59,029 nt of DNA, taken from contig JAOADA010000007.1 of assembly GCA_026417555.1 (NCBI GenBank), positions 1 through 59,029 on the forward strand. Direction: 5' to 3'. The position numbers were made by a program, and so were the translations under genes. Positions 1 through 59,029 of the stretch are shown piece after piece. The notes beneath the pieces were generated by a model. The model ran no database searches, was not told where the DNA came from, and worked only from the letters and a program-made list of their open reading frames with translations. Within the stretch, counting starts at the first letter, position 1. The number at the start of each line of letters is the position of its first letter. The stretch comes from Brevinematales bacterium. Its GTDB lineage: Bacteria > Spirochaetota > Brevinematia > Brevinematales > Thermospiraceae.

Positions 1-827
1 GGGGCGTCGGCAGGGTTAGATGAGAAAAAGAGACAGGTATAATAGAGGGCAAAGTCAAACACGGAAGAGTTGGCTTCATTGGCCCACCAGTCAAGGGTAG
101 AGGTGTTGGCATCCCAGTACTCACCCACACTAAAGGTAGGGGATGTGCCTGCATTGAGATTTTTGACCACCCAGGGCCCAAATCCCTTCACATAGTCCCA
201 ACGCCAACTATCAAACCCTGCATTGGCACTATTCTTCATCCAGTTCATCCAGTTTTGGATGTCCGTCATCACATACGACTGATGGTGACACACATCAGGG
301 AAGCCCGCAAAGGACCCCTCATCCCATCCATGGATGTTATTGGGATGGAAAGCCCCATACTGCCACTTCATCATACCACTTGCCACATTGCGGAAATCCG
401 TCCATGTGTTTCCACCTGTGTAGGGATTATACTCACTTCCTCCTCCAGAGCGATGGTTGATAACAATGTCCGCCATACAAGAAATACCATAGCTCTTGAA
501 CGCTGCAATAGCCGCCTTGAGCTCAGCTTGGGAACCAAAACGGGTTTCAATAGTCCCATCCTGATTGTACTGTCCAAGGTCATAGTAGTCATGGGGATCA
601 TATCCCATAGAGTAGCCACCACCCTGAGCCTTGGAAGCAGGGGGGAACCATATCCGGTTGATGCCATACCCTCCAGCCATGTAGCGGAGTTCATAGGCCT
701 TGCTCTTCATGGTGTCCCACCATGTACCACCTGCAGGAACATCCCAGTAGAAGCCCTGCATCATCACACCAGCAAACATTGAGCCTCCCACCAGAAGCCC
801 AACCATCAGAAACCAGAAACGTTTCAT
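1..827 (-). CDS. alpha-amylase, GH13 (3' end beyond window)
   Basis: Secreted endo-acting starch hydrolase. The reading frame runs from ATG 827-825 off the left edge with no stop, so about 275 residues are visible. An AGGAGGTC ribosome site precedes the start. The N-terminus (MKRFWFLMVGLLVGGSMFAG) is a signal peptide, then MQGFYWD begins the barrel. GH13 conserved regions are clear: ADIVINHR, WRWDYVKGF with the nucleophile Asp, and GEYWD with the acid/base Glu. The third catalytic Asp lies past the edge. The layout matches short bacterial/archaeal/plant-like alpha-amylases rather than maltogenic ones. A 14-bp cre/LacI-type operator sits about 145 bp upstream. It is divergent from the NlpC-like gene. 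Family call is firm; exact specificity is not. Confidence 0.95.
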   Translation of the reverse strand, partial: MKRFWFLMVGLLVGGSMFAGVMMQGFYWDVPAGGTWWDTMKSKAYELRYMAGGYGINRIWFPPASKAQGGGYSMGYDPHDYYDLGQYNQDGTIETRFGSQAELKAAIAAFKSYGISCMADIVINHRSGGGSEYNPYTGGNTWTDFRNVASGMMKWQYGAFHPNNIHGWDEGSFAGFPDVCHHQSYVMTDIQNWMNWMKNSANAGFDSWRWDYVKGFGPWVVKNLNAGTSPTFSVGEYWDANTSTLDWWANEANSSVFDFALYYTCLFFSSNPADA

Positions 828-969
828 ACAGACCTCCTTTTTTCTCAAAGAGTTTTCTTCTCCTTTCATATTTTCATTATTGCAAAAATCATGCCAAAAA
901 AACAAAAGATATATTGCAGAATACAATTGCAAGAAATACATAAAAATAAGAAAAAAACATGGTATTTAT

Positions 970-985
970 ATGAAATCGATTTCAT
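970..985. promoter_or_regulatory. perfect palindromic LacI/GalR (cre-like) operator
   Basis: ATGAAATCGATTTCAT is a perfect 16-bp palindrome with the central CG typical of LacI/GalR-family operators. Its inner 14 bp fit the Gram-positive catabolite-responsive consensus TGWAANCGNTNWCA at every position. It lies between the divergent alpha-amylase and NlpC-like genes. The regulator itself is not in this window. The assignment is by motif only. Confidence 0.65.
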
Positions 986-1112
986 GTGCATGGTGCCCAA
1001 TTTTGAACAATACGAAAATGCAAATTGCCTATTTTGCAAAGAATTCTTTTTTGGCAACCAGCTTTCTTTGTGGCCCTCTTTATTTCTCAAAAAAATTGTC
1101 GATAAAAAAAAC

Positions 1113-1733
1113 ATGAAAAGGGTTCTCCCATGGTGTTTTTTTGTTGTCTCTCTTTATGCAGGAAGCGAGCGCTTTTATGAACTGGTGGTTTCCAATGCAC
1201 TTCTTTTAGAGGGAAGATATACCTTCCCCTCCTTGGATGGTAAACGCTTTACCTCTGATTGTATTGGTTTTGTACGGTATGTCTATTACCTCTCTGGTAT
1301 TGATCTCATGGAGGTATACGGAGAAGGAAGAGGAGGTGTGAGTTCCCTGTACCAGGGACTCGCAAAACGTCGCTTTGTCTACACCAATAGTATCCCTTTC
1401 TCCCGTGGTGATCTTATTTTTTTTGATAATACCTATGATATCAACCGGAATGGAAAATGGGACGACCCCCTCTCCCATGTCGCTATTGTTGTGGACGTAG
1501 ACAAGCATGGAACCATCACCTATATCCACCATAGCCCAAGAAAAGGGGTAGGACGGGATTACCTCAATCTCCTTTATCCTGGAACCCATGCTTTTCGTAT
1601 GAGGAATGGCTCTCTCAGGATTATCAACTCCTATTTAAGAATCAACCGGGGGGAAAACCTCTCTCAAGAAAACTATATTTCTTCAACATTTTTCAGGGCT
1701 TTTGCCCATATTCCTGTCAAAGAAGTGGAATAA
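1113..1733 (+). CDS. NlpC/P60-like secreted cysteine peptidase
   Basis: Probable peptidoglycan-directed cysteine peptidase or amidase, 206 aa. The start at ATG 1113 is chosen because it gives a signal peptide (MKRVLPWCFFVVSLYAGS) directly before the domain. The frame is open further upstream but that part is not protein-like. SDCIGFVRYVY carries the presumed nucleophile Cys and DPLSHVAIVV the His; a downstream IHHSP could supply the third polar residue. Family members usually have DCSGF, so Ile in place of Ser is unusual. There is no clear ribosome site; the bases ahead of the ATG are A-rich. The next gene follows 9 bp later and is probably cotranscribed. Confidence 0.72.
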   Translation: MKRVLPWCFFVVSLYAGSERFYELVVSNALLLEGRYTFPSLDGKRFTSDCIGFVRYVYYLSGIDLMEVYGEGRGGVSSLYQGLAKRRFVYTNSIPFSRGDLIFFDNTYDINRNGKWDDPLSHVAIVVDVDKHGTITYIHHSPRKGVGRDYLNLLYPGTHAFRMRNGSLRIINSYLRINRGENLSQENYISSTFFRAFAHIPVKEVE

Positions 1734-1742
1734 GGAAAACGT

Positions 1743-2198
1743 ATGATATCTTCCGTCACGTTTCTCTGGTTCCTTGTTGTCTTTTTCTCCCTCATCATCG
1801 CCTGGCAAGATTGTGTTTTTCAACGTTTTTCCCTTTTTCTTGCCCTCAGCATAGGGCTTTTTCTTATCCTGCTCTCATATGTTTCTGATGTTCCGTCTTT
1901 GGAATGGTGGATAGAAAGGGTTGGGGGAGGAATTCTCCCAGCCTCTGTTCTTGTGATGGGGGCCCTGAAAAAAAAAGCCGGGTGGGGAGATGGGGTGATA
2001 GCCTTTTTTTGTGGCTGGTATGTAGGTGTTTTCCACATAGGATGGTGGCTTCTTTTCTCACTTCTCCCAGCCTGGGCTCACGTAATCGTTCTCCACCTCA
2101 CCAAAGAAAAAAATCCTCGTATCCCTTTCGTTACCTGGATGATCGTAGGGTTCTGGGTGTGGAAAGGGTGTTCTCAATTGGGGGTTCTCCCCTTCTGA
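1743..2198 (+). CDS. type IV prepilin peptidase-like (A24) membrane protein
   Basis: A 151-aa polytopic membrane protein. It resembles the catalytic half of aspartic prepilin peptidases, without the N-terminal methylase domain. The two family Asp positions appear as AWQDCVFQRFSLF near residue 22 and GWGDGVIAFF near residue 82 (the GxGD motif), and a later RIPF resembles the family's IPF segment. An AAGGA site precedes the ATG. It follows the NlpC-like gene by 9 bp and ends 8 bp before the convergent proA stop. No pilin or type II secretion genes are nearby, so its substrate is unknown. It could also be an uncharacterised GxGD membrane protease. Confidence 0.65.
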   Translation: MISSVTFLWFLVVFFSLIIAWQDCVFQRFSLFLALSIGLFLILLSYVSDVPSLEWWIERVGGGILPASVLVMGALKKKAGWGDGVIAFFCGWYVGVFHIGWWLLFSLLPAWAHVIVLHLTKEKNPRIPFVTWMIVGFWVWKGCSQLGVLPF

Positions 2199-2206
2199 AA
2201 ACCCTT

Positions 2207-3448
2207 CTAGCGAATATGCCCATCTCCATAGACAAGCCATTTTTCGGTAGTGAGACTCTCCAAGCCCATCGGGCCCCGGGCATGGAGTTTTTGGGTAGAT
2301 ATCCCTATTTCCGCCCCAAGCCCAAACTCTCCCCCATCAGTAAAACGGGTAGAGGCATTGGCATACACGGCCGCTGAGTCTACCCCCGTGAGAAACTTTT
2401 GGATGGCCCCATAGCTCTCACTCACAATCGCATCGGAATGGTGAGAACCATAGGTGTTGATATGCCAAATGGCCTCTTCCACAGAAGCAACAACCTTCAC
2501 TGAGATGGTGTAGTCAAGATACTCGGTATACCAGTCCTCTTCAGTGGCTGCCTGGACATCAGGAAAGTCCTGTCGAATCACTTCATCAGCAATAACCTTC
2601 ACCCCATGATCGACAAGAGCCTGGATCATCTCCCGCCGATAGGGATACGCCTCGTGAAGAAGGAGTGTTTCCGCTGCATTACAAACAGAAGGCCTTTGAC
2701 ATTTTGCATTGATAACAATCGATTCAGCTTTTGTTCTCTCCGCTGTAGCATCCACGTACACGTGACACACCCCCTTGTCATGCTTAATCACAGGAATCTT
2801 GGATTTCTCTGTGACCGAACGGATCAATGACTCCCCTCCCCGAGGAATAACCAGATCAATTAATCCCACGAGTTGAAGCATATCATCCACCACTTCATGT
2901 TCTGTCCGTTCAATGTACTGAACACTTGTCACAGGAAACCCTGCTTCCTCCAGTCCTTCTCGGATAGCCTGCATAATAGCCAGATTGGAGTGCAGAGCTT
3001 CTCGCCCCCCTCGAAGGATAGCCACATTGCCAGATTTCAAACACAAAGCGGCAGCATCAGCCGTCACATTTGGTCTGGCTTCATAAATCATGGCAATCAC
3101 CCCCAGAGGAACCCGAATACGTTCAATACGAAGCCCATTGGGACGAGTAGTAATGTAATTACCACTTCCCACAGGATCAGGAAGAGCAACAATCTCCTCA
3201 ATCCCCCTGGCCATGGCCTCAATCCTCCCCTCGGTGAGAAGAAGCCTATCACGAAGAGCCTGAGATTTTCCCGTCTGATCAAAAATCTCCACATCCTGGG
3301 TATTGGCTCTCAAGATATCCTTTGCCCTCTCTCGAATACGCCTGGCCATTGCTCGAAGGGCCTGATTCTTTTGCTCTGTGCTCGCGGTGCCCACCCTATA
3401 AGAAACCTCTCGTGCCTGTTTGGCTATCTGAAAAATATATTCTTTCAT
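2207..3448 (-). CDS. proA: glutamate-5-semialdehyde dehydrogenase
   Basis: Gamma-glutamyl phosphate reductase, the second step of proline synthesis: NADPH-dependent conversion of glutamyl 5-phosphate to the semialdehyde in the cytoplasm. It is 413 aa, the usual length. Family signatures include PLGVIAMIYEARPNVT, DLVIPRGGESLI and the catalytic-Cys region INAKCQRPSVCNAAETLL; the end has FGLGAEIGISTQKLHARGP. The start is supported by AAAAGGAGAAAAGC ahead of the ATG. It has its own promoter at 3475-3503. The partner proB is not in the window. Confidence 0.97.
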   Translation of the reverse strand: MKEYIFQIAKQAREVSYRVGTASTEQKNQALRAMARRIRERAKDILRANTQDVEIFDQTGKSQALRDRLLLTEGRIEAMARGIEEIVALPDPVGSGNYITTRPNGLRIERIRVPLGVIAMIYEARPNVTADAAALCLKSGNVAILRGGREALHSNLAIMQAIREGLEEAGFPVTSVQYIERTEHEVVDDMLQLVGLIDLVIPRGGESLIRSVTEKSKIPVIKHDKGVCHVYVDATAERTKAESIVINAKCQRPSVCNAAETLLLHEAYPYRREMIQALVDHGVKVIADEVIRQDFPDVQAATEEDWYTEYLDYTISVKVVASVEEAIWHINTYGSHHSDAIVSESYGAIQKFLTGVDSAAVYANASTRFTDGGEFGLGAEIGISTQKLHARGPMGLESLTTEKWLVYGDGHIR

Positions 3449-3474
3449 AGCTTTTCTCCTTTTGAAGATAATGT

Positions 3475-3503
3475 ATTATACCATACAGAGGTCTCTTTTG
3501 CAA
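3475..3503 (-). promoter_or_regulatory. sigma-70 promoter of proA
   Basis: On the minus strand, TTGCAA, a 17-bp spacer, then TATAAT. The -35 end overlaps the T-tract of the upstream tRNA terminator, so the tRNA unit ends where the proA promoter begins. Confidence 0.8.
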
Positions 3504-3531
3504 AAAAGAAAAAGCCACCCTTTCGGGTGGC
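3502..3531 (-). terminator. intrinsic terminator after tRNA-Asn
   Basis: Minus strand: GCCACCC, GAAA tetraloop, GGGTGGC, then a run of T interrupted once by C. The 7-bp perfect stem starts four bases after the tRNA 3' end. Confidence 0.9.
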
Positions 3532-3535
3532 TAGG

Positions 3536-3608
3536 CTCCCCCGGTAGGGCTCGAACCTACGGCCCGCTGGTTAACAGCCAGCTGCTCTGCCTGCTGAGCT
3601 ACAGGGGA
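3536..3608 (-). tRNA. tRNA-Asn(GTT)
   Basis: A 73-nt cloverleaf on the minus strand. Acceptor TCCCCTG pairs with CGGGGGA with one T-G pair. The anticodon loop CTGTTAA is on a GCTGG/CCAGC stem, the T-arm has TTCGAGC, and the discriminator is G. The 3' CCA is not encoded (GCCT follows), so CCA must be added after transcription. It has its own promoter and terminator. Confidence 0.96.
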
Positions 3609-3625
3609 GTGCTTTTACGCTATAT

Positions 3626-3654
3626 ATTATAGCACACCTTCTAAAAAAAATCAA
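3626..3654 (-). promoter_or_regulatory. promoter of tRNA-Asn
   Basis: Minus strand TTGATT, 17-bp spacer, TATAAT, with an extended -10 (TGCTATAAT). The -10 lies about 17 bp upstream of the mature tRNA 5' end. Confidence 0.82.
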
Positions 3655-3690
3655 GTGCCAAAGGGGAGATACACATGAAAAGTTCTCTGT

Positions 3691-5883
3691 TCACGTGTTT
3701 TTTCTTTGCAGGCGATACATTACTACTTCCCAGGACATTTCTTTCATGAGGTGGGGCAATGTCTCGTCCTTGGTAAAGATCACATACTGCCAATCGTATT
3801 TCTTCTGAAACTTCAAGAGAAGCCTCAAAGCCACCTGCTTTCTCTCCTCATCAAGGGAAGCAAATGGTTCGTCAAACACAAACACGCCGGGTTGAGTATT
3901 CTCCCACATTCTCTGTCCTAAAAAAAGCCGAAGGGCTAAATAAAAAAGATCCTGTGTCCCTTGGGAGAGAAACTTTACGGGCCGCTTTTCCCCCAACACA
4001 TCAGAAAACAGCATCCCTTCTTTCCCAAAGCTTTTGAGTTGAATGTCCTGAAAGGCGGGGTAGATATCTCCGAATTCTTCTTTTACCTGAGTAGACAAAA
4101 ATTCAAAAACAGAGGATTGCTCTGTTTCTATCTCTTGAAATAGAGAACACAGCCGCTCATACGCCATTTTTTCCCTTTCCAGCTGGTTTTTCTTTTCTTC
4201 AAGACGTTTCTCCTCTTGCCTGAGTTTGGCATACCTCTGCATACTCTCCTCTAATCTCATCAGGCTAGCAGACAATTCCACCTCTTTTCTGGTGCTCTCT
4301 TCTCTCGTTTTGTGAAGATTTTCCAATTCTCTTTCCAACTCCATCAGCCTTTTTTTCCCTTCCTCTCGCTTGCCCTGTAGGGTTGCCAGGTCCTTTTCAC
4401 GAGGGAGAGGCAATATTGAGACTCTTGCCCTTATCCGACGGGCGTTTTCCTCAAAAGAAAGGCTCTTTTCCACTCCATCAAAAGACTCAAGCCCTCTTTG
4501 CAATCCCTGAAGTTCCGCCTCTTTTTCCTTTTTTTCAGAAAGAAGCTTCTTAGCGACTGCAAGAGACGATACTCGGTAGGCCGAACAAAAATCGTTCTCT
4601 TGTTTTTCAAAAGCCTCTTTCTCCTGGTGAAAGCGTGTTTTTTCTTCTTCTCCCTTTTGTTTTCGCTCAGCCCAGGAGTGTTTTTGTTTTTCTATTTCAC
4701 TCACAAAAGCCTCCCAATTTGCTGGCCGAAACGAGAGAAGCCCAATTCGCTGAGCCTCGGTATAGAGGGCTTCCATCTTTTGTTTGAGAACATTTTCTTC
4801 TGCCTTTGCTCCAAAAAACATCCCCATCAGAAAACTTAGCCCAGCAAACACCGCCCCGACCATGGCTATCCCAAACCAGATATACCACGGTACCGAGGAG
4901 AAAACAATCATCCCTCCCACAGCCCCAAGAGAGAGCACCATGAGCCCCCCACCAACACCCCTCCACAGCAAGGCCTTGCGTCTTCCCTTTCGGGACGTCT
5001 CTTCTGTATTTTTCCGTTCTTCCTCCACAAACACCATCTGAGGACGGATCGCTTCAAGCTTGTTATACCACGTCGCAAGTTCCATATCCTGAGACTTGAG
5101 ACGCTCTTCCCAGGCCTTGAGCTCTTCTCTTTTCTTTTCAAGTTCAGAAATCTCCTCCTCCGATAATCCAGCATACTGGCGCTGGAGGTCGTCCCTTTTT
5201 TCTCTATACTCCTCATACCTGGTGAGCCACTCAGCCATCCTGACTGCCTCAAGAGATTTCTCTACCTCTTCCTGCTGAATGCGACAGGCATCACGCTCTC
5301 TTCGCAAGATCTCTTCTTTTTCTTTTTTTGTTTGTAATTCAGTTTTAAATTTCTGAAACTCTTCCAAAGTCTTTTGGTATCCCCTTGCTTCCCTCTCAAG
5401 AAGCTCTATCTGTTGTCGAAGAGTCTCCATGGCCTTGGTTATTTCTTCTATTTTTTTGGGATAGGCATCGTTTCTTCTCGAAGTCACCATGGATTCAAAA
5501 TGTTGTTTCAAAGAGGTAATATCATACCCCCCAAAAAGGAGGCGAGAACGCATCTCAGAAACCCAATTTTTCCTCGAATCAAACACAATCTCATTTCCAC
5601 TTGCCCTCACCGCAAAAAAACTGAAGAAATGATTATAATCCAAGACAAGCGGTTCTTCTAACTCCATTTCTGGAAGGGGGACTTTGGTGTTATTTTTTTT
5701 ATAGCGGTCTTGAATAGTCTCCCACATCTCACCGCGCCCCTTCTGACAAAGCCCCAAGGCAAGGGCATCGAAGAGTGTCGTTTTCCCAGACTCATTCGGC
5801 CCAACAAAAAGTGTCGTTTTCCCAAACTCAAAAGAGGCATTTCGAAATCTCCCAAAAGAGGAAAGTTTCAAACGACGAATCAC
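3691..5883 (-). CDS. SbcC/Rad50-like ATPase with membrane segments (YhaN type)
   Basis: ABC/SMC-type ATPase expected to act with the preceding SbcD-like nuclease on DNA ends. The start is taken as GTG 5883, which overlaps the nuclease stop as GTGA and follows a GGGGGAAG site. That gives 730 aa; an ATG at 5940 is also open. Walker A is GPNESGKT (residues 28-35). The C-terminus has the signature LSQGTQDLFYLALR and Walker B VFVFDEPFASLDEE. Coiled coils fill the middle. Between them are two hydrophobic segments, about residues 308-328 and 333-358, where E. coli SbcC has a zinc hook. This matches Bacillus YhaN, whose partner YhaO is SbcD-like. Membrane attachment is inferred from sequence only. 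Confidence 0.85.
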   Translation of the reverse strand: MIRRLKLSSFGRFRNASFEFGKTTLFVGPNESGKTTLFDALALGLCQKGRGEMWETIQDRYKKNNTKVPLPEMELEEPLVLDYNHFFSFFAVRASGNEIVFDSRKNWVSEMRSRLLFGGYDITSLKQHFESMVTSRRNDAYPKKIEEITKAMETLRQQIELLEREARGYQKTLEEFQKFKTELQTKKEKEEILRRERDACRIQQEEVEKSLEAVRMAEWLTRYEEYREKRDDLQRQYAGLSEEEISELEKKREELKAWEERLKSQDMELATWYNKLEAIRPQMVFVEEERKNTEETSRKGRRKALLWRGVGGGLMVLSLGAVGGMIVFSSVPWYIWFGIAMVGAVFAGLSFLMGMFFGAKAEENVLKQKMEALYTEAQRIGLLSFRPANWEAFVSEIEKQKHSWAERKQKGEEEKTRFHQEKEAFEKQENDFCSAYRVSSLAVAKKLLSEKKEKEAELQGLQRGLESFDGVEKSLSFEENARRIRARVSILPLPREKDLATLQGKREEGKKRLMELERELENLHKTREESTRKEVELSASLMRLEESMQRYAKLRQEEKRLEEKKNQLEREKMAYERLCSLFQEIETEQSSVFEFLSTQVKEEFGDIYPAFQDIQLKSFGKEGMLFSDVLGEKRPVKFLSQGTQDLFYLALRLFLGQRMWENTQPGVFVFDEPFASLDEERKQVALRLLLKFQKKYDWQYVIFTKDETLPHLMKEMSWEVVMYRLQRKNT

Positions 5884-6941
5884 CCTCTTCCCCCCTGCTG
5901 TAGAAAATCTTTTACAAAGATCTCTCTGGCAAGAAGCCAAAGGGATTTTTCCTCTTCTGGACTTGCTTCATAATGCTTTTCCCACTTGGAAAGAAAAATC
6001 TGCCACACCGGATGATTTGCCAAAACAGATGAGAGGAAAAGACCTTCCTCATCAAAGGTAATCTCTGCTACATTCGTATACTTTTGTCGGAGGTGGTCTT
6101 TGATTTTCTCCTTCTGGGCATCATTCTGGACAACTCCATAGAGATCAAAGTGAAGCCACGTGTGAGAGGAAAAAGGCTTTTCCTCCCGATCCTCCACCTG
6201 GTCATAGAAAACAAAAACCTCTTTCTCCTGAAAAACCCTTCCCTCTGGCAAGTTTTCAAAACGCTCTGTATGTGTCTCAGTATCATAGACAAGATACCCA
6301 TGTTCCCCACTCTCCCCCTTTCTCCACACCCTGGCGGAGCCAAGCGTTCGATACACCCCATCCTCAAGACGCTGGTGGATATGCCCCAAAAATACCCGCT
6401 CACACTGAAACATGGTAGCAAACGTTTTTGGGATCACCTCGGCTTCCTCTGACATATGGGGAACCCACGAGGCAAGCCCCACATGGGCTACCGCTATCCT
6501 TCGCTGCTCAGGAGAAGGAAAACGGGACAAAAGCTTGCTGGGAGAAAACGCCTCCCTCTCCTCCTCTGTACGTACCAACGGAAAAGGATAGCCCATAATC
6601 TCTATCCCATCCTCCACCCAGAGATCTGGTGTGAGGCACACCTCTACTTTTTCCCCAAAATTCATATCTGCCAGTCGATAGACCTGTTTTCCTGTGGTAG
6701 GATTGGTGAGATCATGATTGCCCACAATCCAGAGAAGACGAGAAATCCGTGTCTTGTCCACAGAATGCGCTAACCATTGCCGCAGAGTATAGGCATCATC
6801 AAGACTATCAAAAAGATCTCCCCCTACTACCACCAACGAGATGTTTTCTTCTTCTACACGCGAAAGAAAGGCCTCCCATACCTGCTGCGTCCACGGAAGA
6901 GAGGCAGCTACATGAAGATCGGAAATAAGTGCTATTTTCAT
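5880..6941 (-). CDS. SbcD/Mre11-like DNA exonuclease (YhaO type)
   Basis: Metallophosphoesterase-fold DNA nuclease, 353 aa. The start is ATG 6941, beginning MKIALISDLHVAAS; an upstream in-frame ATG would add nine hydrophobic residues and lies inside the promoter. Metal-binding motifs are visible: SDLH, GGDLFDSLDD, WIVGNHDL and FLGHIHQR. The next gene overlaps it by 4 bp and encodes the Rad50-like partner. No ribosome site is seen. A good promoter places the transcription start at the ATG, so the mRNA is probably leaderless. Confidence 0.9.
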   Translation of the reverse strand: MKIALISDLHVAASLPWTQQVWEAFLSRVEEENISLVVVGGDLFDSLDDAYTLRQWLAHSVDKTRISRLLWIVGNHDLTNPTTGKQVYRLADMNFGEKVEVCLTPDLWVEDGIEIMGYPFPLVRTEEEREAFSPSKLLSRFPSPEQRRIAVAHVGLASWVPHMSEEAEVIPKTFATMFQCERVFLGHIHQRLEDGVYRTLGSARVWRKGESGEHGYLVYDTETHTERFENLPEGRVFQEKEVFVFYDQVEDREEKPFSSHTWLHFDLYGVVQNDAQKEKIKDHLRQKYTNVAEITFDEEGLFLSSVLANHPVWQIFLSKWEKHYEASPEEEKSLWLLAREIFVKDFLQQGGRG

Positions 6942-6948
6942 AGAAAAT

Positions 6949-6977
6949 AGTATAACAAAAAAAAACAAAAATGTCCA
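6949..6977 (-). promoter_or_regulatory. sigma-70 promoter of the sbcD/sbcC-like operon
   Basis: Minus strand TGGACA, 17-bp spacer, TATACT. The -10 ends 7 nt before the ATG at 6941, which predicts transcription starting at or within one base of the start codon. Confidence 0.8.
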
Positions 6978-6985
6978 CTTTATGT

Positions 6986-7037
6986 CTTCATCCCTGCTTC
7001 AGCCACCAAGATCCCTCTCAAGACCATCCCATGTCCC
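6986..7037. repeat. 52-bp direct repeat, copy A
   Basis: Matches 8321-8372 at 51 of 52 positions, with the last 46 bp identical, in the same orientation and 1335 bp apart. The two copies bracket the lipoprotein gene at 7217-8110. Read on the minus strand, both copies keep one open frame that encodes the same 15 residues (GHGMVLRGILVAEAG). Confidence 0.95.
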
Positions 7038-7153
7038 CGCCCTAAAACCAAAAAAATTCAAAACAGTAAAAAATACACCCCCTCACCAAAAGAAAACCCA
7101 TCCTCCCCTCATGCCCCCTCTTGAGAGAAACCAACCACCATTGCTAAAAAGCC

Positions 7154-7182
7154 AAAAAAACAGGAGGGCTTTAAAACCCTCC
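7154..7182 (-). terminator. terminator of the lipoprotein gene
   Basis: Minus strand GGAGGG, 8-nt loop, CCCTCC, followed by TGTTTTTTT. It lies about 35 bp beyond the lipoprotein stop codon. Confidence 0.85.
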
Positions 7183-7216
7183 CTCAGATACTTTCAAAAC
7201 ACCTTTCTCCTTCATA

Positions 7217-8110
7217 CTAAGGAACTTCCTTCAACGTCACCGTGTAGGAAACAGGGGCTGAATAAGAAGAAACTTTCACATACCACACATTCCCATCCCC
7301 AAGAATAGCAAGAGTAGGATGAGAACCATACCTAAAGGCTTTCTGATTCCCCCCCGCATTGAAAAGTTCTATATGCCCCTCCGAAATCCCAAAGTTGTTG
7401 CTCACTATATAGGATTTCCCACTTACCGTGGAGATCTTAATCCAATCAATATCAGTGGATACATGGAAATTCCGATTTTGCGTCTCCCCTACACCTATCT
7501 CCTTCGCTAAACTCATCTCACCATCCACCTCATACGAATCAGGCTTAAGTTCCTCCAGCGTCACCGTGTAAGAAAGAGGGACTGAATGCGAAGAAACCTT
7601 CACATACCACACCTTCCCATCCCCAACGATAGCAAGAGTAGAAGTAAAACCATTTGTCAAGATTTTTTGATTTCCTGCTGCATCGTACAGTTCCAGATAT
7701 CCCCTCGAAGTCCCAAAGTTGTTGCTCACTATATAGTATTTCCCTCTCATCGTGGAGATCTTAATCCAATCAATATCAGTGGATACATGGAGATTCCGGT
7801 TTTGCGTCTCCCCTACACCTACCTCCTTCGCTAAACTCATCTCATCATCCACCTCATACGAGTCAGGAGAAAGAGACGAGACACTCTGTACAGTTTGTGA
7901 CTCACTCTTTTCATAGGAGTCAAAAGAAGAGGTTCCCTGTCTGGTTCTCGACTCACTCTTTTTATAGGGATCATTTTTATAGGGATCAAAAGAAGAGACA
8001 TCTTTTCCGGTTTGTAAATCACTCTTCCCGTTACCCTCTTTTATATTACAGCCAACCAAAACCACAAACACCGCTGACAAAACAACCAACACACCCCATG
8101 ATTTCTTCAT
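7217..8110 (-). CDS. lipoprotein with two tandem 108-residue PPC-like domains
   Basis: A 297-aa predicted lipoprotein. A hydrophobic signal peptide ends in LVGC, making Cys21 the likely lipidated residue. Residues 22-81 are a polar linker with short SFDxY/SES repeats. Residues 82-189 and 190-297 are two tandem copies of one domain beginning PDSYEVDxEMSLAKE and containing DIDWIKIS and YTVTL. The pattern resembles bacterial pre-peptidase C-terminal (PPC) beta-sandwich domains, but no catalytic domain is attached. A ribosome site (AAAGGAG) precedes the ATG. The gene has its own promoter and terminator and lies between 52-bp direct repeats. Function unknown; probably an envelope-exposed binding or structural protein. 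Confidence 0.85.
   Translation of the reverse strand: MKKSWGVLVVLSAVFVVLVGCNIKEGNGKSDLQTGKDVSSFDPYKNDPYKKSESRTRQGTSSFDSYEKSESQTVQSVSSLSPDSYEVDDEMSLAKEVGVGETQNRNLHVSTDIDWIKISTMRGKYYIVSNNFGTSRGYLELYDAAGNQKILTNGFTSTLAIVGDGKVWYVKVSSHSVPLSYTVTLEELKPDSYEVDGEMSLAKEIGVGETQNRNFHVSTDIDWIKISTVSGKSYIVSNNFGISEGHIELFNAGGNQKAFRYGSHPTLAILGDGNVWYVKVSSYSAPVSYTVTLKEVP
7220..7867 (-). repeat. in-gene tandem duplication, 324-bp unit
   Basis: Two adjacent 324-bp (108-codon) units, 7544-7867 and 7220-7543, are in register and clearly similar at DNA level. They encode the two PPC-like domains of the lipoprotein. The reading frame is preserved. Confidence 0.9.
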
Positions 8111-8146
8111 CTTTATCTCCTTTCTATTGCTTTTTAGATTAGCTTT

Positions 8147-8175
8147 ATTATAAAGATTGTCTTTTCTTGTGTCAA
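8147..8175 (-). promoter_or_regulatory. consensus promoter of the lipoprotein gene
   Basis: Minus strand TTGACA, 17-bp spacer, TATAAT: a perfect sigma-70 consensus, about 37 bp upstream of the ATG at 8110. Confidence 0.9.
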
Positions 8176-8320
8176 ACTCCTAAAAAAAACAAAAAGCCTC
8201 CTTTTTTTCACAAAAGAAACATTGAACTTCCTGGCAAAAACATACCCTTTTCTGTGGATTCGTACCCAAGAAAAGACAAAAGAATTTTCTCTTTTAAATA
8301 CTCATTTCAAAGAACATACC

Positions 8321-8372
8321 CTTCACCCCTGCTTCAGCCACCAAGATCCCTCTCAAGACCATCCCATGTCCC
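8321..8372. repeat. 52-bp direct repeat, copy B
   Basis: Second copy of the repeat at 6986-7037. On the minus strand its open frame continues past the repeat for about ten residues to a stop, whereas copy A stops almost at once, so the two tails differ. Confidence 0.95.
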
Positions 8373-8574
8373 TCACAGGCAAGACCATGGGAACCCCATC
8401 CTCAAGCCAAAAAAAACGTGAGTAACGACACAAAAGAAAAACAGCCCTCTTAAGAGAAATCTCCTTTGCTGAAACATGGTGATAGATCCTCCCCACTGAG
8501 GTCTCCCCCCTTTTTTAGAAATTTTCTCTTCCCTTTCTATATTTTCACAGAGAACGTTTAGGTTTTTGCCACAC

Positions 8575-8601
8575 TCAAGCAAAGTCTTTTTCAGCCGATA
8601 C
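8575..8601 (+). promoter_or_regulatory. sigma-28 (FliA)-like promoter of flgF
   Basis: TCAA, 15-bp spacer, GCCGATAC, compared with the enterobacterial FliA consensus TAAA-N15-GCCGATAA: 3/4 and 7/8 matches at the correct spacing. It lies 25 bp upstream of the flagellar gene start. Confidence 0.65.
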
Positions 8602-8626
8602 ACAAAAAAGGGAAAAGGAGGAAATC

Positions 8627-9475
8627 ATGGTCAGGTCTATTTTCACAGGGGCTTCCGGAATGATGGTTACCATGGAAGAAATGAATACCGTCGCCAACAA
8701 CCTCGCTAACGTCAATACGGATGGCTACAAAAGGGAAACCAGTGTCACCAAGGCTTTCCCCGAGATGCTTGTCCGAAGAATCAATGATGATGGGGTGGTG
8801 AAATTTCCATTGGGAAGCTACGATCTTGCTCCCGTGGTAGGAAAGCTTGGAACAGGTGTAGAATTCAACGAGAGTTATATTCGGTTTGAACAGGGAAGCC
8901 TACTAGAAACAGAAAACGATTTTGATCTTGCTCTTGAGGGGGACGGTTTCTTTACCGTGATGACAGAACAAGGAGAACGCTATACAAGAAACGGCAATTT
9001 CAACATTTCCGTAGATGGGTATCTCGTTGACAAACATGGAAATCGAGTTATGGGAGAAAAGGGATTCATCCGAATTGCCAGAAACAATTTCAAGATAGAC
9101 CAGGAAGGCAATGTCTACGTCAATCTTGATTATTCCCCTGAAGATTTCGTTGACAAGGCCGGCAACGAATGGAAAAATATGACTCTCATCGATAGGCTAA
9201 AGATAGTAGATTTTCCTGAGCGCCGCTACCTTGCAAAAGAAGGGTACACGTGGTATCGAGAAACAGATTTCTCAGGCCCAGCCACTGTTGTACCTGAGAA
9301 CACACGCCCCAAAGTCATCCAAGGAGCACTAGAAAAATCCAATGTTGATCCCGTCGTAGAAATGGTACGTATGATCGAAATCAATCGCCTCTATGAGGCC
9401 AACCAGAAAAGCATCCAGACAGCGGATGAAACCCTCGCCAAGGCTGTAGGGCAAGTAGGTCGAGGCCTTGCCTAA
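8627..9475 (+). CDS. flgF: flagellar basal-body rod protein, FlgF/FlgG family
   Basis: Component of the flagellar rod, exported through the flagellar type III apparatus; 282 aa. The N-terminus IFTGASGMMVTMEEM then VANNLANVNTDGYKR is the conserved rod/hook helix. The middle has LALEGDGFFTV and YTRNGNFNISVDGYLV. The C-terminus VDPVVEMVRMIEINRLYEANQK is the partner helix. Length and sequence fit FlgF or the related FlhO/FlhP; FlgG is also possible. The start follows AGGAGG. The gene appears alone rather than in a flgF-flgG pair. A sigma-28-like promoter precedes it. Confidence 0.88.
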   Translation: MVRSIFTGASGMMVTMEEMNTVANNLANVNTDGYKRETSVTKAFPEMLVRRINDDGVVKFPLGSYDLAPVVGKLGTGVEFNESYIRFEQGSLLETENDFDLALEGDGFFTVMTEQGERYTRNGNFNISVDGYLVDKHGNRVMGEKGFIRIARNNFKIDQEGNVYVNLDYSPEDFVDKAGNEWKNMTLIDRLKIVDFPERRYLAKEGYTWYRETDFSGPATVVPENTRPKVIQGALEKSNVDPVVEMVRMIEINRLYEANQKSIQTADETLAKAVGQVGRGLA

Positions 9476-9510
9476 GATGCTAAGCCCCTTGGGTTAAATA
9501 CAGCGCTTTT

Positions 9511-10656
9511 TTAGCACTTTTTCTCTGCTTGCGCCCGAAGGAGTTCCTCACGAGCCATGGCTTCTACAGCCTCGTGAGCCATGTTAATCTTGTCTCTTTC
9601 AATGATCTCCCGACGCATAAGCTCTTCCACAATCTCATGGGCCTTGTTGATCATGTCCTTTTCTTTCATTTCGGTTTGCATAAGTTCATTGACCACATCA
9701 TAGGCCTGAATAATTTTCTCCTCTTCGATCAGCGCCTTGCGGCTAAGCTCATTGACAATCTCAAACGCCCCAATGATCTTGTCTCTCTCGGCCAACTCCT
9801 TCCTCGCGAGCTCCTCAACAATCTCATGAGCCCTGTTCATCTGGTCCTCATCAATCAGCTGTTTACGAAAGAGTTCTTCCACAACTTCGTGAGCTTCATT
9901 GATCTTGTCTCTGTCCTTAAGCTCTTGTTGAATAAGGCTTTCAAGATTCTCATAGGCCGTGATGGTCTTGTCAGCATCCAACCTTTCCCGACGAGCTAAT
10001 TCCTCAACCATTTCATAGGCTTTGATAATCTTGAAAAGATCAACCATCTGTCGCCTCTTCAGCTCGTCGATAATCTCATATGCTCGAAGAATATGGTCGT
10101 CTTCAACTTTTTCCTTCCTGTAGATTTCTTCAATCTTTTCATAGGCATCAAGAAGTTTGAGGTAATCCGCAAGTCCCACTTGATCCTTCACCTGCGTTTT
10201 CAGAGAAGCAATCTCTTCTCTTGCCATGTTTTCTACCACCTCATGCGCCTTGTTGATCTGTTCCTGCTGGATGAGTTCCTGTCTTGCAAGTTCCTCTACA
10301 ATCTCATGAGCCCGGATCTCCATCCGTGCCTCAATGAGCTCTCTTGTCGAAAGATCCACGGCTTTCTGGTAGGCATCAATAATGGCATCTCTTTCTTTTT
10401 TTTCTTCATTAGCAAGATCGACTGTCGATTCCATGGCCCTCACTATCTTGTTTTGTTCAAGTTGCTCCTTGCGGGAAAGGTTCTCCACAATCTCATGGGC
10501 CTCTAAGAGTTTGTCCCTTTCCATGAGCTCCTGACGAGTGAGGGACGAAACCTTCTCATACATCTCAATAATCTTCTGGTATTCGTCCACCTTTTTCTTC
10601 AGGGCTTCATTCTCCGCCCTGAGTTTTTCAAGTTCATCTTTTTTGTTGCCAAGCAT
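9511..10656 (-). CDS. coiled-coil protein of 21-residue repeats
   Basis: A 381-aa cytoplasmic protein with no signal peptide or membrane segment. After a 40-residue leucine-zipper-like start, residues 41-368 are near-regular 21-residue (three-heptad) units of the form RKELxERDKIxxAHEIVEEL. There are five units (41-145), one irregular 34-residue unit (146-179), then nine units (180-368). A short tail ends in Lys-Lys-Cys. The repeats predict a long uniform alpha-helical rod or bundle. The start follows AAGGAGGG and the gene has its own promoter. Spirochaetes have cytoplasmic filament proteins, but I do not recognise this one as CfpA. Function unknown. Confidence 0.85.
   Translation of the reverse strand: MLGNKKDELEKLRAENEALKKKVDEYQKIIEMYEKVSSLTRQELMERDKLLEAHEIVENLSRKEQLEQNKIVRAMESTVDLANEEKKERDAIIDAYQKAVDLSTRELIEARMEIRAHEIVEELARQELIQQEQINKAHEVVENMAREEIASLKTQVKDQVGLADYLKLLDAYEKIEEIYRKEKVEDDHILRAYEIIDELKRRQMVDLFKIIKAYEMVEELARRERLDADKTITAYENLESLIQQELKDRDKINEAHEVVEELFRKQLIDEDQMNRAHEIVEELARKELAERDKIIGAFEIVNELSRKALIEEEKIIQAYDVVNELMQTEMKEKDMINKAHEIVEELMRREIIERDKINMAHEAVEAMAREELLRAQAEKKC
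9553..10536 (-). repeat. 63-bp-periodic repeats in the coiled-coil gene
   Basis: Fourteen units of exactly 63 bp (21 codons) and one 102-bp irregular unit are in frame within the coiled-coil gene. The DNA units have diverged, but codon phase and the AHEIVEEL-type core persist. Confidence 0.88.
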
Positions 10657-10684
10657 GAGGCCCTCCTTGGAACTTTCTTCTTAC

Positions 10685-10712
10685 ATTATACACAGTTTTT
10701 TAAAAATTTCAA
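10685..10712 (-). promoter_or_regulatory. promoter of the coiled-coil gene
   Basis: Minus strand TTGAAA, 16-bp spacer, TATAAT, in the short gap after the OmpA-family gene and about 29 bp before the ATG at 10656. Confidence 0.78.
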
Positions 10713-10727
10713 GCAGAAAAGCCACTT

Positions 10728-12002
10728 TTATTTTTTTCTTCTGGCCACAATCTCCACCCGACGATTCTCTTCTCTCTTTTGACTTCTTGGTTCTGTCTCG
10801 CCTCGAGAAAAAACCTGGATACGGTGAGAGGGTACTCCTTGTGTTTTTAACCACGCTGCCACTGCTTCGGCTCGCTGTTTTCCCATGGTGTAATTCACCC
10901 TCAACGAACCTACCTCATCCGCATGCCCCACCACCTCAAAGAAAAGAGACTCCCTCTCTTCAAGAGAGAGAAACCACGTCTCCAAGGCCTGTCTTTGAGA
11001 GTCTAAAAGCCTTGAAGAAGCAAATTCAAACCTATCTATCACCACTCGCCACTCAGCACGGTGCTGCTCACTCTTTTCGACAATCTTTTGTGGTACTTCC
11101 TGATTGGTGAGAGGGGGAGGGGGGAGAACAGCATCCATTGGCTGATTGGTCACCACAGCCACAGGAGCCTCTTGAATGGGAGAAACCTCTTCTTTTTGGG
11201 GGGCTGGTTTGGGCACGGGTACTGTTTTTACCACTCCCTCAGGGGGAGAAGATATCCCCATCCAGTAGGTAATACGCTGAGAATCTCCTGCCTCAAGTTT
11301 TTGGACAGGATAAAACACACTGGCTCCTGTGGCTGGCAAGAGCTTGAAGAGGGGGTCTTTCTTTATTGGAGCTTCCCCCGGGTAATCATAAAACCGTTTC
11401 CATTCAGCAAACGCTACTCTCTGCCAGAGAGGGGATTGAGCGATCACCACAAAACCAGAAAGATTGGTCAGTTGACTATACACCGCCCATTGAGTGACAA
11501 GACTTCTTCCCTGAAAAACATTCTCCTGAGTGATTTTTGTCCCTCCATACGTAACTACCACAGGCTCTCCAAAAGGGGACACCACATCAAAAAGAACCTG
11601 CACCCCAAACGATGTGGATCTCTTTTCCACATTGGTGATAATCAAACTCACCAAAACCCCCTCGCCTACTCCTTCTTTTCTCATAGGAGAGAGAAAAATA
11701 TCCCATTTCAGTCCCCTTGCCTCCCATGAGGTGAAAACCCCTCCATTGGTAAGAAGAGGACGTTGATGAAAAAAACCAACAGCAGAGCCGACGGGGATCA
11801 CCTTACCGTCTATGGACATCATAACAAGTGTCGTTGGGGGACGATTAGCCTTGAGAAAGGTACCTACTCCATCCACAGAAAACGACAACCCAAAAGCTGT
11901 ATCATCATACAGACCAGCCTTGATTCCTTGGAAGGCCACGATCTGATGATCGGCATACATACATCCTGCCACTACCACACCTACCCACCTTATCCATTTC
12001 AT
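10728..12002 (-). CDS. OmpA-family envelope protein
   Basis: A 424-aa exported protein with a C-terminal peptidoglycan-associating OmpA domain. The start is ATG 12002 (MKWIRWVGVVVAGCMYA), which has AAGGAG 6 bp upstream; an in-frame ATG at 12017 would bury that site. The signal peptide is followed by an unrecognised beta-rich region of about 240 residues and a Pro-rich linker. The OmpA domain (about 325-424) includes VVGHADEVGSLRVNY, KQRAEAVAAWL and NRRVEIV. It is last in the TrkA-thiL-ompA unit, starting just beyond the thiL stop. Likely role: anchoring outer membrane to cell wall. Confidence 0.87.
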   Translation of the reverse strand: MKWIRWVGVVVAGCMYADHQIVAFQGIKAGLYDDTAFGLSFSVDGVGTFLKANRPPTTLVMMSIDGKVIPVGSAVGFFHQRPLLTNGGVFTSWEARGLKWDIFLSPMRKEGVGEGVLVSLIITNVEKRSTSFGVQVLFDVVSPFGEPVVVTYGGTKITQENVFQGRSLVTQWAVYSQLTNLSGFVVIAQSPLWQRVAFAEWKRFYDYPGEAPIKKDPLFKLLPATGASVFYPVQKLEAGDSQRITYWMGISSPPEGVVKTVPVPKPAPQKEEVSPIQEAPVAVVTNQPMDAVLPPPPLTNQEVPQKIVEKSEQHRAEWRVVIDRFEFASSRLLDSQRQALETWFLSLEERESLFFEVVGHADEVGSLRVNYTMGKQRAEAVAAWLKTQGVPSHRIQVFSRGETEPRSQKREENRRVEIVARRKK

Positions 12003-12013
12003 GCTTTTCTCCT

Positions 12014-12982
12014 TCAAAAATGTGTATATCCTCTGGGAATTTTTTCTCTCTCAATGGGATGGCCTTGCCAGAGAAGAGTCCTCCCCTGAGGAACTATTTT
12101 TCCCACAGGGGTTACGGCCACTCCCCCCACGCGTGAAGGAAGGTTGTCTGGAGAGGTAAAAATAATCTCATAATCCTCCCCACCACCCAAGGCATATCTC
12201 CACGGGATCCCCCAAGGAACATCCTCTCTTGGACCTTCAGGTACCGGAAGTTTCGTTATCTCTATTTCGTACCCCACCCCACTCTCATCAGCGATATGAT
12301 CAAGATCCGCCACAAACCCATCACTACAATCAATGGCTGCTGTGATGGTGTAGGATACCACAAGCTCCTGCATCATCATGATTCGACAGGGTGGGTAGAG
12401 ATGGGCACGAACAAGAGAGCTTTGTTCCTTCCCCTTGGGCTCCTGTCTCAAGAGGGTTTCAAGCCCTAGCGCACTTGTCCCTAACATCCCACTCACATAA
12501 ATAGTATCCCCCACCTGTGCTCCAGAACGAAGAAGGGGCTTGCTAAAGGGTTTCCCCAAAACAGTCACAGAAAAAAAGAGGGCATCTGATCGGACAGTAT
12601 CCCCCCCCATCAAAGCAATACCAAAATCCTGCATGGCTCGCTGAAAACCATGAAGAAAAGTCGCATACATCTTTTCTTGGAATGAGGATGGAAGCCCAGT
12701 CGTCAAGAGGGCATACAAAGGAAATCCCCCCATGGCCACAATATCACTGGCACTACTTGCGAGGCTCTTGTAACCCACACCATCCATAGGCCAAGAAGAC
12801 AAAAAATGTACTCCTTCTACCATCGCATCAGTTGTCCAAAGGAGCCCCTCCGGCAAAAAGGCCGCATCATCCCCTATCCCAATTCCCCCATGTCGAGCCT
12901 CCCCCATCGTCTCTCGAATACGTCTAATCCACAAAAATTCCCGCGATTCATACGAGGAGGGGATCTTTTCCCCCATCTTCAT
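12014..12982 (-). CDS. thiL: thiamine-monophosphate kinase
   Basis: ATP-dependent phosphorylation of thiamine monophosphate to thiamine pyrophosphate, the last step of cofactor synthesis. It is 322 aa, the normal length. Motifs of the AIR-synthase-like fold: IGDDAAFLPEG, TTDAMVEGVHF, ALMGGDTVRSD, AIDCSDGFVADLDHIA and ALGGGEDYEIIF. The ATG overlaps the upstream TrkA-like stop as ATGA, so translation is coupled. No other thi genes and no THI-box riboswitch were seen nearby. Confidence 0.96.
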   Translation of the reverse strand: MKMGEKIPSSYESREFLWIRRIRETMGEARHGGIGIGDDAAFLPEGLLWTTDAMVEGVHFLSSWPMDGVGYKSLASSASDIVAMGGFPLYALLTTGLPSSFQEKMYATFLHGFQRAMQDFGIALMGGDTVRSDALFFSVTVLGKPFSKPLLRSGAQVGDTIYVSGMLGTSALGLETLLRQEPKGKEQSSLVRAHLYPPCRIMMMQELVVSYTITAAIDCSDGFVADLDHIADESGVGYEIEITKLPVPEGPREDVPWGIPWRYALGGGEDYEIIFTSPDNLPSRVGGVAVTPVGKIVPQGRTLLWQGHPIEREKIPRGYTHF

Positions 12983-13713
12983 GAGGATTTCTCCAACAAA
13001 AAGTCCTTGAAACGCTGAATGTGTTCATCCCTCCCGGCAAGGATCAAGCGATCCCCCTCCTTCAGGGTGTATTTAGGATCAGGGGGAATAGACAGGGATT
13101 CAGAAAATACCGGAGAAAAATGCTCATCCAATTCCCCATAACGATGGCGAATCCCCACAATATTGAGATGAAAATTTTTCCTCAGATCAAGCTCTTCAAT
13201 AGACATATACATAATAGGAGTGGTTGCTGCCACCTCCACAACCACATACTCCTGACTGAGTTCTTGATAAGAAACAATGAGTTCTCCTCGATTCACCAAA
13301 GTACGTGCCCACTTCTGAGCTGTTTCCTTCTCTGGTTCAATAATCTCTGTCACACCAAGCAGCCGAAGAATCTCCGCATGCTCACGGGTATTGGCTCTGG
13401 CATAAATATTGAGAACATTGTGGTTTTTAAGAATGAGGGCAATAAGCACACTCGAGGTGATATCTTCCCCAATACAAATCACCGCTGACTGAATCTGACT
13501 ATCCTCAATAACATTTGCAAGCTCTTCTTCTTTAGTGGCATCACACACCTTGAGAGAGCAATTTGGTTTCTCTCGAAACACCTGAAGGTTTTTTTCTTCC
13601 TTGTCTAAAAGAACCACAGGAACCCCCTGAGAAAGAAGATTCTCAGCAAGATGGGTTCCAAACCTCCCAAGACCAATAACCAAGAAGTCCCTTTTCTGCT
13701 CTGTCTCTCTCAT
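12979..13713 (-). CDS. TrkA/KtrA-type potassium-channel regulatory subunit
   Basis: Cytoplasmic RCK protein (244 aa) that gates a Trk/Ktr potassium transporter. The start is ATG 13713, giving MRETEQKRDFLVIGLGRFGT; an upstream in-frame ATG lies inside the promoter. The RCK_N Rossmann fold shows VIGLGRFGTHLAENL and an acidic strand end VVLLDKEEKNLQ. The C-terminal half, with LRKNFHLNIVGIRHR and LKEGDRLILAGRDE, fits RCK_C. The membrane subunit (TrkH/KtrB) is not adjacent. First gene of the operon with thiL and the OmpA-family gene. Confidence 0.9.
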   Translation of the reverse strand: MRETEQKRDFLVIGLGRFGTHLAENLLSQGVPVVLLDKEEKNLQVFREKPNCSLKVCDATKEEELANVIEDSQIQSAVICIGEDITSSVLIALILKNHNVLNIYARANTREHAEILRLLGVTEIIEPEKETAQKWARTLVNRGELIVSYQELSQEYVVVEVAATTPIMYMSIEELDLRKNFHLNIVGIRHRYGELDEHFSPVFSESLSIPPDPKYTLKEGDRLILAGRDEHIQRFKDFLLEKSS

Positions 13714-13738
13714 ACTCCATCCCTTCTCAAAGCAAATG

Positions 13739-13767
13739 ATTATGACACAAAGAAAGAGGAAAGTCAA
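13739..13767 (-). promoter_or_regulatory. promoter of the TrkA-thiL-ompA operon
   Basis: Minus strand TTGACT, 17-bp spacer, CATAAT, about 26 bp upstream of the start at 13713. Confidence 0.72.
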
Positions 13768-13911
13768 ATTTTCACCTGCTGGGTCTCTTAAAACACTTCA
13801 CAACCTGTGTCAAGAAGACAAGACACCTTTTGTGAGCACAAAGAACACACCCCTTTCCTGAAAAACACTTCTGAGACACAAAAAATCGCCCCCCGACACA
13901 GCCCAGAAAAA

Positions 13912-15306
13912 TTATGCCTTGCGAGAAGCGTTGGCCCGTGGTTGAGAAAAGAGGATAGCAAGGATCTCCTTTTCCCTATAGAGTAAGAAAAACACAAGCC
14001 CTAAGAGACAGAAAACAAATGCCACCACACCCGTGAGGCGAACGCCAATATCGTTTTCGGTACTTCTCCCAAGATTGATGATCGAGGGAAACAAAAGATT
14101 GGTAAAAGCAATCCCCATTTTCATCATAAAGGTCCGTGCCCCAAAAAACACCGCTGCCTTGTAATTCCCTTTCTGTTTGCCATCGGCATCCGCAATATCA
14201 GCCACAATCGCGTTGGGAAGAATACCAAAGATAGCAATGGGCAGCGAAGCAAACACCACCAGCATGATCCCCTGCCAGAAAGGAGGCAGAGGAAATTTTC
14301 CTAGCCAGAACACCAACACAAAAACCAACGAAAAAAGAACAAAAGCACAAGAAAGCATCAACTTTTTCCCAATAGCTTTGGCAATAAGATTGATGGGGAC
14401 GTAAAAAAGGAAACTGAGAACAAACATCACCGTCATAAAAGTCGTAGCATGAGCCTTGTCCAAATGGAGAAGCACGGTGGTGTAGTAGGCTATTCCCGAC
14501 TGGATGAAGGTCAAAGCTACCCAATAGGCAAAGTCAGAGAGAGTAAAATAGAAAAAGTTTTTATTCTTGAAGGCCGAGATCACTGCCTCAAATGTCCCCT
14601 CCGTAGAGACATGCCGCTCACAATAACGATTTTCGTCAATAGTAAGAATAGGGAGAGCCATAAGCAGAAGGGCAATCCCCCCATAGATCACAAGAGCAAG
14701 CTGAAAACTTTGGAGTGAAGGGATTCCAGACTTCTCAAATATGCCTTGCACCAGATAAACCGTATTGCCGAGAGCAAATCCCAATGCCCATGTGATAGAA
14801 ATCCACGTAGCCAAATTGAGCCTTTCTTCCGGGGTATGACCGAGTTCACTGAGCCAGGCATTGTAGGGAGTACAAAACAGAGTGAAAAACCAATAGTACA
14901 AGAGAATCATCACTGTTAACCACACCGCATTCCAAGGGCTCTCATACGGAACAATCGGAAAAAACACCAAAAGAGAAGTGACCACAAAAGGTAGAAAACT
15001 GATCACAAGGAAGGTACGTCTTCTTCCGAGTTTGAAACGAGAACGGTCACTTAACCCAGCCACAAGGGGATCTGTCACCGCATCAAAGATTCGACTCAAC
15101 GCATTGATAATTCCGATAATCGTAAACGACCCGAAGATAAATCCCTGATAAATAAACGTTGGAAAAAGACTCTGGCCCTGACCCTCAGGAGGAAGATAAA
15201 AATACGCGATGAGGTTAGCCACGCTATAGGAAGCCAAAGACCATCCCATCTGTCCTAAGGCAAACATCCCCTGCTTCCAAAAGGGAAGCTTTTCAACCTT
15301 GCTCAT
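13912..15306 (-). CDS. GPH-family sugar:cation symporter (MFS)
   Basis: A 464-aa membrane transporter with about 12 hydrophobic helices. It is of the glycoside-pentoside-hexuronide:cation (MelB-like) type, importing a sugar or glycoside with H+ or Na+. Supporting motifs: ALSRIFDAVTDPLVAGLSDR, GRRRTFL and NAWLSELGHTPEERLNLATW, all typical of GPH carriers. The start is ATG 15306 with AAGGAGT upstream; an earlier in-frame ATG falls in the promoter. The substrate cannot be read from sequence; the nearby amylase and GH13 genes suggest an oligosaccharide or glycoside. Confidence 0.88.
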   Translation of the reverse strand: MSKVEKLPFWKQGMFALGQMGWSLASYSVANLIAYFYLPPEGQGQSLFPTFIYQGFIFGSFTIIGIINALSRIFDAVTDPLVAGLSDRSRFKLGRRRTFLVISFLPFVVTSLLVFFPIVPYESPWNAVWLTVMILLYYWFFTLFCTPYNAWLSELGHTPEERLNLATWISITWALGFALGNTVYLVQGIFEKSGIPSLQSFQLALVIYGGIALLLMALPILTIDENRYCERHVSTEGTFEAVISAFKNKNFFYFTLSDFAYWVALTFIQSGIAYYTTVLLHLDKAHATTFMTVMFVLSFLFYVPINLIAKAIGKKLMLSCAFVLFSLVFVLVFWLGKFPLPPFWQGIMLVVFASLPIAIFGILPNAIVADIADADGKQKGNYKAAVFFGARTFMMKMGIAFTNLLFPSIINLGRSTENDIGVRLTGVVAFVFCLLGLVFFLLYREKEILAILFSQPRANASRKA

Positions 15307-15333
15307 GGTATACTCCTTCCTTTTCATACGTTT

Positions 15334-15361
15334 ATTATAGCGAAGTTTTCTCATTTGTCAA
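15334..15361 (-). promoter_or_regulatory. consensus promoter of the GPH symporter
   Basis: Minus strand TTGACA, 16-bp spacer, TATAAT; both hexamers are perfect. Confidence 0.88.
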
Positions 15362-15435
15362 GGAGAGGGCACGTGTTTCTTCCCCTATCCTTGAGGGCTT
15401 TTTTCTCCAAGCGCTCAATTTTTCAAGCCTAGCAT

Positions 15436-15443
15436 GCCGATAC
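15436..15443 (+). promoter_or_regulatory. possible sigma-28 -10 element before the TPR/HD-GYP pair
   Basis: GCCGATAC, the same octamer found before flgF, lies 31 bp upstream of the GTG start. The -35 is weak: TCAA is present but 17 rather than 15 bp away. A tentative site. Confidence 0.4.
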
Positions 15444-15474
15444 ATACAAGCAAAGCGCAGGAGGAGGGTTCTTC

Positions 15475-16815
15475 GTGGAATGGCTGAATGTGAGCCTTTT
15501 TATCTGGATGGGTATAGCGCTTTTCCTTGTGGGATTGGGAATATTTTTCCTCATCCGTTTTCTCACCCGAGACACGGCTCTCACGGGGATTGAAAAGGCC
15601 CTTCAAGCCAAACACTACAAAAAAGCCTTGAATCTTGCTCAGAAATTTTCCTTGCAACACCCAGACAACTACCTGCTAAAGTACTATATGGCTCAAGCCT
15701 ATGAAGGATTGGGAGAATATGCCCGTGCAGTAGAGTACTATGAAAAAGCCTCCGTAGCTGCCTCTGTAACAGGAGCATCTCAGGATACGATTGCCATGCA
15801 GATGTATCTCAAGATTGCCGAACTCTACAACAAAATCAAGCGGAAAAAAGAAGCCCTGGGCTATTATGTGATGGTTCTGGACAAAAACCCCAACAACAGC
15901 AAAGCCCTCTATGCTGCTGCCGAGATCCTCTACGAAACAAAAAACTATCGCAAAGCAAGAGAATACCTTGAGATACTGGTGAAAATGAAAGCAGACCATT
16001 TCCGAGGGCGTTTTCTCCTGGCCAAGGTGTATCTCCAGTCCAGTATGGTTTCTGAAGCCCTCTCCCAATTGGAAACCATCACCAAAAACTACAAGGTCTC
16101 TCAAGATTCTTTTATCCAGAGTGTGCGTTTTCTTCAGGCGGAATGCTATAGCAGACTCAAGAACTACCAAAAAGCCATTGATACGTACCGACTTCTTTTA
16201 GATGCGCCAGAGTATTTTGAAGATGCTTTGGTAAAAATGGTGGACAATTACGTGAAATTCAATCGCCTCAAAGAGGCAGAGGAAATAATTTCTCGATATG
16301 GCAACCGCCTCTCCAAGATTCATCTAGCAGACGCTCTGTATCTTGTGGCCGCCCAATACTTCAAGGGAGATGAGATTTATCAGGCTTTGAGGTTATGGGA
16401 ACGAATCTCCAAGACTATCCCCGCCTATAAAGACGTCAAAAACCTTCTTGATACTTACCAAGTACTCATCAAATATCCCCAGTTGGAAACATACTTCAGC
16501 AAAAAAGAGGCCATGTTGGAATCCTATCTTCAGAGGGTAATCAAGGCCCGTTTTGTCAAACAAACCGTGAAACAAGAAGCGTATTGGGTGATGGATACAG
16601 GCGATACCCTTCATGTTTTTTTTCGTAAACCCCTCCCCATCACAGAGAAGGACATCGGAGAGATTGAAGAAACCATCGAAAGACAATTTCCAGGAAGCTC
16701 TTCATACAATCTCTACTCTATTTTTGGTCTTCATTCCAGTCTTTCCCCCTCGCGATACCAAAAGATGCTCTACATTGAACCAAACAAATTCCTTCGTATG
16801 ATCGAAGAGGCATAG
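15475..16815 (+). CDS. membrane-anchored TPR protein
   Basis: A 446-aa protein with one N-terminal membrane helix (about residues 7-30) followed by cytoplasmic tetratricopeptide repeats, for example YKKALNLAQKFSLQHPDNY and YARAVEYYEKA. The tail is unrecognised. The start is GTG 15475, supported by GGAGGAGG 7 bp upstream. It ends one base before the HD-GYP start, so the two are almost certainly cotranscribed and may interact. A GCCGATAC box upstream hints at flagellar-regulon control. The specific function is not recognised. Confidence 0.85.
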   Translation: MEWLNVSLFIWMGIALFLVGLGIFFLIRFLTRDTALTGIEKALQAKHYKKALNLAQKFSLQHPDNYLLKYYMAQAYEGLGEYARAVEYYEKASVAASVTGASQDTIAMQMYLKIAELYNKIKRKKEALGYYVMVLDKNPNNSKALYAAAEILYETKNYRKAREYLEILVKMKADHFRGRFLLAKVYLQSSMVSEALSQLETITKNYKVSQDSFIQSVRFLQAECYSRLKNYQKAIDTYRLLLDAPEYFEDALVKMVDNYVKFNRLKEAEEIISRYGNRLSKIHLADALYLVAAQYFKGDEIYQALRLWERISKTIPAYKDVKNLLDTYQVLIKYPQLETYFSKKEAMLESYLQRVIKARFVKQTVKQEAYWVMDTGDTLHVFFRKPLPITEKDIGEIEETIERQFPGSSSYNLYSIFGLHSSLSPSRYQKMLYIEPNKFLRMIEEA

Positions 16816-16816
16816 T

Positions 16817-18154
16817 ATGCCCAAAACAGAGAGAGTAGAACTCTTCACAAAATTCTTGTATCCCGGCATGATCCTCAAAGGAGACCTGTATTCTACCAAA
16901 GGAGAGAAACTCCTTGAGGCTCGTGTCCCTTTAACCAAGGAGTTTATCACTGATCTCCTCGCAAAAGGAATCCAGAAGGTCTATTATGATAGACCCCTCC
17001 CTGACCTGGGAGAAGAAATCCCCGAGGACAAAACGGAAGACACAAAAGAAACCATGATAGAGGAATCTCTTGTCCAAGAGGCCATCGATGTTTCAAAAGA
17101 GATCGAAGAGGCCATCAGAAAAAAATCTATCCTCCCAAAAGAGAATGTGAACAAAGTGGTAGATGGCTTTGTAGAGAGCATTCGGTCCTCACAAACAGCA
17201 TTACTGAATCTTCTTGAGGCAAAAAGTTTCGACGAAACGACCTATACCCACATGATCAACGTCTCTCTCCTCTCCATCCTCTTTGGGAAGAAACTGAACT
17301 ACAATGAAACAGGGTTAAAGGTATTGGGCCTCGCGGGGCTTCTCCACGATATTGGCAAGATCCTCATCTCCCCCGAGATTCTCAATAAAACCAGCCCCCT
17401 CACCGAAGCAGAAACAGATATTCTCCGAAAACATCCTATATATGGGTATGAGCTTTTGAGACGGTATTCGGATTATGGAGGAATTGTTCAGAAGATTGTT
17501 CTTCTTCACCACGAGAAGGTCTCAGGAAAGGGGTATCCCTTTGGTCTTCGAGGAGAACAGATGGGAGAAGCCTCTCAGATTGTAAGTATCTGTGATCTTT
17601 TTGATTCTATCACCTCAGATCATCCGTATAGGCCGGCTCGTCCCTTCTGGGCAGCGTTGATAGAGGTGTACCAACAGAGTGGAATAAGTTTTGCACCACG
17701 GCTTGCCAAGTCATTTATTACGGACATACCCTTTTATCTTGCCACAGAGCCTATCTTTCCTGTAGGATCGTTTGTCGTACTGAGTACAGGAGAGATTGCG
17801 GAAGTCATAGATTTTGACAGCCCTCACACTATTTTCCCTACCGTCATGATATATATCAGTGGCAATCGAGAAATTATGCGTTACCCCATCCAGGTCAATT
17901 TGGCCCTTGACGACACACGAAGTATCCGAAGTCTCATCACTCATGAAAGCTCTCTCCAAAAACTTCAGGAGATCAAGCAAAAATTTGCCGAAAGTAGACA
18001 GCGACCAGATGAGACAAAATTTTCCCTCTATGCGATGAAGGAAGGGGGAGGAGAAAAAACAAAAACCACACCCCCACTCCCCGAAAAAGAGGTAAAAAAC
18101 CCAGAAACCTCTGTCCCAGAGGTAGTCAAAGAGGACGAGAGTGGTCTCAAATGA
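16817..18154 (+). CDS. HD-GYP cyclic-di-GMP phosphodiesterase
   Basis: Predicted hydrolase of the second messenger c-di-GMP, 445 aa. The N-terminal ~110 residues are a DUF3391-like segment (FLYPGMILKGDLYSTKG). The HD-GYP core has His145, LLHDIGK (175-181), His206, LLHHEKVSGKGYPFGL with the HH pair and GYP signature (about 231-242) and ICDLFDSI. All metal-ligand motifs look intact, so it should be active. The C-terminal ~70 residues are polar and Pro/Lys/Glu-rich. It follows a TPR gene by one base and ends 6 bp from the convergent GH13 gene. Confidence 0.93.
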   Translation: MPKTERVELFTKFLYPGMILKGDLYSTKGEKLLEARVPLTKEFITDLLAKGIQKVYYDRPLPDLGEEIPEDKTEDTKETMIEESLVQEAIDVSKEIEEAIRKKSILPKENVNKVVDGFVESIRSSQTALLNLLEAKSFDETTYTHMINVSLLSILFGKKLNYNETGLKVLGLAGLLHDIGKILISPEILNKTSPLTEAETDILRKHPIYGYELLRRYSDYGGIVQKIVLLHHEKVSGKGYPFGLRGEQMGEASQIVSICDLFDSITSDHPYRPARPFWAALIEVYQQSGISFAPRLAKSFITDIPFYLATEPIFPVGSFVVLSTGEIAEVIDFDSPHTIFPTVMIYISGNREIMRYPIQVNLALDDTRSIRSLITHESSLQKLQEIKQKFAESRQRPDETKFSLYAMKEGGGEKTKTTPPLPEKEVKNPETSVPEVVKEDESGLK

Positions 18155-18160
18155 TCCACT

Positions 18161-20476
18161 TCAAAAAGGAGTAACAACCACCCCACGAAGGGGGGCAAGG
18201 GAGATCTTTTTCTCTTCTCCGGACATCTCTTCGGGGTGAGTAGCAAAAAGAACACGCAAGGTTTTCTCAAAAGCAAAGCTCGTTGTTTCAGAGGAAAAGT
18301 TAATAAGGGTAAAAAGAGTTGTCTTTTGGTATTTCATTCCCCAGCCAAAACCACCCCCTTCCACAGGATCAATACGAAAAAGGTTGGGAGCACGAAGCTT
18401 TCCTATCCAGGAATGCTGTCTCCGAAATTCGATGAGAGAGCGATAGAAATCATACAAGGGACGATTGACCTCTTTGAGCTGCCAGTTTATCCAGTTAGTC
18501 GGATTGTCTTTCTCGTACCCATCCCCATCTACGGTATAGGGTTTTGCTTTGTGTTTGGGCCAATGGTGGTGATGCGTGACCCATTCCCCATGAGCATTCT
18601 TATGCCAGTGAACGTTACCAAGGAGAGAAAAACTTCCATCAGGAGGATGAACAATACGCATTCTCCCAAATTCTTGTCCTTCGTGAATCATGATAACTCC
18701 AGGTGAAAGAAAAAGCACCAAGGCAGCCAGTTTCGCCTGATCAAGCTGCTTTGGAGTAAGGAGAGAGGCGGCAAGCAATTCTTCTGGTTTATACTCTGTG
18801 TCTGGCTTTATATCCCCATTGCCCAGTCGCAGAAAATCGGTGAAGGTATGGTTGTCATGTGATTCAATGTAGTTTACACTGAGCTCTGGTCGAGAAAAAA
18901 TCTCTGGATACCCCTGAATAGCATGCCAGACTTCCTCGGGAGAAACCTTGCCAAAAACAAGCCCATACGTAGGATGTTCAACAGCGTGGGTTCCTCCTCG
19001 AATAAGGTTTCTAAAACGATCGTTCCAGGCACTGATCCCAAGAGCGGCAAAACCATTTTTGCCAGGCAAGAGACAATACTCCCCTCCATCCCGATCGTGC
19101 CCTCGTCCCCCATGCCAGGGCTCAGCGGTGAGAAAGATACCTTTTTTCATCCGACGAAGACGGGAGGAAAGGAGTCGGTAGGTTTTCCAGTCTATGACGG
19201 TTCCAAGATCAAACCGAAACCCATCGATATGGTATTCTTTCACCCAGTGGATCAAACTATCAACGATAAGACGTCTTGCCATGGGACGATCACTACGAAA
19301 ATCATTTCCACAGCCTGTTCGGCTATCATCCTGCCCATGGGATGTCCAAAAATAGTATCTTCTATCAATAAACCGGAGAGCATTTATATCATAGAGGGAA
19401 ACGTGATTGTAGACCACATCCATGATAACCGCTATTCCTGCCTCATGAAGGGCATCTACCATGGCTTTCATGTCTCGAACATGGTGTCCTTGAAGACCAT
19501 TCCAGGTGTTTGGATGGAGGCTCCCTGTTCCATAGTAGCTCTCTGGGGCGAAAAAACCCGTCGTCATGTACCCCCAATGGTTACGACTATAGGGATTAAA
19601 ATCATTATAAAAAGGGGTGTGTCCCTTCACTCCAAAGGGGGGCTCTATCTCACAAAACTCTTGAAGGGGGAGAAACTCTACAGCCCGAACACCAAGCTCT
19701 TTGAGATGAGCTATCCCTCCCTTCTGATTGGGCTCCACAAATCCCCGGTAGGTGCCCCGCTGTTGACAACCCTCCGAGAGCATGGTCATGTCTCTGAGAT
19801 GACACTCATAGATAATCCACTCGTGAGATTTGGGAAGACGGAGATGAGGGGTTTTCCATTGATAGGAATCTTTGAGGATGATCCCAAGATGTCTCTGGGG
19901 ATACCCTACAAAACTCACAAGCGCCGGCGCATACGGGTCTGCAAGAATGTACTCTGGATGGAAAAGTTCTCCTGGCCCCTTTGGCCCAAAAACCCGGTAG
20001 CCATAATAGTATCCTGTACACTCCTTTTCTACTCTACCCTCCCAGACACCGGCGGTTTTTCTTTTCATTTCGATCTGGATTTCCCCCTGATAGAGAAGGC
20101 TTGGCTCTGTCTCATGGTAAGGATGTTCAAAGAGAGAAAGGATCACCCGCTGTGCCCTCGGAGCGAAAAGCCGAAAAACCGTAGAGTGTTTTTTTTGTTT
20201 CACTCCCAACCATCCCTTGAAATGAAAACGCCCCCAATACGCCTCACTGAACTCAACAAAAAAGCCTCGATTGTGGAGTACAAGCTCATAATTGTGATCA
20301 GGACGCAAAAAGGGCGTAAACAATCTCCATGCGTTTGGCCGAATACGCTTGATATGTGTGATAAGAAGGGTAGAACCATCCTCAATGTCTCTCAAGGCAA
20401 CAAGACGTGGCCATTCCCCGTGTCCCTCCACATCCACAGAGGTATCGGTAATACGCCACACACCATAAATTTCCAT
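18161..20476 (-). CDS. GH13 debranching-type enzyme (pullulanase/isoamylase group)
   Basis: A 771-aa cytoplasmic alpha-glucan hydrolase, most likely cleaving alpha-1,6 branches. There is no signal peptide. An extra N-terminal domain of about 95 residues precedes a CBM48-like domain (VFRLFAPRAQRVILSLFE). The barrel has MDVVYNHV, GFRFDLGTVIDW (nucleophile Asp about 424), FLTAEPWHGG (acid/base Glu about 453) and NYIESHDNHTF (third Asp about 542). NHWGYMTTGFFAPESYYG is closer to isoamylase/GlgX than to classical pullulanase YNWGYDP. An AAGGAGG site precedes the ATG. Exact specificity is open. Confidence 0.88.
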   Translation of the reverse strand: MEIYGVWRITDTSVDVEGHGEWPRLVALRDIEDGSTLLITHIKRIRPNAWRLFTPFLRPDHNYELVLHNRGFFVEFSEAYWGRFHFKGWLGVKQKKHSTVFRLFAPRAQRVILSLFEHPYHETEPSLLYQGEIQIEMKRKTAGVWEGRVEKECTGYYYGYRVFGPKGPGELFHPEYILADPYAPALVSFVGYPQRHLGIILKDSYQWKTPHLRLPKSHEWIIYECHLRDMTMLSEGCQQRGTYRGFVEPNQKGGIAHLKELGVRAVEFLPLQEFCEIEPPFGVKGHTPFYNDFNPYSRNHWGYMTTGFFAPESYYGTGSLHPNTWNGLQGHHVRDMKAMVDALHEAGIAVIMDVVYNHVSLYDINALRFIDRRYYFWTSHGQDDSRTGCGNDFRSDRPMARRLIVDSLIHWVKEYHIDGFRFDLGTVIDWKTYRLLSSRLRRMKKGIFLTAEPWHGGRGHDRDGGEYCLLPGKNGFAALGISAWNDRFRNLIRGGTHAVEHPTYGLVFGKVSPEEVWHAIQGYPEIFSRPELSVNYIESHDNHTFTDFLRLGNGDIKPDTEYKPEELLAASLLTPKQLDQAKLAALVLFLSPGVIMIHEGQEFGRMRIVHPPDGSFSLLGNVHWHKNAHGEWVTHHHHWPKHKAKPYTVDGDGYEKDNPTNWINWQLKEVNRPLYDFYRSLIEFRRQHSWIGKLRAPNLFRIDPVEGGGFGWGMKYQKTTLFTLINFSSETTSFAFEKTLRVLFATHPEEMSGEEKKISLAPLRGVVVTPF

Positions 20477-20498
20477 GATGCCTCCTTGCTAGTTTTTC

Positions 20499-20527
20499 AT
20501 TATATAAATTTTTTATAAAAAAGTCAA
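20499..20527 (-). promoter_or_regulatory. promoter of the GH13 debranching-type gene
   Basis: Minus strand TTGACT, 17-bp spacer, TATAAT, about 23 bp before the ATG. Confidence 0.85.
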
Positions 20528-20782
20528 ATAGACCCCTGTAACATATTTTGAAAAATGTAAATGAAAAAAATTGAAAACAAAGAAGACGTCTCTTGCCTTT
20601 TGTCAACAACGCTTTTTTCTTGTAGGGCATGGCCCTGTCCATTGAAAGAAGAAAAGACAAGGTTTTGCAAACTTTCCTCCAACAAACGAGGGAAGAAAAG
20701 AAACAAAGTGCCTTCCTCCCTCAGCATCATTTCTCTGATGAGAAAAAACTCTCTTCTTGAGGCAAAAAATATTCCAAACCTC

Positions 20783-20810
20783 TTGACAAAAAGAAGAAAC
20801 ACCTTATCCT
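20783..20810 (+). promoter_or_regulatory. promoter of the DUF996-like gene cluster
   Basis: TTGACA, 16-bp spacer, TATCCT, 27 bp before the start at 20838. Confidence 0.7.
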
Positions 20811-20837
20811 GAGAAGGATAAAAATAAGGAGGTGAGT

Positions 20838-21413
20838 ATGGAGAAAAATGCAAAAATGCTTGCGGCAATAGGGAGTCTTCTCATCTGTTTAGTGATGATC
20901 CCGGGTGTCCACTTTATCTCTCTCGTGGGTTTGATTCTTTTCTTGGTGGGGATATACCAGCTTTCTTCGGTCAAACAAGATAAAACCCTCTTTCAAGAGG
21001 CGTTGTGGGCTTTTCTTATCCCCACAGTTGGAGGCATTGTGCTCGCGATAGGAACCGCCATTGTTTCTGTGATTGGAATAGGAATGGGAGGGATGACAAG
21101 GGAAGGATGGTTTGAGAGCGAAAGAATCACCCATCTCTTGACAACAGGCATGGGGATGGGTATACTCCTTTTGGGTATTGTTGTGTTGGTTGGGGCGTGG
21201 GTGTTGGGTATAATTTTTGGTGCAAAGATGCAGAAGGTCTCTCTCTCTTTAGACCAGCACTTTCCCCACGCCAATTTTCGTCTCGCTGGTTCTTTCTTTT
21301 TCTGGGGAGGGTGGCTCAGTATCATTCTTGTTGGTGCACTTCTCATATGGATAGCGTGGCTGTTGTACACTCTTACCTTCTTCTCTCTTCCTGAAGAAAA
21401 CCCTCACGGGTAA
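20838..21413 (+). CDS. DUF996-like membrane protein
   Basis: A 191-aa protein with about four hydrophobic segments and no obvious catalytic motif. The beginning, MLAAIGSLLICL followed by ISLVGLILFLVGIYQLSSVK and a Gln-Asp-Lys loop, resembles DUF996 proteins. The start is ATG 20838 with AGGAGG 5 bp upstream; GTG 20832 would put the ribosome site inside the gene. It lies 107 bp ahead of a TPR gene, possibly in the same unit. Function unknown. Confidence 0.7.
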   Translation: MEKNAKMLAAIGSLLICLVMIPGVHFISLVGLILFLVGIYQLSSVKQDKTLFQEALWAFLIPTVGGIVLAIGTAIVSVIGIGMGGMTREGWFESERITHLLTTGMGMGILLLGIVVLVGAWVLGIIFGAKMQKVSLSLDQHFPHANFRLAGSFFFWGGWLSIILVGALLIWIAWLLYTLTFFSLPEENPHG

Positions 21414-21520
21414 CTCTTGTCATTCTCGCAGAGAAATACAAACATCCTGTGCTTGGCTTTCCAGGGAGAAGAGATCTTAATCTTTTCTTTTTTTTTCCGA
21501 CAATACACAAGGGAGGAAGT

Positions 21521-22015
21521 ATGGCAATTCGCAGTTTTGAAGAGTATCGAGATATCACCTATGAGGCTGTTGAGCTTTATCATAAGAAAAAGTACAAACA
21601 AGCCCTGAAAAAATTCCTTGCCCTCGCCGAGACCAACCCTACTAACCTCAAGGTCCATGAGATGTTGACCTATGTGTATCTCCAGCTTGGCGAGTTTGAG
21701 AAAGCGGATGAGGAGTATCAGCGATACCTGGAGCTTCTTTTTGCCCAGTATCCCGACATGCGAAAGCCTCGTACCTTTGAGGAGATTGTCCAGGATGCAG
21801 GTGACTATGAAGAGGCAAAACGCTCCTATGAGAATCTCCTCTCCTCTCCTACAACGTATGATCTTTTTGAAGGAATGGCCATTGCCAGCCGTTTGGCTAT
21901 CCATCAGATGGCTCGGGGGGAATATGAAAAAGCAGAGGAGGTTCTCCTTGCCTACCAAAAAATCTTCTATCCAGAAACAATGGCAACCCCAATGGGTGCT
22001 TATCACGGGGAGTAG
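21521..22015 (+). CDS. small TPR protein
   Basis: A 164-aa cytoplasmic protein of tetratricopeptide-like helix pairs, such as YKQALKKFLALAETNPTN, LGEFEKADEEYQRYLELL and YEKAEEVLLAYQKIF. The start is ATG 21521, directly preceded by GGGAGGA; a longer frame from 21449 is not supported. Its last 68 bp overlap the next gene in another frame. TPR proteins act as protein-binding scaffolds; the partner is unknown. Confidence 0.82.
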   Translation: MAIRSFEEYRDITYEAVELYHKKKYKQALKKFLALAETNPTNLKVHEMLTYVYLQLGEFEKADEEYQRYLELLFAQYPDMRKPRTFEEIVQDAGDYEEAKRSYENLLSSPTTYDLFEGMAIASRLAIHQMARGEYEKAEEVLLAYQKIFYPETMATPMGAYHGE

Positions 22016-22781
22016 TCAGGGATTAGGCAAAGCCTTGGCAAAAGAGTGTGCCAAGAGGGGATTTTCCCTCATCCTCGCAGCTCGAAGACAAGAAGCACTT
22101 GAAGAGGTGGCAGATTCTTTGAAGAAGGAGTATGGCATAGACACAGAAGTGGTGCCTGTTGACCTCTCCACACCAGAAGGTGTGGACACCTTGTGGCACT
22201 GGTGTAAAAAACGTCAGCTCTGGCCAGACATCCTCATCAATAATGCCGGGCGTGGGCTTTTTGGGAGTTTTGAAAACCAGTCAGAGGTAGATATCCATCA
22301 TCTTCTTTACCTCAATATGGAATCTCTTACCCTTCTCTGTCACCGCTTTGGTCCCAAGATGATGGCTCATCATGGCATCATTGTGAATGTGAGTTCTTTG
22401 GTTGGCATGATTCCTACTCCTTATTTCTCTGTGTATAGTGCAACGAAGAGTTACGTGGTTACCTTTTCTCGGGCTCTCTTCCGAGAATGGCGTGATAAGG
22501 GGGTAACGGTATGTTGTCTTTTGCCAGGATACATGAGAACCGGGTTTGATGCAGGGGCAGGAATAGAAGATACACGGTATTTGCGACTCTCCGCGTCGCT
22601 AGGTCTTGAGGTGGATAAAGTGGCTTCTTACGTGCTTCCCCGTATTCTCAAAAGAAAATCCATCATCTATGCCAGCCGTGGTAACGCATTGTTGGCATCT
22701 TTTCTTGGTCTGATACCAATCTCGTGGCGCTCTCTTGTGGCTAAGCTTGCCTTGAAAAACTTTGTAAAGGAGAAGGAATGA
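21948..22781 (+). CDS. short-chain dehydrogenase/reductase
   Basis: NAD(P)-dependent oxidoreductase, about 277 aa. Motifs: TGSSQGLG (cofactor), NNAGRG, a catalytic Ser in NVSSLVG and YSATKSYVVTFS with the catalytic Tyr/Lys. No ATG fits. TTG 21948 is chosen because AGGAGG lies exactly 6 bp upstream and the resulting protein begins about 15 residues before the Rossmann strand; GTG 21992 is the alternative. This start overlaps the upstream TPR gene by 68 bp. The stop overlaps the histidine-kinase ATG as ATGA. The C-terminal extension is typical of SDRs related to DltE/YqjQ. Substrate unknown. Confidence 0.88.
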   Translation: MPTKKSSIQKQWQPQWVLITGSSQGLGKALAKECAKRGFSLILAARRQEALEEVADSLKKEYGIDTEVVPVDLSTPEGVDTLWHWCKKRQLWPDILINNAGRGLFGSFENQSEVDIHHLLYLNMESLTLLCHRFGPKMMAHHGIIVNVSSLVGMIPTPYFSVYSATKSYVVTFSRALFREWRDKGVTVCCLLPGYMRTGFDAGAGIEDTRYLRLSASLGLEVDKVASYVLPRILKRKSIIYASRGNALLASFLGLIPISWRSLVAKLALKNFVKEKE

Positions 22782-24031
22782 GGCTTTGGTGGTGGTTTTT
22801 TTGGGCATGGGGAGGAAAGCTACTTGTCCTCGGAATACTTTCCCTCTGGGAATGGGTGAGTCCTTCTTCCTTTTTTGTTCTCTCTGGTATAGATACCGCC
22901 TTGACATGGGGGCTTTTTGGGGTGTTTTATTGGGCCCTGGCAAAAGAGAAAAAAAAAGAGGGGGTGATCCACGAACTTGATGAGGAGATCTCAGCGTGGA
23001 AACATCTCTTGCGAGAGTCTGTCAGAACTCAAGCCTCACTCCAGCAAGAACTTGAAAAGTGGCATGAGGTGATAGAGGTGCTTCCCTTCCCCGTCATTCT
23101 AACAGATATCCATGGAAAATTCTTGTTTGTGAACAGGGCCTTTCAAAAGCATTTTGAGGCCAAGGCTTTTTGCTGGGAGATTCCTTCGTATCCTTTGATG
23201 CAGGCAATAGAAAAACTCTTGAAAGAAGGGGGAGGACAGGAGGGGCCTTTTCCTGTCCGTGAAAAATACTATGCGATCTTTGTTTCTCCTCTGATTGAGA
23301 ATCGCTTCTTGGTTATATTCATTGACAGAACCGAGGAGATCAAAAGAGAAGAACGGGAAAAAGAGTTTATTGCCTATGCAGCTCATGAACTCAAGACCCC
23401 TCTCACCGCTATTCAAGGATATTTGGAAATCATGGAACCCACCATTACGGAGAAGCAACAGAAGAGTTTTCAGATACTTGTTCAGCACGTTACCCGTCTA
23501 GTGAGACTTTCCCAGGATCTCCTCTTGCTAAATCGTTTTGAACTGGGACCTTTGTCTCTCGAACGCTGTGATGTGACTGAGATTGTAAAAAGAATAGGAA
23601 TGGTTTTTCTTCCTCGTTTTCAGGCAAAGGGGTTACGTTTAAACCTGGAGGTACCAGAAACCCCCTTGATTATCGAGGCTGACCCTGTTGCCCTCGAAGA
23701 GATTCTCGTCAATCTCATAGAAAATGCTCTTCGATACACCGAGAATGGGGAAACAACCCTCACCGTCAAGCAGGAAGGAGAATGGGTTCATCTTCTCTGC
23801 CAAGACACGGGAATTGGTATCAGCGAGCGAGACATTCCGCATCTTTTTGAGAGATTCTATGTCGTGGACAAATCTCGCTCTAGACAAACAGGAGGAACAG
23901 GTCTGGGACTTGCTATTGTCAAAAGCCTTGTTCTCCGCCATGGGGGCAAGGTAAACGTGCAAAGTGAAAAAGGGAAAGGTAGTCTCTTTATCGTCGAACT
24001 TCCCTGCGAACAGAAAGAAAAACCTGCCTAA
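22778..24031 (+). CDS. PhoR-like sensor histidine kinase (orphan)
   Basis: A 417-aa membrane sensor kinase. Two N-terminal hydrophobic helices (about 5-25 and 33-55) have only a short loop between them. A coiled linker and a PAS-like domain (about 97-190, VILTDIHGKFLFVNRAF) follow. HisKA is AAHELKTPLTAIQ with phospho-acceptor His203. The ATPase domain has NLIENALRYTENG (N box), DTGIGIS (G1), LFERFYVVDK (F) and GTGLGLAIV (G2). The lack of a periplasmic domain suggests cytoplasmic or membrane sensing. No response regulator is nearby. Its last 44 bp overlap the convergent hisC gene. Confidence 0.94.
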   Translation: MRLWWWFFWAWGGKLLVLGILSLWEWVSPSSFFVLSGIDTALTWGLFGVFYWALAKEKKKEGVIHELDEEISAWKHLLRESVRTQASLQQELEKWHEVIEVLPFPVILTDIHGKFLFVNRAFQKHFEAKAFCWEIPSYPLMQAIEKLLKEGGGQEGPFPVREKYYAIFVSPLIENRFLVIFIDRTEEIKREEREKEFIAYAAHELKTPLTAIQGYLEIMEPTITEKQQKSFQILVQHVTRLVRLSQDLLLLNRFELGPLSLERCDVTEIVKRIGMVFLPRFQAKGLRLNLEVPETPLIIEADPVALEEILVNLIENALRYTENGETTLTVKQEGEWVHLLCQDTGIGISERDIPHLFERFYVVDKSRSRQTGGTGLGLAIVKSLVLRHGGKVNVQSEKGKGSLFIVELPCEQKEKPA

Positions 24032-25106
24032 AATAGGCCATGTCCTGAGAAGATCCCACCGTGATCCGAACAAAGCGTGGGTGAAAACCAAAAGAGCCGA
24101 GAGATCTTACGGTGATTCCATGGGATTCCAATCCTTTGATGAGTTGTTGGTAGGCTTCTCCGAAATCACAAAAAACAAAATTTCCTCCAGCGGGGAGAGG
24201 CGAGAGTCCCTCCTGATGGAGAAACGTGAAAAGTTTTTCTCTTTCTTTCTGGATAACCGAGACACTTTTCCAAACAGGGGATGGATGGGTGAGGCGATAC
24301 CATGCCCCCTCTTGGGGAAGAAGCCCAAGATTAAACGGGAGACGGATCTTCTCCATCTGGACGGCCATTTCTGGGTGACTTATGGTGTATCCCACCCGGA
24401 GAGCCGCAAGCCCAAAGGCCTTTGAAAGGGTGTGCATGACAATAAGATTGGGATATCGAGAAAGTAACGAGAGCGCACTCTCTTTCCACTCAGCAAAGTG
24501 GATATACGCTTCGTCAAGAAGAACAAGGGTATCTTGCGGTAACCGAGAGAGAAAACCCTCAATGGCAGCAAGAGAATAGGTAGTAGAGGTTGGATTGTCT
24601 GGATTAGCAAAAACAACAAGTTTTGCTTTTGACTGACACACCACCTCTTCGAGGGCTGCGAGATCCACCCAAAAATCTTTTCGAGGAACTTCAACGACCT
24701 TGGCTCCTGCTAAAAGAGCCCTCGTTTTGTAAAGGCTAAAACTGTTTTCCGGAATTATCACCCTCTCTCCGGGAGAAAGACACGCCATCATGATAATCTG
24801 GAGAGATTCTCCTGATCCATCACCAAACACTATATGCTCAGAAGAAACCTCAAACCCACTCTCTTTCAAAAAAGTGCTAAGCGCTTTCTTGAGTTTCGTG
24901 TGGTGAGCATCAGGATAGTACACAAGTGAATGGTGAAGAACTTTGCGAAGGTACCGATTTACATCCTGGTTGTCAATCGCCAGATTTTCGTTAGAAGCCA
25001 ACTTGAGGGTTTTCCCATGGCAGAGAGGGGGAACTTTCCCAGCAACATAAGGTTCGAGGGCCTGAACCTCAGGACGCACCAATTTCCTTAAGCGCTCTGA
25101 ATCCAT
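23988..25106 (-). CDS. hisC: histidinol-phosphate aminotransferase
   Basis: PLP-dependent fold-type I aminotransferase, 372 aa, converting imidazole acetol phosphate to histidinol phosphate. Seen: KLASNENL at the start, the PLP lysine in HTLSKAFGLAALRVGY, and FANPDNPTSTTYS and LLDEAYIHFA upstream of it. An aromatic-aminotransferase role is possible because the family overlaps. It begins inside the purQ 3' end (19-bp overlap), so it is the last gene of slyD-dedA-purQ-hisC. No other his genes are present. Confidence 0.88.
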   Translation of the reverse strand: MDSERLRKLVRPEVQALEPYVAGKVPPLCHGKTLKLASNENLAIDNQDVNRYLRKVLHHSLVYYPDAHHTKLKKALSTFLKESGFEVSSEHIVFGDGSGESLQIIMMACLSPGERVIIPENSFSLYKTRALLAGAKVVEVPRKDFWVDLAALEEVVCQSKAKLVVFANPDNPTSTTYSLAAIEGFLSRLPQDTLVLLDEAYIHFAEWKESALSLLSRYPNLIVMHTLSKAFGLAALRVGYTISHPEMAVQMEKIRLPFNLGLLPQEGAWYRLTHPSPVWKSVSVIQKEREKLFTFLHQEGLSPLPAGGNFVFCDFGEAYQQLIKGLESHGITVRSLGSFGFHPRFVRITVGSSQDMAYFRQVFLSVRREVRR

Positions 25107-25792
25107 TGAATAATCCCCTCAAAGATTCGCTTGCCATCTACAGAACCCATCTCTTCTTCACTACTCCGTTCTGGGTGGGGCATCATCCCCAAAACATTCT
25201 TGTTTCGGTTAAGGATACCCGCAATACTCTCTGTAGAACCATTGGGATTGGCCTCTTCATTGACCCTCCCCTGCTTGTCACAGTAACGAAAAGCAATCAA
25301 ATCATAACTCAGGGCCTCCTCCAGATCTGCTTGGGGGAGAAAATAGTTCCCCTCCCCGTGAGCAATAGGGATCTGAATAACCTCATCTCGAGAATAGATG
25401 TGGGTAAAAGGAGAATCCGTATTGGCCACCTTGAGGTACTGCTTTTGGCAAAGGAAATGTTGTGTTTTGTTGTGAAGAAAAGCCCCCTTCAGAAGATGAC
25501 TCTCCACAAGAATCTGAAAACCATTACATATCCCAAGAACAAGCTTGCCCTTGTCAGCATGCTCTTTGATGGCCTTCATCACGGGAGAATAGTGCGCAAT
25601 CGCCCCACTTCTCAGATAATCGCCATAGGAAAAACCACCCGCAAGAATGATGACATCTCTATCACTTATATCTGTTTCGGTATGCCAGATATACCGTACC
25701 TCACTCTTGCACACAGTTTCCAGGACCCAATACGTATCTCTATCACAGTTTGTCCCCGGGAAAACGACAACACCAAACCTGACAGGCCTCAT
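25088..25792 (-). CDS. purQ: FGAM synthase glutaminase subunit
   Basis: Glutamine amidotransferase subunit of phosphoribosylformylglycinamidine synthase, purine synthesis; 234 aa. The start is ATG 25792 (MRPVRFGVVVFPGTNCDRDT), preceded by GGGGAGAAGGC and overlapping the dedA stop as ATGA. Motifs: FSYGDYLRSGAIA, nucleophile Cys in LVLGICNGFQIL, and His/Glu in MPHPERSSEE. Partners PurL and PurS are not in the window. Confidence 0.95.
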   Translation of the reverse strand: MRPVRFGVVVFPGTNCDRDTYWVLETVCKSEVRYIWHTETDISDRDVIILAGGFSYGDYLRSGAIAHYSPVMKAIKEHADKGKLVLGICNGFQILVESHLLKGAFLHNKTQHFLCQKQYLKVANTDSPFTHIYSRDEVIQIPIAHGEGNYFLPQADLEEALSYDLIAFRYCDKQGRVNEEANPNGSTESIAGILNRNKNVLGMMPHPERSSEEEMGSVDGKRIFEGIIQWIQSA

Positions 25793-26421
25793 GCCTTCTC
25801 CCCTTGCTTTTTCGTTGGTTTCAACCCATTGTAAACAAGCCATGCCACAAAAAGAACACCACCTGCCACCACCACGTAGGTAAGGAGGTGATAATACCTC
25901 TCAAAGAAAGTCTTCTGCTGGTAGAAAAGATAGCCCAAAACAAAAAGTACCGCATTCCACAATCCCGCTCCCACAAAAGTATAGACAACAAAAGGGACAA
26001 GGGGCATCTTGGCAAGGCCTGCTGGAACAGAGATAAGCTGTCTAATAGCCGGCACAAAACGACCAATAAAGGTAGAAAGATTTCCATATCTGACAAAGAA
26101 CTTCTCTGCTTTTTCTACGTTCTCTCGGGTAATGAGGAGGAAATGAAGCCATCGTGTATCTGCCAAGGCATAGAGAACCGGCCGTCCAATAACCACCGCC
26201 AGCAGATAATTGAGAAGTGCCCCAGCAAGTGCCCCCAAGGTGCCAGAAAGCATCACTCCCCACCCATTGAGAACACCCTTGGCAACAAGGTAAGCCGCAG
26301 GGGGAATAACTACTTCAGAAGGAAAGGGAATAAACGAACTCTCAATGGTCATGAGAAGAAACACCGACCAATAGGTGATATGCTCCATGTACCATGTAAC
26401 AATCTCAGAAATCCAGGGCAT
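25789..26421 (-). CDS. DedA/SNARE-associated family membrane protein
   Basis: A 210-aa inner-membrane protein of the DedA family, members of which flip polyprenyl- or phospholipids. Conserved elements include FPSEVVIPPAAYL, the re-entrant GTLGALAGALLNYLL and the GRFVPAIRQLISVPAGLAKM signature. It is 22 bp downstream of slyD and overlaps purQ as ATGA. The transported lipid is not determinable here. Confidence 0.93.
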   Translation of the reverse strand: MPWISEIVTWYMEHITYWSVFLLMTIESSFIPFPSEVVIPPAAYLVAKGVLNGWGVMLSGTLGALAGALLNYLLAVVIGRPVLYALADTRWLHFLLITRENVEKAEKFFVRYGNLSTFIGRFVPAIRQLISVPAGLAKMPLVPFVVYTFVGAGLWNAVLFVLGYLFYQQKTFFERYYHLLTYVVVAGGVLFVAWLVYNGLKPTKKQGEKA

Positions 26422-26443
26422 AGCATCCTCTCAATCTCAAAAA

Positions 26444-26941
26444 TCAGCGACAATCGCAGGAATCATCCTCACATTCACACCCACCACACCCTTCTTGCCC
26501 CATAAGTTCATCAAAATCCTCCTTGGTGGCATCTCGAACTTTAAGAATCTTCACTTCATACACGAGATCCATCCCTGCCAGAGGATGATTTCCATCAAGG
26601 GTAATAGTATCCGGCCCTATCTCCACCACACGAAAAATATGATAGTGTTCCCCATCCTGTCCATACACAAACATCCCTTTCTCAAAGCGATCAGCACCCT
26701 CGATTTGGGATTTTTCCACCTCAAACCGAAATTCAGGGTTATAATCACCATACGCTTCTGCAGCGGAAATAGTAACAGTGAGTTCATCCCCTTCATTTTT
26801 CCCATCCAGATGCTTTTCGAGACCAGGAATAATAAGCCCCTGGCCATGGATGTAAGCATAATTTGGAGAAGAATCTATCACCACACCATGCGTATCCTTA
26901 AGGGTATAGGCCATTTCGACATACTTGTTTTCTTGGATCAT
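26444..26941 (-). CDS. slyD: SlyD-like FKBP peptidyl-prolyl isomerase
   Basis: A 165-aa FKBP-type prolyl isomerase/chaperone. The FKBP start MIQENKYVEMAYTLKD and IHGQGLIIPGLEKHLDG is interrupted by the insert-in-flap domain, then DGNHPLAGMDLVYEVKIL. The C-terminus is Cys/Asp/Glu-rich (CGGCECEDDSCDCR), the nickel/zinc-binding tail typical of SlyD. First gene of slyD-dedA-purQ-hisC, with its own promoter. Confidence 0.93.
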   Translation of the reverse strand: MIQENKYVEMAYTLKDTHGVVIDSSPNYAYIHGQGLIIPGLEKHLDGKNEGDELTVTISAAEAYGDYNPEFRFEVEKSQIEGADRFEKGMFVYGQDGEHYHIFRVVEIGPDTITLDGNHPLAGMDLVYEVKILKVRDATKEDFDELMGQEGCGGCECEDDSCDCR

Positions 26942-26970
26942 AGGTATTACCTCTTCTTTTAAGATATTTT

Positions 26971-26999
26971 ATTGTAAAGGTAGAAAAAAGAAGTGTCAA
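26971..26999 (-). promoter_or_regulatory. promoter of slyD-dedA-purQ-hisC
   Basis: Minus strand TTGACA, 17-bp spacer, TACAAT, about 30 bp before the slyD ATG. Confidence 0.83.
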
Positions 27000-27214
27000 T
27001 TAAAAGGTGCATAACTCAGAGAATGAACACCTTTTCCTGACCAAGAAAATCTCTTTTCTTGAATGCTTTCCTCCCAAAAGGTAGTACTCCATTTCCTCTA
27101 CGCCCTTTTCTCCCAACAAAAAAGCGCCATCCTTGTGCTTTTTGACAGCCTCTTCCCATCAGAGTCCCTCTTCCAAAAAATTGTGGGATTTTTCTTTTCT
27201 TTTTTTCTCACTGA

Positions 27215-27232
27215 TGCTATAATATGGGTATG
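27215..27232 (+). promoter_or_regulatory. extended -10 promoter reaching the start codon
   Basis: TGCTATAAT (27215-27223) is an extended -10 without a good -35. Its end is 7 nt from the ATG at 27230, predicting a leaderless transcript. Confidence 0.65.
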
Positions 27233-28954
27233 AAAAAATGGAGCGTATGTTTCCTTTTCTTCGTGTCTATCATGCGAGGAATAGAGGTACTTCCCCTGGC
27301 AGAGATCCGTCCCGGAATGAAAGGGACGGGATACTCCGTTTTTTCCGGATGGGAACCAACCTCTTTTGCTGTTGAGATTATTGATGTGATGGAGGGAACT
27401 ACCCCTGAGGAGAGTCTCATTTTAGCACGGCTTTCTGGACAGAACCTTGAACAGAGTGGGGTAGTGGCCGGCATGAGTGGGAGTCCTGTCTACATCAATG
27501 GAAAACTCATTGGAGCCGTAGCCTATGCGTGGTCTTTTGCCAAAGAGGCTTTGTGTGGTATCACACCAGTGCAGATCATGATGCAACAGCTGGGAGAGAA
27601 AAACCTCCCCCCTCAGAAAGCCCCCACACCGGGCAAGAAGCGAAACCTGTTTTTTTCTTCACCACTTTCCCTTTGGGGAGAAGGATGTGACGAGATGGGA
27701 ATTCTTTCAAATCGAATTGCCCTCCCTCTTCAATTTTTCCCCTTACAAGGACGAGGAGTAGCAAAAAAAGATGCCCCCAAAGACATACGGCCTGGGGATG
27801 CAGTGGCTATCCACCTTGTCGACGGGGATGTCCGTATCCAAGCTATTGGGACGGTAACAGCGGTTACCAACGGGCGTGTGTGGATGTTTGGACATCCTCT
27901 TTTCCAGGCGGGAACATGGGAAGCCCCTTTCTCCCGTGCCTACATATACACCGTGATGCCAGCTTATACCGTGTCTTTCAAATTGGGAACAGCAGGTGAG
28001 GAAATTGGGAGTGTGGTGTACGATGGGGCTTTTGCGGTAGAGGGTGTCCTGGGCAAAAAAGCAGATATGATAGAAGTAACGGCAACCCTGATAGAGTCTT
28101 CCAAAACGAACAGGTACAGCTACAGGGTGATAAAAAGCCCTTTGTATCAGAGTTATTTTCTTTTGTCTGCTCTGTTTGCTCTTGTGCAAACCTCATTAGG
28201 AGGACAAGAACAACACGTGATTGATATAACAACAAAGGCAGAGGTTCTCTATCGTAACGCCACCAATACTGTTTTGCTTCAGCTCTCTTCCTTTTGGGGG
28301 AGGGATGCCACTACCTTCTCCCGGTTGGTGGGTGAGCTGTGGGACTTTTTTCAAAATGTGGGGGGATGGGAGAGTGAGGTCGTACAGCTGGAGAGAGTGG
28401 CTTTCACCCTTACCAAATCCAGAGTTCAACGAAGAGGTTTTGTAGAAAAAGCTTGGATAGACAAACCCTCTTATCAAGGAGGGGAAACTATCAAGCTTTC
28501 TCTCCAATTGAGGGATGATCTCTCCCACGTGTATCGCCAAACTTTTCAGATACCTATCCCCGCTTATATCAGTAGTGGCAAATACTCTCTTGTTATAGGA
28601 GACCCCCAAGGAGTTTTCCGTTACATGGAAAATGAATCAAAGATGACATCGGATATTCTCAGTTATGAAGAATTGCTTCGGTACTACCAGAAACGACAGC
28701 AATGGTTTGCTCCTGCCCAACAGATCTGGTGTGGGCTTTTGATTCCTGTTTCTTCCTTACACACAGAGAAAGGGGAGTTGCCTGCTTTTCCAAAACGTTA
28801 TTGGGAGTGGATAGAAACAGGTCCCAATGTAGGGCGAGAATCTCGACGGTTCTCCTTTTCTTTTCTCAAGGGTGATCTGCCATTTTCCCTCTTTTATGAT
28901 GTTACTGTCCTTTCTGTAACGATCCAAACCACCAACACAAGGAGTTCCTCATGA
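27230..28954 (+). CDS. SpoIVB-like S55 peptidase domain protein
   Basis: An exported 574-aa protein with a short signal peptide. Its N-terminal domain matches the SpoIVB/S55 serine peptidase fold: EIRPGMKGTGYSVFSG, LARLSGQNLEQSGVVAG and GMSGSPVYINGKLIGAV with the predicted nucleophile Ser85. In Bacillus SpoIVB activates sigma-K processing; non-sporulating bacteria carry homologues of unknown role. The C-terminal ~300 residues are beta-rich and unrecognised. ATG 27230 is preferred over 27224 because the promoter geometry puts the transcript start there. It overlaps pgsA as ATGA. Confidence 0.85.
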   Translation: MKKWSVCFLFFVSIMRGIEVLPLAEIRPGMKGTGYSVFSGWEPTSFAVEIIDVMEGTTPEESLILARLSGQNLEQSGVVAGMSGSPVYINGKLIGAVAYAWSFAKEALCGITPVQIMMQQLGEKNLPPQKAPTPGKKRNLFFSSPLSLWGEGCDEMGILSNRIALPLQFFPLQGRGVAKKDAPKDIRPGDAVAIHLVDGDVRIQAIGTVTAVTNGRVWMFGHPLFQAGTWEAPFSRAYIYTVMPAYTVSFKLGTAGEEIGSVVYDGAFAVEGVLGKKADMIEVTATLIESSKTNRYSYRVIKSPLYQSYFLLSALFALVQTSLGGQEQHVIDITTKAEVLYRNATNTVLLQLSSFWGRDATTFSRLVGELWDFFQNVGGWESEVVQLERVAFTLTKSRVQRRGFVEKAWIDKPSYQGGETIKLSLQLRDDLSHVYRQTFQIPIPAYISSGKYSLVIGDPQGVFRYMENESKMTSDILSYEELLRYYQKRQQWFAPAQQIWCGLLIPVSSLHTEKGELPAFPKRYWEWIETGPNVGRESRRFSFSFLKGDLPFSLFYDVTVLSVTIQTTNTRSSS

Positions 28955-29538
28955 ATGAACCTAAGCTTTCTGAGCGTTTTTGGACAGTTCCCAACGTCTT
29001 GTCTCTGGGACGTATCTTGCTTGTTTTTCCTATTTTGTACTTGTTTCGTTATCCTTCGATGAGAACATATGTTTTTGTCCTCACAGTAATCGCGTATGCG
29101 ACAGACTTTTTCGATGGGATGATTGCCCGGGTATTTCATTGCCAGAGTCGGGTAGGTACTCTTCTTGATCCTCTGGGAGACAAACTCCTTGCTGTAACAC
29201 TCGCTGCTGTCCTGTATATCCGTCAAGAGGTGCCTTTCATGTTTTTTGTTGTGGTCGCCTCAAGGGATATCATTATTGCCCTTGGAGCTATCTATGCTAT
29301 TAATATGTATCGGTATGTTTTTTTGCCTCTTGTGGTGGGAAAACTCACCACCTTTAGTCTGGGGCTTTTTTATTGTAGTCTTCTTTTTGAAAAAACCCCA
29401 TGGGCATCCACCCTTTCTTGGCTTCCTGGGGCAAACCGGTATCTCATGGGAGGGGTGATGGGGCTTGTGCTTTTTTCCGGGTTGGCGTATGTGGTAAACT
29501 ATATCCGCTATTTTGTGGAATCTAAGAAATCATCATAA
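28951..29538 (+). CDS. pgsA: CDP-alcohol phosphatidyltransferase (PgsA-like)
   Basis: A 195-aa membrane enzyme, likely making phosphatidylglycerophosphate from CDP-diacylglycerol and glycerol 3-phosphate. The CDP-alcohol phosphotransferase motif D-x2-DG-x2-AR-x8-G-x3-D-x3-D is complete in TDFFDGMIARVF to RVGTLLDPLGD. About five hydrophobic segments follow. AAGGAG lies upstream and the ATG overlaps the S55 gene stop. PgsA is the best guess; another polar head group is possible. Confidence 0.88.
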   Translation: MNEPKLSERFWTVPNVLSLGRILLVFPILYLFRYPSMRTYVFVLTVIAYATDFFDGMIARVFHCQSRVGTLLDPLGDKLLAVTLAAVLYIRQEVPFMFFVVVASRDIIIALGAIYAINMYRYVFLPLVVGKLTTFSLGLFYCSLLFEKTPWASTLSWLPGANRYLMGGVMGLVLFSGLAYVVNYIRYFVESKKSS

Positions 29539-29547
29539 GGGGATACC

Positions 29548-30765
29548 ATGAAGTATGTGGTTTTTTTGCTTGATGGAATGGCTGATGAAGCTCTTCCTGA
29601 ATTGGGCGGCCTCACACCATTGGAGTATGCCAAGACACCGCATATGGACAAACTCGCGCAACAGGCTGAGTTTGGAACGTTTCTTACCTTGCCAGAGGGG
29701 TTCCCTACCTCGTCTGATGTGGCTAATATGTCGGTGCTTGGATGGGATCTCTCAAAAAGCTACACCGGTCGGGGACCTATTGAGAGTTATGGGATGGGAA
29801 TACCTCTGGATGATGATACAGTAGCTTTTCGACTGAATCTTATCACCGTCCGAGATGGGAGAGTAGAAGACTATTCAGCTGGGCATATTGAGGATGAGGA
29901 TGCAGCAGAAATCCTTGCCTTTCTCCAACAAGAACTGGGTACGGAAAAGATCCGTTTCCAGAAGGGAGTGAGTTATCGGCATCTTCTCTACCTGAAAGGA
30001 AAAGAATTTTCAGCTGATATCCACTATGAGAAGCCGGATTCTTCTCACGGTCTCAAGTGGCGTGATATCCTTCCCAAAGCTTTGCATGAGTCTGCCCATT
30101 CTACCGAAGAGGTTCTTCTGAACCTTATTGAGAGATCCTTCTCCCTTCTTGCAAACCATCCTGTGAACAAACGACGACGGGCCCAAGGCAAGAATGAAGC
30201 CAACCTCATCTGGCCATGGTCAGGTGGAAAAAGACCCCAAGTGCCTCTCTTTGAGAAAATGTATGGAAAAAAAGGGGCTATAGTGGCTGCTGTCGATGTG
30301 ATTCTTGGGCTCGGAAGATTGGGGGGAATGACGGTATGTCGGCCGGAGGGAGCCACTGGATGGATAGACACCAACTACGAAAACAAAGCGAAAGCAGCCG
30401 TGGATCTTCTGAAAAACCACGATTTTGTATATCTTCACCTTGAAGCGATTGATGAATGTGGTCACCTTGGTGATCTTGAGCTCAAAATCAGGGCTATTGA
30501 GGAGGCAGATACCCGCCTCATAGGCACATTTTTGCAACTGTATCACAATGAATTTGGGAACGAACCCTGGAGGGGAGTGCTGTTGCCTGATCACCCTGTG
30601 CCAGTGAAACTTCGCAAGCATACCAGAACTCCTGTACCTTTTATGATCTGGGGGGAGGGAATACCTCCTCATCCTACTATCAAACAGTATAGTGAACGAA
30701 CAGCTCCCCTGGGAAAGTATCCGGGACTCAAAGGAAGCGAGTTGATGAGGCTACTTTTTGGATAA
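29548..30765 (+). CDS. apgM: cofactor-independent phosphoglycerate mutase, archaeal type
   Basis: Interconverts 3- and 2-phosphoglycerate in glycolysis; 405 aa, alkaline-phosphatase superfamily. MKYVVFLLDGMADEALPELG and TSSDVANMSVLGWD with the nucleophile Ser are the ApgM signatures. YTGRGPIESYGMGI, HLEAIDECGHLGD and LPDHPVPVKLRKHTRTPVPF supply the metal ligands. It follows pgsA by 9 bp. It is distinct from GpmI and GpmA, neither of which is present here. Confidence 0.95.
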   Translation: MKYVVFLLDGMADEALPELGGLTPLEYAKTPHMDKLAQQAEFGTFLTLPEGFPTSSDVANMSVLGWDLSKSYTGRGPIESYGMGIPLDDDTVAFRLNLITVRDGRVEDYSAGHIEDEDAAEILAFLQQELGTEKIRFQKGVSYRHLLYLKGKEFSADIHYEKPDSSHGLKWRDILPKALHESAHSTEEVLLNLIERSFSLLANHPVNKRRRAQGKNEANLIWPWSGGKRPQVPLFEKMYGKKGAIVAAVDVILGLGRLGGMTVCRPEGATGWIDTNYENKAKAAVDLLKNHDFVYLHLEAIDECGHLGDLELKIRAIEEADTRLIGTFLQLYHNEFGNEPWRGVLLPDHPVPVKLRKHTRTPVPFMIWGEGIPPHPTIKQYSERTAPLGKYPGLKGSELMRLLFG

Positions 30766-30814
30766 AAAACCACGGAAGGCGGAGGTGCGACAGTCGAAAG
30801 CATAAGGAGGAGAT

Positions 30815-32470
30815 ATGAAAAAGCCTTCCAACCTTACGTGCGAGGTAAACTTCGTTCAACGTCTGGAAAAAACACTGCTTGAGAATTGGGATCGAGGAGC
30901 GCTCTCTGATTATGGTGGAAAGACCACCTATACGTATGGAGAGTGTGCAAAACTTTTTCTAGCTATTCATCGTTTTTTTTCTGACTCCCGTATCAAAAAA
31001 GGTGAGAGAATAGCCATCCTTGGAAGAAACGCTGCCAATTGGGCTATCAGTTATCTTGCTACGATCTCCTATGGAGCCGTCACTGTTCCTCTTCTCCCTG
31101 ACTTCCATCCGGAGGATATTGTCCACCTTTTGAATCACTCCGAAAGTCGTATTCTTTTTGTGTTACCCTCTCTTTTTGAGGGAATCGATACCCAGGCACT
31201 TTCCTTTCTTGAGGTGGCAATTTCTCTTGTGGATATGGATATCCTCTGGCAAAGAAAAGAGAAAAAGATACTCCCCCTTCACGAATATCTCTCCCAGGTC
31301 AAGGGAGAAAAAGAAGCCTTTTCTCTCCCCCATGTCGGAACCCATGATTGGGCCTCCTTAGTCTATACCTCGGGAACTACCGGCTTCTCAAAAGGCGTCT
31401 GTCTCTCGTGTTCCAACCTTATGTCCAATATTGTGTATGCCCAGGATACCATGCCCCTTTTCCCCGGAGAAACCATCCTCTCTTTTCTCCCAATAGCCCA
31501 TTCCTTTGGGTGTGCCTTTGAATTTCTTTTTCCGTTTTTTACTGGATGTCACATCTTTTTTCTCTCCAAACCCCCTACCCCATCATTGCTTTTAGAGGCC
31601 TTTGCCAAGGTGAAACCATCTTTAATCCTTTCTGTTCCCCTCATCATCGAGAAAATGTACTATAAAAAGATCAAACCATCACTCGAAAAACCAATCATAA
31701 AGATGCTCCAGATATTACCAGGAATCAAGAATGTGATCACAAAAAAGATTCGAGACCAATTGATATCTGCTTTTGGGGGAAACTTTCGAGAAGTGGTGAT
31801 TGGAGGGGCCGCTTTTAGCCAGGAGGTAGAGGATTTTCTCCGGAGCATAGCCTTTCCCTTCACTGTAGGGTATGGAATGACAGAGTGTGGGCCTTTGATC
31901 TCATATAGCCCCTGGAGAGAGTATGCCCCACGATCCGTGGGTCGTGTCGTAGAGAGAATGGAAGTCAAGATTGTCCCTCTTCAGCAAGGAGAGAAAAGTG
32001 GAGAGATCCTTGTCCGCGGTGCAAATGTCATGTCTGGTTACTACAAAAACCCTGAAGCCACAAAAGCTTCCCTCGACAAGGAAGGATGGCTTCATACAGG
32101 AGATATGGGGTATAGAGATGAAAAAGGATTCCTCTACATAAATGGCCGATGTAAAACCATGCTTTTGGGCCCTTCTGGCCAGAATATTTATCCTGAAGAG
32201 ATTGAGGCAAAACTTGTCACCCTGCCGTATGTTCAAGAGGCCCTTGTAGTCTCCCGCAATCACCAACTGGTGGCCCTGGTATATCCCGATATGGAAAAAG
32301 TCGATAAAGAGAAAATCTCTGAATCACACTTACGAGAGATCATGGAACACAACCGAAAGATCCTCAACGAGAAACTTCCCGCCTATGCAAAGGTGATGCG
32401 CATAGAGATCATGCCAGAAGAGTTTGAAAAAACCCCAAAGAAGAGTATCAAACGGTTTCTGTATTCATAG
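30815..32470 (+). CDS. AMP-forming long-chain acyl-CoA synthetase-like
   Basis: An ANL-superfamily ligase, 551 aa, that would adenylate a fatty acid and transfer it to CoA. The P-loop-like motif is LVYTSGTTGFSKGVCLS, followed by LPIAHSFG, VGYGMTECGPLISYS, HTGDMGYRDEKGFLYINGR and the C-terminal catalytic-Lys region TPKKSIKRFLYS. AAGGAGGAG precedes the ATG. It is 49 bp after apgM. The acyl chain specificity is unknown; it may feed membrane lipid synthesis with pgsA. Confidence 0.9.
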   Translation: MKKPSNLTCEVNFVQRLEKTLLENWDRGALSDYGGKTTYTYGECAKLFLAIHRFFSDSRIKKGERIAILGRNAANWAISYLATISYGAVTVPLLPDFHPEDIVHLLNHSESRILFVLPSLFEGIDTQALSFLEVAISLVDMDILWQRKEKKILPLHEYLSQVKGEKEAFSLPHVGTHDWASLVYTSGTTGFSKGVCLSCSNLMSNIVYAQDTMPLFPGETILSFLPIAHSFGCAFEFLFPFFTGCHIFFLSKPPTPSLLLEAFAKVKPSLILSVPLIIEKMYYKKIKPSLEKPIIKMLQILPGIKNVITKKIRDQLISAFGGNFREVVIGGAAFSQEVEDFLRSIAFPFTVGYGMTECGPLISYSPWREYAPRSVGRVVERMEVKIVPLQQGEKSGEILVRGANVMSGYYKNPEATKASLDKEGWLHTGDMGYRDEKGFLYINGRCKTMLLGPSGQNIYPEEIEAKLVTLPYVQEALVVSRNHQLVALVYPDMEKVDKEKISESHLREIMEHNRKILNEKLPAYAKVMRIEIMPEEFEKTPKKSIKRFLYS

Positions 32471-32610
32471 TATGAGCCTCTTTGTGTCTCTTGGCGCCTA
32501 TCCCTGGCATTTTCGTGGACTTTTCGTGAAATTTATCGAGCAAGGATGTCTATTTGCAAGATTTCTCTTTTTGCTTCATAATATATACTACATTTTTTAT
32601 GAGGTGCATC

Positions 32611-33999
32611 ATGCAAAAACTTCGTTTTGCCCCCTCTCCCACGGGACAGCTTCACCTTGGCAGTGCACGAACGGCAATTTTTAACTGGCTCTATGCAAAA
32701 CATACAGGGGGAAAGTTTGTATTACGGATTGAGGATACGGATCTTTCCCGTTCCCAGGAGGAATACACGGCCTCTATTCTCAAAGACATGCAATGGCTGG
32801 GTATGGAATATGATGAATTTTATAAACAAAGTGAGCGTTTTGATATCTACAAGTCGTATGTGGACAAATTGGTCTCTGAGGGCAAAGCTTACTATTGTTG
32901 TTGTACACGAGAGGATCTTATCCGACGCAACCAGTCCCGCGGTATCTATGATGAGGTAACCAAGTATGATGGCCACTGCCAAGACAAAGCAGTCCAACCT
33001 GGTCCAGGGACAGTCGTTCGTATCCATAGTGGTCCAGAACGGGATATCATCTTCAAAGATGTGGTCAAGGGAAGGATTGCAATCAACACCAAGGAACTCG
33101 ACGATTTTGTCCTGTGGAAAAGCGACGGCTCTCCCACCTACAACTTTGCCGTCGTGATTGATGACGCCCTCATGGGAATTACCACCATCCTACGGGGAGA
33201 AGATCATATCTCCAATACCGCCAAACAGATCATTCTCTATGAGTATTTTGGTTTTTCCATTCCTACCTTTGGCCATCTCCCCATGGTATTTGACACAGAT
33301 AGAACCCCTCTTTCGAAACGAAAAGGTTCAACCAACATAGAGTATTATCGCAAGCAGGGTATTCTCCCTGAGGCTCTTTTGAACTATATTGCCCGTCTGG
33401 GATGGTCTCATGGAAACGATGAAATCTTCATGCTTGAGGATCTCATCCGTGTTTTTGACATCTCTCATCTCAACAAATCCAATGCCGTCTATGATGAAAA
33501 AAAGATGATCTGGGTCAACAGCAAACACATGAAACTTGAACCTCGTGAAAAGGTGATAAAAGCGTTTCTGGTCTATTTAGAAGACACCCAGCAGCAACTC
33601 GTTGGCCGTATGCAGGATGAAGCCTGGTTAACAGAAGCTGTTGATCTTCTTCGCAGTCGAAGTGATACCCTCGCTGATCTGTATCGTGATATGATACCCT
33701 ACGCTCTCGACAGTTATGAACTAGATGAAAAGGCAAGAGAACTTCTTCCCTCGCTTCAAACAGAAACCCTAGAAAAAGCCTACCAGGAAGCGAAGCATAT
33801 CATCCTCGCTACCTCACGCTATGATGAAACATTAGAGAGTCTTCTTCGTCAAGTGGCTGAGAAGTATGGCATACCCTTTAAGGATCTCATCCAGCGTATT
33901 CGTATCCAACTAACAGGCAAAACCGTAAGCCCGGACATTTTGTCCGTGATGAGACTCCTTTCTCCTGTGCTCCCTCAGAGGTTATCTCGTCAATTTTAG
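32611..33999 (+). CDS. gltX: glutamyl-tRNA synthetase
   Basis: Charges tRNA-Glu (possibly also tRNA-Gln, followed by amidation); 462 aa, class I. The start is ATG 32611 (MQKLRFAPSPTGQLHLGSAR) with GAGGTG upstream; earlier in-frame ATGs lie outside the fold. HIGH motif is HLGS and KMSKS motif is PLSKRKGS. A TATACT -10-like element lies at 32584 but without a good -35. The stop overlaps the next GTG by one base. Confidence 0.97.
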   Translation: MQKLRFAPSPTGQLHLGSARTAIFNWLYAKHTGGKFVLRIEDTDLSRSQEEYTASILKDMQWLGMEYDEFYKQSERFDIYKSYVDKLVSEGKAYYCCCTREDLIRRNQSRGIYDEVTKYDGHCQDKAVQPGPGTVVRIHSGPERDIIFKDVVKGRIAINTKELDDFVLWKSDGSPTYNFAVVIDDALMGITTILRGEDHISNTAKQIILYEYFGFSIPTFGHLPMVFDTDRTPLSKRKGSTNIEYYRKQGILPEALLNYIARLGWSHGNDEIFMLEDLIRVFDISHLNKSNAVYDEKKMIWVNSKHMKLEPREKVIKAFLVYLEDTQQQLVGRMQDEAWLTEAVDLLRSRSDTLADLYRDMIPYALDSYELDEKARELLPSLQTETLEKAYQEAKHIILATSRYDETLESLLRQVAEKYGIPFKDLIQRIRIQLTGKTVSPDILSVMRLLSPVLPQRLSRQF

Positions 34000-34796
34000 T
34001 GACTATGGAATCACGGATATATGCCCTTTTTGAAAAAGCGATCCAGCATTATGGAATGCTGGAGAACACCACAGGAATTGTTGTCGGTATTTCAGGGGGA
34101 ATGGATTCGCTTGTCCTTCTTTTGATGCTTGTCGCTGGTAATAAACGAAAAAAAAGGGATATTCCCCTCTATCCCGCCTTTGTTGACAACTTCAACGGCC
34201 AGAATGAGGCTCACAACAGAAGAATTGATGCCCTCGCCGCCTATATCAAGACAAAAACTGACCTCAATTTGCACGTTATCCGTGTCAATAGTATTGCTGA
34301 ACTCACCTCAGGAAACTACAAACCTCGAAACACCTGTTATCTTTGTGCGCAGAAACGCCGTACCGAACTCATCCATTATGCAGCAAGCCAGAAAGCCAAC
34401 AAGATTGCGCTTGGGCATCATATGGATGATATTCTGGAGACGTCCCTTATGAACCTTTTTTTCAAACGCGAACTCTCTTCTATGGTTCCAAGACTCAAGA
34501 TATTTGAAGGAGCCATGGAGTTTATCCGCCCACTTGCCTACGTAGAAAAATCCATGATTGAAGAGTTTGTCTATAGTCGTGAAGAAGAGATGCCCATTTT
34601 CTCAGAGGTGTGCCCCAACTCAATTCTCCGACGAGACCACAAACGCCTTCAGATACGAGAACTCATCAAGACTCTGTCTGAAGAAATTCCCCACTTTCGC
34701 CGTAACCTCTTTGAGGCCTTCCGCCATCCAGACACAGAGTATCTTCTCAATTACCTCTACCAACCAGAAACCAGCGGACGTTTTAAACGTCCATAG
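33999..34796 (+). CDS. TtcA-like tRNA thiolation enzyme
   Basis: A PP-loop ATPase, 265 aa, resembling TtcA, which makes 2-thiocytidine in tRNA. Motifs: PP-loop GISGGMDSLV, NTCYLCAQKRR (CxxC), ALGHHMDDILET and EVCPNSI. The three cysteines fit the Fe-S ligands of TtcA. The start is GTG 33999, which overlaps the gltX stop; ATG 34005 is the alternative and neither has a clear ribosome site, so coupling to gltX is likely. It ends 2 bp before the convergent dtd gene. Confidence 0.88.
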   Translation: MTMESRIYALFEKAIQHYGMLENTTGIVVGISGGMDSLVLLLMLVAGNKRKKRDIPLYPAFVDNFNGQNEAHNRRIDALAAYIKTKTDLNLHVIRVNSIAELTSGNYKPRNTCYLCAQKRRTELIHYAASQKANKIALGHHMDDILETSLMNLFFKRELSSMVPRLKIFEGAMEFIRPLAYVEKSMIEEFVYSREEEMPIFSEVCPNSILRRDHKRLQIRELIKTLSEEIPHFRRNLFEAFRHPDTEYLLNYLYQPETSGRFKRP

Positions 34797-34798
34797 GA

Positions 34799-37069
<2,271 letters not shown>

Positions 37070-37122
37070 AAACACGTCAGCAAAAAACACGCGCCCTAAA
37101 CGTAAAAAACAAGGAGGTCCGT

Positions 37123-37980
37123 ATGTGGACAGAGGATATGGACAAAGAACTTCTTGACTTGCTCACCCAGTACAGCTACGCCCCAGAACTTCTTGATCTT
37201 GCGATGGAACAAAATTTCCCTCATTTTACAAGAGCGGAGGTATATCAACGGATCTTTTATCTTCTCGGAAAGGTCCAACTCCTCCCTTCTGAAATCCCGG
37301 TAGAATGGAACGCTTTTCTCACCTATCACCAGCAGCTGATGCGACAGTTGGGAAGGCCTGTCTCTATACAAGTAGCTTTTCTTGACTACTTCTATGAGCG
37401 TAAAAACTACTATCACGATCCCATGGTTATCGAACGAAGTATCTACAATTATACCAAAAATCAGACCTTTATCGACTCCCTGACAGGGCTTTATAACTAC
37501 CGTTTCTTGCGGGATTTTCTCCAGAAGGAAACGCAACGAGCCAATAGACATGGAGAAATGTTTAGTGTTATCCTTATTGACATCGATGATTTTAAGTCTA
37601 TCAACGACAAGTTTGGCCATCTTGCTGGTGATATGGTACTCCAGCACACAGCCAAGATGATGCTTGATGTTCTTCGTCAGGAGGATGTAGCTATTCGGTA
37701 TGGGGGGGATGAGTTCATGATCGTACTCCCTGAAACAGATCTTGAGGGAGCAAAACGCTGCGCTGACCGTGTTCTTGCTTTGATGAAGGAGTCTTCTCTC
37801 TTTATCCATGATACCCCTCTCCATGTGAGTTATAGCATGGGATTAGCAACCTTTGGCTACCATAGCAAAGAGGCTCTTCTTCTCCTCGAACTCGCTGATC
37901 GTGCCCTTTACGAGGCGAAAAAGGCAGGAAAGGGGTGTTGGAGAACCACAGAAGAGGCTTACCTTACCTCATCCTCATAA
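37123..37980 (+). CDS. GGDEF-domain diguanylate cyclase
   Basis: Predicted to make c-di-GMP from GTP; 285 aa, soluble. Residues 1-110 form an unrecognised alpha-helical sensor domain. The GGDEF domain starts at SLTGLYNYRFLRDFL and has the intact active site RYGGDEFM (GGDEF 194-198). RQED (185-188) five residues upstream matches the inhibitory RxxD I-site, so product inhibition is expected. Single-gene unit; its last 22 bp overlap the convergent ptsI gene. Confidence 0.94.
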   Translation: MWTEDMDKELLDLLTQYSYAPELLDLAMEQNFPHFTRAEVYQRIFYLLGKVQLLPSEIPVEWNAFLTYHQQLMRQLGRPVSIQVAFLDYFYERKNYYHDPMVIERSIYNYTKNQTFIDSLTGLYNYRFLRDFLQKETQRANRHGEMFSVILIDIDDFKSINDKFGHLAGDMVLQHTAKMMLDVLRQEDVAIRYGGDEFMIVLPETDLEGAKRCADRVLALMKESSLFIHDTPLHVSYSMGLATFGYHSKEALLLLELADRALYEAKKAGKGCWRTTEEAYLTSSS

Positions 37981-39725
37981 AAGTACGAGTCATAGATCTC
38001 AGGACAGTGCTTTTTCAAATCCTCTCGAAGAACCTGCTGAATTTCCTCATGGGTCGTGAGTCTTTTGACAGTATTCCAGAGCTCTTTGGTTTGATACACT
38101 GAAGATTTGAGGAGGATAGACTTCACAAGAGGGAGGTAGGCAGGATTCACGCTAAAGATCCGTAAACCCATCCCCAAAAGTAACCGAACATAAAGAGGAT
38201 CTCGTGCCATCTCACCACAGACAGAAACAGGTTTCTTGTTGGCTGTTGCCGCACGAATAGTGAGACGAATCAAGGCAAGAACTCCAGGATTGAGAGGTTG
38301 GTAGTATTCACTCACATTTGGATTTCCCCTATCGGTAGCCAAGGTATACTGAACAAGATCATTGGTACCAATACTAAAGAAATCCACCTCTTTGATAAGG
38401 GTAGAAGCCATCATGGCCGCAGAGGGAATCTCTACCATAATCCCTAAGGGGATACGGTAGTTAAACGGCCTTCCCTCTCGCTTGAGATCGGAGACACATT
38501 CCTGGATAATTTCTTTCACTTGCCTCACTTCGCTGAGACTCGAAATCATGGGAATGAGAATCCTCACATTGTCATTGAAAACGCTAGAACGCATAATAGC
38601 CCGGAGTTGTTGCTTGAAGAGCTCTTTTTCTCTCAGAAAAATGCGGATAGACCGCCACCCAAGGAAGGGGTTGGCTTCCTGAACAGGGTTGGCAAGAAAC
38701 TTGTCTCCCCCAAGATCCAACGTACGAATAGTTACCGGTTTGCCAGAAAAAAGAATAAGAAACTCTCGATAGAGATCAAACTGTTCGTTTTCGTTCATCA
38801 TTCTTTGGTTTTGGATGAAGATCATCTCACTCCGAAGAAGCCCTATCCCTTCAGCCCCATGGCGCAGCGCAATATTGAGCTCCATAGAGTTGGAGACATT
38901 GGCCATGAGAGAAATGCCCACATCATCGGTAGTACGAGAGGGAAGATTAATGAGGTTGAAGTTGGCCTCTTCCTGAGCCTTGTAGTTTTTCTGAAGCTCA
39001 TAGTACGACGAGATAGTGGCTTCATCAGGATTGATAATCACCACGCCTTTGTATCCATCCACAATAATGATGTCATCTTTCTTAATGAAATTAAACAGAT
39101 CCTTAATCCCAAAAACTGCCGGAATCTCTAGAGATTCAGCAATAATGGCGGCATGTGAGGTCGTACTTCCCGTTTCCGTGGCAATCCCCAAGACAGCCCC
39201 CTGTTCAAGGTGAAGGACTTCAGCTGAAGAAATTTCCTCTGCAACAATGATGGCAGGGTTCTCCTTTGAGGGATGTTCAAGAACCCCCCCTTGGAGATTA
39301 TGAGCAATACGATTGGCAAGTTCTTTGATATCGAGAAAACGCGCTTGAAAATAGCCACTCTCAAGTTCTTCAAAACGCTTTTTGAGCTGAGAAAGTTCGT
39401 AGTGAAGAGCAGAAAGGGCATTGTAATAGTCTGTCTGGATACGCTTCACCACATCCTTTTGAAAAAAGTCTTCTTGGATGAGATTGTAGTGAAAATCAAG
39501 AACACTCGTATTCTTGTTGGAGAGGCGTTGTTGGGCCTGTTGACGCATATGAAGCGTCTCCTCACGAATAGCCTCAAGCGCTCTTTGGTAGGCCTCTACC
39601 TCTTCCATCACTTTTTCAGCCTCAATACGGGTATATCGGATATTTTTCATCAGGTCATGCCGTAGGATAGCTCTTCCAACCGCAATCCCACGTGAAATTG
39701 GTATACCCCTCAAAAAGTATCCCAT
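37959..39725 (-). CDS. ptsI: PTS enzyme I (PEP-protein phosphotransferase)
   Basis: First phosphotransfer of the PEP:sugar phosphotransferase system, moving phosphate from PEP to HPr; 588 aa. The N-terminal domain has the active His in GSTTSHAAIIAESLEIPAVFG. The C-terminal PEP-binding barrel has LLRSEMIFI, FLGWRSIRIFL, EIPSAAMMA, SIGTNDLVQYTLATDRGN and SVCGEMARDP with the catalytic Cys. HPr and EII genes are not in the window, so it may serve sugar transport or only regulation. Confidence 0.97.
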   Translation of the reverse strand: MGYFLRGIPISRGIAVGRAILRHDLMKNIRYTRIEAEKVMEEVEAYQRALEAIREETLHMRQQAQQRLSNKNTSVLDFHYNLIQEDFFQKDVVKRIQTDYYNALSALHYELSQLKKRFEELESGYFQARFLDIKELANRIAHNLQGGVLEHPSKENPAIIVAEEISSAEVLHLEQGAVLGIATETGSTTSHAAIIAESLEIPAVFGIKDLFNFIKKDDIIIVDGYKGVVIINPDEATISSYYELQKNYKAQEEANFNLINLPSRTTDDVGISLMANVSNSMELNIALRHGAEGIGLLRSEMIFIQNQRMMNENEQFDLYREFLILFSGKPVTIRTLDLGGDKFLANPVQEANPFLGWRSIRIFLREKELFKQQLRAIMRSSVFNDNVRILIPMISSLSEVRQVKEIIQECVSDLKREGRPFNYRIPLGIMVEIPSAAMMASTLIKEVDFFSIGTNDLVQYTLATDRGNPNVSEYYQPLNPGVLALIRLTIRAATANKKPVSVCGEMARDPLYVRLLLGMGLRIFSVNPAYLPLVKSILLKSSVYQTKELWNTVKRLTTHEEIQQVLREDLKKHCPEIYDSYFYEDEVR

Positions 39726-39749
39726 ATGTTTTCTCCTTTTTCTTTTCCC

Positions 39750-39778
39750 ATTATAACACCTTTTTAAAAAAACCGCAA
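39750..39778 (-). promoter_or_regulatory. promoter of ptsI
   Basis: Minus strand TTGCGG, 17-bp spacer, TATAAT, 24 bp before the ATG. Confidence 0.78.
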
Positions 39779-39821
39779 TATTTTCAGTCCTTCCCGCAAG
39801 AGAGGGGATACGAAGGAAAAA

Positions 39822-42224
39822 TCACTTTTTCCCCATAATGTCGTAAGCCACCCGAACAGCATCGACAGCATCAATTGCATAATATGCCCCAATGCTTGCG
39901 GCAAACTGACGAGTTACCGCCGCTCCACCCACCATAACAGGAATAGACATGTTCTTTTGCTTGAGAAGTTCCATAAATTCTGCCATGCGGGGCATAGTGG
40001 TAGTCATAAGGGCGGAAAGACCAATAATATCTGCCTGTTTTTCCCTGGCCACTTCATAAATCCTCTCCGCAGGGACATCCTTCCCCAGATCAATAACCTC
40101 AAATCCTTGGTTACGGAGCATGAGGATAACAATATTTTTTCCAATATCATGGACATCCCCTTGAACTGTCGCAAAAACCAGTTTTCCCTGGGTTGTTTCC
40201 CCTTCTGAGCGAAGGAGTGGTTCTAGTCTGGCAAAAGCCTTCTGCATGGTTTCTGCCGACAGAAGAAGTTGTGGGAGAAAATATTGCCGAGTTTCATACA
40301 AATGCCCAACCTCGGTAATAGCCGGAATAAGAAGGCTATCAAGAATCTCCCTCGGTGAAAGAGATCGCCCTAAAGCCTCCTCCAACAACCCTTCAATACG
40401 ATCCTTATGCCCCTTGATCACCGCCTCTCGAATCCTCTCTTCAAGAGACATTTCTCTTGCTACAGAGGATGATCCCTGCTTCTGTCCCGAGTAGAGACGG
40501 ATATATTCCATGGCTGAGGGATCTCTCCCAAGAAGCACATCAGACGCCTTGATCAGTCCCATCTGATGCTCATCAAGAGGATTGACAATCGCCGAGGTAA
40601 GTCCCGCCTCTATCGCCATGGTGAGAAAAGCTTGGTTCACAAATGGGCGTGCTGGTAATCCAAAAGAGACATTTGACAGCCCCATCGTTGTTAAAAGCCC
40701 AAGCTCATCTCGAAACATACGAAGTGTACGAAGTGTCTCTCGAGCTGAACGTTGATCCGAGGAAACAGTCATAACCAGTGGATCAGCAAGGATATTCTTT
40801 TTGTCTATGCCCCATTTTTCACAGGCTTCAAGAATACGTTTCATAAGAGAGACACGCTTCTCAGCGGTTTCTGGTATCCCTTGTTCATCGATAGGAAGGG
40901 CAACAAACGCCGCCCCATAGCGCTTGATCTCAGGAAGAAGGGCAAGTCTCTCAGGTTCTGCTGTCACTGAGTTAAGGAGGGGTTTTCCAGGATACACTCG
41001 CATTCCTCGTATCGCTGCTTGAGGAGAAGAGGTGTCTATCGCGAGCGGAATACGTACCACTGTAGAGAGAAGGTGAATAGCCTCTTCCATGAGTTTTGGC
41101 TCATCGGCCTGAGGAATACCCATATTCACATCAAGAACATGGGCTCCAGAGTGCTGTTGCTTGAGGGCTTCCTCCCTCACAAGAGCATATCCCCCTTTGA
41201 GAATATCCTCCACAAGTGATTTTCTTGCTGTGGGATTGATGCGTTCCCCTATCACGGTAAACGGAAGTGCTTGCCCCAAACGATGAAACTCAAAACGGCT
41301 AGAGAGTTTGAGAAAATCAATAGGTCGCCTATGGTATTTACGATAAGGTTTTTCTCTTTCACTTCTCTCGATAAGAAGTCGAATATGCTCCGGCGTGGTC
41401 CCACAACAGCCCCCTATCACACATGCCCCATGCTCCAGCATACGAAGGGCTGTCTCTACGTATGTCTCTGGGGTTTCACTGTAATGGGTTTTGCCATCCA
41501 CAAGATGGGGAAGCCCGGCATTGGCTTGCACAATGAGAGGGGTTTCAAAAAGATGCCCTACCCGTTCCATGATGGCTAACATCTCCCGAGGGCCTGTCCC
41601 ACAGTTCATCCCCATGATATCCACCCCCAGAGCCTCCAGCGTCGTAAAGGCCGCCTCCGGACTGGTTCCTGTAACCATACGTCCATCCGATTCAAAGGTA
41701 ACGCTAGCAATAATAGGAAGATCACACACCTCACGCGCGGCAAGAATACCCGCTTTGAGCTCTAAAATATCAATATGGGTTTCAAAAAACAGCACATCTG
41801 CTCCTGCATTCGCAAGCGCAAGAATCTGCTCCTTGTAGATGTCCACCATTTCATCAAACGAGATATCCCCAAGAGGTCTCACAAAATGTCCTGTGGGACC
41901 AATATCTGCTGCTACGAGGGCTTTCCCTTTTGCCACGTGCCTGGCGTTACGTACCCCAGCGGCATTGAGCTCCTCTAAACGATGGGCAAGTCCATAACTT
42001 TCGAGTTTGATTCTATTTCCCCCCAAGGTATTGGTAATCACAAGATCACTTCCCGCATCGATGTATGCCTGATGAACACTCTGAACAATGTCAGGACGAG
42101 TGATATTCCACATTTCGGGGCAATCCTCCCCCCGTAACCCATACTGCTGAAGGAACACCCCCATAGAGCCATCACTATACGCTACACCATTTCGCGCTTT
42201 TTCGACAAACTCCTGCCACGTCAT
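39822..42224 (-). CDS. metH: cobalamin-dependent methionine synthase lacking the reactivation domain
   Basis: Transfers methyl from methyltetrahydrofolate to homocysteine; 800 aa. Residues ~1-290 are the homocysteine/zinc domain (MNCGTGP, VIGGCCGTTPEHI). About 315-600 is the pterin-binding domain (FTVIGERINPTARKS). About 620-800 carries the B12 cap and Rossmann domains with DVHDIGKNIV, whose His ligates cobalt. E. coli MetH is ~1230 aa; the C-terminal SAM-dependent reactivation domain is absent here, as in some thermophiles, so reactivation must be by another protein. Last gene of the M50-TPR-Fic-hydrolase-MetH operon (ATGA overlap). Confidence 0.95.
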   Translation of the reverse strand: MTWQEFVEKARNGVAYSDGSMGVFLQQYGLRGEDCPEMWNITRPDIVQSVHQAYIDAGSDLVITNTLGGNRIKLESYGLAHRLEELNAAGVRNARHVAKGKALVAADIGPTGHFVRPLGDISFDEMVDIYKEQILALANAGADVLFFETHIDILELKAGILAAREVCDLPIIASVTFESDGRMVTGTSPEAAFTTLEALGVDIMGMNCGTGPREMLAIMERVGHLFETPLIVQANAGLPHLVDGKTHYSETPETYVETALRMLEHGACVIGGCCGTTPEHIRLLIERSEREKPYRKYHRRPIDFLKLSSRFEFHRLGQALPFTVIGERINPTARKSLVEDILKGGYALVREEALKQQHSGAHVLDVNMGIPQADEPKLMEEAIHLLSTVVRIPLAIDTSSPQAAIRGMRVYPGKPLLNSVTAEPERLALLPEIKRYGAAFVALPIDEQGIPETAEKRVSLMKRILEACEKWGIDKKNILADPLVMTVSSDQRSARETLRTLRMFRDELGLLTTMGLSNVSFGLPARPFVNQAFLTMAIEAGLTSAIVNPLDEHQMGLIKASDVLLGRDPSAMEYIRLYSGQKQGSSSVAREMSLEERIREAVIKGHKDRIEGLLEEALGRSLSPREILDSLLIPAITEVGHLYETRQYFLPQLLLSAETMQKAFARLEPLLRSEGETTQGKLVFATVQGDVHDIGKNIVILMLRNQGFEVIDLGKDVPAERIYEVAREKQADIIGLSALMTTTMPRMAEFMELLKQKNMSIPVMVGGAAVTRQFAASIGAYYAIDAVDAVRVAYDIMGKK

Positions 42225-43192
42225 AAGGCCTCCAAGAAGAAAAGTATATCACGATATACCTCTTGCCGATTTGTTTCCATCAAGAGGTGATGATTACCCA
42301 CATAGAGGTTGAGACTCAAACGAGGGAAAAGCCGCTCAAGCACAGGAAGATTGTATTTCCAATCCACCACACTATCTTCTCTCCCCTGTACCATCAGAAC
42401 TGGGAGATTTCCAAAAGAGGGATATTGGATCACACGTTCATGCCAGTTTCTTGCTGCCCGAAACCAGGAGAGATGTATTTTCTTCTCCTGAAGAGGATCC
42501 TTATTGTAAATAAACTCCAAAAATGCCTTGTCCGATGTTGTGGAATTCTGGGCTCGAGGGATCTCTGTGATAATCCCCCCCAAAATATTATATCCCATCA
42601 GGGCCATATTCCAGTTTACCAAACGGATCAAAGGAGAAACACATATCAATTTCTCTATTCGATTTTCCTGCCGATGGGTATGAAGATACTCAATCCAGAC
42701 GGAACAGCCTGTACTAAATCCCATGGCCACAAAACGTCTGGGAATATCTGGCACTTTCTGAAGCACACTCTCCAAAGCTGTCGCATAGTCAGAAAAATCC
42801 TCAATTCCCGTCCTTAGCCCACTCGAAAGCCCATGTCCAGGAAGATCCATGGCAACAACAGCGTAACCTTTTTCAAGAAAAAACTCATAAAAAGCCCCAT
42901 AGTTTCCCAGATGATCAAGATATCCATGCACAAAAACAATCACACCCCGTAACAAAGAAGGCCTCATAACCAAAACAAACACGGTATTTGTGCGTTGCCA
43001 CACCACATCATAACTCCGAAGGGTGACATTTTCCCATCCCAGATGATAAAACTGAAGATACTCCCTCAGTGTCTCACTCGTATTGGTAGTACCACTTGCC
43101 TGCCAAGCAAGATTGGTCCACCGATCATAGGAAAGATTCGCAGCATACCCACCCCCAACCAAGAAAAAAAGAACAAAAACAAAAATTTTCAT
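42221..43192 (-). CDS. exported alpha/beta hydrolase (lysophospholipase-like)
   Basis: A 323-aa serine hydrolase with an N-terminal signal peptide (MKIFVFVLFFLVGGGYAANL). FVHGYLDHLGNYG forms the oxyanion strand, AMDLPGHGLSSG is typical of monoacylglycerol lipases/lysophospholipases, GFSTGCSV is the nucleophile elbow (GxSxG), the Asp is in VQGREDSVVDW and the His in YVGNHHLLME. It overlaps both neighbours by 4 bp (ATGA). Natural substrate unknown. Confidence 0.87.
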   Translation of the reverse strand: MKIFVFVLFFLVGGGYAANLSYDRWTNLAWQASGTTNTSETLREYLQFYHLGWENVTLRSYDVVWQRTNTVFVLVMRPSLLRGVIVFVHGYLDHLGNYGAFYEFFLEKGYAVVAMDLPGHGLSSGLRTGIEDFSDYATALESVLQKVPDIPRRFVAMGFSTGCSVWIEYLHTHRQENRIEKLICVSPLIRLVNWNMALMGYNILGGIITEIPRAQNSTTSDKAFLEFIYNKDPLQEKKIHLSWFRAARNWHERVIQYPSFGNLPVLMVQGREDSVVDWKYNLPVLERLFPRLSLNLYVGNHHLLMETNRQEVYRDILFFLEAL

Positions 43193-43863
43193 GATGTCTC
43201 CTCACAGTATTTTGAAATAAGATAGCGAGAATCCCCATATTTCTCAAGAAGGGCATAAATATTCTCTTCAGAAGTCCCTATCTGGGTAATCTGGTCAATC
43301 CATTTGTCCTTATCACTGTACTTGATACGACTAGAAGGATTAAAGTAGGCAACCGCATTCTCCACCGTCAAAATAAAAGGAGGAAAACCATCCCCTATCA
43401 AAAGATAATTCAGAACAATATTGCCCGTACGATGATTGCCCTCAATGAAGAGTTGTGGTTGACTCAGGGCAAGGGTGTAGAATTGTGCAGCCTTTCGAAG
43501 AGGAGAGAGTTTTTTGCCTTTTTCCTTGTACCATTTGAGGATACGCCCAATTCTCTTCTGAAAACGTTCCCGAGTACTCAGGATGTGCTGATGAAATTCA
43601 AACCTCTTGGCAGGATCTTTTCCACAGAGAACTATATGATTGAGTTCCAGCATAGCATAGACACCTGCAGGATTGAAGAGATCGATGTCTTGACTCAAGA
43701 GAACATTGAGATACTCATAGGCAAGAAGGATATGCTCGACGATTTCGAGGGTCATGGGTTCCCGTTTGGTTTCGAGTTTTGCATTGATCTCGTGAAAATG
43801 GGTATATACCTCCACAAGACTCCCTCGAATAGCAGCAAGGTTAAAGAGACACCCCTTTTTCAT
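43189..43863 (-). CDS. Fic-like protein with degenerate catalytic motif
   Basis: A 224-aa predicted cytoplasmic protein. Residues 137-148, QLFIEGNHRTGN, align with the Fic motif HxFx[D/E]GNGRxxR. The catalytic His is replaced by Gln137, the second motif Gly by His144 and the last Arg by Asn148, while the Phe, Glu, Gly-Asn and Arg-Thr-Gly remain. Classical AMPylation is therefore unlikely; a different activity or a binding role is possible. It is translationally coupled to a TPR protein upstream and a hydrolase downstream. No obvious antitoxin partner is seen. The fold assignment rests mainly on this motif and the helical context. Confidence 0.72.
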   Translation of the reverse strand: MKKGCLFNLAAIRGSLVEVYTHFHEINAKLETKREPMTLEIVEHILLAYEYLNVLLSQDIDLFNPAGVYAMLELNHIVLCGKDPAKRFEFHQHILSTRERFQKRIGRILKWYKEKGKKLSPLRKAAQFYTLALSQPQLFIEGNHRTGNIVLNYLLIGDGFPPFILTVENAVAYFNPSSRIKYSDKDKWIDQITQIGTSEENIYALLEKYGDSRYLISKYCEETS

Positions 43864-45758
43864 CGTGAAAACAGTCTCTCCCGGATATAACCATTCTTAG
43901 GATTAATAGAGAGTCCCTTTTCCCACATGAGACGGGCATCGCCTGGTCGGTTGAGTGCCTCATATACCATTCCAATGTGATAATACACCTCATCAAGCCC
44001 CTCCATATCTCCCACCCCATCAAGTTTCAAGAGAATCCAAGCGAATACCTCAAGAGCCTTCTCATATTCTCCTTGCTGATAATAGATCCATCCCAACGTG
44101 TCTTGGTAGGCTATATTTTCCGGGTCCTCATCTAAAGCCTTGCGAATATACACAAGGGCTGTATCCAACGACGTGCGTGTGAGGGCATAGATATAGGCAA
44201 GAAGGTTATAACTTGAGGCAGAGGGTTCAAGCGCAAGCGAGGTCTCCAATGCCTTGGTGGCATCTTCAAGCCTTTGCAAGAGAAACAAAGAATTCGCAAG
44301 AGAATAGTTCACCTCTGCTGTATTTGAATAGCCTTTCGCCTTTTGGAAAGCGTCAATAGCTTGAAGATGGAGATTCTTCTGCTGAGAAATCAGCCCACTA
44401 TAGTACCAAAAACGGTAGTATTGCTCCGGGGTTTTGGCCAATTTTTCTGCCTGGGCATATGAGAGGTTGGCCCGATAAGCGTTGGATGTCTTGGTGTAGA
44501 GAAACGCAAGCGCAAGATACAGATCAAACCCCTTCTCTTGGAGAACATCTTGAGGGGCTTCCTTAAGGTACTGTTCATAGCGTTTGATGGCTTCTGAATA
44601 CTTACCAGCTTCCTCATAAAGAGAACCAAGGGTGAGGATTGCCTCTAGACGAAGATCCTTTTCCTCCTCGAGAGGAGAAATGTATTGGAGAGAAAGATCA
44701 AGTTTCCCCACTTGATGAGCATAGTATCCGAGAAGAAAAAGCATCTCTCGACGGATTTTTCTATCTTGAAGAGCCTCGGCGGCTTTAAGCCGAAGATAGT
44801 TGGCATAGAACACCCGAACAGGCTCCACTTCATATTCTTTCATCAAATCATTCACAAGAGAAATAGCCTCTCGGTATTTTTTCTGGGCATAGAGACGGTA
44901 TGCCCTAGCCAAAGGCGCATCCTTCTCATACGCCGAAGCAAGCCGTTCCCAATCCTTCAAACCAAGAAAAAACGAGGTTTGGATTCGGATCAAAGCCACA
45001 TCCGCACTATACAGAATCTCCGGAATATTTTTCACAAGATCGTACGCCTTTTTGACCTCAAGGAGTTGCTGATATCCAAAGGCAAGATAACGATCAAGGT
45101 TATAATCCTGATCAAAAAGGCTTTTTGCCTTTTCAAGAAGGGCAACCCCTTCTCGATAGTTTTCCCTTCGAAGTTCTATCAACCCCAAAAGAAAGTAACT
45201 CTGATACACCGGCTGACGAGCGTTTTCATCCTCCTGCCCATTCGTAATCACTTTCCACAAAAACTTTTTTGCCTGTTCAAACCTTTGCTGATTGTATAAC
45301 AAAAACCCTCGATAAAAATTGCCGAGAACATTCTCTGGATCAATTGCCAAAAGTTGAGAAAGCCCATTCTCAAAATCTCCCCATTGACCAAGGGCTTTTT
45401 TCACGTCCAAATATCCATACAAGACCTCACGGTTTGTCGCATAGTTGGTGTATGCCAGATCAGCCAGATAATCCACAAGAGAAAAAAGCTTCTCTGCCGG
45501 CATAAGGGCAAAATTTTTCTGCTGCAAGAGAGACGACGAAATCGAAAGGATCATCTGAAAACTATAGGGATTATGATACCCATTCTCAGCAAGTTGTCCC
45601 AAAACAAGAAGGGCCTCTTCCCGCTTTCCCTCATAAGCCAACGATACTCCATAGGCATATTGGGCCTCAATCTGACTTGAGAAAAGTGATCCCGAAAGGC
45701 CTTGCGCATACCCTACACTTGCCAGAACAACAAGACATATTTTCACTACACGTTTCAT
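43860..45758 (-). CDS. exported TPR-repeat protein
   Basis: A 632-aa protein with an N-terminal signal peptide (MKRVVKICLVVLASVGYAQG) and tetratricopeptide repeats over almost the whole length. Clear units include YSEAIKRYEQYLKEAPQD, YSLANSLFLLQRLEDATKAL, IAYQDTLGWIYYQQGEYEKA and LSINPKNGYIRERL. Probably periplasmic or outer-membrane associated, acting as a scaffold. It follows the M50 gene by 10 bp and overlaps the Fic-like gene as ATGA. Confidence 0.87.
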   Translation of the reverse strand: MKRVVKICLVVLASVGYAQGLSGSLFSSQIEAQYAYGVSLAYEGKREEALLVLGQLAENGYHNPYSFQMILSISSSLLQQKNFALMPAEKLFSLVDYLADLAYTNYATNREVLYGYLDVKKALGQWGDFENGLSQLLAIDPENVLGNFYRGFLLYNQQRFEQAKKFLWKVITNGQEDENARQPVYQSYFLLGLIELRRENYREGVALLEKAKSLFDQDYNLDRYLAFGYQQLLEVKKAYDLVKNIPEILYSADVALIRIQTSFFLGLKDWERLASAYEKDAPLARAYRLYAQKKYREAISLVNDLMKEYEVEPVRVFYANYLRLKAAEALQDRKIRREMLFLLGYYAHQVGKLDLSLQYISPLEEEKDLRLEAILTLGSLYEEAGKYSEAIKRYEQYLKEAPQDVLQEKGFDLYLALAFLYTKTSNAYRANLSYAQAEKLAKTPEQYYRFWYYSGLISQQKNLHLQAIDAFQKAKGYSNTAEVNYSLANSLFLLQRLEDATKALETSLALEPSASSYNLLAYIYALTRTSLDTALVYIRKALDEDPENIAYQDTLGWIYYQQGEYEKALEVFAWILLKLDGVGDMEGLDEVYYHIGMVYEALNRPGDARLMWEKGLSINPKNGYIRERLFSR

Positions 45759-45768
45759 TGGCTTCTCC

Positions 45769-46398
45769 TCACGCTTTTAGCCTATAAAGAAGATCAACGG
45801 CTCGTAATACTCCCCCTAAAACGTACTCCACAAGAAACGAGAAAAAAGGAGAGTTCACAAATACCATGATCAGAATAATCCCCAAAGGAAAAAGATAGGG
45901 TTCCATCTTTTTCTGCCAGGAGGCTGGCAGCATACTCATCACCACGCGGAAACCGTCCAAAGGAGGGAGAGGAAGGAGGTTAAAAAAGGCCAAAAAAAGA
46001 TTGGCCACAATAAGACGAAAAAGAATCTCATGCGGTACAAAAAACGAAATACCCACCAAGAGAATGGCCAGCAACACATTCATCGTCACACCAGCAAGGG
46101 AAACCGTGAAATTTCCCCATCGCCAGTGACGAAACTTCATAGGATTGATGGGGACAGGTTTTGCCCATCCAAATACACTCTGGGTAGTAAGGTACATAAG
46201 TACCGGCACAAGAATTGTCCCCACAGGGTCCACATGCGCAAGGGGAGAAAAGGAGAGACGGCCTTGCTGTTTGGCGGTATCGTCCCCCCACCACAGGGCA
46301 ACAAGCCCATGCCCTATTTCATGCAAAACAATTGAGAAAAACACCCCAAGCGCAAATACTCCCCCCCATACCACCGTCCAAAGAGAAAAACCTTGCAT
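45769..46398 (-). CDS. site-2-protease-family (M50) membrane metallopeptidase
   Basis: A 209-aa intramembrane zinc peptidase. The zinc motif is IVLHEIGHGLVAL (HExxH) and the third ligand region is NLLPLPPLDGFRV. About five hydrophobic segments; no PDZ domain, so it resembles the compact YwhC-like group. The start is ATG 46398 with GGGAG 5 bp upstream; ATG 46410 is also in frame but would be almost leaderless. First gene of the operon that ends in MetH. The substrate is unknown. Confidence 0.88.
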   Translation of the reverse strand: MQGFSLWTVVWGGVFALGVFFSIVLHEIGHGLVALWWGDDTAKQQGRLSFSPLAHVDPVGTILVPVLMYLTTQSVFGWAKPVPINPMKFRHWRWGNFTVSLAGVTMNVLLAILLVGISFFVPHEILFRLIVANLFLAFFNLLPLPPLDGFRVVMSMLPASWQKKMEPYLFPLGIILIMVFVNSPFFSFLVEYVLGGVLRAVDLLYRLKA

Positions 46399-46421
46399 AC
46401 CTACTCCCATTCTTTCTACAC

Positions 46422-46450
46422 AATATACAGCAAAAGAAAGGAAAAAGCAA
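46422..46450 (-). promoter_or_regulatory. promoter of the M50-to-MetH operon
   Basis: Minus strand TTGCTT, 17-bp spacer, TATATT. The -35 overlaps the T-tract of the ahcY terminator, the same arrangement as at proA. Confidence 0.62.
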
Positions 46451-46486
46451 AAAAGAGGCCTGTCAGAGAGTAGACTCTCTGACAGG
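46449..46486 (-). terminator. intrinsic terminator of ahcY
   Basis: A perfect 12-bp stem (46459-46470 with 46475-46486), 4-nt loop, then CCTCTTTTTT on the minus strand, about 50 bp after the ahcY stop. Confidence 0.93.
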
Positions 46487-46534
46487 GGATATCTTTTCTC
46501 TCTTGCTGGGTATGCCCCACCAGATCCCTACTCA

Positions 46535-47935
46535 TCAATAACGATAATGATCTGGTTTGTAGGGACCCTCAACAGAAACACCAATATAGGCTGCTTGTTT
46601 CGGTGTCAAGCGCGTAAGTTTTGCCCCAATCTTTTCGAGGTGAAGACGAGCCACCTCTTCATCAAGATGTTTTGGGAGTCGATAGACCTTTTTCTCATAT
46701 GTGGCCCAATTTTTCGCAAGATCTATCTGGGCAAGCGTCTGATTTGAAAACGAGTTAGACATCACAAAGGAGGGGTGTCCAGTGGCACATCCCAAGTTCA
46801 CCAGACGACCCTCTGCGAGAAGATAAATCACATGGCCATCAGGAAAGATATATTTATCATATTGGGGTTTGATGGTGATTCGTTTGATGCCAGGATAGTT
46901 GTTAAGGGCCTCCACCTGAATCTCATCGTCAAAATGCCCAATATTGCACACAATAGCTTCCGATTTCATCTTCTCCATATGTTCAATCCGAATCACGTCA
47001 CAGTTCCCTGTGGCAGTGATATAGATATCCCCTATACCCAGAGTATCCTCCACCGTGGCCACTTGGTATCCTTCCATGGCTGCCTGAAGGGCATTGATAG
47101 GATCAATCTCTGTCACAATCACACGAGCGCCCATCCCACGCAAAGCCTGGGCACACCCTTTTCCTACATCCCCATAACCACACACCACCGCCACTTTGCC
47201 AGCAATCATCACATCCGTAGCCCGTTTGATACCATCAATGAGAGACTCTCGACATCCATAGAGGTTGTCAAACTTGGATTTGGTCACAGAATCATTCACA
47301 TTGATAGCCGGGACAAGAAGTTCTCCCTTGGATTGCATCTGATAGAGTCGGTGGACCCCTGTTGTTGTTTCTTCGGATATCCCATGCCAATCCTTCACCA
47401 CCTCATGCCAAAAACCAGGGCGTTCTTTCTGGACCTCTTTCAAAAGACTCAGAATAATGGCCTCTTCTTTGTTTTCTGGTTTTTTGTCAAGGAGTTTGGG
47501 ATCCTTTTCCGCATAGTAGCCCTTATGAATGAGCAGGGTAGCATCTCCCCCATCATCCACCACTTGGTTGGGACCCTTCCCACCAGGGAAAGAAATGGCT
47601 TGAAGAGTACACCACCAATATTCCTCAAGTGTTTCTCCCTTCCAGGCAAAGACAGGAATACCCGCCTTGGCTATAGCCGCTGCTGCATGGTCTTGGGTGG
47701 AAAAGATATTGCAACTTGCCCAACGAACCTCAGCCCCAAGTTTGGCAAGAGTCTCAATGAGAACTGCCGTTTGTATGGTCATATGAAGCGACCCGGTAAT
47801 TCTCACTCCCTTCAAAGGCTGAGAAGACGCATACTTCTCCCGAATAGCCATGAGCCCTGGCATCTCTTGTTCTGCCACTTCAATCTCCATCCGGCCCCAC
47901 TCTGCAAGACCAATATCCTTTACCTTGTATTCCAT
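46535..47935 (-). CDS. ahcY: adenosylhomocysteinase
   Basis: NAD-dependent hydrolysis of S-adenosylhomocysteine to adenosine and homocysteine; 466 aa. The start is ATG 47935 ([15 protein letters not shown]) with AAAGGAGG upstream. Motifs: [12 protein letters not shown], the NAD site [29 protein letters not shown] and the C-terminal KPDHYRY. It follows the MetF-like gene by 13 bp and is last in the SahR-like operon. Confidence 0.98.
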
Positions 47936-47948
47936 ACATATCCTCCTT

Positions 47949-48689
47949 TTAGGATAAGGTTTCAAAAATAGGGGGAAGATAGCTTGTAATATCTACCCGA
48001 ATGGGCATGAGATAGAGGGCATACTCTGTCTCCCCTGCTACACGCTCCATGACAAAGCGCGCCCATCGGATGTTTCCTTCCAAAGAGAGATCATACGACT
48101 CCGAAAGAGGAACCCGATTCTTTTCTCGCCAATACACAAGGCTCTTTTGGGAAAGAATAGGACTCACGCCCCACCACACCGATAACCCTCGACAAGCACG
48201 TACATATTCTTGAAAGATGTCCTTCTCAAAAAAGGGTTGGGTCAAAAAGGCCGTGGCTCCAGCCTTGAGCTTTTGTTCTACATATGCCATTTCCTCGATT
48301 ATTCCCTGCCGATACGGATCAAGGGCGGCATACAAGCAAAGAGTGGGATCCAGACGACGAAGTCCCGCAAGCATCTCAAGGGATGTCATGCCTCTTTTCT
48401 GATTCTCGTCCTCATCTCCTTTCACCACAAGAACATGGGAAACCCCATGCTTTTTTAGGGTATGATAAAATGACTCAAGGTCTTCCTCCTGAACATCACA
48501 GGCCCGTATATGGACAATCACAGGATAACATCCCTCTACCCAGGTCAAGGCTTCCCAACTCCGTGTCTCAAGCCGAGTAAGATCGGGAATATTGAGATGG
48601 GTAATTGCTGGGGTATGTTCCTTTGCCCAGGTCACCTCTGTAACAAAGGTAGATCTCTCTCGTGGTACAAGCTCAAGAGAAATAAACAT
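47949..48689 (-). CDS. methylenetetrahydrofolate reductase-like protein
   Basis: A 246-aa TIM-barrel protein resembling MetF, which makes methyl-THF for methionine synthase. The beginning ISLELVPRE parallels the MetF 'SFEFFPP' strand, and [20 protein letters not shown] and [16 protein letters not shown] correspond to folate/flavin segments. It is shorter than E. coli MetF (296 aa) and lacks some conserved residues, so it may need a partner. It lies between an ArsR-methyltransferase regulator (10 bp) and ahcY (13 bp); AGGAGG precedes the ATG. Confidence 0.85.
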
Positions 48690-48699
48690 CGCATCCTCC

Positions 48700-49611
48700 T
48701 TATCCCTTTTTCATCAATAAAGAAAACAATTGAAGCCCCGTCCCTCCGAGGGAATGGTGTTTTTCTTTCACCAAGGAAAAACCACAGGAAGCAAGAAGCG
48801 ATCCTATTTCTTTGGGATCAAGCCCCATCCAATGATCATGGTATATTTCCCGAAGCCTTTCCTCCTGATGGGGAAGAAAATCCACAATAGCCACATATCC
48901 TCCTTGTTTGAGTACCCGAGACATCTCCCTTGCCCATGCCCTGAGATTAGGAAGATGGTGAAGCGTCAGGTTAAGAGTGACAAGATCTATCTCTCCATCT
49001 TTCAGGGGAAGATCCTCAATATCTCCTTCTCGAAATTCCACCCGTGGTTCATCAATGAACCGCTGTCTGGCAAGAGAAAGCATCTCCGTGGAGTGATCCA
49101 CTCCAATCACCTTTTCCGACAACGAAAGCAAGAAAGACAAGCCCTCACCACTTCCACAGCCCAAATCTGCACACCGTCGAATCCCTTTCACCCCTTCTAA
49201 GAGAGATTCCATCGGATCCATCTCTCCCAGAAGTTCATGCCGAAGAGTCTTCCAACGAGAGGCAATATCATCAAAAAACTCCCGTGTGGATCGTTTCTTT
49301 TTCTCTTCCCAATCTCGTGCTCGTTTGATATCCTGCTCATACCCCGTCGACCCCATTTCTTCCACAAGAAGAGAAAGCCACCTCTGGGTTTGCCAGATCT
49401 CGGATAAGCGATAATACGCCCACAATCCCTCCCGACGTACAGCCACCAACCCCGCCTCATAGAGAATCCCGAGATGTCGGGAAACTCTCGATTGTCCCAT
49501 CTGGAGAATATGCACCATGTCATTCACACTCCACTCGTGGAGACTGAGTAACGCAACAATACGAAGCCGGGTTTCATCAGAGAGTGCCTTGAACCATTTC
49601 ACTTTTACCAT
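48700..49611 (-). CDS. ArsR-type regulator fused to SAM methyltransferase (SahR-like)
   Basis: A 303-aa fusion. Residues 1-75 are a winged helix (FKALSDETRLRIVALL, QSRVSRHLGILYEAGLVAVRREG). About 130-290 is a class I methyltransferase fold with DLGCGSGEGLSFLL, the acidic IGVDHSTEM and LNLTLHHL. The start is ATG 49611; longer frames are not protein-like. The same domain pair is known in SahR, which senses S-adenosylhomocysteine and controls ahcY and met genes in Proteobacteria. Its position ahead of a MetF-like gene and ahcY fits that role. Ligand and operator are inferred. Confidence 0.85.
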   Translation of the reverse strand: MVKVKWFKALSDETRLRIVALLSLHEWSVNDMVHILQMGQSRVSRHLGILYEAGLVAVRREGLWAYYRLSEIWQTQRWLSLLVEEMGSTGYEQDIKRARDWEEKKKRSTREFFDDIASRWKTLRHELLGEMDPMESLLEGVKGIRRCADLGCGSGEGLSFLLSLSEKVIGVDHSTEMLSLARQRFIDEPRVEFREGDIEDLPLKDGEIDLVTLNLTLHHLPNLRAWAREMSRVLKQGGYVAIVDFLPHQEERLREIYHDHWMGLDPKEIGSLLASCGFSLVKEKHHSLGGTGLQLFSLLMKKG

Positions 49612-50016
49612 TATATCAATATATCCAAATATAGGTATATTATAGTATACCCTCTTTTTGAGAATTTTGCAAGAAAATCTCTTAGAAAATCTGGAGTAGG
49701 GAAACAAAGTGTCGAATCTACCTTTTCCGTTATATTGACCCACGGCATGGGTATACGAACAAAGGAAAGATCTTTGTCTTTTTCGAAGATTCTTCTCAAA
49801 AGTGAGAAAAAGGGTATGGGAAAATCTTGCCCGGGGCTCTCAAGGAAAAAGAATACCAACTCTATCTTCTGAAATCTCTTCTCATGAAAGGCTCAAGACA
49901 TACAGAAATCGTGAGAAAAAACCAGACACAAAACCATCGCCTTTCTTTTTCTTTATCTTTTTCTTTTTTTACCGATATTCTGATAAAGATCCTTGTATCC
50001 CCAAAGGAGGAGCACG
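49612..50016. other. 405-bp divergent intergenic region
   Basis: Holds the minus-strand promoter of the SahR-like operon at 49644-49672 and an AT-rich patch with GATATA direct repeats just before its ATG. The rest up to 50016 has only short, unconvincing frames and a homopyrimidine run. The AGGAGG of the next gene is at its end. Confidence 0.65.
49644..49672 (-). promoter_or_regulatory. promoter of the SahR-metF-ahcY operon
   Basis: Minus strand TTGCAA, 17-bp spacer, TATACT, about 33 bp before the start. The sequence between it and the ATG is an AT-rich patch that could be an autoregulatory operator. Confidence 0.72.
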
Positions 50017-51600
50017 ATGAAAAATATCCACATTTGTCTCCTTTTCTTCCTACCAGTTTTTCTGTTTTCGTACGAAGCCAAAGCCGAAATCTCAGCCCCC
50101 AATAGGGAATTGAAAGTGAGTCTCCAGTACCGTATAGAGGGAGACAGTGTCACCATTACCCTCCCTCAAAGGGCACGACTCCAGGTCATTGTGGGCACCA
50201 ATCAACAACCCATCCCTGTGTATCAGAACGGCAATGTCCTCACCTTTTCAAAAATTCAGGACATAGGCAAGATCATCCAGATCTCCTATAGCATCCCGAC
50301 AGCCTCCGAGGAGTTTTTTCTTGAGGAATGGCTTCCCAGTTGTTCTGAAAAAGGCCGAATCACCGTCAACACTATCTCCCCCCAAGGATACCGCTTCTTG
50401 ATTTTCCCTTATGAAAGACGAATGAACGATGGCTATGTTCTCGATCCTGCCACAAAGCCCCGCCTCATTTTTGGTCGGTACAGTGTATTTGATGATTCCT
50501 ACAACCAAAGAAAAATTACCGTCTTCTCCCATATGAAACTCCAAACAGAACTTTTGACCCTTTTTACCATGATAAAAAGTCTCGAGGGACTCCTGATCCC
50601 CCTTCAGGCAAATACGATCGATTTTATCACCCTTCCTGCCTGGCAGGGAATGGTAAGCGTCACAAGCAACCAGATGGTGGCTATCATAGGAAACACCACC
50701 CCCGAGGCTTTCAAAAGCGCTATCGTTTCTCTTTTCTTTTCTTCCCTCACCCACGCCGGATGGAGGTACGCCCTCAGTGATTATTACAAGCGCTTGCTTG
50801 CAGACGATGGAGGCCTCCAAACGGATGAGGGGGTACGCCTTCATGTGCCTTCCGAGGCGTACTACCAAACTGTTCTGAAAAAAGGTTTTCCTTCCCCAGA
50901 GAAGATGGTTATTGATGTCAACGCCATGGAAAAAAACTATGCCCTTCTCCAATTTGGTTTTTTTACTGTCCCAGAGAAGCGTTTCCATGAAGCTGTACGA
51001 AAGCTTCTTCAAAATCCCTCTCAGCAAACCTGGGACTTCTCTCCCCTGTTCGAGGGAACTAACGACAGGGAAAATACTGTTATCCAATGGGCTATAGAAA
51101 AACTCCTCCCCTCTCCTTCCTTCACCCCCGACCTTTCTGCCAAGTATCCTTACGTCTATAGAAATTTCACGGAAATCGATATCCCTGCCAAAAGCGACGG
51201 GATGATGCTGTCTCTCCCCTGGAATGGCACACGGATCGCCATGCTGAGTAATACGACCAAAGAGGTGATCCTTGACCCTGAGAGAAAAATACCCCAATGG
51301 AACTACGCCAATGACCTCTGGATAACCCCCGAGGAAAAAGCCATGTGGGACATCATTCTCACCGCAGCCCAGAACCATAAAGTCCTTGCCACAGATACCA
51401 CACGAGAGATCCTTGCCATCCAAAAACTTCTCGCCCCCCCTGAAAACAAATGGAATCTTGCCCCCAAAACCCCCGTGTACATCGTCATCAGCCGTGTATA
51501 CACCACATATCAGAACCGTATGACCGTCGCTCTCAAAGAAATGATTCTCACCCTCAATGAGAACAAGGTCTCTCTTCATGCCTACAGACTCCGTTTTTAA
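50017..51600 (+). CDS. exported protein of unknown function
   Basis: A 527-aa protein with a signal peptide (MKNIHICLLFFLPVFLFSYE, likely cut after AKA). The N-terminal ~200 residues look beta-rich. The middle has alternating helices that vaguely recall gluzincin-type peptidases, but there is no HExxH zinc motif. AAGGAGGAG precedes the ATG. It stands alone, followed by tRNA-Ala. I do not recognise the family. Confidence 0.8.
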   Translation: MKNIHICLLFFLPVFLFSYEAKAEISAPNRELKVSLQYRIEGDSVTITLPQRARLQVIVGTNQQPIPVYQNGNVLTFSKIQDIGKIIQISYSIPTASEEFFLEEWLPSCSEKGRITVNTISPQGYRFLIFPYERRMNDGYVLDPATKPRLIFGRYSVFDDSYNQRKITVFSHMKLQTELLTLFTMIKSLEGLLIPLQANTIDFITLPAWQGMVSVTSNQMVAIIGNTTPEAFKSAIVSLFFSSLTHAGWRYALSDYYKRLLADDGGLQTDEGVRLHVPSEAYYQTVLKKGFPSPEKMVIDVNAMEKNYALLQFGFFTVPEKRFHEAVRKLLQNPSQQTWDFSPLFEGTNDRENTVIQWAIEKLLPSPSFTPDLSAKYPYVYRNFTEIDIPAKSDGMMLSLPWNGTRIAMLSNTTKEVILDPERKIPQWNYANDLWITPEEKAMWDIILTAAQNHKVLATDTTREILAIQKLLAPPENKWNLAPKTPVYIVISRVYTTYQNRMTVALKEMILTLNENKVSLHAYRLRF

Positions 51601-51603
51601 AAC

Positions 51604-51632
51604 TTGCAAAAGGGTAGAAAATATGCTATAAT
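51604..51632 (+). promoter_or_regulatory. promoter of tRNA-Ala
   Basis: TTGCAA, 17-bp spacer, TATAAT with an extended TGC; 12 bp before the tRNA 5' end. Confidence 0.85.
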
Positions 51633-51644
51633 ATACTCTCATTT

Positions 51645-51718
<74 letters not shown>

Positions 51719-51728
51719 ACGTAACCTC

Positions 51729-51770
51729 TTTCAGGCCATTGTCACTACGGCAATGGCCTGAAATGTTTTT
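51729..51770 (+). terminator. intrinsic terminator after tRNA-Ala
   Basis: A 13-bp perfect stem TTTCAGGCCATTG (51729-51741) with CAATGGCCTGAAA (51751-51763), 9-nt loop, then TGTTTTT. Confidence 0.92.
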
Positions 51771-51797
51771 CCCCTTCATAATTTGAGAAGAAAATTA

Positions 51798-51826
51798 TTG
51801 ACATTTTCCGTAACATGGGCTATACT
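51798..51826 (+). promoter_or_regulatory. promoter of the 51859 gene and recG
   Basis: TTGACA, 17-bp spacer, TATACT, 32 bp before the ATG. Confidence 0.86.
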
Positions 51827-51858
51827 ATCACGGGCAAAGAGAAACACAGGAGAAGGGT

Positions 51859-53319
51859 ATGGGTAGACTTTTTGAGAGTTTGCCAGACAGTTTCCTGAAA
51901 AAGGTTTTGAGTGGAGAAGAAACAGATATTGTGGAAAACCTTCTCTCTTTAAAAAACCAATATGAGAAAGAAACAGACAAAGAACGCAAGGCTGTCTTTC
52001 GAGACCGTTTTGCCAACGCTGTATGGAACCTCTACTATGCTATTGGCCAAAAAATGAGCCCAAACATGCCTCGAGAGAAGCGTCTTTTTATTCGTTATGG
52101 TATCCTTGACCTTCGGTATCTCCAACCTGAGGACCAAAAGATGCTTTTGTCCCAACCCTTTGAAGAACATGATCCTGATCGCTCTGTTTTTTATGTTGAC
52201 GAATGGCTTATTGAAATACTCTCTGGAAACATCAAACCAAGTATGACAGATGAAAGGCCAAAAACTCTCACAGAAAAAAAAGACGATGCCCTCCGCGCAA
52301 AGTACGAAAGAATGAGTGGGGCTCTTGATGCAGAACGCAACGTGTACATGACTGCCTTGGAACGACGAAGGATCTTGGAAGAAAATCTTCAAACCCTTGT
52401 GGCTCAGATCACCCAACACACCACAGAACCTCTTCTCAACCTCCCGGATACCTATACGGAATCCCAACAAAAAAATCTTGATGAACTCCTTGATCTGGTA
52501 AGGGACCTCAAAAAAGTGGACAAAGAACTCACCGTAACCAAGAATTCCTACGACAAACACTATGAGGAGTTTGAGAAAGTGCAACAAGAGCTCAACATGG
52601 AAGCTACAGAAAAAGTTACCTATTCCGTGGACAAGCACACTGCTGAAAATGAGCTCAACGCCATCCGCCAGATGATCAAGATGACCGTAGGAAGACAAGG
52701 AAACCATTTTCCTGTGCTTTCAAGCTCCTTCCTCCCAAGAGAAACAAGGGATTTCAATTTCAAGGTGCGTGTCCTGGAAAGATTACGGCAAGTGGAGGAG
52801 TTGGACTTCACCATCTTTCAGCGAACATTTCGCCAACATACCAATCGTGTCCCTCCCTACGTGATCCTTGTCCCAGGCTACGGCACCTATGGGATGTGTT
52901 GGGAACCTTATGACCGTTACAACAAGGCAACAAGCAAGGGACGTGTGGCCATCCCTATTTTTGCCAAAAACCCTATGTTCTCCATTGTCATGGCAATGGG
53001 AGATTTTCGCTGGCAAGTAGCCAAAGAACTTGCTGGCTACCATTGGATGGATGAGGGGCTTTCTGGAAAATACTATGAATATATCTCTTCCAACAAGATC
53101 AAGGGAGATATCAAACTCAATTTTATCAATGACTATATCCTCTGGATGACAAAGGAGTGTGAAGGGATTCAGAAACTTGCTGATAATGATGTTCGCTTCA
53201 TCTTCTGGCGGTATGTTCCATTCCCAGACAAACTCAAAGAAGAACTCAGCAAACGAGGATACTATTACGACAAACTCTACAAAAACGAGATGAGTTATCG
53301 AATGTCTCAGGGCAAATAA
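51859..53319 (+). CDS. conserved-looking cytoplasmic protein of unknown function
   Basis: A 486-aa protein without signal peptide or membrane helix. Residues ~1-130 are helical with an acidic start. About 135-280 is a predicted coiled coil (KKDDALRAKYERM to QQELNMEATEKV). About 310-486 is a globular domain rich in aromatic residues (YVILVPGYGTYGMCWEPYD, VAIPIFAKNP, AGYHWMDEGL). CAGGAGAAGGG precedes the ATG. The stop is directly followed by the recG ATG, so the pair is cotranscribed. I do not recognise the family; it may be lineage-specific. Confidence 0.82.
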   Translation: MGRLFESLPDSFLKKVLSGEETDIVENLLSLKNQYEKETDKERKAVFRDRFANAVWNLYYAIGQKMSPNMPREKRLFIRYGILDLRYLQPEDQKMLLSQPFEEHDPDRSVFYVDEWLIEILSGNIKPSMTDERPKTLTEKKDDALRAKYERMSGALDAERNVYMTALERRRILEENLQTLVAQITQHTTEPLLNLPDTYTESQQKNLDELLDLVRDLKKVDKELTVTKNSYDKHYEEFEKVQQELNMEATEKVTYSVDKHTAENELNAIRQMIKMTVGRQGNHFPVLSSSFLPRETRDFNFKVRVLERLRQVEELDFTIFQRTFRQHTNRVPPYVILVPGYGTYGMCWEPYDRYNKATSKGRVAIPIFAKNPMFSIVMAMGDFRWQVAKELAGYHWMDEGLSGKYYEYISSNKIKGDIKLNFINDYILWMTKECEGIQKLADNDVRFIFWRYVPFPDKLKEELSKRGYYYDKLYKNEMSYRMSQGK

Positions 53320-55383
53320 ATGTATCTTGGTGATCTTCGCTTCGTTTCGATGGAGCATCTTTCTTTCCTCACCACGCGTCAGAAAAAAATCCTTGAAAAG
53401 ATGGGGCTGACTTCCATCTATGAGATACTCACCTATTTTCCTTTTCGTTATGAAGATAGAATGCAGATTTCGTCTATTGAAACAAGTTTGATTTCCCAAA
53501 AACCTGTGACCACTCTTGTGCAGGTGGTTGCTCATGAATCTATTTTTTTTCAAAATCGGCGTCATCCCAAAATTATTGTCCAGGATGACAAGATGCGTGC
53601 CTCTCTGTTAGGTTTTCATAGACCCTATCTCACCAAACATCTTCGCATCGGAGAAAAATACTGGCTTTACGCCCAGTTTGTGATGAAATACAACGAGATT
53701 CAGACCTCTACCTTCGAATTTGAACCGTACCAGCAAGGAGTTTCCCCAAAGTCTTTTGGCAAGATTATCCCTGTGTATCGTTTGCCTTCTGAACTGCATC
53801 TCAAGGAGTTTCAAAGTATCGTACAGAAGTGTCTTGACCATTATCTTCCCCAGATAGAGGATGAGATCCCCCTCTATGCCATCACTGGCCATAAACTTCT
53901 CTCCAAAAGAGAGGCTTATCAAGAGGTGCATTTTCCCACAGATTTTTCTCTGCTTCGAAAAGCCCGTCTCCGTATCGCGTACGAGGAGATTTTTGCTATA
54001 CAGATAGCAGTTCAACTTCGACGACGTGCCCTGGCTTCTTATACCAAACATACCCGTTACTCCGATACCCACACAGCATGGTCTTTTATGGAGCATCTCC
54101 CGTTTAGCCTCACAACGGATCAGAAAAAAGTGATGGGAGAAATAGAACAAGACCTCCTCTCCTCTCAGCCTATGCATCGGCTTCTCCAAGGGGATGTTGG
54201 TTCAGGCAAAACCGTTGTGGCTTTCTTTGCCATGCTTGTGGCCGCCACTAACCACCACCAGGCAGCACTTCTTGTTCCCACAGAGTCTCTTGCCTCTCAA
54301 CACTATCATACCCTTGCAGCAATTGTCCAAGATAAGATTTCCGTGGCTCTTCTCACCTCGAGTACTCCGGCCAAAGAAAGGAAAGAGATAGTGGAAAGGC
54401 TCCAAACCAATGCCCTTTCTCTCATCGTTGGCACCCACTCCCTTCTCCAGCCAGATGTACGTTTTGCAGATCTCGCTCTGGTAGTGTATGATGAACAACA
54501 CAAATTTGGTGTGGAACAACGGCTTGCGCTCTCCAAAAAAGGCAACCATCCTGACCTTCTCGTTATGACAGCCACCCCCATCCCAAGAACCCTCTCTCTC
54601 ACCCTTTATGGCGATCTGGATATCTCGATCCTACGAGAAAAGCCAAAAAATAGACTCCCCACCAAGACCTATTGGATCAGGGCAAAAGAGTATAGCAAAA
54701 TGCTTGATTTTGTTCGCAAAGAGATAGAAAAGGGCCGTCAGGCATTTTTTGTCTATCCCGTGATAGAGGCCTCAGAAAAACTCGAACTGAAAAGCCTTGA
54801 ACACTACCACCAGCAGATTCAACACAAGCTTGCTCCCTATGAGGTGGTATGGCTTCATGGACGGATGTCCCCTGAAGAGAAAACCTTGGCTTTAGAACGT
54901 TTTCGCTCTCATCAAGCCCATGTTCTTGTTTCCACCCTGGTAATCGAGGTGGGTATTGATGTCCCTAACGCCAGTGTGATGGTTATTGAGGCTGCCGACA
55001 GATTTGGACTCTCCCAACTCCATCAACTGAGGGGACGAGTTGGACGGGGAGAATATCAAGGGTACTGCTTTCTGGTTACAGAAGACGATATCTCAGAAGA
55101 AGGGGCTGAACGAATGAACATCCTCTGCCAGACAGATGATGGTTTTGCTATTGCAGAGGCAGATTTCAAACAGAGAGGACCGGGAGACATTTTAGGAGTC
55201 CGACAATCGGGACTCCCCGAACTCAAGGTGGCCGACCTTTGTGATCACCGCTTTTTGGCCATGTGCATGGAGGACACTCGTCGAATTATTGCGTATGATC
55301 CCCATCTTGCTCTTCCCAAACACCAGGGTATCGTAGAGGGAATCCTCAAGTTTCTCCCCATGGATTATTTGTCATCGGGATAA
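53320..55383 (+). CDS. recG: ATP-dependent DNA helicase RecG
   Basis: Branch-migrating helicase for stalled forks and recombination intermediates; 687 aa. The N-terminal wedge/OB domain precedes the helicase core: Walker A GDVGSGKTVVA, DEQH box VVYDEQHKFGVEQR, ATPIPRTLSL, VIEVGIDVPNASVM and QLRGRVGRGEYQGYC. The C-terminal TRG region is present (FKQRGPGDILGVRQSGLP). It starts right after the preceding stop. Its last 19 bp overlap the convergent flavoprotein gene. Confidence 0.98.
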   Translation: MYLGDLRFVSMEHLSFLTTRQKKILEKMGLTSIYEILTYFPFRYEDRMQISSIETSLISQKPVTTLVQVVAHESIFFQNRRHPKIIVQDDKMRASLLGFHRPYLTKHLRIGEKYWLYAQFVMKYNEIQTSTFEFEPYQQGVSPKSFGKIIPVYRLPSELHLKEFQSIVQKCLDHYLPQIEDEIPLYAITGHKLLSKREAYQEVHFPTDFSLLRKARLRIAYEEIFAIQIAVQLRRRALASYTKHTRYSDTHTAWSFMEHLPFSLTTDQKKVMGEIEQDLLSSQPMHRLLQGDVGSGKTVVAFFAMLVAATNHHQAALLVPTESLASQHYHTLAAIVQDKISVALLTSSTPAKERKEIVERLQTNALSLIVGTHSLLQPDVRFADLALVVYDEQHKFGVEQRLALSKKGNHPDLLVMTATPIPRTLSLTLYGDLDISILREKPKNRLPTKTYWIRAKEYSKMLDFVRKEIEKGRQAFFVYPVIEASEKLELKSLEHYHQQIQHKLAPYEVVWLHGRMSPEEKTLALERFRSHQAHVLVSTLVIEVGIDVPNASVMVIEAADRFGLSQLHQLRGRVGRGEYQGYCFLVTEDDISEEGAERMNILCQTDDGFAIAEADFKQRGPGDILGVRQSGLPELKVADLCDHRFLAMCMEDTRRIIAYDPHLALPKHQGIVEGILKFLPMDYLSSG

Positions 55384-56213
55384 CAGGCACACGAGGCAAA
55401 CGCCTCTTTTTCAAGCCGCTGGAAACGAGTATTGCGATGCTCTAGTTCCCCAAAATCAATTCCATCAGCAAGAAACTCTGGGCCATCCACACACACATGC
55501 TTGATCTCTCCATGGATAGAAACTCGACACGAACCACACATACCCGTCCCATCAACCATAATCGAAGTGAGGCTCACATACGTCCGAATCCCATACGAAG
55601 ACGTCAAACGACTCACCGCTTCCATCATACGATTTGGCCCTATAGCCTTTACGAGGGCTACCTGGGAAGATGCCTTCTCCAGATAATCCCGAAGAGCGTC
55701 TGTCACAAACCCTTTCACCCCACAGGACCCGTCATTGGTGGCAATCAGGACCGTGTCAGAATATTTCTCAAACTCTTCCCGAAAGAGAAGCAAACTCTCC
55801 GTCCTCGCCCCTATCACAGAAACCACAGGACTCCCTACCTTCCGAAAAGCATACATCTCGGGAAGAATGATGGCAGCCCCAAGCCCCCCAGAGACTAATA
55901 CCACCATCTTGTCTGTTTTTTCGACGTGTGATGGCTTCCCAAGTGGCCCAAGAACAGAGAAGAGAACATCCTTTTCTTTCATGGTGGAGAGAAGATGTGT
56001 GGTTTTTCCCACCACCTGATACACCACCGTCACAAACCCCGAAGAGGGATCCGCCTGATTAATCGTCAAGGGAATACGCTCCCCCTTTGGAGAAGGAATA
56101 ATCACCACAAACTGCCCGGTTTGAGCATGCGAGGCAATAAGGGGGGCATACAGCGAGAGCCTAAAAACAGCCGGTGCTATCCTCTCGTGTGAAACAATCT
56201 CAAAAAGCCTCAT
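55365..56213 (-). CDS. NfnA/SudB-like FAD-NAD(P) electron-transfer subunit
   Basis: A 282-aa oxidoreductase like the small subunit of NADH-dependent ferredoxin:NADP reductase (NfnA) or sulfide dehydrogenase SudB. The FAD domain has RIPLTINQADP, the NAD domain VVLVSGGLGAAIILPEMYAF and VIGARTESLLLF. Near the C-terminus Cys residues in DGTGMCGSCRVSI and KHVCVDGPEF are positioned for a [2Fe-2S] cluster. The GltD-like large subunit is not adjacent, so it may lie elsewhere in the genome. Confidence 0.88.
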   Translation of the reverse strand: MRLFEIVSHERIAPAVFRLSLYAPLIASHAQTGQFVVIIPSPKGERIPLTINQADPSSGFVTVVYQVVGKTTHLLSTMKEKDVLFSVLGPLGKPSHVEKTDKMVVLVSGGLGAAIILPEMYAFRKVGSPVVSVIGARTESLLLFREEFEKYSDTVLIATNDGSCGVKGFVTDALRDYLEKASSQVALVKAIGPNRMMEAVSRLTSSYGIRTYVSLTSIMVDGTGMCGSCRVSIHGEIKHVCVDGPEFLADGIDFGELEHRNTRFQRLEKEAFASCACYPDDK

Positions 56214-56219
56214 ACATCC

Positions 56220-58193
56220 CTACTTGTTTGTTTGTGCCTCAGACAAAGGCAAGGTTACCGTTCTCATCACAATAAAAGAATCCTGTTTTCCTCCATAGGT
56301 CCAGGAAAAACGAAGTGCCAAAATCACATCATTTCGCAAGAATTTATCAGAAGCTGCGTCCAAAGAAAAACCAATGATGGCCTCACTTATCTCTCCTGGA
56401 GCCAAGGCATTCCATTCTAGCTTTGGAGTCCCATTGATTCGTACCATACGAGTAGGAATATGCTCTACCGAAAGCTTCTCAAGCGGAAGAAGAGAACGAT
56501 TCTGAACCCTCATACGAATCTGAAAACTGTTGCTCTCTATCAAGCGAGGAACCACAATATCCACGTCCAAGGGAATATGGCTCCGGATTCTTCGCACACG
56601 AGCAAAACTCTCCCCAGCCCCCATTAACCATTCAATAGGATTGTAAGGCCCACGATTTCCATACATAGCCTTATAGAAGTTGACTCCTAGACCTAGGGCC
56701 GGTTGCGAAGACGTATTCTTTAGTACGGCTTCATTCATGGCCACGAAACCCTCAATACTCCAAGGAAGTTGGGATGAAAGATAAAAATTCTGATACTGGA
56801 TCTGATTGACCCAAACAACCCGACGCAGGTACGGCTTAATAAATGGATTTTCCAAAAGCCTTTTGCCAAAATCTACAAAGTCACGATAAGACATCTTGAT
56901 CTGAATAACAAAAAAATCACACCCTGCGGAAGCCAGAGTATCGAGAATATCTTGCTGAGACTCAACCTCATCCCAGTTAAGAACATAAAAAACAGGTTTT
57001 CTTACCGCTCGAAGCATCTCTCGAAGTTTTCCCACCACATAATACCGCTTCCACTGAAGAAATGCCTGATAGTTCTGTTGACTTTCAAGATAACTGCGAG
57101 CAAACGCAAATTTTTGTTCCCAGTTTCGATTTGTCCAATCTTGAGGAAGCCTCACCCCCAAAGACTCCACAAAAGGAATAGCCAACTCCATCCCATAATT
57201 ATCTGGAAGAAGATAGTCAGAAAGCCCAACATAGGAGAGAGCATCCTGTTGGTTCAACCCATTCACAAGAGACGCCAGAGCTCGATAACGGGCTTCCGAC
57301 GCCAGAGAAATCGTGCTCACATCCTGGACCCATTGGTTATCCTTCTGATACCAAGAGGCTTCATAGCCCGTCGTATTCAAGAGATTTCCATCCCCACGAA
57401 AAGCTTTTATCCAGATACCACTCTGTCTCCCCTGTCCAGAAGCCCACCGAGCAATAGTAAGGGCTTCCTGCATTTTTTGATTATTCCATGGATCTTGGAG
57501 AGTGTATTCCTCCATAAAACGGGTGACCCCACCCATCACAAGCACCCCATCAACATTGAGAAACCCCATCCACTGAGGCAAAACATTCCAGTCCCTCTCC
57601 TCATTATCAAGGGCAAGAAGACTTCGTCTCGCAAGACTCTCCATCTCCTCAATAAAAAGAAAAGACAATCCCTGTGACAATGACCGAAGGGTAGGACCAT
57701 GAGAAAACGAAACCTCTCTCTCCTCGGTGAGGGGCTCAATGGGACTCTCAAACTGAGCCGTGAAAAGAAGCCGAAGCGTTTCTGTACGTATTTCTGTAGC
57801 AGGATACCACACCCCGCTCCAACTCTTTTTTTCAGGATCATACGAGACCCAAATCTCTTCACTTCCTCGGATATCCCTCAGGGTATTGCCATCCCTGTCT
57901 ATCGCCCGGAAACGCACCAAGGCATTGGAGACAAGAGAAAAATTCTTTCGCTCTCGAACGGTTACAGAAAAAGATACAGGCTCATATCGAAAAAACTGAC
58001 TCTTGTTAAGGTGGATAACCATCTCATAACGATGAAAAGAGGGCTCCAAGAGACTCTCCTGGCCAGAGAGAACATTCACAAGATAGGTTTTCGCCAAAGA
58101 TTGCCAAAAGGGAGAAAAGAAATTCCCAAGGAAAACGACAAGTATCATCACACAAAGAAAAAACCAGGACACTATGTGAAGAAATCTTTTCAT
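56220..58193 (-). CDS. membrane-anchored extracytoplasmic protein of unknown function
   Basis: A 657-aa protein with one N-terminal membrane helix (about 5-28) and no lipobox. About 50-165 is a beta-sandwich-like domain. About 170-530 is an alpha/beta region with strand motifs such as VLVMGGVTRFM, VFYVLNWDEVESQ and VVWVNQIQYQN that could be a TIM barrel, though no glycosidase signature is certain. About 540-650 is a second Ig-like beta domain (LSVEHIPTRMVRINGTPKLE). It follows a small membrane protein gene by 12 bp and precedes the NfnA-like gene by 6 bp. Unrecognised. Confidence 0.78.
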   Translation of the reverse strand: MKRFLHIVSWFFLCVMILVVFLGNFFSPFWQSLAKTYLVNVLSGQESLLEPSFHRYEMVIHLNKSQFFRYEPVSFSVTVRERKNFSLVSNALVRFRAIDRDGNTLRDIRGSEEIWVSYDPEKKSWSGVWYPATEIRTETLRLLFTAQFESPIEPLTEEREVSFSHGPTLRSLSQGLSFLFIEEMESLARRSLLALDNEERDWNVLPQWMGFLNVDGVLVMGGVTRFMEEYTLQDPWNNQKMQEALTIARWASGQGRQSGIWIKAFRGDGNLLNTTGYEASWYQKDNQWVQDVSTISLASEARYRALASLVNGLNQQDALSYVGLSDYLLPDNYGMELAIPFVESLGVRLPQDWTNRNWEQKFAFARSYLESQQNYQAFLQWKRYYVVGKLREMLRAVRKPVFYVLNWDEVESQQDILDTLASAGCDFFVIQIKMSYRDFVDFGKRLLENPFIKPYLRRVVWVNQIQYQNFYLSSQLPWSIEGFVAMNEAVLKNTSSQPALGLGVNFYKAMYGNRGPYNPIEWLMGAGESFARVRRIRSHIPLDVDIVVPRLIESNSFQIRMRVQNRSLLPLEKLSVEHIPTRMVRINGTPKLEWNALAPGEISEAIIGFSLDAASDKFLRNDVILALRFSWTYGGKQDSFIVMRTVTLPLSEAQTNK

Positions 58194-58205
58194 GACACAC
58201 TCCTG

Positions 58206-58412
58206 TTATTCCCGTATTTTTGCCAGCCATCCCCGAAGAGGGACAAGAGAAAAAACACTGAAAAGCACCACCCACCCAAAACCAATCAGCCACATGTAGC
58301 GTACAAGGGGGCCAAAAACCCTATACATCATCAGGACAAAACCCATCCCCATAAAAAAGCACACCCCCTCTACCACAAGAATACCAAGATATAGAAAAAA
58401 CTCTTTTTTCAT
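58206..58412 (-). CDS. small two-helix membrane protein
   Basis: A 68-aa protein with two hydrophobic helices (about 7-28 and 37-58) and a basic C-terminus. GAGGAGGATGGG ahead of the ATG is a strong ribosome site, supporting a real gene. It is 12 bp upstream of the 657-aa membrane-anchored protein and probably cotranscribed. Function unknown. Confidence 0.75.
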   Translation of the reverse strand: MKKEFFLYLGILVVEGVCFFMGMGFVLMMYRVFGPLVRYMWLIGFGWVVLFSVFSLVPLRGWLAKIRE

Positions 58413-58470
58413 CCCATCCTCCTCAACAAAGAGATAGTATTATAAAGCCAAAAAGAAAAAAAATCTACCA

Positions 58471-58580
58471 GTGATGGCCATCCTTGATCCCATTGCCTGG
58501 GTAAGGGCAATGGCATATACCCTCACGAGGGCAATCGTGTGAGAACAAAAAGGAGAAAATTGTTCTCACAGAGGCATCAC
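58471..58580. other. cluster of nested inverted repeats (possible structured RNA)
   Basis: A closing pair GTGATG (58471-58476) with CATCAC (58575-58580) encloses an 8-bp stem (58490-58497/58506-58513), a short CCCT/AGGG hairpin near 58520 and a perfect 10-bp stem TGTGAGAACA/TGTTCTCACA (58538-58547/58561-58570). The strand is uncertain. On the minus strand the element is followed by TTTTTTTTC, terminator-like, upstream of the small membrane protein gene. Confidence 0.45.
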
Positions 58581-58747
58581 CACCCCAGAGGGCGGGAGGG
58601 GCTTCTTTCTCCTTCTTTCTCATCCTCAATGGAGAAGAAAACAAAAATCTTCCGTTTCTTTGAGAAAACTCAAAAATGGAAAGACAAGCCCTTGAGAACA
58701 CAGTGACCAGGGGGCTCAGTTTTGTAAAGAGGGCACATAAAAAAGTA

Positions 58748-58776
58748 TTGACAATACCGAAATGTATCTTTATAAT
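58748..58776 (+). promoter_or_regulatory. perfect sigma-70 promoter ahead of the mini-ORF and hsdR
   Basis: TTGACA, 17-bp spacer, TATAAT. The -10 ends 7 nt before the ATG at 58784. Confidence 0.9.
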
Positions 58777-58783
58777 TTCTTAC

Positions 58784-58864
58784 ATGGAAAAAGCAATTGG
58801 CTTTGTGCTTCGAGAACCCAGAGAAAGGGGGAAAAATGGGAGGGAGTTTTCACACTCGCGTTAA
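58784..58864 (+). CDS. 26-codon leaderless mini-ORF (possible leader peptide)
   Basis: Encodes a basic 26-residue peptide beginning MEKAIGFVLREPRERG and ending HSR. There is no ribosome site, but the strong promoter's predicted start falls on its ATG. It ends 113 bp before the hsdR-like start. Its stop lies within a terminator-like fold (GTTTTC 58846 with GAAAAC 58877, inner CTCG/CGAG, then ATTTTT). It could be a leader peptide controlling read-through, or a fortuitous frame. Confidence 0.4.
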   Translation: MEKAIGFVLREPRERGKNGREFSHSR

Positions 58865-58977
58865 CGAGGTTCACGAGAAAACATTTTTGCCTAGAAATAG
58901 CCTCTATGAAAAGAAAGATTTTTTGACCTCCTCAAAAATGGTCCCTCCATACTCGCAAAATTCCAAAAGTAACATCT

Positions 58978-59029
58978 ATGGCCGAAAAAGAAGCGAAAGC
59001 ACGAATTAAAATCAACAAACTCCTTGAAG
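58978..59029 (+). CDS. hsdR: type I restriction enzyme R subunit, N-terminus only
   Basis: Only 17 codons lie in the window: MAEKEAKARIKINKLLE. The ARIKINKLLE string is the characteristic N-terminal helix of a group of HsdR/DEAD-box type I restriction subunits. No clear ribosome site. The rest of the gene, and any hsdM and hsdS, would be past the right edge. Assignment depends on a short match. Confidence 0.6.
   Translation, partial: MAEKEAKARIKINKLLE

Follow-up and report, generated by a model that had tools for sequence, protein, structure and literature searches.

A pair of near-identical 52-bp direct repeats stands at the edges of a DNA segment of about 1.59 kb, which carries a lipoprotein gene and separates an exonuclease gene from a flagellar gene in the genome of a free-living spirochaete, a Brevinematales bacterium. 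The repeat pair is real, the insertion is real and specific to this lineage, and the finding is ordinary in kind. Our preferred explanation, to which we give a probability of roughly 0.6, is that the repeats are the local duplication scar of an insertion and that the 52-mer is not the agent by which the lipoprotein gene spreads. All positions refer to the window, that is the whole stretch of 59,029 nucleotides that was analysed.

In plus-strand coordinates the two copies of the 52-mer occupy 6986-7037 (copy 1) and 8321-8372 (copy 2), and both are read on the minus strand. They lie where the original prediction had placed them, start 1335 bp apart and agree at 51 of 52 positions. The sole mismatch is at position 6, which leaves 46 bp of uninterrupted identity. 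The edges of the repeats are sharp and unlike sequences abut each copy. The pair is not a product of chance, because no comparable match appeared in 100 dinucleotide shuffles of the window and it is the sole self-repeat of at least 30 bp and at least 90% identity in 465 kb of the genome (the window and 400 kb of sampled stretches). Between the copies a full unit could be located, also as predicted, with a promoter of TTGACA-17-TATAAT type matching the consensus at 12 of 12 positions (8147-8175, minus strand), the lipoprotein reading frame (7217-8110, minus strand) and an intrinsic terminator (7162-7183, minus strand). Two features of the layout had been overlooked: copy 1 lies 8 nt upstream of the -35 box of the neighbouring sbcD gene, and the inserted DNA continues for 201 bp past copy 2, which itself lies 145 nt upstream of the lipoprotein -35 box.

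An insertion between sbcD and a flagellar rod gene

The left neighbour of the segment is an sbcD-type exonuclease gene encoding a calcineurin-like phosphoesterase (5880-6950, minus strand), with its own promoter TGGACA-17-TATACT at 6977-6949. The right neighbour is a flagellar basal-body rod gene of FlhO/FlgF/FlgG type (8627-9475, plus strand), preceded by a promoter-like GCCGATA motif at 8594-8600, which is intact here and kept as CCGATAC in both congeners. In these congeners sbcD and the rod gene (flhO) are adjacent and divergent, their start codons being 101 and 94 bp apart as against 1,676 bp here, and neither spacer holds a lipoprotein gene or a 52-mer. In a blastn comparison with congener G002 the left flank is homologous up to about 6989 and the right flank from 8574 onwards, and both join at one position of that genome (L045:1402). 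The difference in spacer length and the meeting of the flanks therefore place an insertion of about 1.59 kb at 6986-8573, its left edge being known to within about 7 bp. The left end of this insertion is copy 1, and copy 2 is set back by 201 bp from the right end. The insertion point has the sbcD -35 box (6977) on one side and the GCCGATA motif on the other, so that both promoter regions are spared.

By parsimony over two congeners, it is well supported that the segment was gained in the lineage of this species; loss in both congeners instead is less likely but possible. The polarity is drawn from these two congeners, and the genome itself is a 33-contig draft. The original prediction had described a cassette that can be gained, lost or amplified. 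For gain, the empty spacers of 94 and 101 bp and the related cassettes at two other sites of the genome bear this out; excision or amplification of the lipoprotein gene through the 52-mers is plausible. The region thus offers a view before and after a gene gain in a little-studied group of spirochaetes, in which an accessory lipoprotein gene came to lie between two conserved promoters and broke neither. A spirochaete-like lineage is also what the flagellar genes and the relatives of this genome suggest.

The absence of the 52-mer from both empty sites argues against a target-site duplication, as does the extension of the insert 201 bp beyond copy 2. No recombinase-like or integrase-sized reading frame was found in the insert. 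An integron gene cassette was rejected on this ground and for want of a stable hairpin in the 52-mer (the attC consensus was inspected by eye). A tRNA-linked attachment site was also rejected, the sole tRNA in the first 20 kb (3534-3608) being unrelated, and PADLOC gave only weak matches for a defence system. Convergent to the rod gene lies a gene for a 381-residue protein built of tandem repeats of 21 residues (63 nt; 9511-10656, minus strand), which also adjoins the rod gene in congener G002.

The lipoprotein gene and its paralogues

The lipoprotein gene encodes 297 amino acids, with a signal peptide that ends in a lipobox-like LVGC and two PPC-like beta-sandwich domains. The two domains form an internal duplication of 300 bp (7223-7522 and 7547-7846) with 85% identity in DNA and 75% in amino acids. 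At the Pfam gathering score the protein has no match to PF04151, the PPC domain, and the homologue in G002 scores 21.2 against a cutoff of 25.9. The predicted fold of the domain (pLDDT 80) finds its best PDB matches in the PPC/collagen-binding domains of collagenases, with a TM of about 0.6. On the structure prediction, the domains can be assigned a PPC-like beta-sandwich fold that lies below the Pfam threshold. In the congeners the closest homologue is found within a clostripain-family (C11) peptidase, as its PPC part; a related terminator follows the peptidase gene. The lipoprotein domains are 45% identical to this PPC part and so resemble the PPC-tailed peptidases of this family, but the lipoprotein has no peptidase domain and consists of its signal peptide and two PPC-like domains only.

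Two further paralogues exist in the same genome, which makes the cassette one of three related copies. The paralogue on contig C32 (C32:10438-10791, L048) has one domain; its neighbours on the two sides are ilvD and a gene for a SpoIIE-type phosphatase, both named by inspection. The other, on contig C29 (C29:123914-124040, L049), lies beside uvrD and is cut by the contig end; a contig ending inside the gene suggests a repeat left unresolved in the assembly. Both share promoter-region and coding homology with the lipoprotein gene of the window, the region 8056-8176 around the promoter being matched in both, and a terminator related to that at 7162-7183 follows the C32 paralogue. Over 435 bp that take in the upstream region, the two paralogues share 96% identity; therefore the family has been duplicated recently. 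The three related copies show a gene family that is evidently being duplicated and relocated. For the C32 paralogue there is no empty site to compare, ilvD and the SpoIIE-type gene not being adjacent in the congeners.

Neither paralogue has a 52-mer. Since the family has been duplicated elsewhere without any 52-mer, we infer that the repeat is not what spreads the lipoprotein gene. The role of cassette vehicle, which had been proposed for it, is not supported.

Copy number and character of the 52-mer

Allowing up to 3 mismatches, the genome of 2.04 Mb contains exactly two 52-mers, and the inner 23-mer is found at the same two sites only; in 99 relatives the inner 23-mer is found nowhere (up to 2 mismatches). 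The original prediction had named a search for further copies as a check, and a 52-mer occurring only here, with identical structure in all strains, as a result that would count against it. As far as copy number is concerned, this is the result that was obtained. An exact 18-mer from the middle of the 52-mer is present in six records of a GTDB-scale collection of about 85,000 genomes, compared with about 7 expected by chance for 257 Gb by our own estimate, and in two viral contigs. All of these matches agree with the 52-mer at just 22-27 of 52 positions. Such scans of the collection may omit records very near the genome of the window. Phage and plasmid records gave no match to the 52-mer. With two copies in the genome, none in the 99 relatives and matches at chance level elsewhere, a dispersed repeat family is rejected, and with it the suggestion that the 52-mer is a piece of an unrecognised one.

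Both copies contain an open minus-strand frame with the same 15-residue string, GHGMVLRGILVAEAG, as had been pointed out. The frames run to 25 and 35 codons from stop to stop, have no NCBIfam match, and differ by one substitution that alters the residue adjoining GHGMVLRGILVAEAG (M/V). The string is present, but frames so short and without a family match give it no coding significance, and we reject the 52-mer as a coding sequence or small protein. The shared peptide is coincidental, a by-product of identical DNA. Folded as DNA or as RNA, the 52-mer does no better than its shuffles. It is not palindromic and has no Rfam match above threshold. A structured RNA is rejected on the missing Rfam match and stable fold, and a REP/REPIN element by form on the lack of a hairpin or palindrome.

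Origin of the repeat pair

As the comparison with the two congeners shows, a segment of about 1.59 kb with a self-contained lipoprotein cassette was inserted into the gap of about 100 bp between sbcD and the rod gene, sparing both promoters. We propose that the direct repeats, whose positions are observed, arose as a local two-copy duplication during or after this insertion. Judging from precedent, the 1,335-bp unit would thereby be open to slippage or to homologous recombination between the copies, which would delete the gene or occasionally duplicate it. In E. coli the gene between two perfect direct repeats of 46 bp, 886 bp from each other, is deleted independently of RecA (PMC5426353). The repeats studied here have the same 46 bp of perfect identity, over an interval of about 1.3 kb, and therefore a deletion that removes the lipoprotein gene is physically plausible. 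The repeats would thus make the renewed loss of this gene easy. One observation speaks against a simple local duplication, namely that the 52 bp are kept at 98% identity while the neighbouring tails are not recognisably alike. Constraint or gene conversion could account for such conservation amid unlike tails.

The coincidence of copy 1 with the edge of the insertion would also fit a recombination site. A single 52-mer may have existed beforehand, and a circle of 1,335 bp with the lipoprotein gene and one 52-mer may have recombined into it, with excision proceeding in the same way. The geometry fits, unlike sequences abutting both repeats at sharp edges, and 46 bp of perfect identity would be enough for recombination by the E. 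coli precedent (PMC5426353). We nevertheless consider such an integration unlikely, as a single-copy 52-mer site is found in neither congener nor in any searched genome, the insert holds no recombinase and the paralogous cassettes have no 52-mer.

The tails beside the repeats raise the question whether more than one cassette once stood here. The tail of copy 1 (R1, 7038-7160, minus strand) is a C-rich spacer of which about 7068-7098 resembles the region before the promoter of the C32 paralogue. The tail of copy 2 (R2, 8373-8573, minus strand) is the remainder of the insertion, and about 8429-8458 of it resembles the same region. Each tail matches, in overlapping parts, the stretch just upstream of the C32 promoter better than any of 300 shuffles or 25 non-coding segments. 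A direct homology between R1 and R2 is not significant, 2 of 25 non-coding segments being as good. These resemblances hint that each 52-mer once stood in the upstream region of a cassette; the limitation of the identity to 52 bp would still be unexplained. The pair could then be the remnant of a tandem array of two cassettes, each with upstream region, 52-mer, promoter, gene and terminator, the second of which was deleted from just past its 52-mer to the sbcD promoter. The shared likeness to the C32 pre-promoter region places each 52-mer at a cassette-upstream position, as this would demand. But the two tails show no direct match, no 52-mer lies upstream of the C32 or C29 paralogue and a convenient deletion is required, which makes the array rather doubtful.

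Function could be another reason for the conservation of the 52-mer. It might be a selected upstream site, bound by protein or transcribed, of the minus-strand sbcD and lipoprotein genes. Both copies have the same orientation relative to their downstream promoters, and the 52-mer is conserved while its surroundings differ. Against this, the sbcD promoters of the congeners and the promoters of the paralogous lipoprotein genes have no 52-mer, the distances to the -35 boxes are far apart (8 versus 145 nt), and the 52-mer has neither a stable fold nor an Rfam match. We regard a regulatory role as improbable.

The R2 tail also contains one arm, CTATCACCATGTTTCAGCAAA (8464-8486, minus strand), of a REP-like palindromic family which is abundant in congener G002. 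The arm of this family reads GCTATCACCATGTTTCAGCAAA, and the full palindrome measures 52-56 bp. We counted 160 arms in G002, 1 in G001, 5 in the genome of the window (the others at C27:265795, 270662, 270931 and 271264) and 0 with reversed-pattern controls. The sampled G002 loci hold 40 facing arm pairs, mostly with a span of 52-56 bp, and one example forms a hairpin with z = -6. High copy number and palindromic units in a related genome place the arm at 8464-8486 in a REP-like family. The clusters in G002 also hold GGTTAAACGTTTAACC palindromes, which at L132, L136, L143 and similar loci alternate with the GCTAT...CAGC arm at a spacing of about 75 bp. No Rfam family was found above threshold in three loci with the REP-like palindrome. 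The 160 arms of one congener, set against a near absence in two other genomes, make the repeat an instructive example of rapid expansion or loss among members of a genus. In G002, ilvD and the SpoIIE-type gene are each followed directly by palindromes (C1:15672-15693 and C6:742-793; L069 and L070); these gene ends are joined around the C32 cassette in the genome of the window, which is a synteny break.

It can be asked whether the 52-mer is itself a decayed half of this palindrome, such repeats being the recombination joints that move PPC-lipoprotein cassettes into intergenic sites. By eye, the 52-mer looks like an arm variant over its left 20 nt, and 3-4% of comparable segments do as well. 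Near the left edge 13 of 14 nt match the variant, which is equalled by 35 of 1000 composition-matched and 47 of 1500 random segments (p about 0.03). If true, this would mean a repeat-driven gene-shuffling system in this spirochaete lineage, a prospect that we hold to be quite improbable. An assembly artefact at a short repeat would suit a 33-contig draft in which a contig border cuts another lipoprotein copy, but it is very improbable indeed, as the flanks of the insert are contiguous and both keep the synteny of the congeners, and the copies differ by one base and have distinct flanks.

The duplication scar that we favour can be set beside three known systems. The genus palindrome is like REP/REPIN elements (PMC3733652, PMC3116915) in being dispersed, with 160 arm copies in G002 and many facing pairs of 52-56 bp, and differs from them in having no evident GTAG/CGTC tag; the 52-mer differs in being non-palindromic, in having no fold and in its two copies. 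The vmp genes of Borrelia hermsii with their UHS and DHS (PMC6011951) likewise present a lipoprotein gene of a spirochaete flanked by short blocks of homology. The genome of the window differs in having no silent archive, its paralogues have their own promoters and the blocks are not common to the copies; as C32 and C29 carry their own promoters and no 52-mer, we reject antigenic variation of the Borrelia type. The E. coli H47 island has att-like, imperfect repeats of 144-148 bp, which sets it apart from our case. For this island and the plasmid with 46-bp FRT repeats (PMC5426353), excision was seen by PCR and a deleted plasmid was recovered, whereas the present case is known from one draft genome sequence. 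What they have in common with the window is one or more genes enclosed by short direct repeats of comparable length (46 bp perfect), over a short distance and with no recombinase inside.
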